Position numbers and translations under genes: made by a program | Shown: piece after piece, positions 1-47,556 of the stretch | Layout of the letters: every line of letters starts with the position of its first letter | Numbering within the stretch: position 1 is the first letter of the stretch | DNA from: Bacteroidia bacterium | GTDB taxonomy: Bacteria; Bacteroidota; Bacteroidia; B-17B0; Aurantibacillaceae | Assembly: GCA_022842625.1 (NCBI GenBank) | Contig: JALHPG010000016.1 | Coordinates: forward strand, 1 to 47,556 | DNA: 47,556 nucleotides | Direction: 5' to 3' | The notes under the pieces: model-generated | The model's database searches: none | What the model saw: the letters and a program-made list of their open reading frames with translations, nothing else | Told to the model about the DNA's origin: nothing

Positions 1-1019
1 GGAAGACGCGCGCAGTAATTGAAACAGCTCGTAAAACAGTTGCCAAATTATTAAATGTAACGCCTGCCGAAATATTTTTTACTTCGGGTGGAACGGAGGC
101 TGATAACATGGCTATTAATCAATCAATAGAGACTTACGATATTAAACATGTTATATCAAGTCTTATTGAGCACCATGCTGTTGAACATACGATCAAAACA
201 TTAGAGAAAGCAGGCAAAGTAAAAGTTAGCTGGGTAAAATTAGATGAGAAAGGAAATGTTGATCTAGCCGACCTGGAAGAATTATTAAAAAATAATCCGC
301 GTAGTTTAGTTTCTTTAATGCATGCTAATAACGAATTAGGAACATTGTTACCAATAAAACAAGTTGGGGAAATTTGCGAAAAGTACAATGCAATTTTTCA
401 CAGCGATACCGTTCAAACTATGGGGCATTACCGTATGGATCTTCGTGATATAAAGGTACACTTTGTTACTTGCGCTGCTCATAAATTTCACGGACCAAAA
501 GGTGTTGGGTTTTTATACATCAACCATCTTTGCAAGATCACTCCGTTTATTCATGGCGGATCACAAGAGCGAAATATGCGTGGTGGAACAGAAAATGTTT
601 ATGGTATTGTTGGCTTAGCTAAAGCATTAGAAATTTGTTTTGATGAAATGGAAGAGCATCAAAAACATATTATGGGTTTAAAAGATTATATGCGAGAGCA
701 ATTAATAAAAAACATTCCGGGCATTGAATTTAATGGCGAAACTTCTTACGACAAAGCATTATACACTGTTTTAAATTGTCGTTTTCCAAATCATCCGGAT
801 GCCGAAATGTTATTGTTTAATTTAGATATTTTGGGGATCGCCGCCAGTGGCGGTAGCGCATGTAGCAGCGGTAGCAATCAAGGAAGCCATGTGCTAAGAG
901 GAATTGGTATTGATATGGAGCGCCCGTCTGTGCGTTTTAGCTTTAGTAAATACACCACCAAAGAAGAAATAGATTTTGTGCTAAAAAACTTAATTGAACT
1001 GTTTAAAAACGAGAAATAA
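1..1019 (+). CDS. Cysteine desulfurase (NifS/IscS-like), 5'-truncated
   Basis: This is a PLP-dependent enzyme that takes sulfur from L-cysteine for Fe-S cluster or tRNA thiolation. The reading frame is open from base 3 to the window edge, so the start lies outside. The first visible residues already match the family (EIFFTSGGTEADNMAI). The PLP lysine sits in AAHKFHGPKG (about 475-505), and the sulfur-carrying cysteine in the loop SGGSACSSGS (about 845-875). The C-terminal end looks complete. An ATG at 108 lies inside the conserved domain and is not the true start. The next gene, frr, follows after 28 bp on the same strand. Whether this is the IscS, NifS or SufS type cannot be settled; the SACSSGS loop favours the IscS/NifS group. 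Confidence 0.93.
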   Translation, partial: KTRAVIETARKTVAKLLNVTPAEIFFTSGGTEADNMAINQSIETYDIKHVISSLIEHHAVEHTIKTLEKAGKVKVSWVKLDEKGNVDLADLEELLKNNPRSLVSLMHANNELGTLLPIKQVGEICEKYNAIFHSDTVQTMGHYRMDLRDIKVHFVTCAAHKFHGPKGVGFLYINHLCKITPFIHGGSQERNMRGGTENVYGIVGLAKALEICFDEMEEHQKHIMGLKDYMREQLIKNIPGIEFNGETSYDKALYTVLNCRFPNHPDAEMLLFNLDILGIAASGGSACSSGSNQGSHVLRGIGIDMERPSVRFSFSKYTTKEEIDFVLKNLIELFKNEK

Positions 1020-1047
1020 AAATAATTTAATTTTAAAAAATACAACT

Positions 1048-1608
1048 ATGTGTGATATAAATTCAGTATTAGAAAATGCTAAGATCTCAATGGACAAAGC
1101 CATTAACCATTTGGAGTCGGAACTTCAAAAAGTTAGAGCCGGAAAAGCCAGTCCGGCAATGTTGGAAAGTATTATGGTAGATTACTACGGAAGTATGGTG
1201 CCATTGAGTAACACAGCAAGTGTAAACTCTCAGGATTCTCGTACTTTGATAGTTCAACCTTGGGAAAAAAGTATGTTAACACCAATTGAAAAAGCTATTC
1301 AAGCGGCTAACTTAGGTTTTAATCCTCAAAACGATGGTGTGCTGATTCGTATTATGGTTCCGGCTTTAACAGAAGAGCGTCGTAAACAATTATCTAAAAC
1401 AGCAAAAAGTTTTGGTGAAGATGCGAAGGTTGGAATTCGTACTGTTCGAAAAGACAGTATGGAGCATATTAAAAAATTACAAAAAGACGGATTGCCAGAA
1501 GATGAGGCAAAGAGCGGAGAAGCAAAAATACAAGTGCTTACTGATGCAGCATCTTCTAAAGTAGATAAGCATGTTGAGCAAAAAGAAAAAGAGATCATGA
1601 CAGTTTAA
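1048..1608 (+). CDS. frr: Ribosome recycling factor
   Basis: RRF splits post-termination ribosomes together with EF-G in the cytoplasm. The ATG at 1048 (MCDINSVLENAK) gives 186 residues, the usual RRF length. An upstream in-frame ATG at 994 would overlap the cysteine desulfurase gene and add 18 unconserved residues, so it was rejected. Family features visible: the N-terminal helix with KVRAGKASPAML, the central VDYYGSMVPLSNTASV strand region, LIVQPWEKS, and the C-terminal helices with LTEERRKQLSKTAK and VRKDSMEHIKKLQKD. A bidirectional terminator hairpin follows about 115 bp after the stop. Confidence 0.97.
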   Translation: MCDINSVLENAKISMDKAINHLESELQKVRAGKASPAMLESIMVDYYGSMVPLSNTASVNSQDSRTLIVQPWEKSMLTPIEKAIQAANLGFNPQNDGVLIRIMVPALTEERRKQLSKTAKSFGEDAKVGIRTVRKDSMEHIKKLQKDGLPEDEAKSGEAKIQVLTDAASSKVDKHVEQKEKEIMTV

Positions 1609-1724
1609 TTTATTCTGTCTTTCCGACGAAAGGCTTTGCGCTAAGCTTGTCGACGGTACGAGTTTGGGTTATTATTATCCTTATTCATAAGAATAACATT
1701 CATAAAAAAATGCTCACAAAAAAA

Positions 1725-1752
1725 CCTCTCAGTTAACTGAGAGGTTTTTTTT
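1725..1752. terminator. Bidirectional intrinsic terminator between frr and the cold-shock gene
   Basis: A perfect inverted repeat (CCTCTCAG / CTGAGAGG around TTAA, 1725-1744) is followed by eight T on the plus strand (1745-1752) and preceded by seven A (1718-1724), which are a T run on the minus strand. It sits between the convergent frr and cold-shock genes and can serve both. Confidence 0.9.
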
Positions 1753-1828
1753 GTTAATTAAAATTGTGTACTGATTTTATATATTTATAATTTTTGTAAT
1801 CGCAATTGTTTAATTAACTAAAAAAGAA

Positions 1829-2020
1829 TTAAGCTAACTTTACGTTAACTGCATTTAATCCTTTTTTACCTTCTTCAATATCAAACACTACTTCGTCGTT
1901 CTCGCGAATTTCTTCTTTAATACCACTTACGTGTACGAAAACTTCTTTTCCTGATCCTTCAACTTTAATGAATCCGAATCCTTTTGTTTGGTTGAAAAAC
2001 TTTACTGTTCCTTTTTCCAT
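1829..2020 (-). CDS. Cold-shock domain protein (CspA family)
   Basis: A 63-residue single OB-fold protein that binds single-stranded RNA and DNA and acts as an RNA chaperone. Both nucleic-acid motifs are present: RNP1 as KGFGFIK (residues 13-19) and RNP2 as VFVHVSG (27-33). The length is typical of the minimal Csp fold. It is transcribed toward frr and ends at the shared terminator. Upstream of the start lie 488 bp without a gene, including an A-rich stretch right before the ATG, which would fit a long cold-regulated 5' leader. Which csp paralogue this is cannot be told. Confidence 0.96.
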   Translation of the reverse strand: MEKGTVKFFNQTKGFGFIKVEGSGKEVFVHVSGIKEEIRENDEVVFDIEEGKKGLNAVNVKLA

Positions 2021-2254
2021 TTTTTTATTTTTTTATTTTTTTCCCTTTTTATTTTATTTAATTAAACAGTTTTGAGAAAAAGGGCTAGACCCAAACCTGC
2101 TTATATTTTAATAAATTCTTGAATACAATTTTGCCTTTAGTATTTGCCTTTGTTTAAAAATCCAATAAAATTTTAAAATTAAACGAATTGCAAATAGGGG
2201 GGAGTTGTAATGGTATTGAAGAATTAAATAGTTATTCGTTTTTAAATGTTATTA

Positions 2255-2262
2255 CAAATATA
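2255..2262 (-). promoter_or_regulatory. Candidate -7 box for the cold-shock gene
   Basis: On the minus strand this reads TATATTTG, a full match to the Bacteroidota -7 consensus TAnnTTTG. I found no TTTG box at the expected distance upstream. A perfect inverted repeat (GTAAATA-N5-TATTTAC, 2267-2285) lies directly upstream, where a -33 region or an operator would be. Confidence 0.35.
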
Positions 2263-2476
2263 TACTGTAAATACCTGTTATTTACACGCTGCCGATTAAA
2301 ACGCTGTAAATCAGATAATTAAAATTTTATTAATTCGATATTTTACCCTTTTTCCTGCTAAAATCAGGCCTTTTAATATCGCTGAACACTGCTTTCTGCT
2401 CGATGAAAGTTTGTTGTGAAAATTATCTTCTTGAAAAACGCTTGTTTTCCTTAAATGATCGAATTAATGTTTTGTA

Positions 2477-2484
2477 TAGCTTTG
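2477..2484 (+). promoter_or_regulatory. Candidate -7 box for the DUF2306-like gene
   Basis: TAGCTTTG matches TAnnTTTG exactly and lies 25 bp before the ATG at 2509, a normal distance. A clear TTTG -33 box at about 19 bp upstream is not seen, so this rests on the -7 element and position alone. Confidence 0.45.
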
Positions 2485-2508
2485 TTTTATCTTTATTAAA
2501 AAAGCAAA

Positions 2509-3183
2509 ATGGAAATTGTATATAAAACAATATTAATAACACATATCATTGCAGGTGCGATAGCGCTATTAGGTGGTTTGCTCGCCATCATCTTTCGAAA
2601 CAATGTAAAAAAACATAAACCCATTGGTAAAATTTATTTTTGGGCTATGACAGTGATTTTTTTTAGTGCTGTGTATATGTCTCTTTATAGATCAAATGTT
2701 TTTTTATTTTGTGTTTCACTCTTTACTTATTACGCCTGCTTAACTGCATATCGATCACTAAAATTAAAAAAATTACATCTCGATCAAAGGCCACATTGGT
2801 TTGATTGGGCTATTGAAGTGTTTTTTGGTTTAATGCATATTGGATTTATTGTTTTTGCGATAATGCTTTTACGCGGACCTAATATGCCAATGGGGATAAT
2901 AAGTTTGGTGTTTGGTTTATTGGGAATTCGAGGAAATTACACTACGATTAAACGTTTTAGAAAAAAAATCGAGTATAAAAATTATTGGTTGTTAGCTCAC
3001 ATTGGTGGTATGTTAGGAAGTTATATTGGAGCAATAACTGCATTTACAGTGAATAATGAGCGGTGGCTGCCTGCTCCCGGGATAGTTTTATGGTTAGGGC
3101 CAACAGTGTTTTTAGTGCCACTTATTATTTTTGAAATTAATAAACATCAAAAAAAAGCAGGTAAGTTTAAAGTAGACCTTTAA
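2509..3183 (+). CDS. DUF2306-like multi-pass membrane protein
   Basis: A 224-residue integral membrane protein with about six or seven hydrophobic helices. The N-terminus has the pattern THIIAGAIALLGG followed by KKHKPIGKIYFWAM, and a later helix has HIGGMLGSYIGAITAFTVN. This spacing of histidines, glycines and a basic KHxxxGxxY element resembles the uncharacterised DUF2306 membrane family. The intramembrane histidines could bind heme or metal, but that is conjecture. It converges on the BLUF gene with a 1-bp gap. No biochemical function can be assigned. Confidence 0.75.
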   Translation: MEIVYKTILITHIIAGAIALLGGLLAIIFRNNVKKHKPIGKIYFWAMTVIFFSAVYMSLYRSNVFLFCVSLFTYYACLTAYRSLKLKKLHLDQRPHWFDWAIEVFFGLMHIGFIVFAIMLLRGPNMPMGIISLVFGLLGIRGNYTTIKRFRKKIEYKNYWLLAHIGGMLGSYIGAITAFTVNNERWLPAPGIVLWLGPTVFLVPLIIFEINKHQKKAGKFKVDL

Positions 3184-3184
3184 A

Positions 3185-3610
3185 TTAAATCTCTTTAATT
3201 AGCTGTTTTGCCATATACCAAAATAGTTTTACGGCATCCGACCTATCTTCGGCTAACTCTGCGATCGTTTTAATATTTTCAATAAAAAGCGATCCGTTTA
3301 TATTATTAACATCGTTTTCACTTGGAGCGCTAAAGGCCATACTCCATCCTTCAAACGTACGACCTTCTTTTATTCCGGTATAAACTAGTCTTACCTCAGT
3401 ATGCCTGTTATCTTTTTCTATTCGGGCATACAGTTTTTTGATCGTTTTCTCATCGCCCTCTAATATTTGTATAAATTCATTGTTATGAAATAAAAGGCAG
3501 CCCGTAATATTATTTTCTGAATTAAATTTTCTTGAAGTTTTTAATATTGCATTAATTTCTTTATCCGAAATATTGGGAATAGCAATTGAACGATAAATTA
3601 ATTCAAACAT
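3185..3610 (-). CDS. BLUF-domain blue-light sensor (stand-alone)
   Basis: A 141-residue protein made of one BLUF domain (FAD-binding blue-light receptor) plus a C-terminal helical cap. The photocycle residues are present with the spacing of AppA: Tyr6 in LIYRS, Asn30, Gln48 in FIQILEG (42 residues after the Tyr, as in AppA Y21/Q63), and Trp89 and Met91 in EGWSMAF (41 and 43 after the Gln). RHTEV before the last strands is also typical. It has no EAL, GGDEF or other output domain, so it must signal by contact with a partner. It lies downstream of the U32-family gene on the same strand, 64 bp away, with no obvious terminator between, so co-transcription is possible. Confidence 0.95.
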   Translation of the reverse strand: MFELIYRSIAIPNISDKEINAILKTSRKFNSENNITGCLLFHNNEFIQILEGDEKTIKKLYARIEKDNRHTEVRLVYTGIKEGRTFEGWSMAFSAPSENDVNNINGSLFIENIKTIAELAEDRSDAVKLFWYMAKQLIKEI

Positions 3611-3673
3611 AGATTATAAATTTATTAATTATTATAAAAATATAAATTACCAGCAAATAACCAATTCAATGTG

Positions 3674-5536
3674 TTAATCTTCGTCTTCAAATTCTAATTC
3701 GGCATCTTTTTCCCAAATCTCCATTTCACATGGCTTACAATTAAATTTTAATTTGTATTCGTTCTCGCCATGTTTTAGTGTAAGCGGTTCTACCACTTTT
3801 TCTCCCATCGTTTCTCTTTGGTATCTGGCACATTTTCCCAACTCATATTTTACACAATATTTTGTTGTCATCACGCGCGATTTTCCGGGATCCCATTGCA
3901 ATTCAAAGGCTCTTTCAATTTCAGTTACGCCATGTCTTTTATAAAATGCTCTTGCCAAATTATTTGAAACATTATATGTAAAATCTAATTGCGAAACGGG
4001 GTAGGGATGATCTGTTTTTTTAATTTGAAATTCTTCGCGATGGTATTCGTTTACTCTTATATCTATTAATTGTTCTAATACAACTCTTCTTATTTCGTTT
4101 ATTTTAGAAATTGGTAAGAACCAATTCTTCGAAAATTCAACTGTAATATCATCAACAATAAAAGGTGTGCCTCCGGTTTTAGAAAGATTTTTTTTGATGT
4201 TTGGAATGGTCGACTCCTCATTTTTAGCTAATTCTTTTTCTTGAACAAATGATGATCTGCTTTTATGTCCGTCTTCATCAATAGCTTCTAAATCAAACCC
4301 GGTTTTTGTTTCGGTAAATTTTAATTTTACACCAATTTTACGAATAGCGCTATCATCTCTTTCAACTAATCTGTTAAATGCGGCATCGGAGTTTCTGTAA
4401 ATAACTGTGCCGGGTTTTAATGGTTTAAAGGTGTTTGGTACAACAATATCATTAATGATAATGTTTATCTGCGCTCCATCGGGTTGTCCATGCTCATTAA
4501 TAAAATAAAGTCCGTCTCCGTTATTTAACGTTTCATAATTTTCTATCACATAGCCATTTGCTTTTACTTCTAAAAGTTTTCCTATTAATTGCCCTTGCGA
4601 TTTAGGACTTTCCCAAGAACCGATTTTTTCGGTGCGTTTGTTTACAAAATAATCGGTATAGCCTCTGTTAAAACTTCTATCCATTTCGGCTTCAAAGTTG
4701 TAAAAGGTTCTACCTGATGATGCTTTTTGATAGGTATCATTATTCTCTAAAAAGGCATCTAATTTTTTGCGTAAGTATGATGTGTTGTTTTTAACGTACA
4801 CCATATCTTTTAATCGCCCTTCTATTTTAAATGAAGTTATGCCTGCTTCTATTAAATTTGGTAACTGATCACTCAGATCAAGATCTTTTATTGATAATAA
4901 ATGACTATTTGAAATTAACGTTTTTCCGGTGCCATCAATTAGGTTGTATGGTAAGCGACAATTTTGTGCGCAGGAACCTCTGTTGGCACTGCGCTCGCCG
5001 CCTGCAATACTCATGTAACAATTACCGCTAAATGAAACACAAAGTGCGCCGGAAACAAAAAACTCTAATTCAACATCCGTAGCGTTTTTAATATCGCGTA
5101 TTTGATCTAAATTTAATTCTCTTGCCAAAACCACCCGTTTCATTCCTGCATCCGCTAAAAATTTTACATGTTTTGGATCTCTGTTATTGGCTTGAGTACT
5201 GGCATGAATTACAATTGGAGGCAGATCCATTTCCATAATGGCCATGTCTTGCACTATGAGTGCATCAACGCCAATAGCGTATAATTGGTGTATTAATTTT
5301 TTGCAATCTTCTAATTCGTGATCATACAAAATGGTATTAACTACCACAAAAACCTGCGCTTTAAACAGATGGGCATATTTTACTAATTCTTCAATATCTT
5401 CAATAGAGTTAGTTGCATTGGTGCGGGCTCCAAACTGCGGGGCGCCAATATATACAGCATCTGCACCTGCATTAATTGCAGCCATCCCTTGTACTAAATT
5501 TTTAGCAGGCGATAAAATTTCAACTTTCTTTTTCAT
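3674..5536 (-). CDS. rlhA: U32-family protein, RlhA (YdcP)-like 23S rRNA hydroxylase homologue
   Basis: A 620-residue member of peptidase family U32, a misnomer: studied members (RlhA, TrhP, UbiU/UbiV) are Fe-S proteins in tRNA/rRNA or ubiquinone hydroxylation. The start MKKKVEILSPAKN and the VIHASTQANN strand are typical. The U32 signature is clear: ELEFFVSGALC-x6-C, with Cys166, Cys173, Cys189 and Cys193 as likely cluster ligands. The length and the extra C-terminal region fit the long RlhA/YdcP type rather than the ~450-residue YegQ/TrhP type. The C-terminus has further cysteines (KYCVKYELGKCARY, FNCKPCE). It lies 123 bp downstream of the RND gene on the same strand. The family call is firm; the exact substrate is inferred from length. 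Confidence 0.88.
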   Translation of the reverse strand: MKKKVEILSPAKNLVQGMAAINAGADAVYIGAPQFGARTNATNSIEDIEELVKYAHLFKAQVFVVVNTILYDHELEDCKKLIHQLYAIGVDALIVQDMAIMEMDLPPIVIHASTQANNRDPKHVKFLADAGMKRVVLARELNLDQIRDIKNATDVELEFFVSGALCVSFSGNCYMSIAGGERSANRGSCAQNCRLPYNLIDGTGKTLISNSHLLSIKDLDLSDQLPNLIEAGITSFKIEGRLKDMVYVKNNTSYLRKKLDAFLENNDTYQKASSGRTFYNFEAEMDRSFNRGYTDYFVNKRTEKIGSWESPKSQGQLIGKLLEVKANGYVIENYETLNNGDGLYFINEHGQPDGAQINIIINDIVVPNTFKPLKPGTVIYRNSDAAFNRLVERDDSAIRKIGVKLKFTETKTGFDLEAIDEDGHKSRSSFVQEKELAKNEESTIPNIKKNLSKTGGTPFIVDDITVEFSKNWFLPISKINEIRRVVLEQLIDIRVNEYHREEFQIKKTDHPYPVSQLDFTYNVSNNLARAFYKRHGVTEIERAFELQWDPGKSRVMTTKYCVKYELGKCARYQRETMGEKVVEPLTLKHGENEYKLKFNCKPCEMEIWEKDAELEFEDED

Positions 5537-5659
5537 GATATTGATAAGTAAAGGTCTGCAATTATTTTCTTATAATTAAGCCTCAAAAAGTTAAATAACA
5601 AGTTGGTTTTAATAGTGTAATTAAAATTATATTTTAATGTCTCGTTCCTTATTAGAGCG

Positions 5660-8053
5660 CTACTCGATACTATCTTCAATGTCAATTAACGGTTCTTCAA
5701 TAATTTCTGTTTTGGTTGATTTATTATTGATAGAAAGTAAAATGGCCGGCAGTAAAATTAAATTTGTAAACATGGACATTAACAAGGTTAACGACACTAA
5801 TACACCTAAAGCTGCAGTGCCACCAAAACTAGAGGCAGAGAAAATTGCAAAACCGCAAAATAAAATAATAGAGGTGTAAACCATACTTAGGCCTGTATCT
5901 TTTATTGCTGCAGAAATGGCCGCTGCTGCTCCTTTTTTATATTTTTTTAATTCCTGACGGTACTTGGTTAAAAAATAAATTGTGCCGTCGGACGAAATAC
6001 CAAAGGCAATACTAAATATTAAAATAGTAGAAGGTTTAAAGCGTATATCTAAAAAGCCCATAATACCCGCTGTAATAACTAATGGTATTAAGCAAGGTAT
6101 TTTAGAAAGTACAATAATTCTAACCGATCGGAACAATGCAATGCTCACGATAGCGATCAATAAGATCTCTATCAATAAACTTTCTAATAAGTTAGAGAGT
6201 AAATAATCATTGTTCTTTAAAAACACCAAACTGTGACCGGTAGTGCTAACGTTATATTCTGCAGGGTTAAAAATAGAATCAATTTTTGGGCGTAGTTCTG
6301 TCATTAAGGCTTTCATTTTTTTTGAGCCAATATCTGCCACCTGATAACTCACACGCGTAACTTGCTGCGCACTATCCATAAAGGTTGCCAAACGATTGTT
6401 TTGTCCTTTTAAGGAACCCGAAAATTCTGATAAAGTTTTTAGATCACCAATACTTGGCACTTTGTAAAACTTCGGGTTGCCATCGTTATAGGCCTGATAC
6501 GAAAATTTAATTCCTTCAACAATAGATAGTGGCTTTGAAAAAATAGCATACTCGGCCAATGTTTTTTGTAATAATTTAATTTTATAAATGGCTCTGGCGT
6601 TATTGGCAAAAATACCTTTCGGTGCTTTAGTATCTATCGATATTTCAAATGGCAAAACACCTTTAAAATTAGTTTCAAAAAACGAAAGGTCAACATAAAC
6701 CGGATCTTTTTCAGGCAGATCATCTACCACATAACCGTTCATATCAATAAAGGTCATGCCCCATAAAGAAATCGCAGTAATGATACTTGTTGTAAGATAA
6801 ATACCTTTACGATTATTTTGCACTAAGTGATCAATAACATCCAATGTTTTATTGATACGTTTTCCTTCCTGGTGTTTGGTGTGTTTTGCTTTTGGAGTTG
6901 GTAAATAATTTAAAATTACCGGAATTAAAATTAGCGTAATAACGTAGGTAGCCATAACGCTAATTGCCGCAACAACACCAAATTCAACCAGCATAGAACT
7001 TTTAGTAAAATAAAGAACACCAAAACCTATGGCGGTAGTTATGTTCGCTAAAAATAAAGTAACACCAATGGTTTCTATACTTCGCGCAAGGGCTTTAATT
7101 TTATTGCCGTGCGCAACAAATTCGCTTTGGTATTTATTAATTAAAAATATACAGTTAGGCAAGCCTATTACCATTATTAGTGGTGCAATTAACCCCGACA
7201 GCACTGTTATTTTATAACCAAACAGGTACATGATGCCAATAGACCATGCTACGCCAATTACAACCACAATCAATGAAAAGAAAACAGTTGTAAATGATCT
7301 AAAGAACATCCATAAAATAATAGCAGTAACAATTACAGCAAGAATTAAGAACAGCGTCATTTCAGCTCGCACCTTGGTCATTAATTGCGAGCGAATGTAT
7401 GGCATACCCGAATAATGCATTTCGGTATTATATTTTTTCGAATAAGCATCGCCTAATTCTTTGATCTCTTTTACCATATCTAAACGGCGTTTAGAGTCAA
7501 GGTCTTTTTTTGTAAATGTTATGGCAACCAGGTTGGCACCCGATTCTTTATTGTAAATAATACCTTCGTAAAAAGGCATATTCAAAAATTCATTTTTTAA
7601 ACTATCAACTTCTTTTTGCGAGGTAATTGGATTTTGGATAAGTGGAACAAAATCAAATTTTTCGAGACTATCGTTTTTAACCAATTTATAAGCAGTTGGC
7701 AAAGACATAATAGCTTTAACGCCTTGAATGTTTTTAAGATCGTTGTTTAGTTTGGTCCAGTCCTTAAATTTTTCAAGTTGAAAAAGATCTTTATCGGCAA
7801 AACCCATAACCATTACATTTCCATCTTCGCCAAATTTTTTCTTAAAATTCTGGTATTCTATAAATGTGCTATCGGTATCGGGTAATATTTTAGCAAACTC
7901 ATAAGATAGTTGCATTTTAGATGCTTCGTAACCCATAAAAACGGTTAGAAGTAATACCCCAATGGTAAAAGCTAGTTTATTTCGTAATAAGATCCCTGAA
8001 AAATATTTCCACATACTGTTACTAGAATTTAGTGCGCTGTTATTTTTAATCAT
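5660..8053 (-). CDS. RND-superfamily transporter (HAE3/MMPL type)
   Basis: A 797-residue inner-membrane protein built from two similar halves. Each half has one helix, a large periplasmic loop (about residues 50-225 and 450-640) and then a block of five helices with typical RND text such as SGLIAPLIMVIGLPNCIFLINK and ILIFSIAFGISSDGTIYFLTKYRQ. This is the HAE3/MMPL/Patched-like layout, shorter than AcrB, and such proteins often move lipids, hopanoids or other hydrophobic compounds. No membrane-fusion or TolC gene lies beside it, unlike the RND operon at the right end of the window. The substrate is unknown. Confidence 0.93.
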   Translation of the reverse strand: MIKNNSALNSSNSMWKYFSGILLRNKLAFTIGVLLLTVFMGYEASKMQLSYEFAKILPDTDSTFIEYQNFKKKFGEDGNVMVMGFADKDLFQLEKFKDWTKLNNDLKNIQGVKAIMSLPTAYKLVKNDSLEKFDFVPLIQNPITSQKEVDSLKNEFLNMPFYEGIIYNKESGANLVAITFTKKDLDSKRRLDMVKEIKELGDAYSKKYNTEMHYSGMPYIRSQLMTKVRAEMTLFLILAVIVTAIILWMFFRSFTTVFFSLIVVVIGVAWSIGIMYLFGYKITVLSGLIAPLIMVIGLPNCIFLINKYQSEFVAHGNKIKALARSIETIGVTLFLANITTAIGFGVLYFTKSSMLVEFGVVAAISVMATYVITLILIPVILNYLPTPKAKHTKHQEGKRINKTLDVIDHLVQNNRKGIYLTTSIITAISLWGMTFIDMNGYVVDDLPEKDPVYVDLSFFETNFKGVLPFEISIDTKAPKGIFANNARAIYKIKLLQKTLAEYAIFSKPLSIVEGIKFSYQAYNDGNPKFYKVPSIGDLKTLSEFSGSLKGQNNRLATFMDSAQQVTRVSYQVADIGSKKMKALMTELRPKIDSIFNPAEYNVSTTGHSLVFLKNNDYLLSNLLESLLIEILLIAIVSIALFRSVRIIVLSKIPCLIPLVITAGIMGFLDIRFKPSTILIFSIAFGISSDGTIYFLTKYRQELKKYKKGAAAAISAAIKDTGLSMVYTSIILFCGFAIFSASSFGGTAALGVLVSLTLLMSMFTNLILLPAILLSINNKSTKTEIIEEPLIDIEDSIE

Positions 8054-8292
8054 TTAAAACAAGATCAGCCATACTCTCGCTGTTTTTATCCTCAATAATG
8101 GATGATCTTTTTTTGATGGCTAAAGATACATTAATATTGGTATTTTTATTGAAAAAATCTTATACGATTTGATCATTTTTTGCGTTTTTAATAGCAACAC
8201 AACTATGTTATAAAGTGGTAAAAACATGTTTTTCACCTCAAAAGGGGGATTATTAAGTTTAGAATTCCTCTTAATTTAGTGGCATCTTACTA

Positions 8293-10728
8293 ATGAAAAA
8301 GACCTTTATCCTATTTTTGCTTATCATTTTCTTTGACGATGTTTTTTCGCAAAGCAGATCTGTTAACGCCGTGCGTACTTTTTTTGCGCCAAAAATTGAT
8401 GGTGTATTGGATGATACCTGCTGGGCGAAGGCAGAAATAACAGATGGATTTATTCAACGTGATCTTCACCCGGGCTTACCTAGCGAACAAAAAACAGAAG
8501 TAAAGATCTTATATGATAATGTTGCTATATACATAAGTGCTAATTGTTATGATGCCTCGCCTGACAGTATTTTGCACGAGCTAAGTACCCGCGATAATGA
8601 AGCCAACGCCGACCTTTTTGGTGTTTTTTTTGATACATATGATGATGATATCAATGCTTTTGGTTTTTTTGTAACAGCAGCAGGCACGCAGATTGATGCT
8701 CGGTACAGTGATATTGGGCAGGATTTTGATTGGAACGCTGTTTGGATGAGTGCCGTAAAACTAAATTCCACCGGTTGGGCAATTGAATTAAAGATCCCTT
8801 ATTCTGCAGTTAGATTTTCCGCAAAAGACATACAAAACTGGGGCTTAAATATGATTCGAAAGATACGCCGTTCTCGCGAAAATTCGTTTTGGAATACAAT
8901 TGATCCAAAAATAAATGCCCTTGTAAGGCAATTTGGTCATTTAACCGGATTAGAACATCTTAAACCACCGGTTCGTTTATCGCTCACACCCTATGTTGCA
9001 GGTATTGTTAATCATTATCCGTATAATGATGCCAACGTGAAAGATCTTACCTATAATGCGAGTGGCGGAATGGATGTAAAATATGGTATTTCAGATGCGT
9101 TTACCTTAGATATGACCTTAGTCCCCGATTTTAGTCAGGTACAATCCGATAATCAGGTTTTAAATCTTTCTCCTTTCGAAGTTCAGTTTCAGGAACGCCG
9201 ACCGTTTTTTACAGAAGGAACCGAACTTTTTAATAAAGGTGGTTTATTTTATTCACGCAGGGTAGGTGGCTTACCAATGGATTATTATAGTGTAGATAGT
9301 AAATTGACAGAGGGCGAAAAAGTAATTAAAAATCCAACACAAACACAACTATTAAATGCCACAAAATTATCTGGTAGAACAAACAGTAAATTAGGAATTG
9401 GTGTGTTTAATGGATTAGCAAATAACACATATGCCACTGTTGCAGATAGTTTAGGAAATAAGCGAAGTATTCTAACATCCCCACTTACTAACTATAATAT
9501 TGTTGTACTCGACCAGGCATTAAAAAATAATTCGTCTGTAAGCCTTGTAAATACAAACGTTACGCGCGACGGACATTTTTATGACGCCAATGTTACCGGT
9601 GCGGGTTTTAGAGTAAATAATAAAACAAACATGTATTCTATTGGTGGATTTGGCGCCATGAGTAATCGTTTTTTTAGTGATAATTCAAAGCCCTCTTCGG
9701 GTTATAATTACAATATCGATTTTGGAAAGTCGGGTGGTAATTTTAAATGGAATGTTTATAGCGCTTTAAATACCGATAAGTATAATCCAAACGATTTGGG
9801 AATATTATTTTTAACCAACAATACCGAGAACGGTGTAAATTTCGAATACAATGTTTACCAACCTTTTTGGAAAGTTAACAATAGTTACAATAGCGTGAGT
9901 GTTGTTTACCAGCGCATTTATAAACCAGATGCCTTTTGGAATTTTGGAATTTATGGCCGTAATATTACAACTTTTAGCAAACGTTTTTTAACTTGCGGTA
10001 TTAATTATGGTTTAGAGCCTGTGGTTACTAATGATTATTATGAGCCTAGGATCGCAAATAGGTTTTATTCTTTTCCTATAAATTATAATTATGGTGGTTT
10101 TATTTCGAGTGATTATCGAAAGCCTTTTGCATTAGATGTTTCGGCTAATTATAGGATTTTTAAAGAGAATAATCGTAACTATTTAAATTTAGAAGTTTCT
10201 CCAAGATATAGGGCAAGTAATAAATTATCGTTTATTTATGAAGTGGCGAATGATATTTTAACGGATGATATTGGTTTTGTGAATTATAATGGAATGAGTG
10301 ACACTATTACTTTTGGACGTCGTAACATGCAAACCGTTAGTAATACATTTTCGAGTGTTTACAAATTCACCAATAAAATGTCGTTATCCTTCCGTTTAAG
10401 GCATTATTGGTCTATAGCTAAATACCAAGAGTATTATCAATTGGGCGGAGATGGTAAGTTAAATTCATATAATTATTTAGGAAATCATGATGTAAATTTT
10501 AATGCCTTTAACATCGATATGGTTTTCTTTTGGCAGTTTGCTCCGGGCAGCGAGTTAAATATTGTTTGGAAAAATTCTGTACTTAAGCGCGAGAATACAA
10601 TTACAAATGATTATTACGAAAACTTTAAAGGATCATTTAATACTGCTCAAAATAATATGCTATCTATAAAAGTGCTGTATTATATTGATTATTTAACCAT
10701 AAAAAAAGCTTTCGGAAAAGCTAGTTAG
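8293..10728 (+). CDS. CBM9-like / DUF5916 outer-membrane protein
   Basis: An 811-residue exported protein. A signal peptide (MKKTFILFLLIIFFDDVFSQ) ends in S-Q. It is followed by a CBM9-like domain (about residues 25-220: PKIDGVLDDTCWAKAE, DNVAIYISANCYD, GTQIDARYSD), then a DUF5916 region (PDFSQVQSD, FFTEGTELF) and a long series of amphipathic strands to the C-terminus that looks like a beta-barrel. Proteins of this design are common in Bacteroidota and are sometimes linked to carbohydrate binding or uptake, but no role is established that I know of. Its stop overlaps the end of the convergent minus-strand gene by 8 bp. Confidence 0.9.
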   Translation: MKKTFILFLLIIFFDDVFSQSRSVNAVRTFFAPKIDGVLDDTCWAKAEITDGFIQRDLHPGLPSEQKTEVKILYDNVAIYISANCYDASPDSILHELSTRDNEANADLFGVFFDTYDDDINAFGFFVTAAGTQIDARYSDIGQDFDWNAVWMSAVKLNSTGWAIELKIPYSAVRFSAKDIQNWGLNMIRKIRRSRENSFWNTIDPKINALVRQFGHLTGLEHLKPPVRLSLTPYVAGIVNHYPYNDANVKDLTYNASGGMDVKYGISDAFTLDMTLVPDFSQVQSDNQVLNLSPFEVQFQERRPFFTEGTELFNKGGLFYSRRVGGLPMDYYSVDSKLTEGEKVIKNPTQTQLLNATKLSGRTNSKLGIGVFNGLANNTYATVADSLGNKRSILTSPLTNYNIVVLDQALKNNSSVSLVNTNVTRDGHFYDANVTGAGFRVNNKTNMYSIGGFGAMSNRFFSDNSKPSSGYNYNIDFGKSGGNFKWNVYSALNTDKYNPNDLGILFLTNNTENGVNFEYNVYQPFWKVNNSYNSVSVVYQRIYKPDAFWNFGIYGRNITTFSKRFLTCGINYGLEPVVTNDYYEPRIANRFYSFPINYNYGGFISSDYRKPFALDVSANYRIFKENNRNYLNLEVSPRYRASNKLSFIYEVANDILTDDIGFVNYNGMSDTITFGRRNMQTVSNTFSSVYKFTNKMSLSFRLRHYWSIAKYQEYYQLGGDGKLNSYNYLGNHDVNFNAFNIDMVFFWQFAPGSELNIVWKNSVLKRENTITNDYYENFKGSFNTAQNNMLSIKVLYYIDYLTIKKAFGKAS

Positions 10729-11131
10729 GGTTTTGGTTTTTCTCCAGAGCCAGTCGTAAACTTAATAGCGACAAAACTAAAGTTACAGGTGTAAATACCA
10801 TCTGTTCAAATTTATTTAATGAAAAAATATTACCTATGGTATTAAGCAGAAATAGTAAAAACATCATCCATAAAATTACTTTAATAAAAACATAAGGGAG
10901 TTCTACATTTATTACTTTTGCTTTAATTGCAACAACTGCTATCATTACTATATTTACAAGAACCGATACGGTTTCTGATCGTAACATTTGCGAACGACTG
11001 GTTAATCTGCCGCCCCACACAATTTCAAAAGGAATAACGCCAAGCATTACCAAAATATGAAATAGTAAGAATAGCGATAGTGAGCCTAGAAGTATAATTG
11101 CCGCAAGGCGAAATGAAATTAGTTTTTTCAT
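10721..11131 (-). CDS. Small four-helix membrane protein, unknown
   Basis: A 136-residue protein with four predicted transmembrane helices (about residues 8-32, 56-70, 80-100 and 110-130), no large loops and a short basic C-terminal tail. The start MKKLISFRLAAIILLG is a normal membrane-protein start. I do not recognise a family. It lies tail to tail with the DUF5916 gene with an 8-bp overlap and is about 100 bp downstream of another minus-strand envelope gene. Confidence 0.75.
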   Translation of the reverse strand: MKKLISFRLAAIILLGSLSLFLLFHILVMLGVIPFEIVWGGRLTSRSQMLRSETVSVLVNIVMIAVVAIKAKVINVELPYVFIKVILWMMFLLFLLNTIGNIFSLNKFEQMVFTPVTLVLSLLSLRLALEKNQNPN

Positions 11132-11231
11132 TTTATGAATGTTTTAAACCTAAGTATTTGCGCTTATTTATTTTCGAATATACTACTAATTGGAAAGCAA
11201 TTAACCAAATGGTGATATTTTATGTTTATTG

Positions 11232-11954
11232 CTATCTCTCTTCCTCATTTTTCTTTTTTTTATGTTTGTTAAGTTTTATTTCGATCGCAATTAATAATTT
11301 TGAGGGTGTAGCGTTTTTTGACAGTACTTTTGTTTCAGTTCCTGACGAACTTTTATATGAATAATCATCCTTAACGATATTAGAAGCTGAGTGATCGAGT
11401 GTAATATTTAGTTTCATATTTTGATTTAAAAATATAAACGGAAAACTCATCCCAAGTCTAATTCCCGCCTGGAAGTTGTTTGATGAATACCCTGTATACA
11501 TGTTGCTATTACTAAACCATGTAGTCGCGTTTGAAAAACCAATTAGACCGGAATTATTAGGGTTTTGCCCGTAGCTAACTTCTATAAAGGAATTGTCTAT
11601 TTTATTTAAATTTATTCCGGCCCGAAAAAAACAGTGCTCACTTAGTTTTAATAGAGCATCAATGTTGAGCCCAAATTTTCGTTGGGTTATTCCGCAAAAA
11701 GTATTATTAGGAAGTTGGGCAATGTATTTGTCATACGAATAAACTAAACTAGGGTTTAAAGCAAGGTTTTTATTTTTGTTGTTTAATACCATGCTTAGGC
11801 CAAAAAATTTATTCCGGCTTATTTGATGATATAGGTAATTTTCTTTTATGAAATAACCGGGGCCAAAACCAAAAACCAGTCCGAATTCAGATTTTTGCCC
11901 AAATCCTAAAAAAAAGAAGGTTGTAAGGAAAAGGAAAGCGATCAGTTTTTTCAT
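11232..11954 (-). CDS. Probable outer-membrane beta-barrel protein
   Basis: With the ATG at 11954 the product has 240 residues and starts with a clean signal peptide (MKKLIAFLFLTTFFFLGFGQ) cleaved before Gln. A longer reading from 12083 would put 43 hydrophobic, unconserved residues in front and run into the divergent permease gene, so I reject it. The mature part alternates aromatic and polar residues in short strands (FGLVFGFGPGYFI, LALNPSLVYSYDKY, FQAGIRLGMSFPFIFL), as in 8-10-stranded porins of Bacteroidota. The basic tail (KLNKHKKKKNEEER) is unusual after a barrel. No specific function can be given. Confidence 0.72.
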   Translation of the reverse strand: MKKLIAFLFLTTFFFLGFGQKSEFGLVFGFGPGYFIKENYLYHQISRNKFFGLSMVLNNKNKNLALNPSLVYSYDKYIAQLPNNTFCGITQRKFGLNIDALLKLSEHCFFRAGINLNKIDNSFIEVSYGQNPNNSGLIGFSNATTWFSNSNMYTGYSSNNFQAGIRLGMSFPFIFLNQNMKLNITLDHSASNIVKDDYSYKSSSGTETKVLSKNATPSKLLIAIEIKLNKHKKKKNEEER

Positions 11955-12076
11955 GCAAAACCAAAAATTTATATTTAAACGAAATAATTTAGATTTTATT
12001 ATTAAGAATAGGTGAATTTTGTCATTGTCACATAAGATTAAAAAAAATAGTAATACATTTGAAAAACGGCTTAAAT

Positions 12077-13165
12077 ATGACAACTTCTTCTTCTGTAATA
12101 AAAAAGCTCTTAATTCTATTTCTTGTTTTTGCAGGATTGCACTTTGCTAAGGATTTTCTAATACCCTTATGCATTGGCGCTGTAATTGCAACTCTTTTTT
12201 TGCCGTTGTGTAGAGGGTTAGAAAGTATTCGTTTACCAAGGGTGATCGCTGTTTTAGTATGCTTATTGGTTTTTGTTGGTGCAATAGCCGGTATAGCCAC
12301 ACTGTTGGGATTGCAAATTTTTGAGTTAACTCAAGATTTTGATATGATAAAACAGAAATCTATTCAGTTATTTGACCGTGCTCAGGAATTTATTTTTAGT
12401 CAGGTTGGTATTTCTGCCGAAAAACAATTTCAAATTTTAAGTGAGCAGCAAGGAAACATCACACAAATAATTCAAGGTGTTGCGGGGTCGTTATCCTCTA
12501 TTTTCACCTATTTTATTTTGATCTTAGTATACATTGTTTTAATACTTTATTATCGTGGCCATATCAAAGAATTTTTAATAAAACTTTCGTCAGAATCTGA
12601 TAAGTCTCAAATGGAAAAAGTTATTTATAATGTTGCAAAAGTTTCACAAAATTATTTGTTGGGTTTATTTAAAATGATCGTTCTTTTGTGGATCATGTAT
12701 GGCTTGTCCTTTTCTATACTTGGAGTACATAATGCTTTGTTTTTTGCATTTTTGTGTGGATTATTAGAGATAATCCCATTTATTGGAAACTTAACAGGAA
12801 CCGGTATTACTGTATTAGTTGCGGCTGTTCAGGGCGGAAGTTCTCCATTGCTTATTGGCATTATTATTACGTACGGTATAATTCAGTTTATTCAGGGTTG
12901 GGTTCTAGAGCCGCTTATTGTTGGTTCTCAAGTAAAGATAAATCCTTTATTTACCATCATTGCCTTAGTTGTTGGTCAGCTTGTTTGGGGTTTGCCCGGA
13001 ATTTTTCTGGCTATTCCTTTAATTGCCATGCTCAAAATTATTTGTGACCATATTGAACCACTTAAGCCTTATGGTTTTTTAATAGGCGAAACTACTGATG
13101 TGAAAAAAGATTCATTTTTAGTGAATAAAATAAAAAATTGGTTCAAGACAGGCTCAAATAAATAA
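12077..13165 (+). CDS. AI-2E family transporter (TqsA/PerM-like permease)
   Basis: A 362-residue inner-membrane protein from the ATG at 12077; a TTG at 12059 in the same frame is a weaker start. Family traits are an N-terminal helix pair (LLILFLVFAGLHFAKDFLIPLCIGAVIATLF with FLPL), a central soluble segment (about 90-150) and a C-terminal half with LLEIIPFIGNLTGTG, QFIQGWVLEPLIVGSQVKINPL and LVWGLPGIFLAIPLIAMLKI. Members range from autoinducer-2 exporters to Na+/H+ antiporters, so the name should not be read as proof of AI-2 transport. It is the last gene before the TPR array, and 189 bp without a terminator that I can see separate them. Confidence 0.93.
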   Translation: MTTSSSVIKKLLILFLVFAGLHFAKDFLIPLCIGAVIATLFLPLCRGLESIRLPRVIAVLVCLLVFVGAIAGIATLLGLQIFELTQDFDMIKQKSIQLFDRAQEFIFSQVGISAEKQFQILSEQQGNITQIIQGVAGSLSSIFTYFILILVYIVLILYYRGHIKEFLIKLSSESDKSQMEKVIYNVAKVSQNYLLGLFKMIVLLWIMYGLSFSILGVHNALFFAFLCGLLEIIPFIGNLTGTGITVLVAAVQGGSSPLLIGIIITYGIIQFIQGWVLEPLIVGSQVKINPLFTIIALVVGQLVWGLPGIFLAIPLIAMLKIICDHIEPLKPYGFLIGETTDVKKDSFLVNKIKNWFKTGSNK

Positions 13166-13354
13166 TTCGAGCAGAAGTTAACCAAACAAAGCATTACAGC
13201 TAGCTTCATACAATCAATAAAGCCTCAAAATTAAAAGCATTTTAAATTGGCAATTTTGGCTTGACTCCTTAATGGTACCATTTGAGTATATTGCAAAAAA
13301 AGAATAAATCTTGTATAGGTTTTATTAAAAAAATCGTTTAGATTAGTATACAAG

Positions 13355-14815
13355 TTGCACCAAGTAAAAAAATATTTAAGCCTAGTAATAGTAGTTGTAC
13401 TTTTTCAACTTAAAGGGCTTTGTCAAAACATTGATTCGCTTAAAATAGCCCTTAAAAATGCAAAACACGATAGTTCAAAGTGTTTAACGTTAAAGTTATT
13501 ATATAAGACCGAGAATGATAATAACCTAAAGATGGAACTTGTTAAGCAACGGTTAAAGATTGCCGAATCAAACCTTCCAAACAAAAATCAAATTCTAAGT
13601 ATTTTTTTTCTAAAACAAAAAGCAGCTTCATTAAATAATATTGGGGCTATTTATTATAGCCAAAGCGATCTCTCTATGGCGATAGAATTTTTCAAAAAGA
13701 GTTTAAAAATTAGAGAAGAGATCGGTGATAAATCGGGAATAGCCAGTTCGCTGGGAAACATTGGCATTATATATAATGATCAAGGAGATATTACTAATGC
13801 ACTCGAGTATTATTATAAGAGTTTAAAGCTTCATGAGGAAATTGGTGATAAATCCGGTATAGCAAGTTCACTAACCAATATTGGGGGCGTTTATGAAAAC
13901 CAAGGCAACATAAATAAGGCGTTAGATTATTATTACAAGGGTTTAAAGATTTATAAACAAATTCAGGATAAAACCGGCATATCAAGTTTGTTATCTAATA
14001 TTGGGTTTATTTGTAACAAGCATGGCGATATTCCAAAGGCTTTAGAGTATTTTAGTAATAGTTTAAAGATTCAGGAGGAGATTGGTGACGATCTTGGAAT
14101 AGCAAATTCGTTAAATAACTTTGGTGATATTTATAGTTACAAAGGAGATATTCCTAAGGCATTAGAGTACTATAAAAAGAGTTTAAAGATTAGAGAAGAG
14201 ATTGAGGACAAAACCGGGATAGTTGAATCTTTGAATAAAATTTCTGATATAGCTTTAAAAAAAGGAAAAGTATCAGAAGCGTTTGTTTTATCAATTAGAG
14301 GGATACAATTAGCCAAAGAATTAGGGTTTCCCGAAAATATAAAGAACTCGGCAACAACCCTTAAAAAGATTTATCAAAAACAAAATAAATACAAAGAAGC
14401 ATTTGAAATGTATGAGTTGGAAATTAAGATGCGTGACAGTATTAATAATCAGGAAACGCAAAAAGCCGCCATTAAAAAACAGATGCAATACACTTACGAG
14501 AAAAAAGAATTAGAAACCAAAGCCGAGCAAGATAAAAAAGATGCCATTGCAAAAGCAGAATTAAAACAAAAAGAAAACGAACGTAATTATTTTATAGGTG
14601 GTTTTGGTTTAGTATTAGTACTCGCCTTATTTATTTTGCGTGGCTACAAACAAAAACAAAAAGCCAACGCAATTATTCTTGAACAAAAAAAATTCGTTGA
14701 CGAAAAGCAAAAAGAAATTCTAGATTCAATACATTACGCCAAACGTATTCAAACAGCATTATTGCCAAGCGAGAAATATATTGAGAAGAGTTTAAAACAA
14801 ATGAGAAAAAGTTAA
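13355..14815 (+). CDS. TPR receptor-like protein, unit U1
   Basis: 486 residues. There is no in-frame ATG or GTG at the right place; the frame most plausibly opens with TTG at 13355, followed by a signal peptide (YLSLVIVVVLFQLKGLCQ). The mature N-cap reads NIDSLKIALKNAKHD and then the KCLTLK...RLKIAESN type shared only with U7. Five good 40-residue TPRs (about residues 88-290; consensus SLxNIGxIYxxQGDIxKALEYY) are followed by two degenerate ones. One helix (about 413-430) leads into basic YKQKQK and a cytoplasmic tail DSIHYAKRIQTALLPSEKY. The topology would be periplasmic TPRs, a single helix and a short cytosolic stub. No kinase or phosphatase domain follows. TAA is directly followed by the ATG of the next ORF. 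Ligand and partner are unknown. Confidence 0.9.
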   Translation: MHQVKKYLSLVIVVVLFQLKGLCQNIDSLKIALKNAKHDSSKCLTLKLLYKTENDNNLKMELVKQRLKIAESNLPNKNQILSIFFLKQKAASLNNIGAIYYSQSDLSMAIEFFKKSLKIREEIGDKSGIASSLGNIGIIYNDQGDITNALEYYYKSLKLHEEIGDKSGIASSLTNIGGVYENQGNINKALDYYYKGLKIYKQIQDKTGISSLLSNIGFICNKHGDIPKALEYFSNSLKIQEEIGDDLGIANSLNNFGDIYSYKGDIPKALEYYKKSLKIREEIEDKTGIVESLNKISDIALKKGKVSEAFVLSIRGIQLAKELGFPENIKNSATTLKKIYQKQNKYKEAFEMYELEIKMRDSINNQETQKAAIKKQMQYTYEKKELETKAEQDKKDAIAKAELKQKENERNYFIGGFGLVLVLALFILRGYKQKQKANAIILEQKKFVDEKQKEILDSIHYAKRIQTALLPSEKYIEKSLKQMRKS

Positions 14816-16204
14816 ATGAGAAGGCTTATTAAATACCGTTTTCTTATTTGTATACTGCTCGTCACCCTGAGCGGAGTCGAGGGGCGTCTTTATTCTCAAA
14901 ATGCTAATGTTGAACCCAACCGAACCATCGACTCTTTAAAGTTGGCTCTTAAAAATGCTAAGCATGACACTACAAGAGCTCAAATTTTATATTTATGGGG
15001 CACCCAAATTTATTTAGAGCTGCCCGATACCGGAATAATTCTATTTCAAAATGTTGTAAAAATAGCAGAGGAAACTAAGAACAAATACAAAAAGTTTGGA
15101 ACAGAAAACAAAGCAATTCATTTATCCCAGGCAAATTCCCTCTCTAATATTGGTATTATTTACTTTAATAAGGGGGAAATTCCAAAAGCTTTAGAATATC
15201 ATAGCAAGAGTCTTAAAATACAAGAAGAGATTGGATATAAATCAGGAATCGCTAGTTGCCTGAGCAACTTAGGGAGTGTTTACAATTCCCAAGGTGATTT
15301 TTCCAAAGGTTTGGAATACTATAACAAAAGTTTAAAAATACAAGAAGAGGTTGGAGATAAACAAGGAATTGCAAATGCACTGAACAACATTGGGTATGTT
15401 TACTATAACCAAAAAAATATTCCAAAAGCTTTGGAATACTACAGCAAGAGTTCAAAAATATACGAAGAGACAGGAGATAGAAGAGGGTTAGCTGTTACCT
15501 TAAACAACTTTGCATCTATTTACTACGACCAAGGAGATATAACTAAAGCTTTGGAGTACTTTAGAATTAGTTTAAAAATACGTGAAGAGATTGGAGATAA
15601 ACAAGGAGCAGCCTATGCTATTCACAATATCGGTGTTATCTATTATAAACAAGATAATTTAAAAGAAGGTTTCATCTATGCCAAGCAAGGTATGGATATT
15701 GCTAAAGAAATAGGCTACCCCGAAAATATCAAAAAAGCAGCCAAACTGTTGAAACGAATCTTCCAAAAACAAAACAAATACAAAGAAGCTTTTGAAATGT
15801 ATGAGTTGGAAATTAAAATGCGTGACAGTATTAATAATCAGGAAACGCAAAAAGCCGCCATAAAAAAGCAAATGCAATACGCTTATGAGAAAAAAGAATT
15901 AGAAACCAAAGCAGAGCAAGATAAAAAGGATGCCATTGCAAACGCAGAATTAAAACAGAAAGAAAACGAACGTAATTATTTTATAGGAGGTTTTGGTTTA
16001 GTATTAGTACTCGCCTTATTTATTTTGCGTGGCTACAAACAAAAACAAAAAGCGAATGAAATTATTTTAGAACAAAAACATTTGGTTGACGAAAAACAAA
16101 AAGAGATACTTGATTCTATTCACTATGCCAAGCGCATACAAACTGCCTTATTGCCAAGCGAGAAATATATTGATAAAAGCCTCAACCAACTTAATAAGAA
16201 GATT
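14816..16204 (+). other. Unit U2 within the fused ORF
   Basis: 463 residues. The signal peptide contains a palindromic-repeat-derived stretch (VTLSGVEGRLYSQ), as in U8 and U10. The N-cap differs from all other units: after KHDTTRA it has ILYLWGTQIYLELPDTG. Four good TPRs and two degenerate ones follow. It is the only unit whose start is a normal ATG at the head of the fusion; its end has no stop codon and runs into the internal signal peptide of U3. Confidence 0.8.
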
Positions 16205-19200
16205 TTGTCTTGCCTCTTGTGTCTTTTATCTTTTGTCGCTTTTTCGCAAAATGTAGACTCATTAAAACTCGCTCTTAAAAAGGCAAAACATGACACTACG
16301 CGGTGTGATATTTTATCTGCTCTCTCAGAAACCGCTCCGGATGGAGAATGGGAGAACTATAATTCACAATTAAAAACTATAGCAGAAAATAAGGTCAAAA
16401 GTAATCCTTCGGAGAGAAAATTTTATTTGAAACACCTGGCGTCTGCTCTAAATAATTGTGGACTTATCTTTCATTATCAAGGTGACATCTCTAAGGCATT
16501 AGAATATTACCATAAGAGCTTAAAGATTCAGGAAGAGATTTTAGATAAAAAGGGAATTGCCTATTCTCTAAATAATATTGGCCTTGTTTATGATGAACAA
16601 GGAGATGTCACAAAAGCATTAGAGTACGCAATTAAAAGTTTAAAAATTCAACAAGAGATTGGCGAAAAAGATGGAATCGCATACTCTTTAAATAACATTG
16701 GTTATATATATCAATCACGAGGAAATTTCTCCAAAGGATTAGAATATTATTTTTTGAGTTTAAAAATTAGGGAGGAGATCGGCGACAAACGTGGCATCGC
16801 TGCTTCCTTAAATAATATAGGAGGTATTTATGATCAACACCTTCAGTTTTCAAAGGCTATTGAATATTATAAAAGAAGTCTAACAATTCAAGAGCATATG
16901 GGTGACAAGAAAGGACAAGCCCACTCTTTAAACAACCTCGCCGGTGTAACAAGTAGAAATGGCAATTTAAATGAAGCATGTGGTTTTGCAAAAAGAGGAA
17001 TGCAAATTGCCTTGGATTTAGGTTACCCTGAAAATATTAACAATTCTGCAACAACACTTAAGGTGATTTTTCAAAAACAAAATAAATACAAAGAAGCTTT
17101 TGAAATGTTTGAGCTGGAGACTAAAATGCGAGACAGTATCAATAACCAGGAAACTCAAAAAGCTGCCATAAAAAAACAAATGCAATATGAATACGAGAAA
17201 AAAGAATTAGAAACTAAAGCAGAGCAAGATAAAAAAGATGCTATTGCAAAAGCAGAATTAAAACAAAAAGAAAACGAACGGAATTATTTTATTGTTGGGT
17301 TTGGTTTAGTGCTAGTACTCGCCTTATTTATTTTACGTGGCTATAGACAAAAACAAAAAGCAAACGCTATCATTATTGAGCAGAAAAAATTAGTGGATGA
17401 AAAGCAAAAAGAGATACTGGATTCTATTCATTATGCAAAACGCATACAAACTGCCTTATTGCCGAGCGAGAAATATATTGATAAAAGCCTCAACCAACTT
17501 AATAAGAAGATTTTGTCTTGCCTCTTGTGTCTTTTATCTTTTGTCGCTTTTTCGCAAAATATAGATTCACTTAAAATTGCATTAAAAAACGCAAAGCACG
17601 ATACCACGCGTTGTAATATTTTATCATTATTAGCAGAGGATGGAAGTGATGAAGAGTGGATATTGTTTAACGAACAATTGTTTAATTTGGCTAAAAAGGG
17701 AGTTGCAGAATCAAAACCAAAATCACCGACAAATTATTTTTATTTAAAACATTTTGCAAATGCACTTAATAACAATGGTTTTTTATCTAAACAACAAGGC
17801 GATATTAATATGGCGCTAGACTATTTTGATCGTAGTTTGGCTATAAGACAAAAAATTAATGATAAAAATGGTATTGCATCTTCCTTTAATAATATTGGCT
17901 CAATTTATTCAAGCCGAGGTGATGTAATAAAAGGATTAGAGTTCAATAAAAAAAGTTTACGTATTTATGAAGAATTAAAAGATAAAAAGGGGATATCAAA
18001 TTCACTAAATAATATTGCTTTAATTTATTCTAATCAAGGAGATATTTTAAATTCCCTTGATTATTATCATCAGAGTTTAAAAATTGATGAATCAATTGGA
18101 AATAAAGAAGGTATTGCTTATTCCTTAAATAATATTGGAACAATTTATAAAAGCCAAGGTGATTATCCAAAGGCCTTAGATTATTATAAAAGGAGTTTAA
18201 AAATCCAAAAAGAAATTAAAAGAAAAGTTGGGATAGCTGCAACTGAAAATAATATTGGAAATATTTTTAATCTTCAAGGTAACCAAAAAAAAGCTTTAGA
18301 ATGCTTCAATAGAGCTTTAAAAATTTGTGAAGAAGCTAACGACAAACGAGGAATTGCAGCTACATTTAGTAATTTTGGAAGTCTTTATCACGACCAAGGG
18401 CAAATTTCCGAGGCATTAGAGTATTACCAAAAAAGTTTGGTCATTCGTGAGGAGATCAAGGATAAAAAAGGTATTGCCCGCTCTTTAAATAGTATAAGCG
18501 GTATTTTACTAAAACAAGAAAAAATATCAGAGGCATTTGTTTTAGCCACAAGAGCATTGAAAATAGGTAACGAATTAGGATTTCCTGAGAATATTAATAA
18601 AGCGGCTATTACACTCAAGCAAATCTTCAAAAAACAAAATAAATACAAAGAGGCCTTTGAAATGTATGAGTTAGAAATTAAAATGCGAGATAGTATTAAT
18701 AATCAGGAAACTCAAAAAGCCGCTATTAAAAAACAAATGCAATACACTTACGAGAAAAAAGAATTAGAAACAAAAGCAGAGCAGGATAAAAAAGACGCCA
18801 TTGCAAAAGCCGAGTTAAACCAAAAAGAAAATGAGCGAAATTATTTTATTGCAGGCTTTGGTTTAGTATTAGTATTGGCATTATTTATTTTGCGTGGCTA
18901 CAAACAAAAACAAAAAGCAAATGCAATTATTTTGGAGCAAAAACATTTGGTTGACGAAAAGCAGAAAGAAATTTTAGATTCTATTCATTACGCAAAGCGC
19001 ATACAAACTGCTTTATTACCAAGCGAGAAATATATTGATAAAAGCCTCAACCAACTTAATAAGAATATTTTGTCTTGCCTCTTGTGTCTTTTATCTTTTG
19101 TCGCTTTTTCGCAAAATATAGATTCACTTAAAATTGCGCTTAAAAACGCTAAGCATGACACTACTCGCTGTAATATTTTAAACGAGCTTATCGAGAACGA

Positions 19201-22054
19201 AAGTGACGACAATATTTGGTCAAAATATAATGAGCAATTAAAAACTATAGCCGAAAAAAATCTTAAGGAGGGAGGGAGGTACAAGCAAAAGTATTTAACT
19301 TATCTTGCCTCTGCCTTAAATAATATCGGATTCCTGTTTACCAATCAAGGGAATATTCCTAAAGCTTTAGAGTACTTTAAAAATAGTTTAAAAATTAGCG
19401 AGGAGATTGGCGATAAAAAAGGTAGCGCAGAGTCTTTAAATAATATTGGGATTGTTTACGATTTACAGGGTGATATACAAAATGCATTAGAATATTTTCA
19501 TAAGAGTTTGAAAATTCAGGAAGAAATGCTTAATAAACAAGGGGTTGCACTTGCATTAAATAACCTTGGATCTATCTATGACAGACAGGGGGAAATTGCT
19601 AAAGCAATTGAGTATTATCATAAGAGTTTGCAGGCTCGGTTGGAAATTGCTGATAAACATGGTATAGCACAATCCTTAGGTAACATCGGTTCTTTGTTTA
19701 GTAAGCAAGGTAATTTCCTTAAGGCGTTAGAGTATTATCAAAAGTGTTTAAAAATTTACGAAGAGGTGAGTGATAAACTTGGAATAGCAAATTCTTTAGT
19801 TAATATCGGTTCTACTTACAATGGAATGGGCAACACGGCAAAGGCAATAGAAGATTTTAATAAAAGTTTAAGTATTTATGAGGAGATCGGAAATAGAATC
19901 GGGGTGGCATTTTCACTTAATAATCTTGCAAGTGTAATGATTAATAATGACCAATTAAATAAAGCTTTTTTTTATGCAAATAAAAGTTTACAAACGGCTA
20001 AAGAAATTGGTTATCCTGATAGAATTAAAAATGCGGCCTTCTCTCTAAAAATTATATTTCAAAAACAAAACAAATACAAAGAGGCCTTTGAAATGTATGA
20101 GTTAGAAATTAAAATGCGAGATAGTATTAATAATCAGGAAACACAAAAGGCTACTATTAAAAAACAGATGCAATACACTTACGAGAAAAAAGAATTAGAA
20201 GCCAAAGCAGAACAAGATAAAAAAGATGCCATTGCAAAAGCAGAATTAAAACAAAAAGAAAACGAACGTAATTATTTTATTGCCGGCTTTGGTTTAGTAT
20301 TAGTACTCGCATTATTTATTTTGCGTGGCTACAAACAAAAGCAAAAAGCAAATGCAATTATTTTGGAGCAAAAACATTTGGTTGACGAGAAACAAAAAGA
20401 GATACTGGATTCTATTCACTATGCCAAGCGCATACAAACTGCTTTATTACCAAGCGAGAAATATATTGATAAAAGCCTTAACCAACTTAATAAGAATATT
20501 TTGTCTTGCCTCTTGTTACTTTTATCTTTTGTCGCTTTTTCGCAAAATGTAGACTCTCTAAAACTCGAACTTAAAAACTCGGCACTTGATAGCACGCGAT
20601 GCGCTATACTTACTGCGCTAATAGAAAATGAAACCGATGATGCTATTTGGCCGACCTATAACAAAGAGTTAAAAGCCATAAGTGAATTAAATTTAAAAAG
20701 GAACCAGGCTAATAAAAATATCTATTTAATTTATTTGTCAAGAGCTATTTATTATGAAGCTTATCTTGCAGAAATTAAGGGTCAAAATGAAAAAGCAATC
20801 GATCTTTATAAGGAAAGCATTGCCGTTAAAAAATCGCTTATGGATACAATGTCTATTAGTCTTACTTTAAATGATATCGCAGGAGTTTATAAAAAGATCG
20901 GCAATCCGTTCATGGCCGAGCAAGTATTTCACGAAGCTTTAAAACTTCAAGAAGCATCAAATGATGAATTGGGGTGTTCAGTAACATTAAACAATATTGG
21001 TAATTTAAACTATTATCAAGGTAACATACCATTGGCGCTCGAAAATTATTTTTTATGCCTCAAGAAACTCGAAAAGCTAAATGATCTTGAGAGAATAGCA
21101 ACAGCTATGAGTAATATTGCAATGATTTATCTTAAACAAGGTGATATCACAAAGGCTATTGAATTCAATGGAAAAAGCCTGACCTTGCGCGAAAAATTAA
21201 TGAACAAGCTTGGTATCGCTACATCGCTTAACAATTTTGGAGAGATTTATCAGAATCAGGGTAATATAGACAAAGCTTTAGACTATTTTGAACGAAGTTT
21301 AAAAATACGGAATGAAATTAATGATAAGCCTGGTGAGGCTCAGTGTTTGTTATTTATAGGGTCCGTATACAGAAAAAAAGGTGATATCTCTAAGGCATTA
21401 GAGTACGTATCTAAAAGTTTAAAGATAAGAGAAGAGATCAAAGATAAAAGTGAAATTAGCGCATCTTTAAATTACTTGGCCGGATTATTTATGGTTAAAG
21501 GAGAATTATCCGAAGCTCACAAAAACGGAAAGCGCAGTTTAGATCTGGCGTTAGAACTGGGATTTCCATTAAACATAATTGGTCCTGCTAAAATTTTAAA
21601 ACAGGTATTTCAAAAACAAAATAAATACAAAGAAGCATTTGAAATGTACGAGCTGGAGATTAAAATGAGAGATAGTATTAATAATCAAGAAACTCAAAAA
21701 GCAGTCATAAAAAAACAAATGCAATATACTTACGAGAAAAAAGAATTAGAAGCCAAAGCAGAACAGGATAAAAAAGATGCCATTGCAAAAGCAGAATTAA
21801 AACAAAAAGAAAACGAACGTAATTATTTTATTGTTGGTTTTAGTTTAGTGCTATTACTCGCCTTATTTATTTTGCGTGGCTACAAACAAAAGCAAAAAGC
21901 CAACGCAATTATTTTGGAGCAAAAACATTTGGTTGACGAAAAGCAGAAAGAAATTTTAGATTCTATTCATTACGCTAAACGCATACAAACTGCCTTATTA
22001 CCAAGCGAAAAGTATATTAACAAGAGTTTATCTCAATTAAATAAAAAAGGTTAG
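14816..22054 (+). CDS. Five TPR units (U2-U6) fused in frame; polyprotein-like ORF
   Basis: This single ORF of 2412 codons holds five complete receptor units: residues 1-463 (U2), 464-899 (U3), 900-1418 (U4), 1419-1895 (U5) and 1896-2412 (U6). Each has N-cap, TPRs (6, 6, 8, 7 and 8 including degenerate ones), coiled coil, helix and DSIHYAKRIQ tail. Where stop and start codons stand between other units, the four junctions read LNQLNK[K/N]ILSCLLxLLSFVAFSQN, a textbook signal peptide with basic n-region, leucine-rich core and S-Q cleavage site. The chain could therefore re-enter the membrane and be cut by signal peptidase I into five mature proteins. Alternatively the TTG in each junction (16205, 17513, 19070, 20501) could start separate proteins. 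It starts 0 bp after the U1 stop (TAAATG). An assembly error in near-identical repeats is possible but would not create the signal peptides. Confidence 0.88.
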   Translation: MRRLIKYRFLICILLVTLSGVEGRLYSQNANVEPNRTIDSLKLALKNAKHDTTRAQILYLWGTQIYLELPDTGIILFQNVVKIAEETKNKYKKFGTENKAIHLSQANSLSNIGIIYFNKGEIPKALEYHSKSLKIQEEIGYKSGIASCLSNLGSVYNSQGDFSKGLEYYNKSLKIQEEVGDKQGIANALNNIGYVYYNQKNIPKALEYYSKSSKIYEETGDRRGLAVTLNNFASIYYDQGDITKALEYFRISLKIREEIGDKQGAAYAIHNIGVIYYKQDNLKEGFIYAKQGMDIAKEIGYPENIKKAAKLLKRIFQKQNKYKEAFEMYELEIKMRDSINNQETQKAAIKKQMQYAYEKKELETKAEQDKKDAIANAELKQKENERNYFIGGFGLVLVLALFILRGYKQKQKANEIILEQKHLVDEKQKEILDSIHYAKRIQTALLPSEKYIDKSLNQLNKKILSCLLCLLSFVAFSQNVDSLKLALKKAKHDTTRCDILSALSETAPDGEWENYNSQLKTIAENKVKSNPSERKFYLKHLASALNNCGLIFHYQGDISKALEYYHKSLKIQEEILDKKGIAYSLNNIGLVYDEQGDVTKALEYAIKSLKIQQEIGEKDGIAYSLNNIGYIYQSRGNFSKGLEYYFLSLKIREEIGDKRGIAASLNNIGGIYDQHLQFSKAIEYYKRSLTIQEHMGDKKGQAHSLNNLAGVTSRNGNLNEACGFAKRGMQIALDLGYPENINNSATTLKVIFQKQNKYKEAFEMFELETKMRDSINNQETQKAAIKKQMQYEYEKKELETKAEQDKKDAIAKAELKQKENERNYFIVGFGLVLVLALFILRGYRQKQKANAIIIEQKKLVDEKQKEILDSIHYAKRIQTALLPSEKYIDKSLNQLNKKILSCLLCLLSFVAFSQNIDSLKIALKNAKHDTTRCNILSLLAEDGSDEEWILFNEQLFNLAKKGVAESKPKSPTNYFYLKHFANALNNNGFLSKQQGDINMALDYFDRSLAIRQKINDKNGIASSFNNIGSIYSSRGDVIKGLEFNKKSLRIYEELKDKKGISNSLNNIALIYSNQGDILNSLDYYHQSLKIDESIGNKEGIAYSLNNIGTIYKSQGDYPKALDYYKRSLKIQKEIKRKVGIAATENNIGNIFNLQGNQKKALECFNRALKICEEANDKRGIAATFSNFGSLYHDQGQISEALEYYQKSLVIREEIKDKKGIARSLNSISGILLKQEKISEAFVLATRALKIGNELGFPENINKAAITLKQIFKKQNKYKEAFEMYELEIKMRDSINNQETQKAAIKKQMQYTYEKKELETKAEQDKKDAIAKAELNQKENERNYFIAGFGLVLVLALFILRGYKQKQKANAIILEQKHLVDEKQKEILDSIHYAKRIQTALLPSEKYIDKSLNQLNKNILSCLLCLLSFVAFSQNIDSLKIALKNAKHDTTRCNILNELIENESDDNIWSKYNEQLKTIAEKNLKEGGRYKQKYLTYLASALNNIGFLFTNQGNIPKALEYFKNSLKISEEIGDKKGSAESLNNIGIVYDLQGDIQNALEYFHKSLKIQEEMLNKQGVALALNNLGSIYDRQGEIAKAIEYYHKSLQARLEIADKHGIAQSLGNIGSLFSKQGNFLKALEYYQKCLKIYEEVSDKLGIANSLVNIGSTYNGMGNTAKAIEDFNKSLSIYEEIGNRIGVAFSLNNLASVMINNDQLNKAFFYANKSLQTAKEIGYPDRIKNAAFSLKIIFQKQNKYKEAFEMYELEIKMRDSINNQETQKATIKKQMQYTYEKKELEAKAEQDKKDAIAKAELKQKENERNYFIAGFGLVLVLALFILRGYKQKQKANAIILEQKHLVDEKQKEILDSIHYAKRIQTALLPSEKYIDKSLNQLNKNILSCLLLLLSFVAFSQNVDSLKLELKNSALDSTRCAILTALIENETDDAIWPTYNKELKAISELNLKRNQANKNIYLIYLSRAIYYEAYLAEIKGQNEKAIDLYKESIAVKKSLMDTMSISLTLNDIAGVYKKIGNPFMAEQVFHEALKLQEASNDELGCSVTLNNIGNLNYYQGNIPLALENYFLCLKKLEKLNDLERIATAMSNIAMIYLKQGDITKAIEFNGKSLTLREKLMNKLGIATSLNNFGEIYQNQGNIDKALDYFERSLKIRNEINDKPGEAQCLLFIGSVYRKKGDISKALEYVSKSLKIREEIKDKSEISASLNYLAGLFMVKGELSEAHKNGKRSLDLALELGFPLNIIGPAKILKQVFQKQNKYKEAFEMYELEIKMRDSINNQETQKAVIKKQMQYTYEKKELEAKAEQDKKDAIAKAELKQKENERNYFIVGFSLVLLLALFILRGYKQKQKANAIILEQKHLVDEKQKEILDSIHYAKRIQTALLPSEKYINKSLSQLNKKG
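14861..14886 (+). repeat. Palindromic dispersed-repeat-like element inside the U2 signal peptide
   Basis: The core CCCTGAGCGGAGTCGA is followed by GGGGCG and has imperfect dyad symmetry (CCCT...AGGG in the other copies). It lies in frame and encodes VTLSGVEGR between the hydrophobic core and the cleavage site. The same 26-bp element recurs in U8 and U10 and nowhere else in the window. From memory, similar sequences are scattered in many Bacteroidota genomes; I could not check this. Confidence 0.6.
16205..17512 (+). other. Unit U3 within the fused ORF, with internal signal peptide
   Basis: About 436 residues, the shortest unit. It opens with the internal signal peptide SCLLCLLSFVAFSQN (core at 16208-16252), after a TTG at 16205 and the basic NKK of the U2 tail. 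The N-cap is of the EW type (APDGEWENYNSQLK). Four good TPRs and two degenerate ones follow. One change in the otherwise constant block is MFELETKMRDS instead of MYELEIKMRDS. Confidence 0.78.
17513..19069 (+). other. Unit U4 within the fused ORF, with internal signal peptide
   Basis: About 519 residues. The internal signal peptide is the same as in U3. The N-cap is EW-type (GSDEEWILFNEQL). Six good TPRs and two degenerate ones follow. The TPRs are among the most divergent in the array (for example IKRKVGIAATENNIGNIF), while the C-terminal block stays constant. Confidence 0.78.
19070..20500 (+). other. Unit U5 within the fused ORF, with internal signal peptide
   Basis: About 477 residues. The junction has AAG-AAT-ATT-TTG (N instead of K before the core) and otherwise the same signal peptide. 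The N-cap is of the IW type (ESDDNIWSKYNEQLK). Five good TPRs and two degenerate ones follow. Its C-terminal block shares the U6-type ELEAKAEQ variant, a sign of exchange between neighbours. Confidence 0.78.
20501..22054 (+). other. Unit U6, last unit of the fused ORF
   Basis: About 517 residues. The internal signal peptide has SCLLLLLSFVAFSQN, one Cys fewer than its siblings. The N-cap is IW-type (ETDDAIWPTYNKELK). Six TPRs, the first two poorly conserved, and two degenerate ones follow. It ends with a true stop (NKKG, TAG at 22052), 14 bp before the TTG start of U7. Confidence 0.78.
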
Positions 22055-22068
22055 TTTAGTAAAACAAT

Positions 22069-23535
22069 TTGAAACCAATATTTAAATATCTATTATTAAG
22101 CCTGGCAGTTTTTTTGTTTCAGCTCAATTCTATTGGGCAAGATAAAACCATTGACTCTTTAAAGCTGGCACTTAAAAACGCTACGCATGATAGTACAAAA
22201 TGTTTAACATTGAAGATTTTATGTAAACTGGAAAAAGATTACGACCTAAAAATGAAACTTGCAATGCAAAGGTTAACAATTGCAGAATCGCATCTTACCG
22301 ATCCCGATAAAGCAATTCGTGTTTTTTTTCTAAAGCAAAAATCCTCATCTCTAAACACTATAGGACTTATATATTCTGATAAGTTTGAGATTCCAATGGC
22401 CTTAGAGTGTTATTACAAGAGTTTCGAGATCGATGAGAGTATTGGTGATAAGAAAGGAATGGCAACGTCTTTTAACAACATTGGCCGCGTTTATTACAAC
22501 CTTGGTGATATTGCAAAGGTGCTCGAATATTGGCACAAGGCCTTAAAGATAAGAGAAGAGATGAGTGATAAAAAAGGCATTGGAAGCAGTTTAAGCAATC
22601 TTGCGGCCATTTATCTTGTTCAAGGAGATAAACACAAGGCTTTCGAGTATGAGAATAGAAGTATCAAAATTAAATCAGAACTGGGCGATTTGATCGGAGT
22701 TGCCCATTCTTTAAATAATTTAGGAATAATGTATCGAGAACAAGGAAACTTGCCCAAATCATTAGAGTGCCATGAAAAAAGTTTAAAAATAAAAGAGGAG
22801 ATCGGAGATTATCAATCAATGCCTGAATCGTTAAATAACCTCGGTGAATTTTATATTAAACAAGGTGACTTTGAAAAGGGCTTAGATTTTCATTTCCGGG
22901 GTTTGAAAATTTGTGAAGAGATCAATGATAAAAATGCGATGACTTTAACTCTAACAGATATATGTCTTTCTTATTCGTCTCAAGGTAAGCTTAACGAGGC
23001 TTTTAATTATGGCAATAGAAGTTTGAAAATTGCTAAAGATCTTGGTTTTCCTCAATCTATTGCAAACGCTGCCTACGCTTTAAAATCAGTTTATAAAAAA
23101 CAAAACAAATACAAAGAGGCCTTTGAAATGTATGAGTTAGAAATTAAAATGCGCGACAGTGTAAATAATCAGGAAACTCAAAAGGCTACAGTCAAAAAAC
23201 AAATGCAATATGCCTACGAGAAAAAAGAATTAGAAACTAAAGCAGAACAGGATAAAAAAGATGCCATTGCAAAAGCAGAATTAAACCAGAAAGAAAACGA
23301 GCGTAATTATTTTATTGCAGGCTTTGGTTTAGTGCTAGTACTCGCCTTATTTATTTTACGTGGCTATAAACAAAAACAAAAAGCCAACGCAATTATTCTC
23401 GAACAAAAGGAACTGGTTGACGAGAAACAAAAAGAAATTCTCGATTCTATCCATTACGCAAAGCGTATTCAAACTGCCTTATTGCCTAACGAAAAGTATA
23501 TTGATAGGAGTTTAAAGCAACTGAATAAAAGTTAA
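22069..23535 (+). CDS. TPR receptor-like protein, unit U7
   Basis: 488 residues from a probable TTG start at 22069 (LKPIFKYLLLSLAVFLFQLNSIGQ as signal peptide). No ATG fits. Its N-cap (KCLTLKILCKLEKDYDLKMKL, then RLTIAESH and FFLKQKSSSLN) is homologous to U1 only, and both use TTG, so the two are a sub-lineage placed at both ends of the fused ORF. Five good TPRs (about residues 90-290) and two degenerate ones precede the constant block; the helix is near residues 414-431. The stop overlaps the next start (TAATG, 23533-23537), which suggests translational coupling to U8. It has no output domain. Confidence 0.9.
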   Translation: MKPIFKYLLLSLAVFLFQLNSIGQDKTIDSLKLALKNATHDSTKCLTLKILCKLEKDYDLKMKLAMQRLTIAESHLTDPDKAIRVFFLKQKSSSLNTIGLIYSDKFEIPMALECYYKSFEIDESIGDKKGMATSFNNIGRVYYNLGDIAKVLEYWHKALKIREEMSDKKGIGSSLSNLAAIYLVQGDKHKAFEYENRSIKIKSELGDLIGVAHSLNNLGIMYREQGNLPKSLECHEKSLKIKEEIGDYQSMPESLNNLGEFYIKQGDFEKGLDFHFRGLKICEEINDKNAMTLTLTDICLSYSSQGKLNEAFNYGNRSLKIAKDLGFPQSIANAAYALKSVYKKQNKYKEAFEMYELEIKMRDSVNNQETQKATVKKQMQYAYEKKELETKAEQDKKDAIAKAELNQKENERNYFIAGFGLVLVLALFILRGYKQKQKANAIILEQKELVDEKQKEILDSIHYAKRIQTALLPNEKYIDRSLKQLNKS

Positions 23536-25121
23536 TGAGAAAATTATTAAAATACCGTTTTCTTTTTTTTATTCTTTTCGTCACCCTGAGCGGAGTCGAA
23601 GGGCGTATTATTGCACAAAATTTAGACTCTCTAAAACTTGTTCTTAAAAATGCACACCATGATACAACGCGCTGTAATATTCTTTCAGTTCTTGCAGAAA
23701 CCGCGGGCGATGAGGAATGGCCAGCTTTTAATGAGGAGTTAAAAAATCTCGCCGAAAAAAATCTTGCCAGCAATACTGCTTATAAAAAATTTTATTTAAA
23801 ACACTTAGCCTCTGCTCTCAATAATATAGGGTTTTTAGCGAGCAGCCAGAGCGAAATACAAAAGGCGCTAGAGTTTTTTGATAAAAGTTTAAAGATCAGT
23901 TCAGAGATTGGGGATAAAGAAGGGATTGGAACCACATTAAACAATTTTGGGGTTTTATTTGGTTCCCAAGGTAACATCCCAATGGCGTTAGAATATTACC
24001 ACAAAAGTTTGAAAATTCATGAGGAGATAGGTGATAAAAGTGGGATAGCGAATGCTTTAAACAACATTGGCATCAATTATAAAAAACAAGGCGACATTTC
24101 CAAGGCATTGGACTACTATCACAGGAGTTTAAAAATAAGTGAGGAGATAGATAGCAAGCCAAGAATAGCAACTGCTTTAAATAACATTGGTGTTATTTAT
24201 GAAAAACAAGGAGATGTAACAAAGGCCTTAGACTATTATAACAAGAGTTTAAAATTTTGTGATGAAATGGGTAATAAAAAGGGAATTGCAAAAGCATTAA
24301 ATAATATTGCACACATATATAGTAATCAAGACAGCACAGAAAAAGCATTGGAGTATAATCAAAAAAGTTTAAATATTTATGAAGAAATTGGGGATAAAGC
24401 CGGGATAGCAAATTCTTTAAACAACATTGGCAGTATTTATCAAAACAAAGGTTATATGCCTAAAGCATTTGGATATTTTCAAAAGAGTTTAAAAATCCAG
24501 GAAGAAATTGGGGATAAACAAGGAATAGCATATTCTTTAAACAACATAGCCAATTCCTTAATTAAAAATGGGAAAATAGCTGAAGCACTTGTTTTTGCTG
24601 ATAAGGGGATGCAAACTTCCAAAGAAATTGGCTATGCCGAAAATATTATGATGGCAGCCGGCACTCTCAAATCAATATTCAAAAAACAAAACAAATACAA
24701 AGAAGCTTTTGAGATGTATGAGTTAGAAATTAAAATGCGAGATAGTATTAATAATCAAGAAACTCAAAAAGCCGCTATTAAAAAACAAATGCAATATACT
24801 TACGAGAAAAAAGAATTAGAAACAAAAGCAGAGCAGGATAAAAAAGACGCCATTGCTAAGGCGGAATTAAAACAAAAAGAAAACGAGCGTAATTATTTTA
24901 TTGCAGGCTTTGGTTTAGTATTAGTATTGGCATTATTTATTTTACGTGGCTACAAACAAAAACAAAAAGCAAACGCAATTATTTTACAACAAAAACATTT
25001 GGTTGACGAAAAACAAAAAGAAATTCTCGATTCTATCCATTACGCAAAGCGTATTCAAACTGCCTTATTGCCTAACGAAAAGTATATTGATAGGAGTTTA
25101 AAGCAACTGAATAAAAGTTAA
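23535..25121 (+). CDS. TPR receptor-like protein, unit U8
   Basis: 528 residues. It starts at the ATG that overlaps the U7 stop. The signal peptide carries the palindromic element (VTLSGVEGRIIAQN). The N-cap is EW-type (AGDEEWPAFNEELK). Six regular TPRs of 40 residues and two degenerate ones follow; several have the pure consensus SLNNIGSIYQNKG / EEIGDKQGIA. The constant C-terminal block gives coiled coil, helix and stub. The U8 and U10 blocks share IILQQKHLVDEKQ where most units have ILEQK, pointing to conversion or duplication between them. TAA is directly followed by the ATG of U9. Confidence 0.91.
   Translation: MRKLLKYRFLFFILFVTLSGVEGRIIAQNLDSLKLVLKNAHHDTTRCNILSVLAETAGDEEWPAFNEELKNLAEKNLASNTAYKKFYLKHLASALNNIGFLASSQSEIQKALEFFDKSLKISSEIGDKEGIGTTLNNFGVLFGSQGNIPMALEYYHKSLKIHEEIGDKSGIANALNNIGINYKKQGDISKALDYYHRSLKISEEIDSKPRIATALNNIGVIYEKQGDVTKALDYYNKSLKFCDEMGNKKGIAKALNNIAHIYSNQDSTEKALEYNQKSLNIYEEIGDKAGIANSLNNIGSIYQNKGYMPKAFGYFQKSLKIQEEIGDKQGIAYSLNNIANSLIKNGKIAEALVFADKGMQTSKEIGYAENIMMAAGTLKSIFKKQNKYKEAFEMYELEIKMRDSINNQETQKAAIKKQMQYTYEKKELETKAEQDKKDAIAKAELKQKENERNYFIAGFGLVLVLALFILRGYKQKQKANAIILQQKHLVDEKQKEILDSIHYAKRIQTALLPNEKYIDRSLKQLNKS
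23580..23605 (+). repeat. Palindromic dispersed-repeat-like element inside the U8 signal peptide
   Basis: This copy (core CCCTGAGCGGAGTCGA, then AGGGCG) is in the same reading frame and at the same place in the signal peptide as in U2 and U10. The flanking DNA upstream (AAATACCGTTTTCT) is also shared. Confidence 0.62.
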
Positions 25122-26723
25122 ATGAGAAAATATTTTATACATATAATTCTTAATTTAACATTTTTAATTTTTAATTCATTTTGCTTTTCGCAAAATTCTA
25201 GTGGTGAGTCTAGTCGAACCATCGACTCTCTAAAACTAGCTCTTAAAAACGCTAAGCACGATACTACACGGTGTCATATTTTATACGCAATAATCGAAGT
25301 GGAGGGTGATGATAATATTTGGCCTCAATACAATGAACAATTAAAACAAGTTGCACAAAAGAATATTGCCAATAATTCAGCGCCTAAAAATTTTTACTTA
25401 AAGCAACTTGCTGATGCCTTGAATAACTTTGGGTACTTGGCAAATCAAAAAGGTGACTTGCAAAAAGCGTTGGAGTATCATCAAAAGAGTTTAAAAATTA
25501 GGGAAGAGATTGGAGATAAACAAGGAATAGCAGGCTCTTTAGACAACATTGGGTTTATCTATTACAGCCAAGGTGACATCTCAAAGGCAGAGGAGTCTTA
25601 TAGCAAGAGTTTAATAATCCTGGAAGAAGTTGGGGATAAAAAAGGAATATCAGAGTCTTTAAACAACCTTGGATTTATTTTTAAAGACCAAGGTGATATC
25701 CCAAAAGCATTGGAGTATTATCATAAAAGTTTAAAGTTTAGAGAAGAGATTGGAGATAAAAAAGGGATAGCAATTTCATTAAACAATATTGGACTTATTT
25801 ATAATAGCCAAGGTGATATTCCAAAAGCGTTGGAGTGCCAACACAAGAGTTTAAAGATAAGAGAAGAGATTGGTGATAAGCGGGGAATAGCAGAGTCTTT
25901 AAATAATATTGGCTTTTTTTATAACAGTCAGGGGAGTACCCAAAAGGCGTTGGAGTACCACCGCAAAAGTTTAAAGATCAGAGAAGATATTGATGATAAA
26001 CGAGGAATAGCAAATTCATTAGACAATATCGGTTCAATTTATGACAGCCAAGGCGACATCCATAAGGCGTTGGGGTATCTGCTAAAGAGTTTAAGCATAT
26101 ATGAGGAGATTGGAGATAGACCTGGAATCGCAGGTACTTTATATAATATTGCTGTTTTGACTTTAAGAAAAGGACAAGTGCAAGAGGCTTTCGTGTTTGC
26201 TAGCAAGGGAATGCAAGTTGCTAAAGAATTAGGCTTTCCTGAAAATATTAAGAACTCTGCGAATACGCTTAAGTCAATATTCAAAAAACAAAATAAATAC
26301 AAAGAGGCCTTTGAAATGTATGAGTTAGAAATTAAAATGCGAGATAGTATTAATAATCAAGAAACTCAAAAAGCCTCTATTAAAAAACAAATGCAATACA
26401 CTTACGAGAAAAAAGAATTAGAAACCAAAGCAGAGCAAGATAAAAAAGATGCCATTGCAAAAGCCGAGTTAAACCAAAAAGAAAATGAGAGAAATTATTT
26501 TATAGCAGGTTTTGGTTTAGTTTTAGTTCTTGCATTATTTATTTTGCGCGGCTATAAACAAAAACAAAAAGCGAATGTAATTATTGCAGCTCAAAAACAT
26601 TTGGTAGAGGAAAAGCAAAAAGAAATTCTAGATTCCATTCATTATGCAAAACGCATACAAACTGCATTGTTGCCGAATGAAAAATATATTGATAAGAGTT
26701 TGAAGCAATTGAATAAAAGTTAA
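25122..26723 (+). CDS. TPR receptor-like protein, unit U9
   Basis: 533 residues with an ordinary signal peptide (FIHIILNLTFLIFNSFCFSQ) found in no other unit. A short insert SSGESSRT before IDSLKLALKNAKHDTTRC resembles the one in U2 (NVEPNRT). The N-cap is IW-type (GDDNIWPQYNEQLK). Six very regular TPRs follow, most with EEIGDK in the turn, which suggests recent internal duplication of 120-bp units, then two degenerate ones. The tail block has IIAAQKHLVEEKQ, shared in part with U11. The stop is directly followed by the ATG of U10. Confidence 0.91.
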   Translation: MRKYFIHIILNLTFLIFNSFCFSQNSSGESSRTIDSLKLALKNAKHDTTRCHILYAIIEVEGDDNIWPQYNEQLKQVAQKNIANNSAPKNFYLKQLADALNNFGYLANQKGDLQKALEYHQKSLKIREEIGDKQGIAGSLDNIGFIYYSQGDISKAEESYSKSLIILEEVGDKKGISESLNNLGFIFKDQGDIPKALEYYHKSLKFREEIGDKKGIAISLNNIGLIYNSQGDIPKALECQHKSLKIREEIGDKRGIAESLNNIGFFYNSQGSTQKALEYHRKSLKIREDIDDKRGIANSLDNIGSIYDSQGDIHKALGYLLKSLSIYEEIGDRPGIAGTLYNIAVLTLRKGQVQEAFVFASKGMQVAKELGFPENIKNSANTLKSIFKKQNKYKEAFEMYELEIKMRDSINNQETQKASIKKQMQYTYEKKELETKAEQDKKDAIAKAELNQKENERNYFIAGFGLVLVLALFILRGYKQKQKANVIIAAQKHLVEEKQKEILDSIHYAKRIQTALLPNEKYIDKSLKQLNKS

Positions 26724-29700
26724 ATGAGAAAATTTTTAAAATACCGTTTTCTGATTTTTATTCTACTCGTCACCCTGAGCGGAGTCGAAGGGCGTCTTTA
26801 TTCACAAAATGTAGACTCCCTAAAACTTGCGCTAAAAAATGCAAAGCATGACACAACCCGTTGTAATGTTTTGTCTATGCTTGTTGCAACGGCAAGTGTT
26901 GAAGAATGGCCTAAATTTAATGAACAGCTACTAAATCTATGTGAAAGTAAAATAAAGTTAACTCAAAGATCTAGTTCAGAAAATAAAGTTTATTTAGTGC
27001 GTTATGCCGAAGCGTTAAATACCATTGGGGTTATTTATGCCGATAAAGGAGACTTCCCAAAAGGATTAGAGTGCAATTTCAAGAGTTTAAAAATTTGGGA
27101 AGAGCTAGGAAATAAAATAGGAATAGCCAAATCCATGCTTAACATTGCAACTATTTACTATAATCAAGGAGATATTCCTGAAGCATTAGAGTATCATTTC
27201 AAGAGTTTAAAAATAAAAGAAGAAGTTGGGAGTAAAAAGGACATAGCAAAATCATTAAATAACATTGCTGTAATTTATGATAACCAAGGAGACATATCCA
27301 AAGCATTAGAGTATCATAGTAAAAGTTTAAAATTAAGAGAAGAGATAGGTGATAATAGTGGAATAGCCTTATCTCTTAACAATATTGGATTTATATACAA
27401 TAATCAGGGAGATGTATCTAAAGCTTTAGAGTATTTTAAGGAAAGTTTAAAAATTCAGGAAAAAAACGGAATTAAAATGGGAATTGCCATTTCACTTAAC
27501 AACATTGGGGTAATTTACAAAAATCATGGCGAGTATACCAAAGCTCTGGAATACCTTTTAAAGAGTTTAAAAATTGGCGAAGAGATAGGTGATAAAATAG
27601 GAGTAGCATCTTCACTTAAAAATATTGGGATAATTTACGAGAATCAAGGAGATATTCAAAAAGCTATGGGATACTATAGCAGGAGTCTAAAAATTGGAGA
27701 AGAGATAGGTTACAAACGGGGTGTAGCTGTTTCTTTATGCAGCATCGGTTATCTTTATTATAAACTAGGTAATTTAAAAGAAGGACTCGCTTATACAACT
27801 AGAGCGTTAAATACTTCTAAAGAATTAGGTTATCCTGAAAATATTAGAAGCTCAGCCGCCACGCTAAAACAAATCTATCAAAAGCAAAACAAATTCACAG
27901 AGGCTTTTGAAATGTATGAGTTAGAAATTAAAATGCGCGACAGTATTAATAATCAAGAAACTCAAAAAGCCGCTATTAAAAAACAAATGCAATACACTTA
28001 CGAGAAAAAAGAATTAGAAACTAAAGCAGAGCAAGATAAAAAAGATGCCATTGCTAAGGCGGAATTAAAACAAAAAGAAAACGAGCGTAATTATTTTATT
28101 GCAGGCTTTGGTTTAGTATTAGTATTGGCATTATTTATTTTACGTGGCTATAAACAAAAACAAAAAGCAAACGCAATTATTTTACAACAAAAACATTTGG
28201 TAGATGAAAAACAAAAAGAAATTCTCGATTCCATTCATTACGCTAAACGTATACAAACTGCTTTATTACCAAACGAAAAGTATATTGATAAAAGCCTCAA
28301 TCAACTTAATAAGAAGATTTTGTCTTTCATCTTGTGTCTTTTTTCTTTTGTCTCTTTTTCGCAAAATATAGACTCTTTAAAACTTGCTCTTAAAAATGCC
28401 AAGCATGATACAACGAGGTGCATTTTGCATAATACTTTAGGTGAAGTTATGTTTTATGATAATATGGATTCCTCGGTAGTATATTGGAATAAAGCTATAG
28501 AAATTGCAGAAAGGCATTTGAAATCAGGTTCCGATTCTAAAGTGGTTTTAAAAACAATTAAGACTTACTATTCTGTAGCTTTAAATAATCTGGGAGTTTT
28601 ATATCAGGGCAATGGTGATTTTAAAAAGGCCTTGGATTATAATCAAAGGAGTTTAAAGGTATGCACAGAGCTGGGAGATAAATTGGGTATGGCTTATGCA
28701 ATAAATAATATTGGGAGTCTTTACCAGGATAAAGGTGATGTGGAGAATGCAATTACTTACTCGCAAAAAGCTTATAAATTATATGAAGAACTTGGCGATA
28801 AAGAAGGTATGTCCATTACATTGGGTAATATAGGGAGCCTTTATATTAAGCAAGGCGATATTCTTATGGCATTGGAAATTAATCACCGCAGCTTAAAAAT
28901 TTGTGAAGAGCTGGGTGATAAATTAAGTATGTCCTATGCTCTGAATAATCTGGGCTCTATTCAGCTAATGCAGGGTAATTTAGATAAGTCTTTAGAATAT
29001 TTGCAGAGAAGTTTAAAACTTCGCGAAGAACTTGGCGATAAAAAGGGGATTGCTTCCTCTTTTCACAATATAGCTGAGATTTATAATAGAGAAGGAAGAA
29101 TACCTAAGGCTATAGAATTTCATCAGAAAAGTTTAAAAATTCGGGAAGAAATTGGAGATAAATTGGGTATGACAACAAGCTTAACAAATTTAGGGATAAT
29201 GTATGGTTTTCTGGACGACAATAAGAAGGCATTAGCGTATTTGTATCAGAGCTTGAAAATTTGTGAAGAAGTTGGAATTAAAGACGGCGTGGGTTCGGCA
29301 TCAAATCTTGTTGCAAAATATTTGACAAAAGAAGGTAACATACAAAAAGCCTTGCCGTACGCATTTAAAGGCTTTGAAATAGCAAAAGAAGTAGGGTATC
29401 CGGAAAGTATAAAAGCTTCGGCCAATACACTTAAAAACATTTTTCTAAAACAAAACAAATACAAAGAAGCTTTTGAGATGTATGAGTTAGAAATTAAAAT
29501 GCGAGATAGTATTAATAATCAAGAAACTCAAAAAGCTGCCATAAAAAAGCAAATGCAATATACTTACGAGAAAAAAGAATTAGAAACTAAAGCAGAGCAA
29601 GATAAAAAAGATGCCATTGCAAAAGCAGAATTAAACCAAAAAGAAAATGAGCGAAATTATTTTATTGCAGGTTTCGGTTTAGTGTTAATACTTGCCTTGT

Positions 29701-29885
29701 TTATTTTACGTGGCTACAAACAAAAACAAAAGGCTAATGAAATAATTGCAGCTCAAAAACATTTGGTAGATGAAAAACAAAAAGAAATTCTAGATTCAAT
29801 ACATTACGCTAAACGCATACAAACGGCTTTATTACCAAGCGAAAAGTATATTGATAAGAGTTTGAATCAGTTGAATAAAAGCTAA
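26724..29885 (+). CDS. Two TPR units (U10-U11) fused in frame
   Basis: 1053 codons. U10 covers residues 1-532 and U11 residues 533-1053. U10 has the palindromic-element signal peptide and EW-type N-cap (SVEEWPKFNEQL), with six good and two degenerate TPRs. The junction at about 28311-28370 (NKKILSFILCLFSFVSFSQN) is a slightly diverged form of the internal signal peptides in the larger fusion. U11 has a different N-cap (RCILHNTLGEVMFYDNMDSSVVYW) and the most TPRs of the array (seven good and two degenerate). Both have the constant helix and tail block. It starts 0 bp after the U9 stop and ends 2 bp before the SRAP gene. The reading as a polyprotein or as two start sites is the same question as for U2-U6. 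Confidence 0.88.
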   Translation: MRKFLKYRFLIFILLVTLSGVEGRLYSQNVDSLKLALKNAKHDTTRCNVLSMLVATASVEEWPKFNEQLLNLCESKIKLTQRSSSENKVYLVRYAEALNTIGVIYADKGDFPKGLECNFKSLKIWEELGNKIGIAKSMLNIATIYYNQGDIPEALEYHFKSLKIKEEVGSKKDIAKSLNNIAVIYDNQGDISKALEYHSKSLKLREEIGDNSGIALSLNNIGFIYNNQGDVSKALEYFKESLKIQEKNGIKMGIAISLNNIGVIYKNHGEYTKALEYLLKSLKIGEEIGDKIGVASSLKNIGIIYENQGDIQKAMGYYSRSLKIGEEIGYKRGVAVSLCSIGYLYYKLGNLKEGLAYTTRALNTSKELGYPENIRSSAATLKQIYQKQNKFTEAFEMYELEIKMRDSINNQETQKAAIKKQMQYTYEKKELETKAEQDKKDAIAKAELKQKENERNYFIAGFGLVLVLALFILRGYKQKQKANAIILQQKHLVDEKQKEILDSIHYAKRIQTALLPNEKYIDKSLNQLNKKILSFILCLFSFVSFSQNIDSLKLALKNAKHDTTRCILHNTLGEVMFYDNMDSSVVYWNKAIEIAERHLKSGSDSKVVLKTIKTYYSVALNNLGVLYQGNGDFKKALDYNQRSLKVCTELGDKLGMAYAINNIGSLYQDKGDVENAITYSQKAYKLYEELGDKEGMSITLGNIGSLYIKQGDILMALEINHRSLKICEELGDKLSMSYALNNLGSIQLMQGNLDKSLEYLQRSLKLREELGDKKGIASSFHNIAEIYNREGRIPKAIEFHQKSLKIREEIGDKLGMTTSLTNLGIMYGFLDDNKKALAYLYQSLKICEEVGIKDGVGSASNLVAKYLTKEGNIQKALPYAFKGFEIAKEVGYPESIKASANTLKNIFLKQNKYKEAFEMYELEIKMRDSINNQETQKAAIKKQMQYTYEKKELETKAEQDKKDAIAKAELNQKENERNYFIAGFGLVLILALFILRGYKQKQKANEIIAAQKHLVDEKQKEILDSIHYAKRIQTALLPSEKYIDKSLNQLNKS
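26769..26794 (+). repeat. Palindromic dispersed-repeat-like element inside the U10 signal peptide
   Basis: Third copy of the 26-bp element, identical over its full length to the U8 copy as far as I can read and again in frame as VTLSGVEGR. It lies 46 bp after the ATG, as in U2 and U8. Confidence 0.62.
28320..29885 (+). other. Unit U11 within the second fused ORF, with internal signal peptide
   Basis: About 521 residues. It begins at a TTG (28320) inside the junction, followed by SFILCLFSFVSFSQN as signal-peptide core and cleavage region. Its TPR turns favour EELGDK over the EEIGDK of other units, so its TPR block has a separate history although its last 438 bp match the array. Confidence 0.78.
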
Positions 29886-29887
29886 TC

Positions 29888-30634
29888 ATGTGCAATTACA
29901 CTGCAAATACTACCAATAAAAAAACTTTGATCGAAAAATACAAACGAGAATTAAAACGATCAGATCTAGAACCTAATACCGGATTTTTTTTGAATGGCTT
30001 TAGTTTTCCGAATTTAAATATTATTAAAACCGAAGAGCCTGAACTAATTGATGTTGGAAAATGGGGATTGGTTCCTTCCAAAATAAATACTTCAAAAGCT
30101 GCTAATGAATATGCAGTCTACACCCTTAATGCAAAAAGCGAAACGGTTTTTGAATTGCCGAGTTTTAAAGATGCAATAAGACCAAAAAGATGTTTAATTG
30201 CAGCAAGCGGTTTTTTTGAATGGAGTCATTTAGGAAAAGGAAAATATCTTAGTAAATATCCGCACTATATTTATTTAAAAGATGAGAAAGTTCTTTCGTT
30301 TGGTGGTTTGTATGATACGTGGACAGAAAAAGAAACCGGAAAACAAACTACCACCTTTAGCATCATTACCGTTCCTGCAAATCCTTTAATGGCAAAAATT
30401 CATAATACCAAAGAACGCATGCCTTTAATTTTTACAAGTGAAAATGAAAACAATTGGTTAAACCCAAATTTATCAGATAGTGATATTAAAGAATTAATGC
30501 AGCCGCTAAATGAAAAGTACATGAGTGCACATACCATAAAAAAAATAGATCCTAAACATATCGATCCACTCGATGAAAAATTAATTGCGCCGTTTGAATA
30601 TCCAGAGTTAACAGCAATTAATAAGTTGTTTTGA
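29888..30634 (+). CDS. SRAP-domain protein (YedK/HMCES family)
   Basis: 248 residues. SRAP proteins form a covalent thiazolidine link to abasic sites in single-stranded DNA and protect them. The catalytic set is complete: Cys2 directly after the initiator Met (which must be removed), Asn81 in LNAKSE, Glu111 in SGFFEW, and His172 in KIHNTKERMP. The family's WGLVPS and GLYDTW motifs are also there. The gene begins 2 bp after the last TPR unit, so it may be read from the same transcript; that says nothing certain about a shared role. The convergent tRNA-Phe terminator follows. No LexA-like operator was seen. Confidence 0.95.
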   Translation: MCNYTANTTNKKTLIEKYKRELKRSDLEPNTGFFLNGFSFPNLNIIKTEEPELIDVGKWGLVPSKINTSKAANEYAVYTLNAKSETVFELPSFKDAIRPKRCLIAASGFFEWSHLGKGKYLSKYPHYIYLKDEKVLSFGGLYDTWTEKETGKQTTTFSIITVPANPLMAKIHNTKERMPLIFTSENENNWLNPNLSDSDIKELMQPLNEKYMSAHTIKKIDPKHIDPLDEKLIAPFEYPELTAINKLF

Positions 30635-30661
30635 TCTAAACAGCGCTTAATCCCTAAAAAC

Positions 30662-30688
30662 AAAAAAACCTTCCTAAAAAGGAAGGTT
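30662..30688 (-). terminator. Intrinsic terminator of the tRNA-Phe gene
   Basis: The inverted repeat AACCTTCC (30667-30674) / GGAAGGTT (30681-30688) has a six-base loop. On the minus strand it is followed by a run of seven T (30662-30668 as A on the plus strand, partly shared with the stem). It lies 14 bp past the 3' end of the tRNA. The plus strand has only a broken T run, so use by the SRAP gene is less likely. Confidence 0.82.
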
Positions 30689-30701
30689 CTTGTTCTTTGT
30701 G

Positions 30702-30774
30702 TGGTGCCTCCAGGAATCGAACCAGGGACACAAGGATTTTCAGTCCTTTGCTCTACCGACTGAGCTAAGGCACC
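30702..30774 (-). tRNA. tRNA-Phe (anticodon GAA)
   Basis: The minus strand folds as a standard 73-nt cloverleaf: acceptor GGTGCCT/AGGCACC (all seven paired), D-stem GCTC/GAGC, anticodon stem AAGGA/TCCTT with loop CTGAAAA (anticodon GAA), and T-loop TTCGATT. CCA is not encoded. One oddity is the T-stem CCTGG/CCTGG, which leaves a U-U mismatch at pair 51-63. The rest is normal and I expect it to be functional. Confidence 0.95.
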
Positions 30775-30934
30775 CGGCAAATATCCAGTGGATATTTGAG
30801 CGCGCTAATGGGTTGCTTTTACACTCATCACAAACGCGGGTGCAAAAATACATAAATTATTTAGCCCACAAAATTTTTTCTAAAAAAAACGCAATTAAAA
30901 TTATGCTTTGCATATAAAATCTATCTTTACATGA

Positions 30935-31660
30935 ATGAATTTTGTTGTAGATTTTGGTAATACACGCATTAAAGCGGCCATATTTGATGGTTCAGAACTA
31001 CAACATTCGTATATTTTTAATTCTGTAAACGATTTAACCGAGGCCATAAAACAAATACCTGCTTTTAATAATTGTTTAATAGCCTCAGTTACCAACATGC
31101 ACGAAGAATTTATTAAATGCTTACCTCAAAGTGTAAACACGATCATTTTTTCTGCTAACACACCAATTCCAATAAAAAACTTATATAAAAGCGCAGCCAC
31201 ACTTGGATCAGACCGCATTGCGGCTTCAGTTGGCGCTTACAGTTTTTATCCCAATCAAAATGTATTAACGATCGATGCCGGAACATGCCTTAAATATAAT
31301 TTCGTGAATGAACATAACGAGTATTTAGGTGGAGCCATTTCGCCAGGTTTAACCATGCGCCTAAAGGCAATGAACGAATTTACGCATGCCTTGCCCTTAA
31401 TAGAAATAGATAAAAATTATGCTGATCTGATTGGAACCAATACTAAAGATTCGATGTTAAGCGGGGCTTTAATTGGAGCAGTTGCCGAAGTGGATGGAAT
31501 AATTAGTAATTACCTCTTAAATTATGCTAATTTACAGGTTGTATTAACCGGAGGAGACGCCGATTATTTGGGCAAACAACTTAAAAATCGTTTATTTGCC
31601 AACCAAAACTTGTTGCTTTGCGGCTTAAACACAATTTTAAATTATAACCTTGAAAAATAA
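30935..31660 (+). CDS. coaX: Type III pantothenate kinase
   Basis: CoaX phosphorylates pantothenate as the first step to coenzyme A; it belongs to the ASKHA fold and usually needs a monovalent cation. The 241 residues show the phosphate-1 motif DFGNTRIK (6-13), GSDRIAASVGA (91-101) for pantothenate binding, the DAGT phosphate-2 motif (114-117), YLGGAISPGLTMR and VVLTGGDA. The length is typical. The ATG at 30935 is the first in frame. The stop lies inside the start region of the next gene (11-bp overlap), so the two are probably translated together. A TATCTTTA box just before the ATG would give an almost leaderless mRNA, but this is weak. Confidence 0.96.
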   Translation: MNFVVDFGNTRIKAAIFDGSELQHSYIFNSVNDLTEAIKQIPAFNNCLIASVTNMHEEFIKCLPQSVNTIIFSANTPIPIKNLYKSAATLGSDRIAASVGAYSFYPNQNVLTIDAGTCLKYNFVNEHNEYLGGAISPGLTMRLKAMNEFTHALPLIEIDKNYADLIGTNTKDSMLSGALIGAVAEVDGIISNYLLNYANLQVVLTGGDADYLGKQLKNRLFANQNLLLCGLNTILNYNLEK

Positions 31661-33092
31661 ATATTTCTTATTACTCATCATTTGCACAATTCAGTCCCTT
31701 TTTATTAAGGCACAGAATAATACTGTAAGTCCTTATTCGCGCTACGGTTTAGGTGAGTATAACCCAACAACATTTGCTCACAACGCCGGTATGGGCGGTG
31801 CTTACGTGGCTTTAAAGCCCGATTCGTTAATGCCAATTTTTATTAATGCCGGAAATCCTGCTGCTTATTCATTAATAAAATTAACCTGTTTAGAGGTAGG
31901 TGGTACTTTTACCGATTCTCGTTTTAAAGGTAATAACTCCACCTTGCATAAATGGTCGGCGAATTTTGCTTATGGTGCTCTTGGTTTTCCTATTCGTTCA
32001 AACGGTGGGGCTTGTTTTGGTATAATGCCCTATAGCAGCATGGGTTATGATGCCGAAACTTCCATAGAGACTTCGGGCATCGGTTCAGTTGAATATAAAT
32101 ACAGCGGAAGTGGGGGATTGAATAAAGCCTTTTTAGGTTATGGTCTTATGCCATTTCAGGACAGATTAAGAAAATTCAGAAGAAAAAATCTTTTTGTTCC
32201 CGATTCAATGAAGCATTTAAGCAAAACAGGTTTTAAAATACAAGATTTTGGAAGTAAACTTTTAAGCGATTTTTCTATCGGATTTAATGTAAACTATTTA
32301 TTTGGCTCTTTAGAACAAAGTTCACGAGTAATTTATCCAAGCTCCATTAATTATAATAACACTTATCGTGGGCGCGTATTATCCTTAGGAGATTTTACAG
32401 GTAATTTTGGTGCCCAAACCGCTGTAACAATTGATAGCGTTAGGCAAAAAGGAACAAATAAAAAAAGACATTTAACCGAAAAAATAAAATTTACCTTTGG
32501 CTATTTTATGGCTTTAAACAACACCTTTAAAGTAAATTACGATGCAACAGTTTACAATTATATTTTAAATGGTTTGGGTCAGGAAATAATTCGTGATACT
32601 GTTTTTTCTAATGCCGAGCAAGTTGGTAACATAACCTTGCCATTGGAGCAAGGTTTTGGAATTGGTTTTAAAAAAGGAGAGCGTGTAAATTTTGTAGCCG
32701 ATTTTGCAATTACAAATTGGTCTAAGTTTTATTATTTAGATGAACTTAGCAACTTAAAAGATAATTACAGAATAGCCTGTGGGGTGAATTTTGTTCCTGA
32801 AAAATATGCGGCAGGCAATGGTGCTTTTTTTAAAAAATTAAATTACCGTCTTGGCGCAAGTTATCAAACCGGTTATATTAATCTTAACAACACAGTTGTT
32901 TCTAATTATGCCATTACAGCCGGCGTTGGCTTTCCTGTGGGTTTCGGACGCTTATCATCAATGGTTAACATTAGCGCGCAATACGGGCAAACAGGCACCA
33001 CTAAAAATAATTTAATAAAAGAAAATTATTGGAAAATTAATTTCGGTTTTACTTTCTCCGACCGTTGGTTTCAAAAATTCAGATACGATTAA
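31650..33092 (+). CDS. Outer-membrane protein of the coaX-lptC cluster
   Basis: 480 residues starting at TTG 31650, which overlaps the end of coaX by 11 bp; no ATG fits before the signal peptide KYFLLLIICTIQSLFIKAQ. The mature N-terminus NNTVSPYSRYGLGEY, with GMGGAYVAL and a long series of beta strands to the end, is a pattern I know from Bacteroidota barrel proteins encoded next to coaX and lptC. It may be FadL/OmpP1-like in fold, but I cannot show that. A role in the outer membrane together with LptC is inferred from the gene order. Confidence 0.85.
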   Translation: MKNKYFLLLIICTIQSLFIKAQNNTVSPYSRYGLGEYNPTTFAHNAGMGGAYVALKPDSLMPIFINAGNPAAYSLIKLTCLEVGGTFTDSRFKGNNSTLHKWSANFAYGALGFPIRSNGGACFGIMPYSSMGYDAETSIETSGIGSVEYKYSGSGGLNKAFLGYGLMPFQDRLRKFRRKNLFVPDSMKHLSKTGFKIQDFGSKLLSDFSIGFNVNYLFGSLEQSSRVIYPSSINYNNTYRGRVLSLGDFTGNFGAQTAVTIDSVRQKGTNKKRHLTEKIKFTFGYFMALNNTFKVNYDATVYNYILNGLGQEIIRDTVFSNAEQVGNITLPLEQGFGIGFKKGERVNFVADFAITNWSKFYYLDELSNLKDNYRIACGVNFVPEKYAAGNGAFFKKLNYRLGASYQTGYINLNNTVVSNYAITAGVGFPVGFGRLSSMVNISAQYGQTGTTKNNLIKENYWKINFGFTFSDRWFQKFRYD

Positions 33093-33095
33093 AAC

Positions 33096-33653
33096 GTGTT
33101 TAAAATTAATACGATAATTTTTTTTGCTGCCATTATTCTAATAGTTGGTTCTTGCACAAATGATCTTAAAGATGTAATGGCTTTGCCAAGTAATAAAAAA
33201 AGCCCTTCGCAGGTTGGCGATAGCGTTACTTTATTATATACAGATAGTGCTCAACTTAAAATCGTTTTAAAGGCAAACAGAATGCTTATTTTCACTAAAA
33301 ATGTAAGCGAACCTTTTACTATTTTACCAAAAGGTTTTTTTGTTACCTTTTTTGATAATGACGAAAAAATATCAAGTACCCTAAAAGCCAATTATGGTAT
33401 ACGCTACGATGTTTCACGAAAAATGGAAGCTAAATATGCTGTTGAGGTTGTAAATAAAAATGGTGAAAAATTAGAAACAGAAAAATTGGTTTGGGACGAA
33501 GCAAATAAAACTATTTATACCGATGCGTTTGTGAAAATTACTACCGCCGATCAGGTAATAATGGGTAAGGGCCTAAAGAGTAATCAAGATTTTACAAAGT
33601 ATCAAATTAACGAAATAACAGGAACAATAAATTTAAAGAACAATGAACTCTAA
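33096..33653 (+). CDS. lptC: LPS-export lipoprotein LptC
   Basis: LptC is the bitopic or lipid-anchored periplasmic part of the Lpt bridge and passes LPS from LptB2FG to LptA. The frame opens with GTG at 33096, 3 bp after the previous stop. The first 20 residues are a lipoprotein signal with lipobox IVGSC (Cys20), which is usual for LptC of Bacteroidota. The mature protein has the beta-jellyroll repeats (DSAQLKIVLKANRMLIF, ISSTLKANYGIRY, NGEKLETEKLVWDEANKTIYTDAFVKIT). The end overlaps the next small gene by 11 bp. Confidence 0.92.
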   Translation: MFKINTIIFFAAIILIVGSCTNDLKDVMALPSNKKSPSQVGDSVTLLYTDSAQLKIVLKANRMLIFTKNVSEPFTILPKGFFVTFFDNDEKISSTLKANYGIRYDVSRKMEAKYAVEVVNKNGEKLETEKLVWDEANKTIYTDAFVKITTADQVIMGKGLKSNQDFTKYQINEITGTINLKNNEL

Positions 33654-33882
33654 TTTTCAAAATAAAACGTTTATTTTTTTAGAACGCCTTTGGTTAGTTG
33701 GTGTAATTCTGGCCATTTTACTGGTTGTTTATTTTTTAATTATGAAAGATAACGACAGCGCTCTTTTCTTTTTTGGTTTTTTTATTTTAGCATCTCTTAT
33801 TTATTTAATGCGCAAGCGTCAAAGGGTAAAGCATCAAGCGTTTTTAAAACATAAAGAGGAAGAGCAGAAGAAGACGAAGTAG
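33643..33882 (+). CDS. Small two-helix membrane protein downstream of lptC
   Basis: 79 residues with two hydrophobic helices (about residues 15-33 and 39-55) and a highly basic C-terminal tail (RKRQRVKHQAF...KKTK). The ATG at 33643 overlaps lptC by 11 bp, which indicates translational coupling. The family is not recognised. The position suggests an envelope role, but only by association. Confidence 0.72.
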   Translation: MNSNFQNKTFIFLERLWLVGVILAILLVVYFLIMKDNDSALFFFGFFILASLIYLMRKRQRVKHQAFLKHKEEEQKKTK

Positions 33883-33910
33883 TTATTAGATATTAGTCGA
33901 TAATCATTAG

Positions 33911-33940
33911 TCTTGTGTCTTGCGTCCTACTTCTTGTATC
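33911..33940 (+). repeat. Pyrimidine-rich TCTTGTGTCTT repeat in the spacer after the lptC cluster
   Basis: The 130-bp spacer holds ATTAG repeats followed by TCTTGTGTCTTGCGTCC and TTCTTGTATC. The 11-mer TCTTGTGTCTT also occurs in four of the five TPR-array fusion junctions, where it encodes part of the signal peptide (the U6 junction has lost it). Stretches like this are familiar to me from Bacteroidota intergenic DNA, but I could not check that. Confidence 0.45.
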
Positions 33941-34012
33941 GTATTCGCCACTCATCCCAAAAAAACAAATTCGGTAATAATTAATTGTAAATTTATACCA
34001 ATTGCTTAAAAC

Positions 34013-35254
34013 ATGCTTAAGGTATTATTTAAAGAGAGTTTATTTTTTGCCTGGCAATCACTGGTTGCAAATAAATTGCGGTCTTTTTTAAGTCTGTTAG
34101 GTATTACCATTGGTATTTTTGCCATTATTTTAGTTTTTACCATTGTAGATGGTTTAGAAAATAATATTCGCGGTAGTATACAATCTCTTGGCAACAATGT
34201 AGTGTATATTCAAAAATGGCCATGGGATTTTGGTCCTGATTATCCATGGTGGAAGTATATGAATCGCCCTGTTCCACAATATTACGAATTGGATGATCTC
34301 CAAAAAAGATGTAAAAGTGTTGATGCCTTAGCTTACAGAATTGGAAAAAGAAAAACAATAAAATACAAGTCCAACAGTATTCAAAATGCTGTAGTTGCCG
34401 GTATTTCGCATGATTTTTATAAAATAAAAAATTTCGATCTAAGCTCCGGTCGTTATTTTACGCAGAATGAAACCGATGCAGGTTATCATTTAGCATTAAT
34501 AGGCGCTAACATTGCCAGTGGTCTTTTTCCTAATGAAGATCCTATTGGAAAAGAAGTTAAAATTGGAGGTTACAAAGCAGTTGTTATTGGTGTAATAAAA
34601 AAAGAAGGCGAAAGTTTATTGGGTAATAGTTTCGATTACCAAATAGTAACGCCATTTAATTTTGCGCGTTATTTTTTAGATCCAAAGTCCGAAAATTCTG
34701 ACCCGATCATTTATGCCAAAGCAAAACCAAATGTTACCAATGCCGAAATGATGAGCGAATTAACCGGTGTGTTGCGCGGCATCAGAAAACTAAAGCCCAT
34801 GGGCGAGCCAAACTTTGCATTGAACGAAACCAGTTTAATAAGCAAAGGCTTTGATGGCTTGTTTGATATTATTGGTACTGCAGGTTGGATAATAGGTGGC
34901 TTTTCAATTTTGGTGGGTGGTTTTGGGATCGCTAATATTATGTTTGTTTCAGTGCGTGAGCGTACTAATTTAATAGGTATCCAAAAAAGTTTAGGCGCAA
35001 AAAACTTTTTTATCTTAGTTCAGTTTTTGGGTGAAAGTGTTATGCTTAGCACTATTGGCGGTTTTTTTGGATTGCTCATTACTTATTTAATTACACTTTT
35101 AGGCAAAGATGCTATAGATATGGATATAAGTTTAACAAGCACTAATATTATTTTAGGTTTTACAATTTCAATTTTAATAGGAATTATTAGTGGTTTTATT
35201 CCCGCATATAGCGCCGCTCAACTCGACCCTGTAGAAGCCATTAGAAGTAACTAA
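34013..35254 (+). CDS. ABC transporter permease, MacB/FtsX type
   Basis: 413 residues: an N-terminal helix (about 20-45, LRSFLSLLGITIGIFAIILVFT) with the MacB_PCD start LFFAWQSLVANKLRSF, a periplasmic domain (about 50-280) and three C-terminal helices forming the FtsX domain (VGGFGIANIMFVSVRERTNLIGIQKSLGA, then EAIRSN at the end). MacB-type permeases couple ATP hydrolysis to work in the periplasm (efflux or lipoprotein handling) rather than passing substrate through the membrane. The ATPase gene is not next to it. A small membrane protein gene follows after 1 bp. Confidence 0.94.
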   Translation: MLKVLFKESLFFAWQSLVANKLRSFLSLLGITIGIFAIILVFTIVDGLENNIRGSIQSLGNNVVYIQKWPWDFGPDYPWWKYMNRPVPQYYELDDLQKRCKSVDALAYRIGKRKTIKYKSNSIQNAVVAGISHDFYKIKNFDLSSGRYFTQNETDAGYHLALIGANIASGLFPNEDPIGKEVKIGGYKAVVIGVIKKEGESLLGNSFDYQIVTPFNFARYFLDPKSENSDPIIYAKAKPNVTNAEMMSELTGVLRGIRKLKPMGEPNFALNETSLISKGFDGLFDIIGTAGWIIGGFSILVGGFGIANIMFVSVRERTNLIGIQKSLGAKNFFILVQFLGESVMLSTIGGFFGLLITYLITLLGKDAIDMDISLTSTNIILGFTISILIGIISGFIPAYSAAQLDPVEAIRSN

Positions 35255-35255
35255 T

Positions 35256-35594
35256 ATGACCAGACCAAAGATCATAACGTTTATTTGTATTATCGGTTAT
35301 TTATCGGTTGTATTTACCTTCCCGCAGGTATTTTCTCCTCAAATAAAAAAACTAGGGGTGCTAATGCCTGCTATTTATGGTATTCTTGTGGCAGCTAATT
35401 TTATTGCCTGTGTTGGTTTATGGTATTTTAAGCAATGGGGCGTTCAATTGTATTTGATCTCTGTTTTTGCAAAAACTCTTTTTTATCTCTTGGTCGACCA
35501 GGTAGGTTTTGGTTTTTATTTTAATATTGCCATTTCGGTAATTTTTATGTTTATTTTATTGCGGTTTTATCCTAAAATGGACCCAAATCTATAA
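35256..35594 (+). CDS. Small four-helix membrane protein
   Basis: 112 residues, almost entirely hydrophobic, with about four helices and short basic ends. The ATG lies 1 bp after the stop of the MacB-type gene, so both are likely on one mRNA. The text (PKIITFICIIGYLSVVFTFP, GLWYFKQWGVQLY) resembles small DoxX-like or DUF-type membrane proteins, but no family can be named with confidence. Confidence 0.75.
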   Translation: MTRPKIITFICIIGYLSVVFTFPQVFSPQIKKLGVLMPAIYGILVAANFIACVGLWYFKQWGVQLYLISVFAKTLFYLLVDQVGFGFYFNIAISVIFMFILLRFYPKMDPNL

Positions 35595-35661
35595 AGTCCG
35601 AATTATTATATCTAAAAAATAGGTATTATCATCTATAAAATTGCCTTTTCGAGATAAAAGT

Positions 35662-35694
35662 TTTGTATAGTAGAAAAAAAATTGTATATCTTTA
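35662..35694 (+). promoter_or_regulatory. Candidate recQ promoter
   Basis: TTTG at 35662-35665 and TATCTTTA at 35687-35694 (one mismatch to TAnnTTTG) are 21 bp apart, close to the usual spacing. They lie about 50 bp before the recQ start. There is no other gene between. Confidence 0.45.
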
Positions 35695-35741
35695 AAGGAG
35701 AAATTGAGTCTATTTACTCAGTAGAATACACATTTTAATCA

Positions 35742-37964
35742 ATGAAAAGTATAGTTGACGAGGTTGATACAGCAGAAGTTCTGGAAACATTAAAAAGTTT
35801 TTTTGGATTTGATGGCTTTAAAGGAACTCAGGAAAAGATAATAATGAACCTTTTGGCGGGCAAAGATACCTTTGTTATTATGCCAACCGGCGGCGGTAAG
35901 AGTTTATGCTACCAATTACCGGCAATAATGTCGGAAGGTACAGCTATCATCGTTTCTCCATTAATAGCCTTAATGAAGAATCAGGTGGATGCAATAAGAG
36001 GTTTTAGTAATGAAAATGGGATTGCTCATTTTTTAAATTCGTCACTTAATAAAGCAGAAATTGCAACGGTTAAAAAAGATGTTTTATCCGGAAAAACCAA
36101 ATTATTATACGTAGCACCCGAAACTTTAACTAAAGAAGATAATATTGCCTTTTTTAAAGAATTTAAAATTTCGTTTTTTGCAATAGACGAGGCACATTGT
36201 ATATCTGAGTGGGGTCATGATTTTCGTCCGGAATACAGAAGGTTGAGACCAATAATAGATGCGGTTGGTAATGTGCCTGTAATGGCTTTAACTGCTACCG
36301 CTACACCTAAGGTTCAGCAGGATATTCAAAAAAACCTTGGCATGTTAACGGCCAATTTATTTAAGTCTTCTTTTAATCGTGGTAATTTATATTATGAGGT
36401 ACGTGCAAAACAAAACGTAAATAAAGAAATTATTAAATATGTAAAGCAAAACAGTAATAAAAGTGGTATTATTTATTGCTTAAGCAGAAAAAAGGTTGAA
36501 GAAATTGCCGATGCATTAAAAGTGAATGGCATTAAAGCTAAACCTTACCATGCCGGATTAGATGCAAAAGAACGTGCGAAAACACAAGATGATTTTTTAA
36601 TGGAAGATGTTAAAGTAATTGTTGCTACAATTGCTTTTGGTATGGGAATTGATAAACCGGATGTTCGTTTTGTTATTCATCACGATATTCCTAAATCATT
36701 AGAAGGTTATTATCAAGAAACCGGCCGCGCAGGCAGAGATGGGGGAGAAGGAAATTGCGTTACATTTTACAGCCACGACGATATTTTAAAATTAGAGAAG
36801 TTTATGAAAGATAAGCCGGTTGCCGAACAGGAAATTGGTAAACAAATGCTTTCAGAAACTGCTTCCTTTGCTGAAACCAGCAGCTGTCGTCGTAAATTTA
36901 TCTTGCACTATTTTGGTGAAGAATTTGATGAGCCTAAATGTGCCGGCATGTGCGATAATTGCCGTCATCCAAAGCAAAAATTTGAAGCTCAAGAAGATCT
37001 TGAATTAGCTTTAGAGTCAGTTCTTGAAATGAAAGAAAGACATAAATTAAAAGATGTGATAAATGTGTTAATGGGAACATTAACAGCAACTGCTAAAACA
37101 TATAAACACAATAACCTCGAAAGTTGGGGCAAAGGGGTTGATCATGATAAAGATGATAAATTTTGGCAAGCAATATTAAGGCAAGCCATAGTTAATGGAT
37201 TTTTATCAAAGGATATTGAAAATTATGGTTTACTTAAAGTAACAGAAAAAGGTCATACGTTTTTAAAGAAACCATACAGTGTTAAATTTACCCGCGATCA
37301 CGATTACAATAATGTTGATAAAGACAGTGATGACGATGTAATGATTGGCGGAAAAGGCGGAAGTGGCGCAACAGATGAGGTTTTATATGCTTTATTAAAA
37401 GATCTTGTAAAGAAAACCGGGAAGCTTAAAAATTTACCTCCTTACGTTATTTTTCAGGAGTCTTCACTTGAAGAAATGGCCAATCAATATCCAATAACAA
37501 TGGAAGAATTGATCAAGATAAGTGGTGTTGGTTCGGGTAAAGCAGCAAAATTCGGAAAGCCTTTTATTGATCTAATTAAAAATTATGTAGAGGAGAATGA
37601 GATCGAAAGGCCTGTTGACATGGTAATTAAATCAGTTGCCAATAAATCGTTATTAAAAGTTTATATCATACAAAATATTGATCGAAAAATTAGTTTACGT
37701 GATATGGCAAAAAGTAAGAACCTTACTTTACCAGCGCTTTTAACCGAAATTGAAACTATTGTTGAATCCGGAACCAGAGTAAACATTAATTACTATATTG
37801 AAGATGTAGTTGATGAAGAGAAACAAGAAGAGGCGATGGATTATTTTAAAGAAAGCAAATCTGATAGTGTTGCAGAAGCATTAAAAGAGTTGGGAGAGAA
37901 TGACTATACCGAAGAAGAAATACGAGTAATGAGAATAAAATTCTTGTCTGATTTCGGAAATTAG
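35742..37964 (+). CDS. recQ: ATP-dependent DNA helicase RecQ
   Basis: 740 residues. RecQ is a 3'-5' helicase in recombination and fork repair. Visible parts: motif 0 ([14 protein letters not shown]), Walker [15 protein letters not shown] (48-61), DEAH box (149-152) followed by [13 protein letters not shown] with the aromatic-rich loop, TATATP, motif V/VI ([37 protein letters not shown]), the zinc-binding cysteines (CRRKFIL...CAGMCDNC), winged helix (RQC), and an HRDC domain (about 540-615). About 120 further residues after HRDC contain a helical, HTH-like segment ([17 protein letters not shown]) seen in longer Bacteroidota RecQ. It is flanked by its own promoter and terminator. Confidence 0.97.
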
Positions 37965-38001
37965 AAATAGGAGCGTTTTTGCTTTTTGTACCAAATTTAT
38001 A

Positions 38002-38035
38002 AATATCCCGCACAAAATATGCGGGATATTTTTTT
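38002..38035 (+). terminator. Intrinsic terminator after recQ
   Basis: A perfect 11-bp stem, AATATCCCGCA (38002-38012) / TGCGGGATATT (38020-38030), with a 7-base loop is followed by a T run to 38035. It is 38 bp past the recQ stop. Confidence 0.92.
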
Positions 38036-38121
38036 AAGCATTTATGCCGTCTTTAAAACATTAAAACTTTCTAATTTTTTGATAATATATTTTCTTTTTT
38101 TTCGTTTCTTTGAAATAGCCC

Positions 38122-39696
38122 ATGTTTTCAGAAAAAATCCATAGATATTTATTTTTATTTGGCGTTTGTTCTCTGGCTTTTGGCATTATGATGGGTACAG
38201 TGCCCACAAGCGTTCCTCAGTTTATATTATTAGGTAATTGGTTAATTGAGGGCAATTTTAAAAGAAAATGGGATCAGTTAAGATCAAATAAATTATTCTG
38301 GATCATTATTTCGTTGTTTTTGTTACACGTTATAGGATTAATTTACACTCAGGATATGATTGCCGGAATAAATGATGTGCGCATTAAACTACCTTTATTA
38401 TTTCTTCCGGTTCTTTTTTTTACTTCCAAGCCTTTGCAGCAAAAAGAATTTAAAATTTTATTGTTATGTTTTTTACTAGGCTCTTTTGTAAATTCACTTT
38501 GGTGCCTGATTTATAATTTTGTTTTGCATACTAACGATGTGGTTAGAAATGCTTCAAGATTTATGAGTCACATCCGTTTAGGCTTATACCTAAATGTAGC
38601 TATAGCTGTATGTTTTTATTTTATTTTTGAAAGAAGGAATAATCTTCAAAAATTTTTATTTGGTATACTACTTATTTATTTCGTTTATGTTTTACATGCA
38701 TTGGGATTAGCCTCGGGTATTGTAAATTTGATCATTGTTAGTTTGGCTTCATTAATTGTTTTTCTTTTTAAGCAAAACAAATATATTAAGGCACTTTCAT
38801 TTGCAGTTATACTTTCAGGCGCTTTTTTTGGGTTTAATTTTTTGAATACAATTTTTAGTTCTCAATTAACCACTCTTAAAACCGAAAATAATATTCCTCA
38901 CAAAAACGGACCCACCGGTAATGTTTATTTAAATTACGAATCAACTACACAAAAAGAAAATGGAAATTTTGTTTTTATAAATATTCAGCCAACCGAATTA
39001 AAGAACGAATGGCAAAAACGTTTTCCTCAAGATAGTTTTAGTTATATGCCAAATCCTCATAACTTGCAACGCTATGAGGTTTTACTGCGTTATATGGCCA
39101 GTAAGGGATTGTATAAAGATTCGTTAGGGTTAACAAAACTAAGCGCTACTGATATTTTAAATATTAAAAATAATGTAACTAATTACCTATATCCAAATTG
39201 GAGTTTTTTACATAAACGTATTTATGAATTTGTTTGGGAGTATGATGAGTTTGTAAATGAAAGAAACATAAACGGTCATTCGTTAACTATGCGTTTATAT
39301 TTTTGGAAGGCCGCCATTTCCTTGATCCAAAAAAATATGCTTATTGGAGTTGGTACCGGTGATGTGCAAGGCGAATTAAATAAAACTTATACCGATACAA
39401 ATTCTCCTTTAAATGTTGATTGGTATAAACGTCCGCACAATCAGTTCTTAACTATAACAGTTGCACTAGGTATAGTTGGATTATTACTTTTTTTATTCAG
39501 TTTTGTATATCCGGTTATTAAATTAAAAAGTCAATTACATCGCTTATTTTGGCCTTATTTTTTAGTTCTGTGTATTTCTTTTATTTTAGAGGATACACTC
39601 GAAACACAAGCAGGCTTAAGCTTTTACGCTTTCTTTTATACCTTGTTTATTAGTGAGGCTTTTTTTAAAAAGCAACAAAGTCCTGAGGGTTTATAG
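38122..39696 (+). CDS. O-antigen ligase / polymerase-like membrane protein
   Basis: 524 residues with about ten transmembrane helices and one large periplasmic loop (about residues 245-400), the layout of WaaL/Wzy_C proteins that transfer or polymerise surface glycans. Support comes from the loop that ends in LTMRLYFWKAAISLIQKNMLIGVGTGDVQGEL and the conserved RPHNQFLTITVALGIVGLLLFL (family histidine and YHNxxL-like element). Arg residues in SHIRLGLYL are also typical. It converges on the M23 peptidase gene with a 32-bp overlap of the 3' ends. Which glycan it acts on is unknown. Confidence 0.87.
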   Translation: MFSEKIHRYLFLFGVCSLAFGIMMGTVPTSVPQFILLGNWLIEGNFKRKWDQLRSNKLFWIIISLFLLHVIGLIYTQDMIAGINDVRIKLPLLFLPVLFFTSKPLQQKEFKILLLCFLLGSFVNSLWCLIYNFVLHTNDVVRNASRFMSHIRLGLYLNVAIAVCFYFIFERRNNLQKFLFGILLIYFVYVLHALGLASGIVNLIIVSLASLIVFLFKQNKYIKALSFAVILSGAFFGFNFLNTIFSSQLTTLKTENNIPHKNGPTGNVYLNYESTTQKENGNFVFINIQPTELKNEWQKRFPQDSFSYMPNPHNLQRYEVLLRYMASKGLYKDSLGLTKLSATDILNIKNNVTNYLYPNWSFLHKRIYEFVWEYDEFVNERNINGHSLTMRLYFWKAAISLIQKNMLIGVGTGDVQGELNKTYTDTNSPLNVDWYKRPHNQFLTITVALGIVGLLLFLFSFVYPVIKLKSQLHRLFWPYFLVLCISFILEDTLETQAGLSFYAFFYTLFISEAFFKKQQSPEGL

Positions 39697-40531
39697 GTTG
39701 CCCATCAAACCACAATTCAAAATGTAAGTGTGGCCCTTTACTTTTTTCACCCGTATTTCCTACTACCGAAATTGCTTCACCCGCTTTAATTCTATCGCCG
39801 GTCTTTTTTAATAAAGTTGAGTTGTGTTTGTATATACTGGTTAAATTATTATTATGTTGGATCTGAATGATGTTTCCATCTTCTGCAGAAAATCCACTAA
39901 AAATAATCGTTCCGTCTAAAGTAGATTTAACGGTTTCGTCGGGTTTTGTTACGATGTCTATCCCAAAATGATTTTCGGTTAAATTAAAAGATGTTGTTAT
40001 TATTCCGGTTGCCGGAGTAAAAAATACAATGTCGCTAAGGCCTTTATATTTGGCTTTTGTGGCAATAGAAGTTGTTTTATTTTGCTCAATATCGGTTCTA
40101 AACTCTAAATCTGTTTCACTAGGTTTAGTATTAACATTTGCGTATTTCCCTGTGGTGTCTTTTTTAGGCTTTTCGGTTTTGGTTTCAAATTTTTCATTCA
40201 ATACATTCAAAATGCTATTCATATAAAGGGCTCTCGATTCTATCGTTTGCTCCATAGAATCTGCCTTTTGACTAAGCTCTAAAATCTGTTTTCTTTCAGC
40301 AACAGTTCCGTAACCAGGAATGTATTCGCGAAAAGGCGTAAATGCTACCAGGCTTATTACAAGGGTAGTCATTATTATGGTAATGGCAAATATCCCTATA
40401 ATTATACCTAGTGGCGATAGTCGCAAAGATATCTTTTCGCCAAAAGTATTGTCGTTTAAAATCACTAAGCGGTACTTATTGTTCAAAAACTCACCAAAGC
40501 GCTTCCAGCGGCTATTTTTATTATCTACCAT
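39665..40531 (-). CDS. Membrane-anchored M23 (LytM) peptidase
   Basis: 288 residues: a cytosolic N-terminus, one helix (about 39-62), a coiled-coil stretch (about 75-115) and a C-terminal LytM domain (about 170-285). The zinc motif is intact: NHFGID (His and Asp ligands) and HLHFE (His ligand and catalytic His). It therefore looks like an active DD-endopeptidase on peptidoglycan rather than an EnvC-type inactive regulator. It overlaps the O-antigen ligase-like gene tail to tail. The divergent TetR operon starts 100 bp upstream. Confidence 0.93.
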   Translation of the reverse strand: MVDNKNSRWKRFGEFLNNKYRLVILNDNTFGEKISLRLSPLGIIIGIFAITIIMTTLVISLVAFTPFREYIPGYGTVAERKQILELSQKADSMEQTIESRALYMNSILNVLNEKFETKTEKPKKDTTGKYANVNTKPSETDLEFRTDIEQNKTTSIATKAKYKGLSDIVFFTPATGIITTSFNLTENHFGIDIVTKPDETVKSTLDGTIIFSGFSAEDGNIIQIQHNNNLTSIYKHNSTLLKKTGDRIKAGEAISVVGNTGEKSKGPHLHFELWFDGQPINPQDFVAF

Positions 40532-40577
40532 TTAAGGTGTAAAGATGCAAAAAAAATAATTTATAAATTTTCCCGAC

Positions 40578-40605
40578 GGAAACTTGCAAGACATTAAAAG
40601 TTTCC
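40578..40605. promoter_or_regulatory. Palindromic operator of the TetR efflux operon
   Basis: GGAAACTT (40578-40585) and AAGTTTCC (40598-40605) form a perfect 8-bp inverted repeat with a 12-bp spacer, 27 bp before the TetR start. It covers the -33 element and reaches almost to the -7 box, the right place for repression. TetR-family dimers bind sites of this size. I infer autorepression and control of the downstream efflux genes. Confidence 0.72.
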
Positions 40606-40614
40606 ATAGTTTTG
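40584..40614 (+). promoter_or_regulatory. Promoter of the TetR-TolC-MFP-RND operon
   Basis: TTG (40584-40586, in CTTG) and TAGTTTTG (40607-40614, full match to TAnnTTTG) are 20 bp apart. The expected start of transcription is 10-15 bp before the ATG at 40632. It is overlapped by the palindromic operator. Confidence 0.6.
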
Positions 40615-40631
40615 TACCCTAAATACACAAA

Positions 40632-41252
40632 ATGGAGCCACAAGAAAAAATATTAAAAACTTCTTTAGAGTTGTTTTTTAAGTATGGCATTAAGCGTGTA
40701 ACCATGGATGAAATTGCCAAAGAGCTTGGTATGTCTAAAAAAACTATTTATCATTTTTATAAAGAAAAAGACGAATTAGTGAATCAGCTTTGCGAAATGG
40801 AAATGGTAGGCCAGGAATGTATTTTTAACGAAATAAATTCAAATGCAAATGATCCAATACACGAGATCATGTTAATTTCTCTTAAAATGAGAGAAATGAT
40901 GCAAAACATAAACCCAATCTTTTTTCTTGATCTGCAAAAATTTTATCCTGTTGCATTCGAACGTTTTCAAAAATTTAAACGAGAGTGCGCCTATAAAAAT
41001 GTATATGATAATATAAAAAAGGGGCAACAATTAGGCGTTTATAGAGCCGACCTAGATGTTGAGTTTACCGCAAAATACCGCTTATCGCAAATTGATATGC
41101 TCATGTTTGGAAATTATTTTTCCTTTGAAGTAATAAGTTTTACAAAATCTTCTGAACTTATTTTGGATTTGTTTGCTTATGGAATATGCACATTAAAAGG
41201 ACATAAATTGATGGATAATTACAAGAAAATTAAAGAAGAAGAATTTAAATAA
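40632..41252 (+). CDS. TetR-family repressor of the efflux operon
   Basis: 206 residues. The N-terminal HTH is clear (residues 5-50: ILKTSLELFFKYGIKRVTMDEIAKELGMSKKTIYHFYKEKDEL). The C-terminal ligand domain is all helical and variable, as usual for the family. It is the first gene of an operon with TolC, MFP and RND genes (gaps of 9, 15 and 80 bp) and lies behind its own palindromic operator. Such regulators bind hydrophobic drugs or metabolites and release DNA; the ligand here is unknown. Confidence 0.94.
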   Translation: MEPQEKILKTSLELFFKYGIKRVTMDEIAKELGMSKKTIYHFYKEKDELVNQLCEMEMVGQECIFNEINSNANDPIHEIMLISLKMREMMQNINPIFFLDLQKFYPVAFERFQKFKRECAYKNVYDNIKKGQQLGVYRADLDVEFTAKYRLSQIDMLMFGNYFSFEVISFTKSSELILDLFAYGICTLKGHKLMDNYKKIKEEEFK

Positions 41253-41261
41253 AATAATAAA

Positions 41262-42629
41262 ATGCAAAATTTAAAAATGTTAAAGGCAAATAAACAATCG
41301 TTTATATTATCATTGGTTATGATATTATTTACTACTGCAAACGCGCAAGAAAGTAACAATGTCAATTATAGTTTACGGCAATCTATTGATTATGCAATTA
41401 AAAACAGTCCAAATTATTTGAATTCAGAATTGGATCTGAAAAATGCAGAATACAGAAAGAAGGAAATAACCGGTTTAGGTTTGCCACAGGTTTCGGGGAG
41501 CGTTGATCTAAAAAATTATTTAGAGCTTCCAACTCAATTATTACCCGGGCAATTTTTTGGTGCTCCGGCAGGAACATATATTCCGGTTAGGTTTGGAACA
41601 AAGTATAATTCAACTGCAGGTATAAATGCCTCTCAATTAATATTTAGTAGCGATTATATTTTTGGATTAAAAGCATCTACAGAATTTATTAACCTGTCTA
41701 AAATAAGCGTTACCCGCTCTAAGGCCGAGCTTGTTTCTCAAGTGTCAAAAGCATATTACACAGTTATTATTAACCGCGATAGAATTAAATTATTAGACGC
41801 AAATGTTGTTCGTTTAAAAAAGATCTTAGATGACACAAAAGCATTTAATAAACAAGGTTTTGCAGAGTTAATTGATGTTGAACGACTAGAAGTTCAATAC
41901 AATAATCTTACAACAGAAAAAGATAAAACAGTGCGTTTAATTGGATTGTCGGAAACAGTTTTAAAGTTTCAGATGGGATATAAATTAAGCGACCCAATTA
42001 TTCTATCAGATAGTTTAAATATTAATACAGATACTTTTGAAGAATTAAGCTCTTCAAAAATTGATATTACTAAACGCCCGGATTATCAGCTTTTGAAGGC
42101 TCAACAAAGTTTATTAGACATTGATGTTAAACGGTTAAAGTGGGGTTATATGCCAACTTTGGCAGCTTATGGCGCCTATCAGTACAACGCACAACGCGAA
42201 AAATTTGATTTTTTGGATACAGAACAACAATGGTTTAAAATAGCTTTGATTGGCGCTACCTTAAACTTAACGATTTTTGACGGTTTTCAAAGACATAACA
42301 AAATACAACAAGCTAAAATTTCATCATTAAAGAATCTAAATACAATTAAAGCAATTGAGCAGGCAGGTGAACTTGAAGCTACTGTTGCAAGTATAACTTA
42401 TAACAATGCCTATCAAAGTGTTTTAGTTCAAAAGAAAAATATGGTACTTGCCCAGCATGTGTATGATGTTGCCCAAAAAAAATATCAAGGCGGTGTTGGA
42501 ACCAGTTTGGAGATTGTAAATGCCGAAACCTCTTTAAAAGAAGCGCAAACGAATTATTACAATGCGGTTTATGACATGTTAATTGCAAAAATTGATTATC
42601 AAAAAGCTATAGGAACTCTTACCAAATAA
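41262..42629 (+). CDS. TolC-family outer-membrane factor
   Basis: 455 residues with signal peptide (SFILSLVMILFTTANAQ, cleaved before E or Q). The mature part has the doubled TolC pattern: SLRQSIDYAIKNSPNYLNSELDLKNAEYRKKEITGLGLPQVSGSV in the first half and a second outer-membrane-efflux repeat from about residue 250 (KRPDYQLLKAQQSLLDIDVKRLKWGYMPTLAAYGAY), with KYQGGVGTSLEIVNAETSLKEAQTNYYNAVYD near the end. It forms the outer-membrane channel for the MFP and RND genes that follow. It begins 9 bp after the TetR stop. Confidence 0.95.
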   Translation: MQNLKMLKANKQSFILSLVMILFTTANAQESNNVNYSLRQSIDYAIKNSPNYLNSELDLKNAEYRKKEITGLGLPQVSGSVDLKNYLELPTQLLPGQFFGAPAGTYIPVRFGTKYNSTAGINASQLIFSSDYIFGLKASTEFINLSKISVTRSKAELVSQVSKAYYTVIINRDRIKLLDANVVRLKKILDDTKAFNKQGFAELIDVERLEVQYNNLTTEKDKTVRLIGLSETVLKFQMGYKLSDPIILSDSLNINTDTFEELSSSKIDITKRPDYQLLKAQQSLLDIDVKRLKWGYMPTLAAYGAYQYNAQREKFDFLDTEQQWFKIALIGATLNLTIFDGFQRHNKIQQAKISSLKNLNTIKAIEQAGELEATVASITYNNAYQSVLVQKKNMVLAQHVYDVAQKKYQGGVGTSLEIVNAETSLKEAQTNYYNAVYDMLIAKIDYQKAIGTLTK

Positions 42630-42674
42630 TTTTAAAAACAAAGTATGATATTACAGAATATAAAAAGTAAAAAA

Positions 42675-43781
42675 ATGAAAAATTTAATTCTACCAATTAT
42701 TGTTGCAGTAGTTATTTTTTCTTCATGTGGTGGAGAAAATACAGAAAATCTTGCTGACCTTAAAAAACAACAAGCGGATTTAAAAACGCAATTAGCTGAA
42801 ATTTCTACGAAAATTTCAAAATTAGAAGGTGACTCAAATAAAAAGTTTGTTTTAATAGAGGCGTCTGCAATCGTTCCTGATTTTTTTAAGACATATATTA
42901 ATGTTCAAGGCAGAGTAGATGCAGAAGAAAGTGTTTCTTTATCTTCACAAATGCCCGGCACGATTATTAAGATAAATGTTAAGGCGGGAGATGAAATAAC
43001 AAAAGGACAAATTTTGGCCGAAACGGACGCCCGTGTTTTATACCAAAGCATATCTGATCTGCAAACAAGTGCCGAATTTGTTAATCAGTTATATGATAAA
43101 CAAAAAGCATTATGGGATCAAAAGATCGGAACAGAGATTCAATATTTGCAGGCAAAATCACAAAAAGAAAGTATGGAAAAAAAATTGTCTACGTTGCAAG
43201 AACAAGTTCGTATGACAAAAATTATTTCTCCTATCGACGGAACTATCGATGCTGTTGATATAAAGTTAGGTCAGTTAACCGCTCCCGGAATGCCTGCAAT
43301 TCGTGTGATCAATTTTAATAATTTAAAAATAAAGGCAGATCTTGCAGAGAGCTATGCTTCTAAAGTGCATAAAGGAGATGATGTAATTATTAGATTCCCT
43401 GATTCAAATGATACAATTAAAGCTAAAGTTTCTTACGCGTCTCGTTCTATCAGTCCATTAAACAGAACGTTTGGAGTTGAAATAGACTTGGATGATCAAA
43501 AAGAGTATCATCCAAATCAAATTGCTATAATTAATATAAATGATTATGTGTCTAAAAAACCGGTAATCTCTATTCCTGTAAATTATGTTCAAAAAGATCT
43601 AAAAGGTTTGTATTATGTTTTTGTTGCTGCAAATAACGTTGTAGAAAAGAAAAATGTGATCTTAGGAAGAGAGTATAACGGCTTAACCGAGGTTACCGAA
43701 GGCTTATTGGCAACTGATCTACTTATTACTTCAGGTTACGACGGCTTAAATGAAGGTGATGCGGTTAAAATAAAAGAGTAA
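42675..43781 (+). CDS. RND efflux periplasmic adaptor (HlyD/AcrA-like lipoprotein)
   Basis: From the ATG at 42675 the product has 368 residues and a lipoprotein signal with lipobox FSSC (Cys18). An upstream ATG at 42645 would add ten polar residues before the signal, so the inner one is preferred. The order is typical: coiled coil (about 25-50), first lipoyl half-motif (LSSQMPGTIIKINVKAGDEITKGQILAETD), hairpin, second lipoyl half (MTKIISPIDGTIDAVDIKLGQLTAPGMPAIRV), beta-barrel and membrane-proximal domain (NGLTEVTEGLLATDLLITSGYDGLNEGDAVKI). It links the RND pump to the TolC channel. Confidence 0.95.
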   Translation: MKNLILPIIVAVVIFSSCGGENTENLADLKKQQADLKTQLAEISTKISKLEGDSNKKFVLIEASAIVPDFFKTYINVQGRVDAEESVSLSSQMPGTIIKINVKAGDEITKGQILAETDARVLYQSISDLQTSAEFVNQLYDKQKALWDQKIGTEIQYLQAKSQKESMEKKLSTLQEQVRMTKIISPIDGTIDAVDIKLGQLTAPGMPAIRVINFNNLKIKADLAESYASKVHKGDDVIIRFPDSNDTIKAKVSYASRSISPLNRTFGVEIDLDDQKEYHPNQIAIININDYVSKKPVISIPVNYVQKDLKGLYYVFVAANNVVEKKNVILGREYNGLTEVTEGLLATDLLITSGYDGLNEGDAVKIKE

Positions 43782-43861
43782 TTCGATAGTACCCTTTGTT
43801 AAAATAATTAATTAAGAAAAATATAATTGTCAAATTAATCAATTGACTAATTTAAAAAGAT

Positions 43862-46800
43862 ATGGATTTCAAACAATTTAAACCAAGTAATTGGGCTATT
43901 GATAATAAAACAGCCATTTATATTGGCGTTATAATTATTACCTTATTAGGAATTAACTCATACAATAATCTGCCAAAGGAAAGTTTCCCGGATATTGTTG
44001 TGCCTAAATTTTTCATAAGTACAGTGTATGCGGGAAACTCTCCTAGTAATATTGAAAATACTATTACAAAACCTTTAGAGAAAAAATTAAAATCTATTCC
44101 GGGGGTTAAAAAATTAACCAGTAATTCAATGCAGGATGTATCATTAATTACTGTAGAGTTTAATACAAATATTTCTGTTGATAAGGCCCGTCAATCTATA
44201 AAGGATAAAGTGGATGAAGCTAAGTCTGATCTGCCTACAGGACTTACGCGCCAACCTTTTGTAAAAGAGCTGGCATTTTCCGAATTACCTATTATGTATA
44301 TTAATATTGCGGGCGATATGGATCTGCAAAAATTAAAAGAGTATGCAGAGGATCTTAAAGACAGAATAGAAGGTTTAAAAGAAATTACCGAAGTTAAATT
44401 GGTTGGTGCCCCCGACAGAGAAATTCAAGTGAACCTTGACATGTATAAAATGCAATCTCTGCAAATGGGCATGGGAGATTTAGAACGGGCAATTGGAAGC
44501 GAAAATATTACTATTAGTGGTGGACAAATACCTATGGATGGTACTAAGCGCGCCATAAGTATAAAAAACGAATTTCATACAGTCGAAGAAATTAGAAATC
44601 TGATCATTTCCAGTCAATCCGGCGCTAGAGTATATTTAAAAGATTTTGCTCATGTTGTTGATACTGTAACTGAAACTCAAAGTTATGCGCGTTTAGGAGG
44701 TAAAAATGTAATTACGCTTAATGTAATTAAGAGAGCGGGAGAAAATTTAATCTCTGCCTCTGATGCTATTAAAAAAAATATTGAAGAATTAAAAAGCACA
44801 CAATTTCCTTCCAATATTGATATTAAAATAACGGCCGATCAATCGGATAAAACAAAACTTACATTACACGATCTAATTAATACGATCATTATTGGTTTTA
44901 TCCTTGTAACATTAATTTTAATGTTCTTCATGGGGGTTACTAACGCCTTGTTCGTTGCCTTATCTGTACCTCTATCTATGTTCATCGCATTTTTATTTAT
45001 GCCAAGCATAGGTTTTAGTTTAAACATGATCGTTTTATTCGCATTTTTATTGGCATTAGGAATTGTTGTGGATGATGCGATCGTTGTAATTGAAAACACG
45101 CATCGTATTTTTGATAATGGCAAAAAGGATATAAAAGTGGCCGCAAAGCAAGCTGCCGGAGAAGTTTTTATGCCTGTGCTAAGCGGAACAATAACTACTT
45201 TAGCACCCTTTATACCTTTAGCATTTTGGCCCGGCTTAATTGGTAAGTTCATGTTCTTTTTACCGGTTACACTAATTATTACTTTACTCGCATCCCTCTT
45301 TGTGGCTTATATTATTAATCCGGTTTTTGCTGTAGATTTTATGAAATCTCATAACGAAGAATTTAAAAACTATGGTAAAATAAATCGTAAGGCGTGGTTA
45401 AGATTGGTACTGTATGTTGTGGTTGCAATTATTTTCTTTTTAACAGGTAAAATTGCGTTTGGTAATTTAATGATCTTCTTTGCACTATTTATGGTGTTGC
45501 ATAGGTTGTATTTATACAAAGTAATAGAGAATTTTCAAACTAAAGCCTGGCCTTCGTTTCAGCGTGGCTACACCAATTTATTGGTTTGGGGATTAAAGCG
45601 CCCTTACCAATTACTTTTAATGACCGTAGGATTATTTATTTTCTCGATCATCTTAATGAAAGTAAGATCGCCCAATGTTGTGTTTTTTCCGCAAGGCGAT
45701 CCAAACAATGTTTTTGTATACGTTAAGTTGCCCGAGGGAACAGATCCTTCAAAAACAAATCAGGTTATGAAATTGGTTGAAAAAAAGGTGAATGCTATTA
45801 TTGGAGAAAATAATCCGGTAGTATCTTCTATAATAACCAATGTTACTATTGGGGTTACCGATCCTCAAGACGAGGACCAAAGTTCTTATCCAAATCGTGG
45901 AAAGATCGCTATTAATTTTGTTGAATTTAGTGAGCGTAACGGACAAAGTACGATGAAGTATTTGAAGGAGTTGCAAACAACAAAATGGAATATAGCAGGA
46001 GCAGAGATCACTGCAAATAAAGAGCAAGCCGGTCCACCTGTTGCTAAGCCAATTAATATAGAAATTAAAGGTGATAAGTTTGAAGAGTTAGTTGAAAATG
46101 CAAGAAAGTTAAAACGCTTTTTGGAGGAATCTGAAGTGCCGGGTGTAGCAGAATTAAAAACAGATTTTGTTGACAATAAGCCGGAAATTGTTTTTGATAT
46201 TGACAGAGAACGCGCTAATAGAGAAGGCATTTCTACTGTGCAATTAGCAATGGAAATTCGTAAAGCGGTTTTTGGAATTGATAATCCAAGTAAATTCAGA
46301 GATGCGAACGATGAGTATCCAATTCAGTTAAGATACAATTATGATCAAAGAACAAATGTTGAGCAAATTAGAAATTTAAAGATCATTTTCCGCGACATGA
46401 ACATGGGAGGGATGTTGCGCTCGGTGCCGCTTTCTGCTTTTTGCGACATTCGTTATGAAAATACTTATGGCGGTATTAAACGTAAACAAAACAAACGTGT
46501 TATCACCTTGTCATCAGATGTGTTAGAAGGGTTTAACGCAAATAATGTTGTTGCCCAGTTAGAAAATATTGCCAAAGGTTACAAGCCTACAGGTGCTGCC
46601 GAAGTTAAATTTACCGGCCAACAGGAAGAGCAAGCCGAAACAGGCGCCTTTTTAGGTGGTGCTATGGTAACTGCAATTGGTATAATTTTATTAGTGCTGG
46701 TTATTCAATTTAACTCTATTGGTAAACCAATTATTATTTTGTCGGAAATTGTTTTAAGTGTAATTGGGGTTTTATTAGGCACCGCGATCTTTAAAATGGA

Positions 46801-47323
46801 TATGAGTATTGTAATGACAGGTATTGGAATTGTTGCATTAGCCGGTATAGTTGTTAGAAATGGTATTTTGTTGGTTGAATTTGCAGAAGAGGAAAGATTA
46901 AAAGGGGTTGGATTATACGATGCAATTGTTGATGCAGGACGAACGCGTATGACACCTGTAGTATTAACTGCCACAGCTGCAATTTTAGGTTTGATCCCTT
47001 TAGCCGTTGGTTTAAATATTGACTTTGAAGGACTATTAGCGCATGGCGCACCGCATATTCATTTTGGTGGAGATAATGTTGTGTTTTGGGGTCCTTTAAG
47101 CTGGACGATGATCTTTGGTTTAGCATTTGCAACATTTTTAACTTTGTTATTAGTGCCAGCTATGTATTTAATTGCCGAAAGATTAAAGCGTAAAGCAGTA
47201 ATTATTTTAGACCATTTTGATCTGCCAAAAGTAATTATGTATGTTCCATTCTTTGTTTTAGTATGCACACTTATTTTAGCAATACAAAGAAAAAAATTAG
47301 ATTACGGAAATTTAGATAATTGA
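43862..47323 (+). CDS. RND efflux permease (HAE1/AcrB-like)
   Basis: 1153 residues, somewhat longer than AcrB (1049). The first helix is followed by the porter motif YNNLPKESFPDIVVPKFFISTVYAGNSPSNIENTITKPLEKKL and KKLTSNSMQDVSLITVEF. TM4 carries the proton-relay aspartates in LALGIVVDDAIVVIENTHRI. The second half has MTGIGIVALAGIVVRNGILLVEFAEE and GRTRMTPVVLTATAAILGLIPLA. Extra length comes from an inserted segment after TM6 (KSHNEEFKNYGKINRKAW plus two hydrophobic stretches, about 490-570) and from an insertion near the end (LAHGAPHIHFGGDN). It lies at the end of the TetR operon and is followed by a terminator. The drug or lipid substrate is unknown. Confidence 0.96.
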   Translation: MDFKQFKPSNWAIDNKTAIYIGVIIITLLGINSYNNLPKESFPDIVVPKFFISTVYAGNSPSNIENTITKPLEKKLKSIPGVKKLTSNSMQDVSLITVEFNTNISVDKARQSIKDKVDEAKSDLPTGLTRQPFVKELAFSELPIMYINIAGDMDLQKLKEYAEDLKDRIEGLKEITEVKLVGAPDREIQVNLDMYKMQSLQMGMGDLERAIGSENITISGGQIPMDGTKRAISIKNEFHTVEEIRNLIISSQSGARVYLKDFAHVVDTVTETQSYARLGGKNVITLNVIKRAGENLISASDAIKKNIEELKSTQFPSNIDIKITADQSDKTKLTLHDLINTIIIGFILVTLILMFFMGVTNALFVALSVPLSMFIAFLFMPSIGFSLNMIVLFAFLLALGIVVDDAIVVIENTHRIFDNGKKDIKVAAKQAAGEVFMPVLSGTITTLAPFIPLAFWPGLIGKFMFFLPVTLIITLLASLFVAYIINPVFAVDFMKSHNEEFKNYGKINRKAWLRLVLYVVVAIIFFLTGKIAFGNLMIFFALFMVLHRLYLYKVIENFQTKAWPSFQRGYTNLLVWGLKRPYQLLLMTVGLFIFSIILMKVRSPNVVFFPQGDPNNVFVYVKLPEGTDPSKTNQVMKLVEKKVNAIIGENNPVVSSIITNVTIGVTDPQDEDQSSYPNRGKIAINFVEFSERNGQSTMKYLKELQTTKWNIAGAEITANKEQAGPPVAKPINIEIKGDKFEELVENARKLKRFLEESEVPGVAELKTDFVDNKPEIVFDIDRERANREGISTVQLAMEIRKAVFGIDNPSKFRDANDEYPIQLRYNYDQRTNVEQIRNLKIIFRDMNMGGMLRSVPLSAFCDIRYENTYGGIKRKQNKRVITLSSDVLEGFNANNVVAQLENIAKGYKPTGAAEVKFTGQQEEQAETGAFLGGAMVTAIGIILLVLVIQFNSIGKPIIILSEIVLSVIGVLLGTAIFKMDMSIVMTGIGIVALAGIVVRNGILLVEFAEEERLKGVGLYDAIVDAGRTRMTPVVLTATAAILGLIPLAVGLNIDFEGLLAHGAPHIHFGGDNVVFWGPLSWTMIFGLAFATFLTLLLVPAMYLIAERLKRKAVIILDHFDLPKVIMYVPFFVLVCTLILAIQRKKLDYGNLDN

Positions 47324-47340
47324 TCGTAAAATGTATTACA

Positions 47341-47378
47341 AAAAAAAGGAGTCACAAATTTGTTACTCCTTTTTTTTG
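47341..47378. terminator. Bidirectional terminator between the RND gene and the edge gene
   Basis: A7-GGAGT and ACTCC-T8 flank a 12-base loop that has its own short ACAAA/TTTGT pairing. The hairpin has T runs on both strands and lies between convergent genes, 18 bp after the RND stop. Confidence 0.85.
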
Positions 47379-47400
47379 TCATGTAAATTTGATTTTCTTT

Positions 47401-47556
47401 TTAAAAAAACTGGGAAATTTTTCGCAATGGTTTTAAGTAGGATGTGTAAAATCTTGGCGTTAAACCATTCACTCGCCAGGCTTTCCTATCCTCATTATTG
47501 GCGTTTACCCTGTTTTGTATGGTAACGTTACTTTGGCCGCCAACTCTCATTTTTAT
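47401..47556 (-). CDS. Probable family 2 glycosyltransferase, C-terminal fragment
   Basis: The minus strand is open from the window edge to TAA at 47401-47403 and gives 51 residues: MRVGGQSN near the start, then NRVNANNEDRKAWRVNGL and PRFYTSYLKPLRKISQFF at the end. The pattern GG-S/N followed by N-EDRKAWRVNGL and KPLRKI-QF is the C-terminal tail I know from capsule and exopolysaccharide GT2 enzymes of Bacteroidota. The catalytic part lies outside the window. No competing plus-strand gene looks real here. Confidence 0.58.
   Translation of the reverse strand: MKMRVGGQSNVTIQNRVNANNEDRKAWRVNGLTPRFYTSYLKPLRKISQFF

Follow-up and report, generated by a model that had tools for sequence, protein, structure and literature searches.

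Many animal viruses make polyproteins that contain internal signal peptides. Among bacterial membrane proteins, we know of one worked-out case, the cytochrome b/c1 preprotein FbcH of Bradyrhizobium japonicum, which is reportedly encoded by one gene, carries an internal signal, and undergoes post-translational processing. Searches of a limited literature collection for bacterial polyproteins yielded no relevant match, and FbcH is, by our comparison, the nearest precedent for the locus described here. The likeness is that one bacterial gene encodes two membrane proteins, the second with an internal signal sequence. However, FbcH is a single fusion of two unlike subunits that belong to one complex, whereas the genes described here combine two to five homologous sensors, their seams have been duplicated within arrays, and a single genus has both split and fused forms. 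For FbcH, cleavage has been proven, whereas we infer cleavage by signal peptidase I at the present seams from their sequence. The first-pass annotation called a bacterial membrane polyprotein matured in this way very unusual, which is a fair description, although the B. japonicum gene with its internal signal means that it is not unprecedented.

Three further systems invite comparison. In hepatitis C virus, internal signals such as that at the core-E1 junction are reported to be cut by the host signal peptidase, with the upstream product keeping the signal as an anchor (PMC5402940). Such eukaryotic-virus polyproteins are viral, belong to the eukaryotic ER, and have no sequence relation to the seams reported here. 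Signal peptidase I substrates that follow the Q rule in Bacteroidota (PMC5837995, PMC10653852) resemble the seams by the Q after the predicted cut, but their signals are N-terminal rather than internal; pyroglutamate at inner membrane proteins has been called untested (PMC5837995). Finally, TPR-SpoIIE (PP2C) sensors of Bacteroidota share with our units, which also have a signal and a transmembrane (TM) helix, the TPR domain and a tail with a HYAKRIQxALLP-like linker. Those sensors carry a SpoIIE phosphatase, whereas the units here end right after the tail.

An array of stand-alone and fused receptor units

The window, i.e., the whole stretch of 47,556 nucleotides that was analysed, comes from the draft genome, in 229 contigs, of an uncultured Bacteroidota bacterium. 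It contains an array, at positions 13355 to 29885, of four stand-alone units, abutting or nearly so, and two fused genes. A third fused gene of the same genome (967 aa) lies on another contig. The features of the array are the following.

13355-14815, + strand: stand-alone unit of the same family; its TAA stop abuts the ATG of the 2412-aa ORF
14816-22054, + strand: five-unit fused receptor ORF, 2412 aa, by domain and frame analysis
14816-14896, + strand: N-terminal signal peptide, predicted cut before Q28 (RLYS, then QN), with an embedded dispersed repeat at 14860-14883
15974-16039, + strand: TM helix of unit 1, by hydrophobicity; the basic, predicted cytosolic tail comes next
16187-16246, + strand: predicted internal signal peptide 1, LNKKILSCLLCLLSFVAFS followed by Q478, by matrix score and seam alignment
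17279-17347, + strand: TM helix of unit 2, by hydrophobicity
17495-17554, + strand: predicted internal signal peptide 2, cut before Q914
18839-18904, + strand: TM helix of unit 3, by hydrophobicity
19052-19111, + strand: predicted internal signal peptide 3, cut before Q1433
20270-20335, + strand: TM helix of unit 4, by hydrophobicity
20483-20542, + strand: predicted internal signal peptide 4, cut before Q1910
21818-21886, + strand: TM helix of unit 5, by hydrophobicity
22069-23535, + strand: stand-alone unit
23535-25121, + strand: stand-alone unit; its start overlaps the stop of the preceding unit
25122-26723, + strand: stand-alone unit, abutting both neighbours
26724-29885, + strand: second fused ORF of the array, two units, 1053 aa
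28302-28361, + strand: predicted internal signal peptide of the second fused ORF, LNKKILSFILCLFSFVSFS followed by Q547

Positions 14816 to 22054 form a single open frame of 2412 codons, starting with ATG and free of internal stops, and its five TPR-TM units confirm that five receptors are fused in one ORF, as the first-pass annotation had proposed. In each unit, TPR repeats accompany a single TM helix and a basic tail that closes with HYAKRIQTALLPSEKYI; the full design runs from a signal peptide through the TPR repeats and the TM helix to a basic tail that closes with KEILDSIHYAKRIQTALLPSEKYIDKSLNQLNK. The four seams take the form QLNKKILSCLLCLLSFVAFS before the predicted cut and QN after it, with neither a stop codon nor an ATG or GTG. 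At all four, a hydrophobic stretch and SQN follow the tail directly, in place of the stop and start that would be expected in a stand-alone gene. The predicted cuts lie before residues 478, 914, 1433, and 1910, in agreement with the seam positions proposed earlier (464, 900, 1419, and 1896), and the hydrophobicity profile of the protein shows an N-terminal signal followed by TM and seam segments in alternation.

We propose that the array encodes tandem TPR membrane sensors, some neighbours of which are fused in frame, made as a polyprotein, and cut by signal peptidase I at the seams, a reading to which we assign a probability of about 0.68. The long chain is thus probably divided into several sensors.

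A dispersed repeat, CGTCACCCTGAGCGGAGTCGAAGG, is found at 14860-14883, 23579-23602, and 26768-26791, within the N-terminal signal peptides of three array genes. It is translated as VTLSGVEG in all three, with none expected by chance.

Signal-peptide character of the seams

A scoring matrix was built in this analysis from N-terminal signal peptides, nearly all of them from stand-alone family members. The seams scored 14.3 to 27.8, compared with 18.3 ± 4.7 for the training N-termini and at most 12.4 for the family's TM helices, the -1 and +1 columns being partly circular, as the training sites were chosen for Q, K, or H at +1 and a small residue at -1. Judged by their sequence, the seams are signal peptides, scoring like or above the N-terminal ones of the family and above its TM helices. 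Position -1 was S or A in all 13 seams, position -3 was A, S, or T in 12, and position +1 was Q in 12, with G at +1 in seam j1 of sister species G006; some seams have a single basic residue. The matrix scores and the residues at -1 and +1 support the earlier reading of these junctions as internal signal peptides, with n, h, and c regions and a Q-rule signal peptidase I site. Signal peptidase I genes are present in the genome.

The fusion might be real and yet remain uncut, with each seam serving as an ordinary TM helix of one large membrane protein, which would then carry as many as five consecutive TPR domains in the periplasm. With a Kyte-Doolittle peak of 2.5, the seam core is sufficiently hydrophobic for an anchor, but it comprises just about 15 residues, which is short for a TM helix. 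Moreover, the small residues at -1 and -3 and the Q at +1 persist while the core varies, and the matrix separates the seams from the TM helices of the family. We therefore regard an uncut product as unlikely.

The seams were also inspected for start codons, as the units might be started additionally, or exclusively, from a TTG in the seam, which would make the locus an overlapping operon with no polyprotein. In the 2412-aa ORF, there is no in-frame ATG or GTG from the tail to 60 codons beyond the cut, and TTG occurs at -14 and -10. Nine of the 13 seams have TTG at -14 relative to the cut, where weak initiation is possible, and the fused gene of G021 described below has an in-frame GTG at -20. 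However, initiation at -14 would lose the basic n-region, the abutting split genes of the window mostly begin with ATG, and seam j1 of G006 has just a TTG at -7. In sister species G007, no in-frame ATG, GTG, or TTG was found between the tail end and 51 codons beyond the cut, so unit 2 would hardly be made except by read-through from unit 1. Separate start codons at the seams were rejected, as there is no common one, and internal initiation appears quite improbable to us. A single frame encodes several membrane proteins that lack starts of their own, with the caveat of the TTG at -14 in many seams.

The orthologous units of G007 and sister species G025 were compared, giving pN and pS values of 0.145 and 0.691 for unit 1 and of 0.157 and 0.682 for unit 2. 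By this measure, downstream units lacking a start codon are under purifying selection, with synonymous sites saturated. Length differences among aligned homologous seams are whole codons.

Seam DNA resembles the signal peptides of other exported proteins in the genus, including the N-terminal signal peptide of a LysM protein of the same genome (85% over 61 bases with a seam-like query). A LysM-like gene (L013, 6826-6886) bears a signal similar to the seams. When W1 seam 1, W2, and the own-genome C12 copy (L009) were compared in pairs, the signal-peptide DNA gave pS values of 0 to 0.13 over few sites, unlike the tail and mature parts, in which synonymous sites are saturated. This suggests that signal-peptide modules have been exchanged between genes. 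In G020, the non-TPR protein L193, peptidase-like by eye, begins with SQNTSGEPSRTKDS, a start resembling that of some mature TPR sensors, possibly through a swap of the signal plus N-terminus.

Fused and split forms in related genomes

Fused ORFs with homologous seams are present in four other species of the same genus, G006 (2086 aa), G020 (1017 aa), G007 (968 aa), and G025 (974 aa), the best seam of each being 75 to 87% identical to the query seam. The relative records named are metagenome-assembled genomes, e.g., JAEUTO010000011, JAUXSA010000065, JAEUTP010000007, and JACDED010000059. The 967-aa copy of the source genome and the copies of G006, G020, and G007 all lie between the same response regulator and HAD hydrolase genes. 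The G025 copy has the response regulator side in common with the others, and its contig ends on the opposite side. Fused ORFs are found in five species, including the source genome, at one syntenic locus. Fused membrane sensors, two to five per gene, are kept in the source genome and these four sister species, and their joints look cuttable. This conservation strengthens the fusion, the topology, and the internal signals first proposed from the window.

The four seams of the window are 95 to 100% identical in DNA from -60 to +3 and 85 to 93% identical from -300 to -61, and the bases after the cut are 57 to 74% identical. They are therefore copies of one event and should be counted once, so that independent support comes from the other genomes. 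The first-pass annotation had reasoned that four absent stops could not be a simple chance mutation. That argument fails as made, and the four lost stops were rejected as independent evidence, as the seams are recently duplicated DNA. An assembly or sequencing artefact, or decay of genes with no functional fusion, could still be suspected from the draft state of the genome, the repetitive array, and the near identity of the four seams. Nevertheless, the same seam is found at a syntenic locus in the assemblies of four other species, and downstream units are under purifying selection with saturated synonymous sites. For these reasons, the fused gene is neither an assembly nor a stop-loss accident, and we give an artefact or gene decay hardly any credence. 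In a neutral simulation with substitutions alone, the chance that a 32-codon seam stays open was about 0.1 to 0.2 per lineage at branch lengths of 0.5 to 1, and about 0.1 at branch length 1. Conservation of the open frame by itself is moderate evidence, and purifying selection on the downstream units is the stronger argument.

Two sister species, G018 and G325, have related units that are kept apart by a spacer of some 150 bases; a TGA stands at the left end of this spacer and an ATG close to its right end. The split array of G018 is at the same locus as the fused genes, and that of G325 is broken over contigs and partly placed. G006 has both fused and split forms. In a tree of two flanking genes, G325 is sister to the source genome and G018 to G020, with weak deeper branches, and either the fused or the split state could be the older one. 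For the family, a regular-expression census of the sequence searched counted 13 fused seams and 67 split neighbours, all distinct. In most split pairs, the stop lies 60 to 100 bases ahead of the mature start, so that fusion is one small change away. We lean slightly towards the view that the genus stably keeps polyproteins of up to five paralogous receptors, which would be matured by signal peptidase I with the upstream receptors gaining a second, C-terminal helix, and that fused and split states swap within arrays in evolution. Some large ORFs from a class-wide search were rejected as fusions, being beta-propeller-like sensors with the same tail or full SpoIIE proteins.

The spacers between split units (L079, 5077-5220; L095, 2016-2155; L074, 4344-4490) have inverted CACATAG/CTATGTG ends and contain a palindrome like ATTCTGCCAAAGGCAGAAT, and their ends supply the stop and start codons. 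The idea of a genome-wide mobile element was rejected, as a 140-base query matched almost only in these arrays. In G021, also of this genus, a fused two-unit ORF (L078, 889-3807) has an unrelated-looking seam, LLLCLCLFSCSYISA followed by QP, and is perhaps a second, independent fusion.

Topology, proposed processing, and output

In a TPR-SpoIIE protein of the same genus (L065), the tail ends where SpoIIE begins, leading directly into the phosphatase. SpoIIE phosphatases are a cytosolic enzyme family. The tail should therefore be cytosolic, and the next signal would thus start on the correct side of the membrane, so this junction supports the earlier proposal that each unit ends in the cytosol and that the topology is workable. 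AlphaFold2 modelling of the 967-aa form gave two confident TPR solenoids joined by a low-confidence seam, and the TPR domain of LGN/Pins is among the nearest solved folds.

In the proposed polyprotein, the tail of a unit would stay in the cytosol, and the basic LNKK and hydrophobic core of the seam would act as a new Sec signal, sending the next TPR domain into the periplasm so that the chain is threaded in and out of the membrane. Signal peptidase I would then cut after S or A and before Q, as with other Bacteroidota exports (PMC5837995, PMC10653852), and each mature downstream receptor would begin with QN-x-DSLK, just as stand-alone receptors would. As the signal is located between neighbouring units, every unit but the last would keep it as a C-terminal second membrane helix, and its cytosolic tail would become a loop. 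The fused products would be made in equal amounts and inserted side by side. If this holds true, signal peptidase I can act as a routine polyprotein-processing enzyme, in a conserved, multi-unit bacterial version, and the genus would offer a natural system for how Sec handles a mid-chain signal in a nascent chain and for how a fixed sensor stoichiometry is achieved.

The TPR domain, TM helix, and HYAKRIQ linker are present in the units. Among the matches listed for the proteins of the window, which for the 2412-aa protein were the best 25 of 28, the SpoIIE/PP2C family (PF07228) was absent. The tail of the window units goes straight to a seam or a stop; the SpoIIE domain is present in L065 of a relative. 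The profile for sensor histidine kinase FimS (NF053520) gave 495 bits for the five units together, below its curated cut-off of 600, with the best match in the TPR/TM part. As the units have no SpoIIE output domain, a partner must carry the output; we speculate that the coiled tails perhaps pair with full-length TPR-SpoIIE proteins. Sensors whose tail stops just short of the SpoIIE start were seen at 75 places in the source genome and also in genomes of the same genus, a large expansion that includes the beta-propeller-like L241, L242, and L243.

Follow-up and report, generated by a model that had tools for sequence, protein, structure and literature searches.

Structure of the receptor array

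The reading frame at 26724-29885, in which two membrane receptors stand head to tail, raises the question of whether it encodes a real fusion, where its junction came from, and what holds that junction open. The ORF starts with ATG and was recovered just as the original prediction had described it. It belongs to a row of eleven head-to-tail units (U1-U11) that occupies 13355-29885 of the window, i.e., the whole 47,556-nucleotide stretch analyzed, in six ORFs (Table 1). Five of the eleven units are joined in frame to their upstream neighbor, namely U3-U6 in the first fused ORF and U11 in the second. The units follow one plan, in which the signal peptide is followed by several TPRs in a row, a C-module of 124 codons, and about 14-16 further residues. 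The C-module itself is made up of a coil, one transmembrane helix, and a coil ending in KRIQTALLP.

Table 1. Positions of the units in the window and of the parts of the U10-U11 fusion.
Feature	Positions	Strand	Evidence
Free unit U1	13355..14815	+	
First fused ORF, U2-U6, 2412 aa; internal signal peptides begin at 16199, 17507, 19064, and 20495	14816..22054	+	
Free unit U7	22069..23535	+	
Free unit U8	23535..25121	+	
Free unit U9, whose stop is directly followed by the U10 start (TAAATG)	25122..26723	+	
Fused ORF U10-U11, 1053 aa, two receptor units in a single frame	26724..29885	+	ORF listing, AlphaFold2 model
N-terminal signal peptide of U10, MRKFLKYRFLIFILLVTLSGVEGRLYS followed by QN; cut expected before Q28	26724..26804	+	Sequence, hydropathy
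Dispersed repeat GTCACCCTGAGCGGAGTCGAAGGG, in frame within the U10 signal peptide	26769..26792	+	Genome copy count
U10 TPR region, predicted extracytoplasmic	26811..27899	+	Pfam TPR families; pLDDT mostly 75-94
U10 C-module: coil, transmembrane helix 28092-28142, cytoplasmic coil ending KEILDSIHYAKRIQTALLP	27900..28271	+	
Linker NEKYIDKSLNQLNK, end of U10, at the position of the stop in free units	28272..28313	+	
Internal signal peptide of U11, KILSFILCLFSFVSFS followed by QN; predicted to be cut by signal peptidase I before Q (28362)	28314..28367	+	
U11 TPR region	28368..29465	+	Pfam TPR families; AlphaFold2
U11 C-module, transmembrane helix 29658-29708	29466..29837	+	Hydropathy

Both U10 and U11 are complete, each with a signal peptide, a TPR solenoid, a transmembrane helix, and a cytoplasmic coil, and their in-frame joint is SLNQLNKKILSFILCLFSFVSFS followed by QN. 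As in a bacterial polyprotein, at least two complete proteins are encoded in an uninterrupted ORF. The U10-U11 junction reads ...NEKYIDKSLNQLNKKILSFILCLFSFVSFSQNIDSLK, while the other four junctions of the window read ...K/N-ILSCLLCLLSFVAFSQN, one of them with LLLL instead of LLCL. The AlphaFold2 model of U10-U11 (mean pLDDT 74.9) contained two confident TPR solenoids, each followed by a helix of about 123 residues, with low confidence at the junction itself. Foldseek matches in the PDB were generic TPR solenoids such as LGN. A defense system was rejected for this locus, as PADLOC returned only generic TPR matches and one weak match to a candidate system.

The signal peptides of U2, U8, and U10 each contain the repeat GTCACCCTGAGCGGAGTCGAAGGG in frame (the first two copies at 14861-14884 and 23580-23603), which adds VTLSGVEGR to them, and two of these three units head fused ORFs. 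Its core occurred in 17 copies genome-wide and in 0 in the reversed control.

Relation to TPR-SpoIIE receptors

The alignment of U9 with TPR-TM-coil-SpoIIE proteins of the genus, at 47-49% identity, runs from residues 1-16 to 527 (of 533). It includes the coil that enters the phosphatase domain and stops within 6 residues of the end of U9. The signal peptide, TPR domain, transmembrane helix, and coil of TPR-SpoIIE receptors were all found in the units, while the C-terminal SpoIIE/PP2C phosphatase (PF07228) had no match in U9, U2-U6, or U10-U11. Unit ends of this phosphatase-less kind reach 10-21 residues past LLP, with the SpoIIE domain absent. The terminal unit of the homologous array carries SpoIIE in two relatives (G018 and G020). 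Given the U9 alignment, the absence of PF07228, and these end units with phosphatase, the units look like receptors that have retained the coil and are missing the output domain.

The TPR-SpoIIE (PP2C/PPM) membrane phosphatases of Bacteroidota have the same layout up to the phosphatase domain but end in SpoIIE, which the window units lack, and some of the latter are fused to each other. The nearest named phosphatase was SiaA (NCBIfam NF038263, sub-threshold). TPR histidine kinases like FimS (NCBIfam NF053520) are alike in their TPR-coil-TM layout at a sub-threshold 128 bits against a cut-off of 600, but carry a kinase domain, of which the window units have none. In RsbU-type PPM phosphatases, the coiled-coil linker dimerizes and switches the enzyme (PMC12143880). 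The C-module ends at the linker position that dimerizes and activates the phosphatase domains in RsbU/RsbP (PMC12143880), whereas in the array this linker is anchored in the membrane and has no phosphatase behind it. We infer that the units act as catalytically empty partners or competitors of the many SpoIIE receptors, pairing with the intact ones via the shared coil. The window's genome encodes 45 SpoIIE (PF07228) domains, several of them on TPR receptors; for 4.1 Mb, this amounts to an unusually expanded phosphatase signaling network.

A junction block shared by all fusions

The U10-U11 joint had been proposed as a second, independent-looking fusion, and this part of the original prediction had to be abandoned. 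A 96-nt block consisting of linker and signal peptide is common to all five window junctions (16157-16252, 17465-17560, 19022-19117, 20453-20548, and 28272-28367). Its identity is 94-100% among junctions 1-4 and 87-92% between the U10-U11 junction and those four. Identity drops to 70% in some C-module bins just upstream and lies at 57-73% over the 75 nt that follow, with 61-66% between the sequence following the U10-U11 junction and that following the other four. The block recurs at 90% on another contig of the window's genome (C12), and the U10-U11 block is homologous to the junctions of this contig and of four other species. Because the cassette is shared, an independent origin of the five window junctions was dropped. 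By this pattern of identity, all five are copies of one cassette, of which four were recently homogenized. The U10-U11 copy is older and does not represent an independent fusion. The near-identical block at four sites with diverged flanks may reflect gene conversion with sharp edges or a constraint at the DNA level.

U10 and U8 differ by a pS of 0.28 in their C-modules and of 0.68 in their TPR regions, while the U10 TPR region is 84.6% identical (aa) to that of a stand-alone unit of G018. Since the U10 C-module is near U8, its TPRs are near the G018 unit, and the 96-nt block is shared, the array is a mosaic with gene conversion. This recombining array diversifies the sensing TPR part and homogenizes the membrane and coil part, as expected if different sensors must pair through one shared interface.

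The fusions might also be a by-product of array recombination, tolerated without a role, in which the frame is kept solely for want of a start codon in the downstream unit. The concerted evolution of the U10 and U8 C-modules relative to their TPRs, the four nearly identical junction blocks between diverged flanks, and the coexistence of fused and free units in one array agree with such an origin. Taken alone, it leaves unexplained the Q at +1, the small residues at -3 and -1, and the fusion at the same locus in five species, and we consider it unlikely. Recombination by-product and cleavage can, however, be compatible.

Selection on the junctions

In-frame fused junctions were found in 5 of the 40 species genomes of the genus and number 12, of which six lie in the window's genome (five in the window) and six in four relatives. 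A stop or frameshift inside the fused junction was found in none of the 12. The window's genome is a draft assembly (4.09 Mb, 229 contigs), in which sequencing or assembly error could have removed stop codons. However, the 12 junctions come from five separately assembled genomes, some of 20-30 contigs, and have ordinary codon substitution patterns. The relatives' junctions thus uphold the earlier argument against error as the whole explanation, and leave error with a negligible probability.

The diverged U10-U11 junction has indeed kept its frame and signal-peptide features, which had been taken to suggest selection. Selection was borne out by the interspecies data, while the argument from drift without a stop was too weak alone within the window. 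There, the proposed contrast of synonymous and nonsynonymous change yielded 4-7 nonsynonymous and 0 synonymous differences between U10-U11 and the other four, which is compatible with neutrality. After eight random substitutions, the 96-nt junction would still be free of stops 65% of the time, so an open frame after such drift is unsurprising by itself.

The comparison with related genomes, also proposed at the outset, gave a different result, and the in-frame junctions of five genomes combined a signal-peptide omega of 0.19-0.27 with a conserved cleavage pattern. The maximum-likelihood omega of the signal peptide was 0.265 for all 12 junctions and 0.193 for the seven outside the window, with omega = 1 rejected at 2dlnL of 17.3 and 19.0, respectively. 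Linker and signal peptide together gave 0.13, and the pooled interspecies dN/dS in the signal peptide was 0.29. All 12 junctions are open and hydrophobic (h-region KD 2.36-2.84). A short h-region and small residues at -3 and -1 each occurred in 12/12 junctions and Q at +1 in 11/12, the exception being G006.j1. A simulation of neutral drift (0.5 substitutions per site, star tree, majority ancestor) gave P=0.01 for one lineage to keep everything; the lineages themselves are not independent. Purifying selection acts on the junction. Selection for no more than translation and export of the downstream units would also keep the frame and a hydrophobic segment, since those units are without a start of their own.

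Stops or frameshifts at this junction in relatives had been named as the sign of neutral decay, and this was half found. The U10 orthologue of the close relative G018 ends at a stop and is followed by a gene with a different signal peptide, and the same locus there has no fused genes, but the array is arranged differently; it is not a decayed junction. In two other relatives (G025 and G007), the fused gene is shared over its full length (72% aa over 961), yet the two junctions differ by one codon and in many residues with no feature lost.

Probable export and cleavage of the fused chains

We assign a probability of roughly 55% to a real fusion of tandem paralogous receptors in which the junction is under purifying selection and the internal signal peptides would act in export and are probably cut. 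The first signal peptide would export TPR domain 1, the C-module helix would stop the transfer, and the coil would remain cytoplasmic. The internal signal peptide, with a lysine-rich linker ahead of it, would then re-enter the Sec translocon and restart export for TPR domain 2. Cutting at the internal site by signal peptidase I would yield separate receptors in a fixed proportion, i.e., in equal amounts, and on the upstream receptor the internal signal peptide would remain as a second, short anchor in the membrane. This topology and cleavage we infer from sequence.

The internal signal peptide of U11 (h-region KD 2.56) has S at both -3 and -1 and Q at +1. The small-x-small-Q pattern was present at 90 of 113 (about 80%) sampled unit N-termini, mostly of free units, and the window's genome encodes homologues of signal peptidase I as well as a plant-type glutaminyl cyclase. 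Q at +1 is the Q-rule of Bacteroidetes signal peptidases (PMC5837995, PMC10653852), for which the pyroglutamate evidence does not cover inner-membrane proteins. Cutting would be the most likely outcome, given that the site for signal peptidase I in the internal peptide follows this rule, and it best explains why the rule is kept at internal sites.

A polytopic receptor that is never cut would have the internal signal peptide as a second transmembrane helix, and its two (or five) extracytoplasmic TPR domains would sit on membrane hairpins, oligomerized in cis. The succession of an out-to-in transmembrane helix, a lysine-rich linker, and an in-to-out segment suits this topology, and the segment is hydrophobic enough. 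Nevertheless, the hydrophobic cores still have signal-peptide length (15 residues by hydropathy in the internal signal peptide vs 17 in the true transmembrane helix), and the cleavage residues at -3, -1, and +1, needless for an uncut helix, are kept in nearly all lineages, which makes such a receptor improbable.

Separate synthesis of the second unit by internal initiation at a TTG near the junction is far less probable still, as the junctions show no conservation of start codons. An in-frame TTG does open the hydrophobic block in the window, on contig C12, and in G020, but no n-region contains an in-frame ATG, G007 has no ATG, GTG, or TTG, and G006.j1 has only one, deep in the h-region. Starting at the window's TTG would also produce a signal peptide without positive charge, and the upstream unit would still be without a stop.

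A further reading, which we consider less likely than not, is a cell-encoded tandem polyprotein in which up to five paralogous receptors without phosphatase would be made as one chain, threaded through the membrane by the internal signal peptides, and cut by signal peptidase I into a fixed set of ligand-binding partners, in a genome that has 45 SpoIIE-domain genes. Polyproteins processed by signal peptidase are commonplace in animal viruses and, to our knowledge, very rare among bacterial genes. FbcH of Bradyrhizobium japonicum is a prokaryotic polyprotein precursor (cytochrome b/c1) cut by signal peptidase, and likewise has a single bacterial ORF with two membrane proteins and an internal signal peptide. 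FbcH joins two different subunits once, whereas the receptors of the array are paralogues, chained up to five in a row, and their cutting is predicted. A literature search on bacterial polyproteins, internal signal peptides, and TPR-SpoIIE receptors found no direct precedent. Whether bacterial polyproteins fix receptor stoichiometry is now directly testable.

Origin and distribution of the fused form

Among 185 distinct unit ends in the loci examined, 164 stop within 45 residues, mostly 10-18 after LLP. The free units of G018, G061, and G006 are set apart by a stop, a spacer of about 150 nt with the palindrome TTCTGCCNNNGGCAGAA, and a start. Those of G018 and G061 have the same signal-peptide lineage as the fused junctions, and the next signal peptide after the spacer can read MWLKKYCLSCILFLLSFVSFSQ or MCFKKNYPSCVFCLLSFVSFSQ, where fused junctions read ...QLNK-KILSCILCLLSFVSFSQ. 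This comparison suggests that an ancestral array of separate units lost stop, spacer, and start at some of its junctions. The probable route is an in-frame deletion between the A-rich ends (AATAAA and TTAAAAAAA). In two junctions there is one codon more than in the rest, which may represent a second event or an in-frame indel.

The palindrome TTCTGCCNNNGGCAGAAT, with a varying loop, was present in spacers between free units of relatives, in four loci (L039 at 7146 and 8918, L040 at 6413, L089 at 509, 2086, and 3669, and L090 at 8665) and, in those relatives' genomes, was found solely at these arrays. It is possibly an RNA hairpin or a recombination element.

A class-wide search of 395 genomes with a junction profile found fused junctions in the window's genome alone, and a contig scan returned, among the matches listed, nothing beyond the known G020 copy. 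The nearest named relatives among the matches listed were Bacteroidota metagenome bins. The species tree from locus genes is poorly resolved, and the fused form has either one origin with loss in G018 or several fusions behind it. Fused receptors are known so far from five species of one genus and are a variant of TPR-SpoIIE receptors and of the rare bacterial polyproteins.

The homologous array adjoins a restriction-modification gene of MmeI type in G020 (L041 2478-5222) and a DNA-methylase-like gene in G007 (L045 4807-6510), and these neighbors suggest that the array locus takes up mobile genes.
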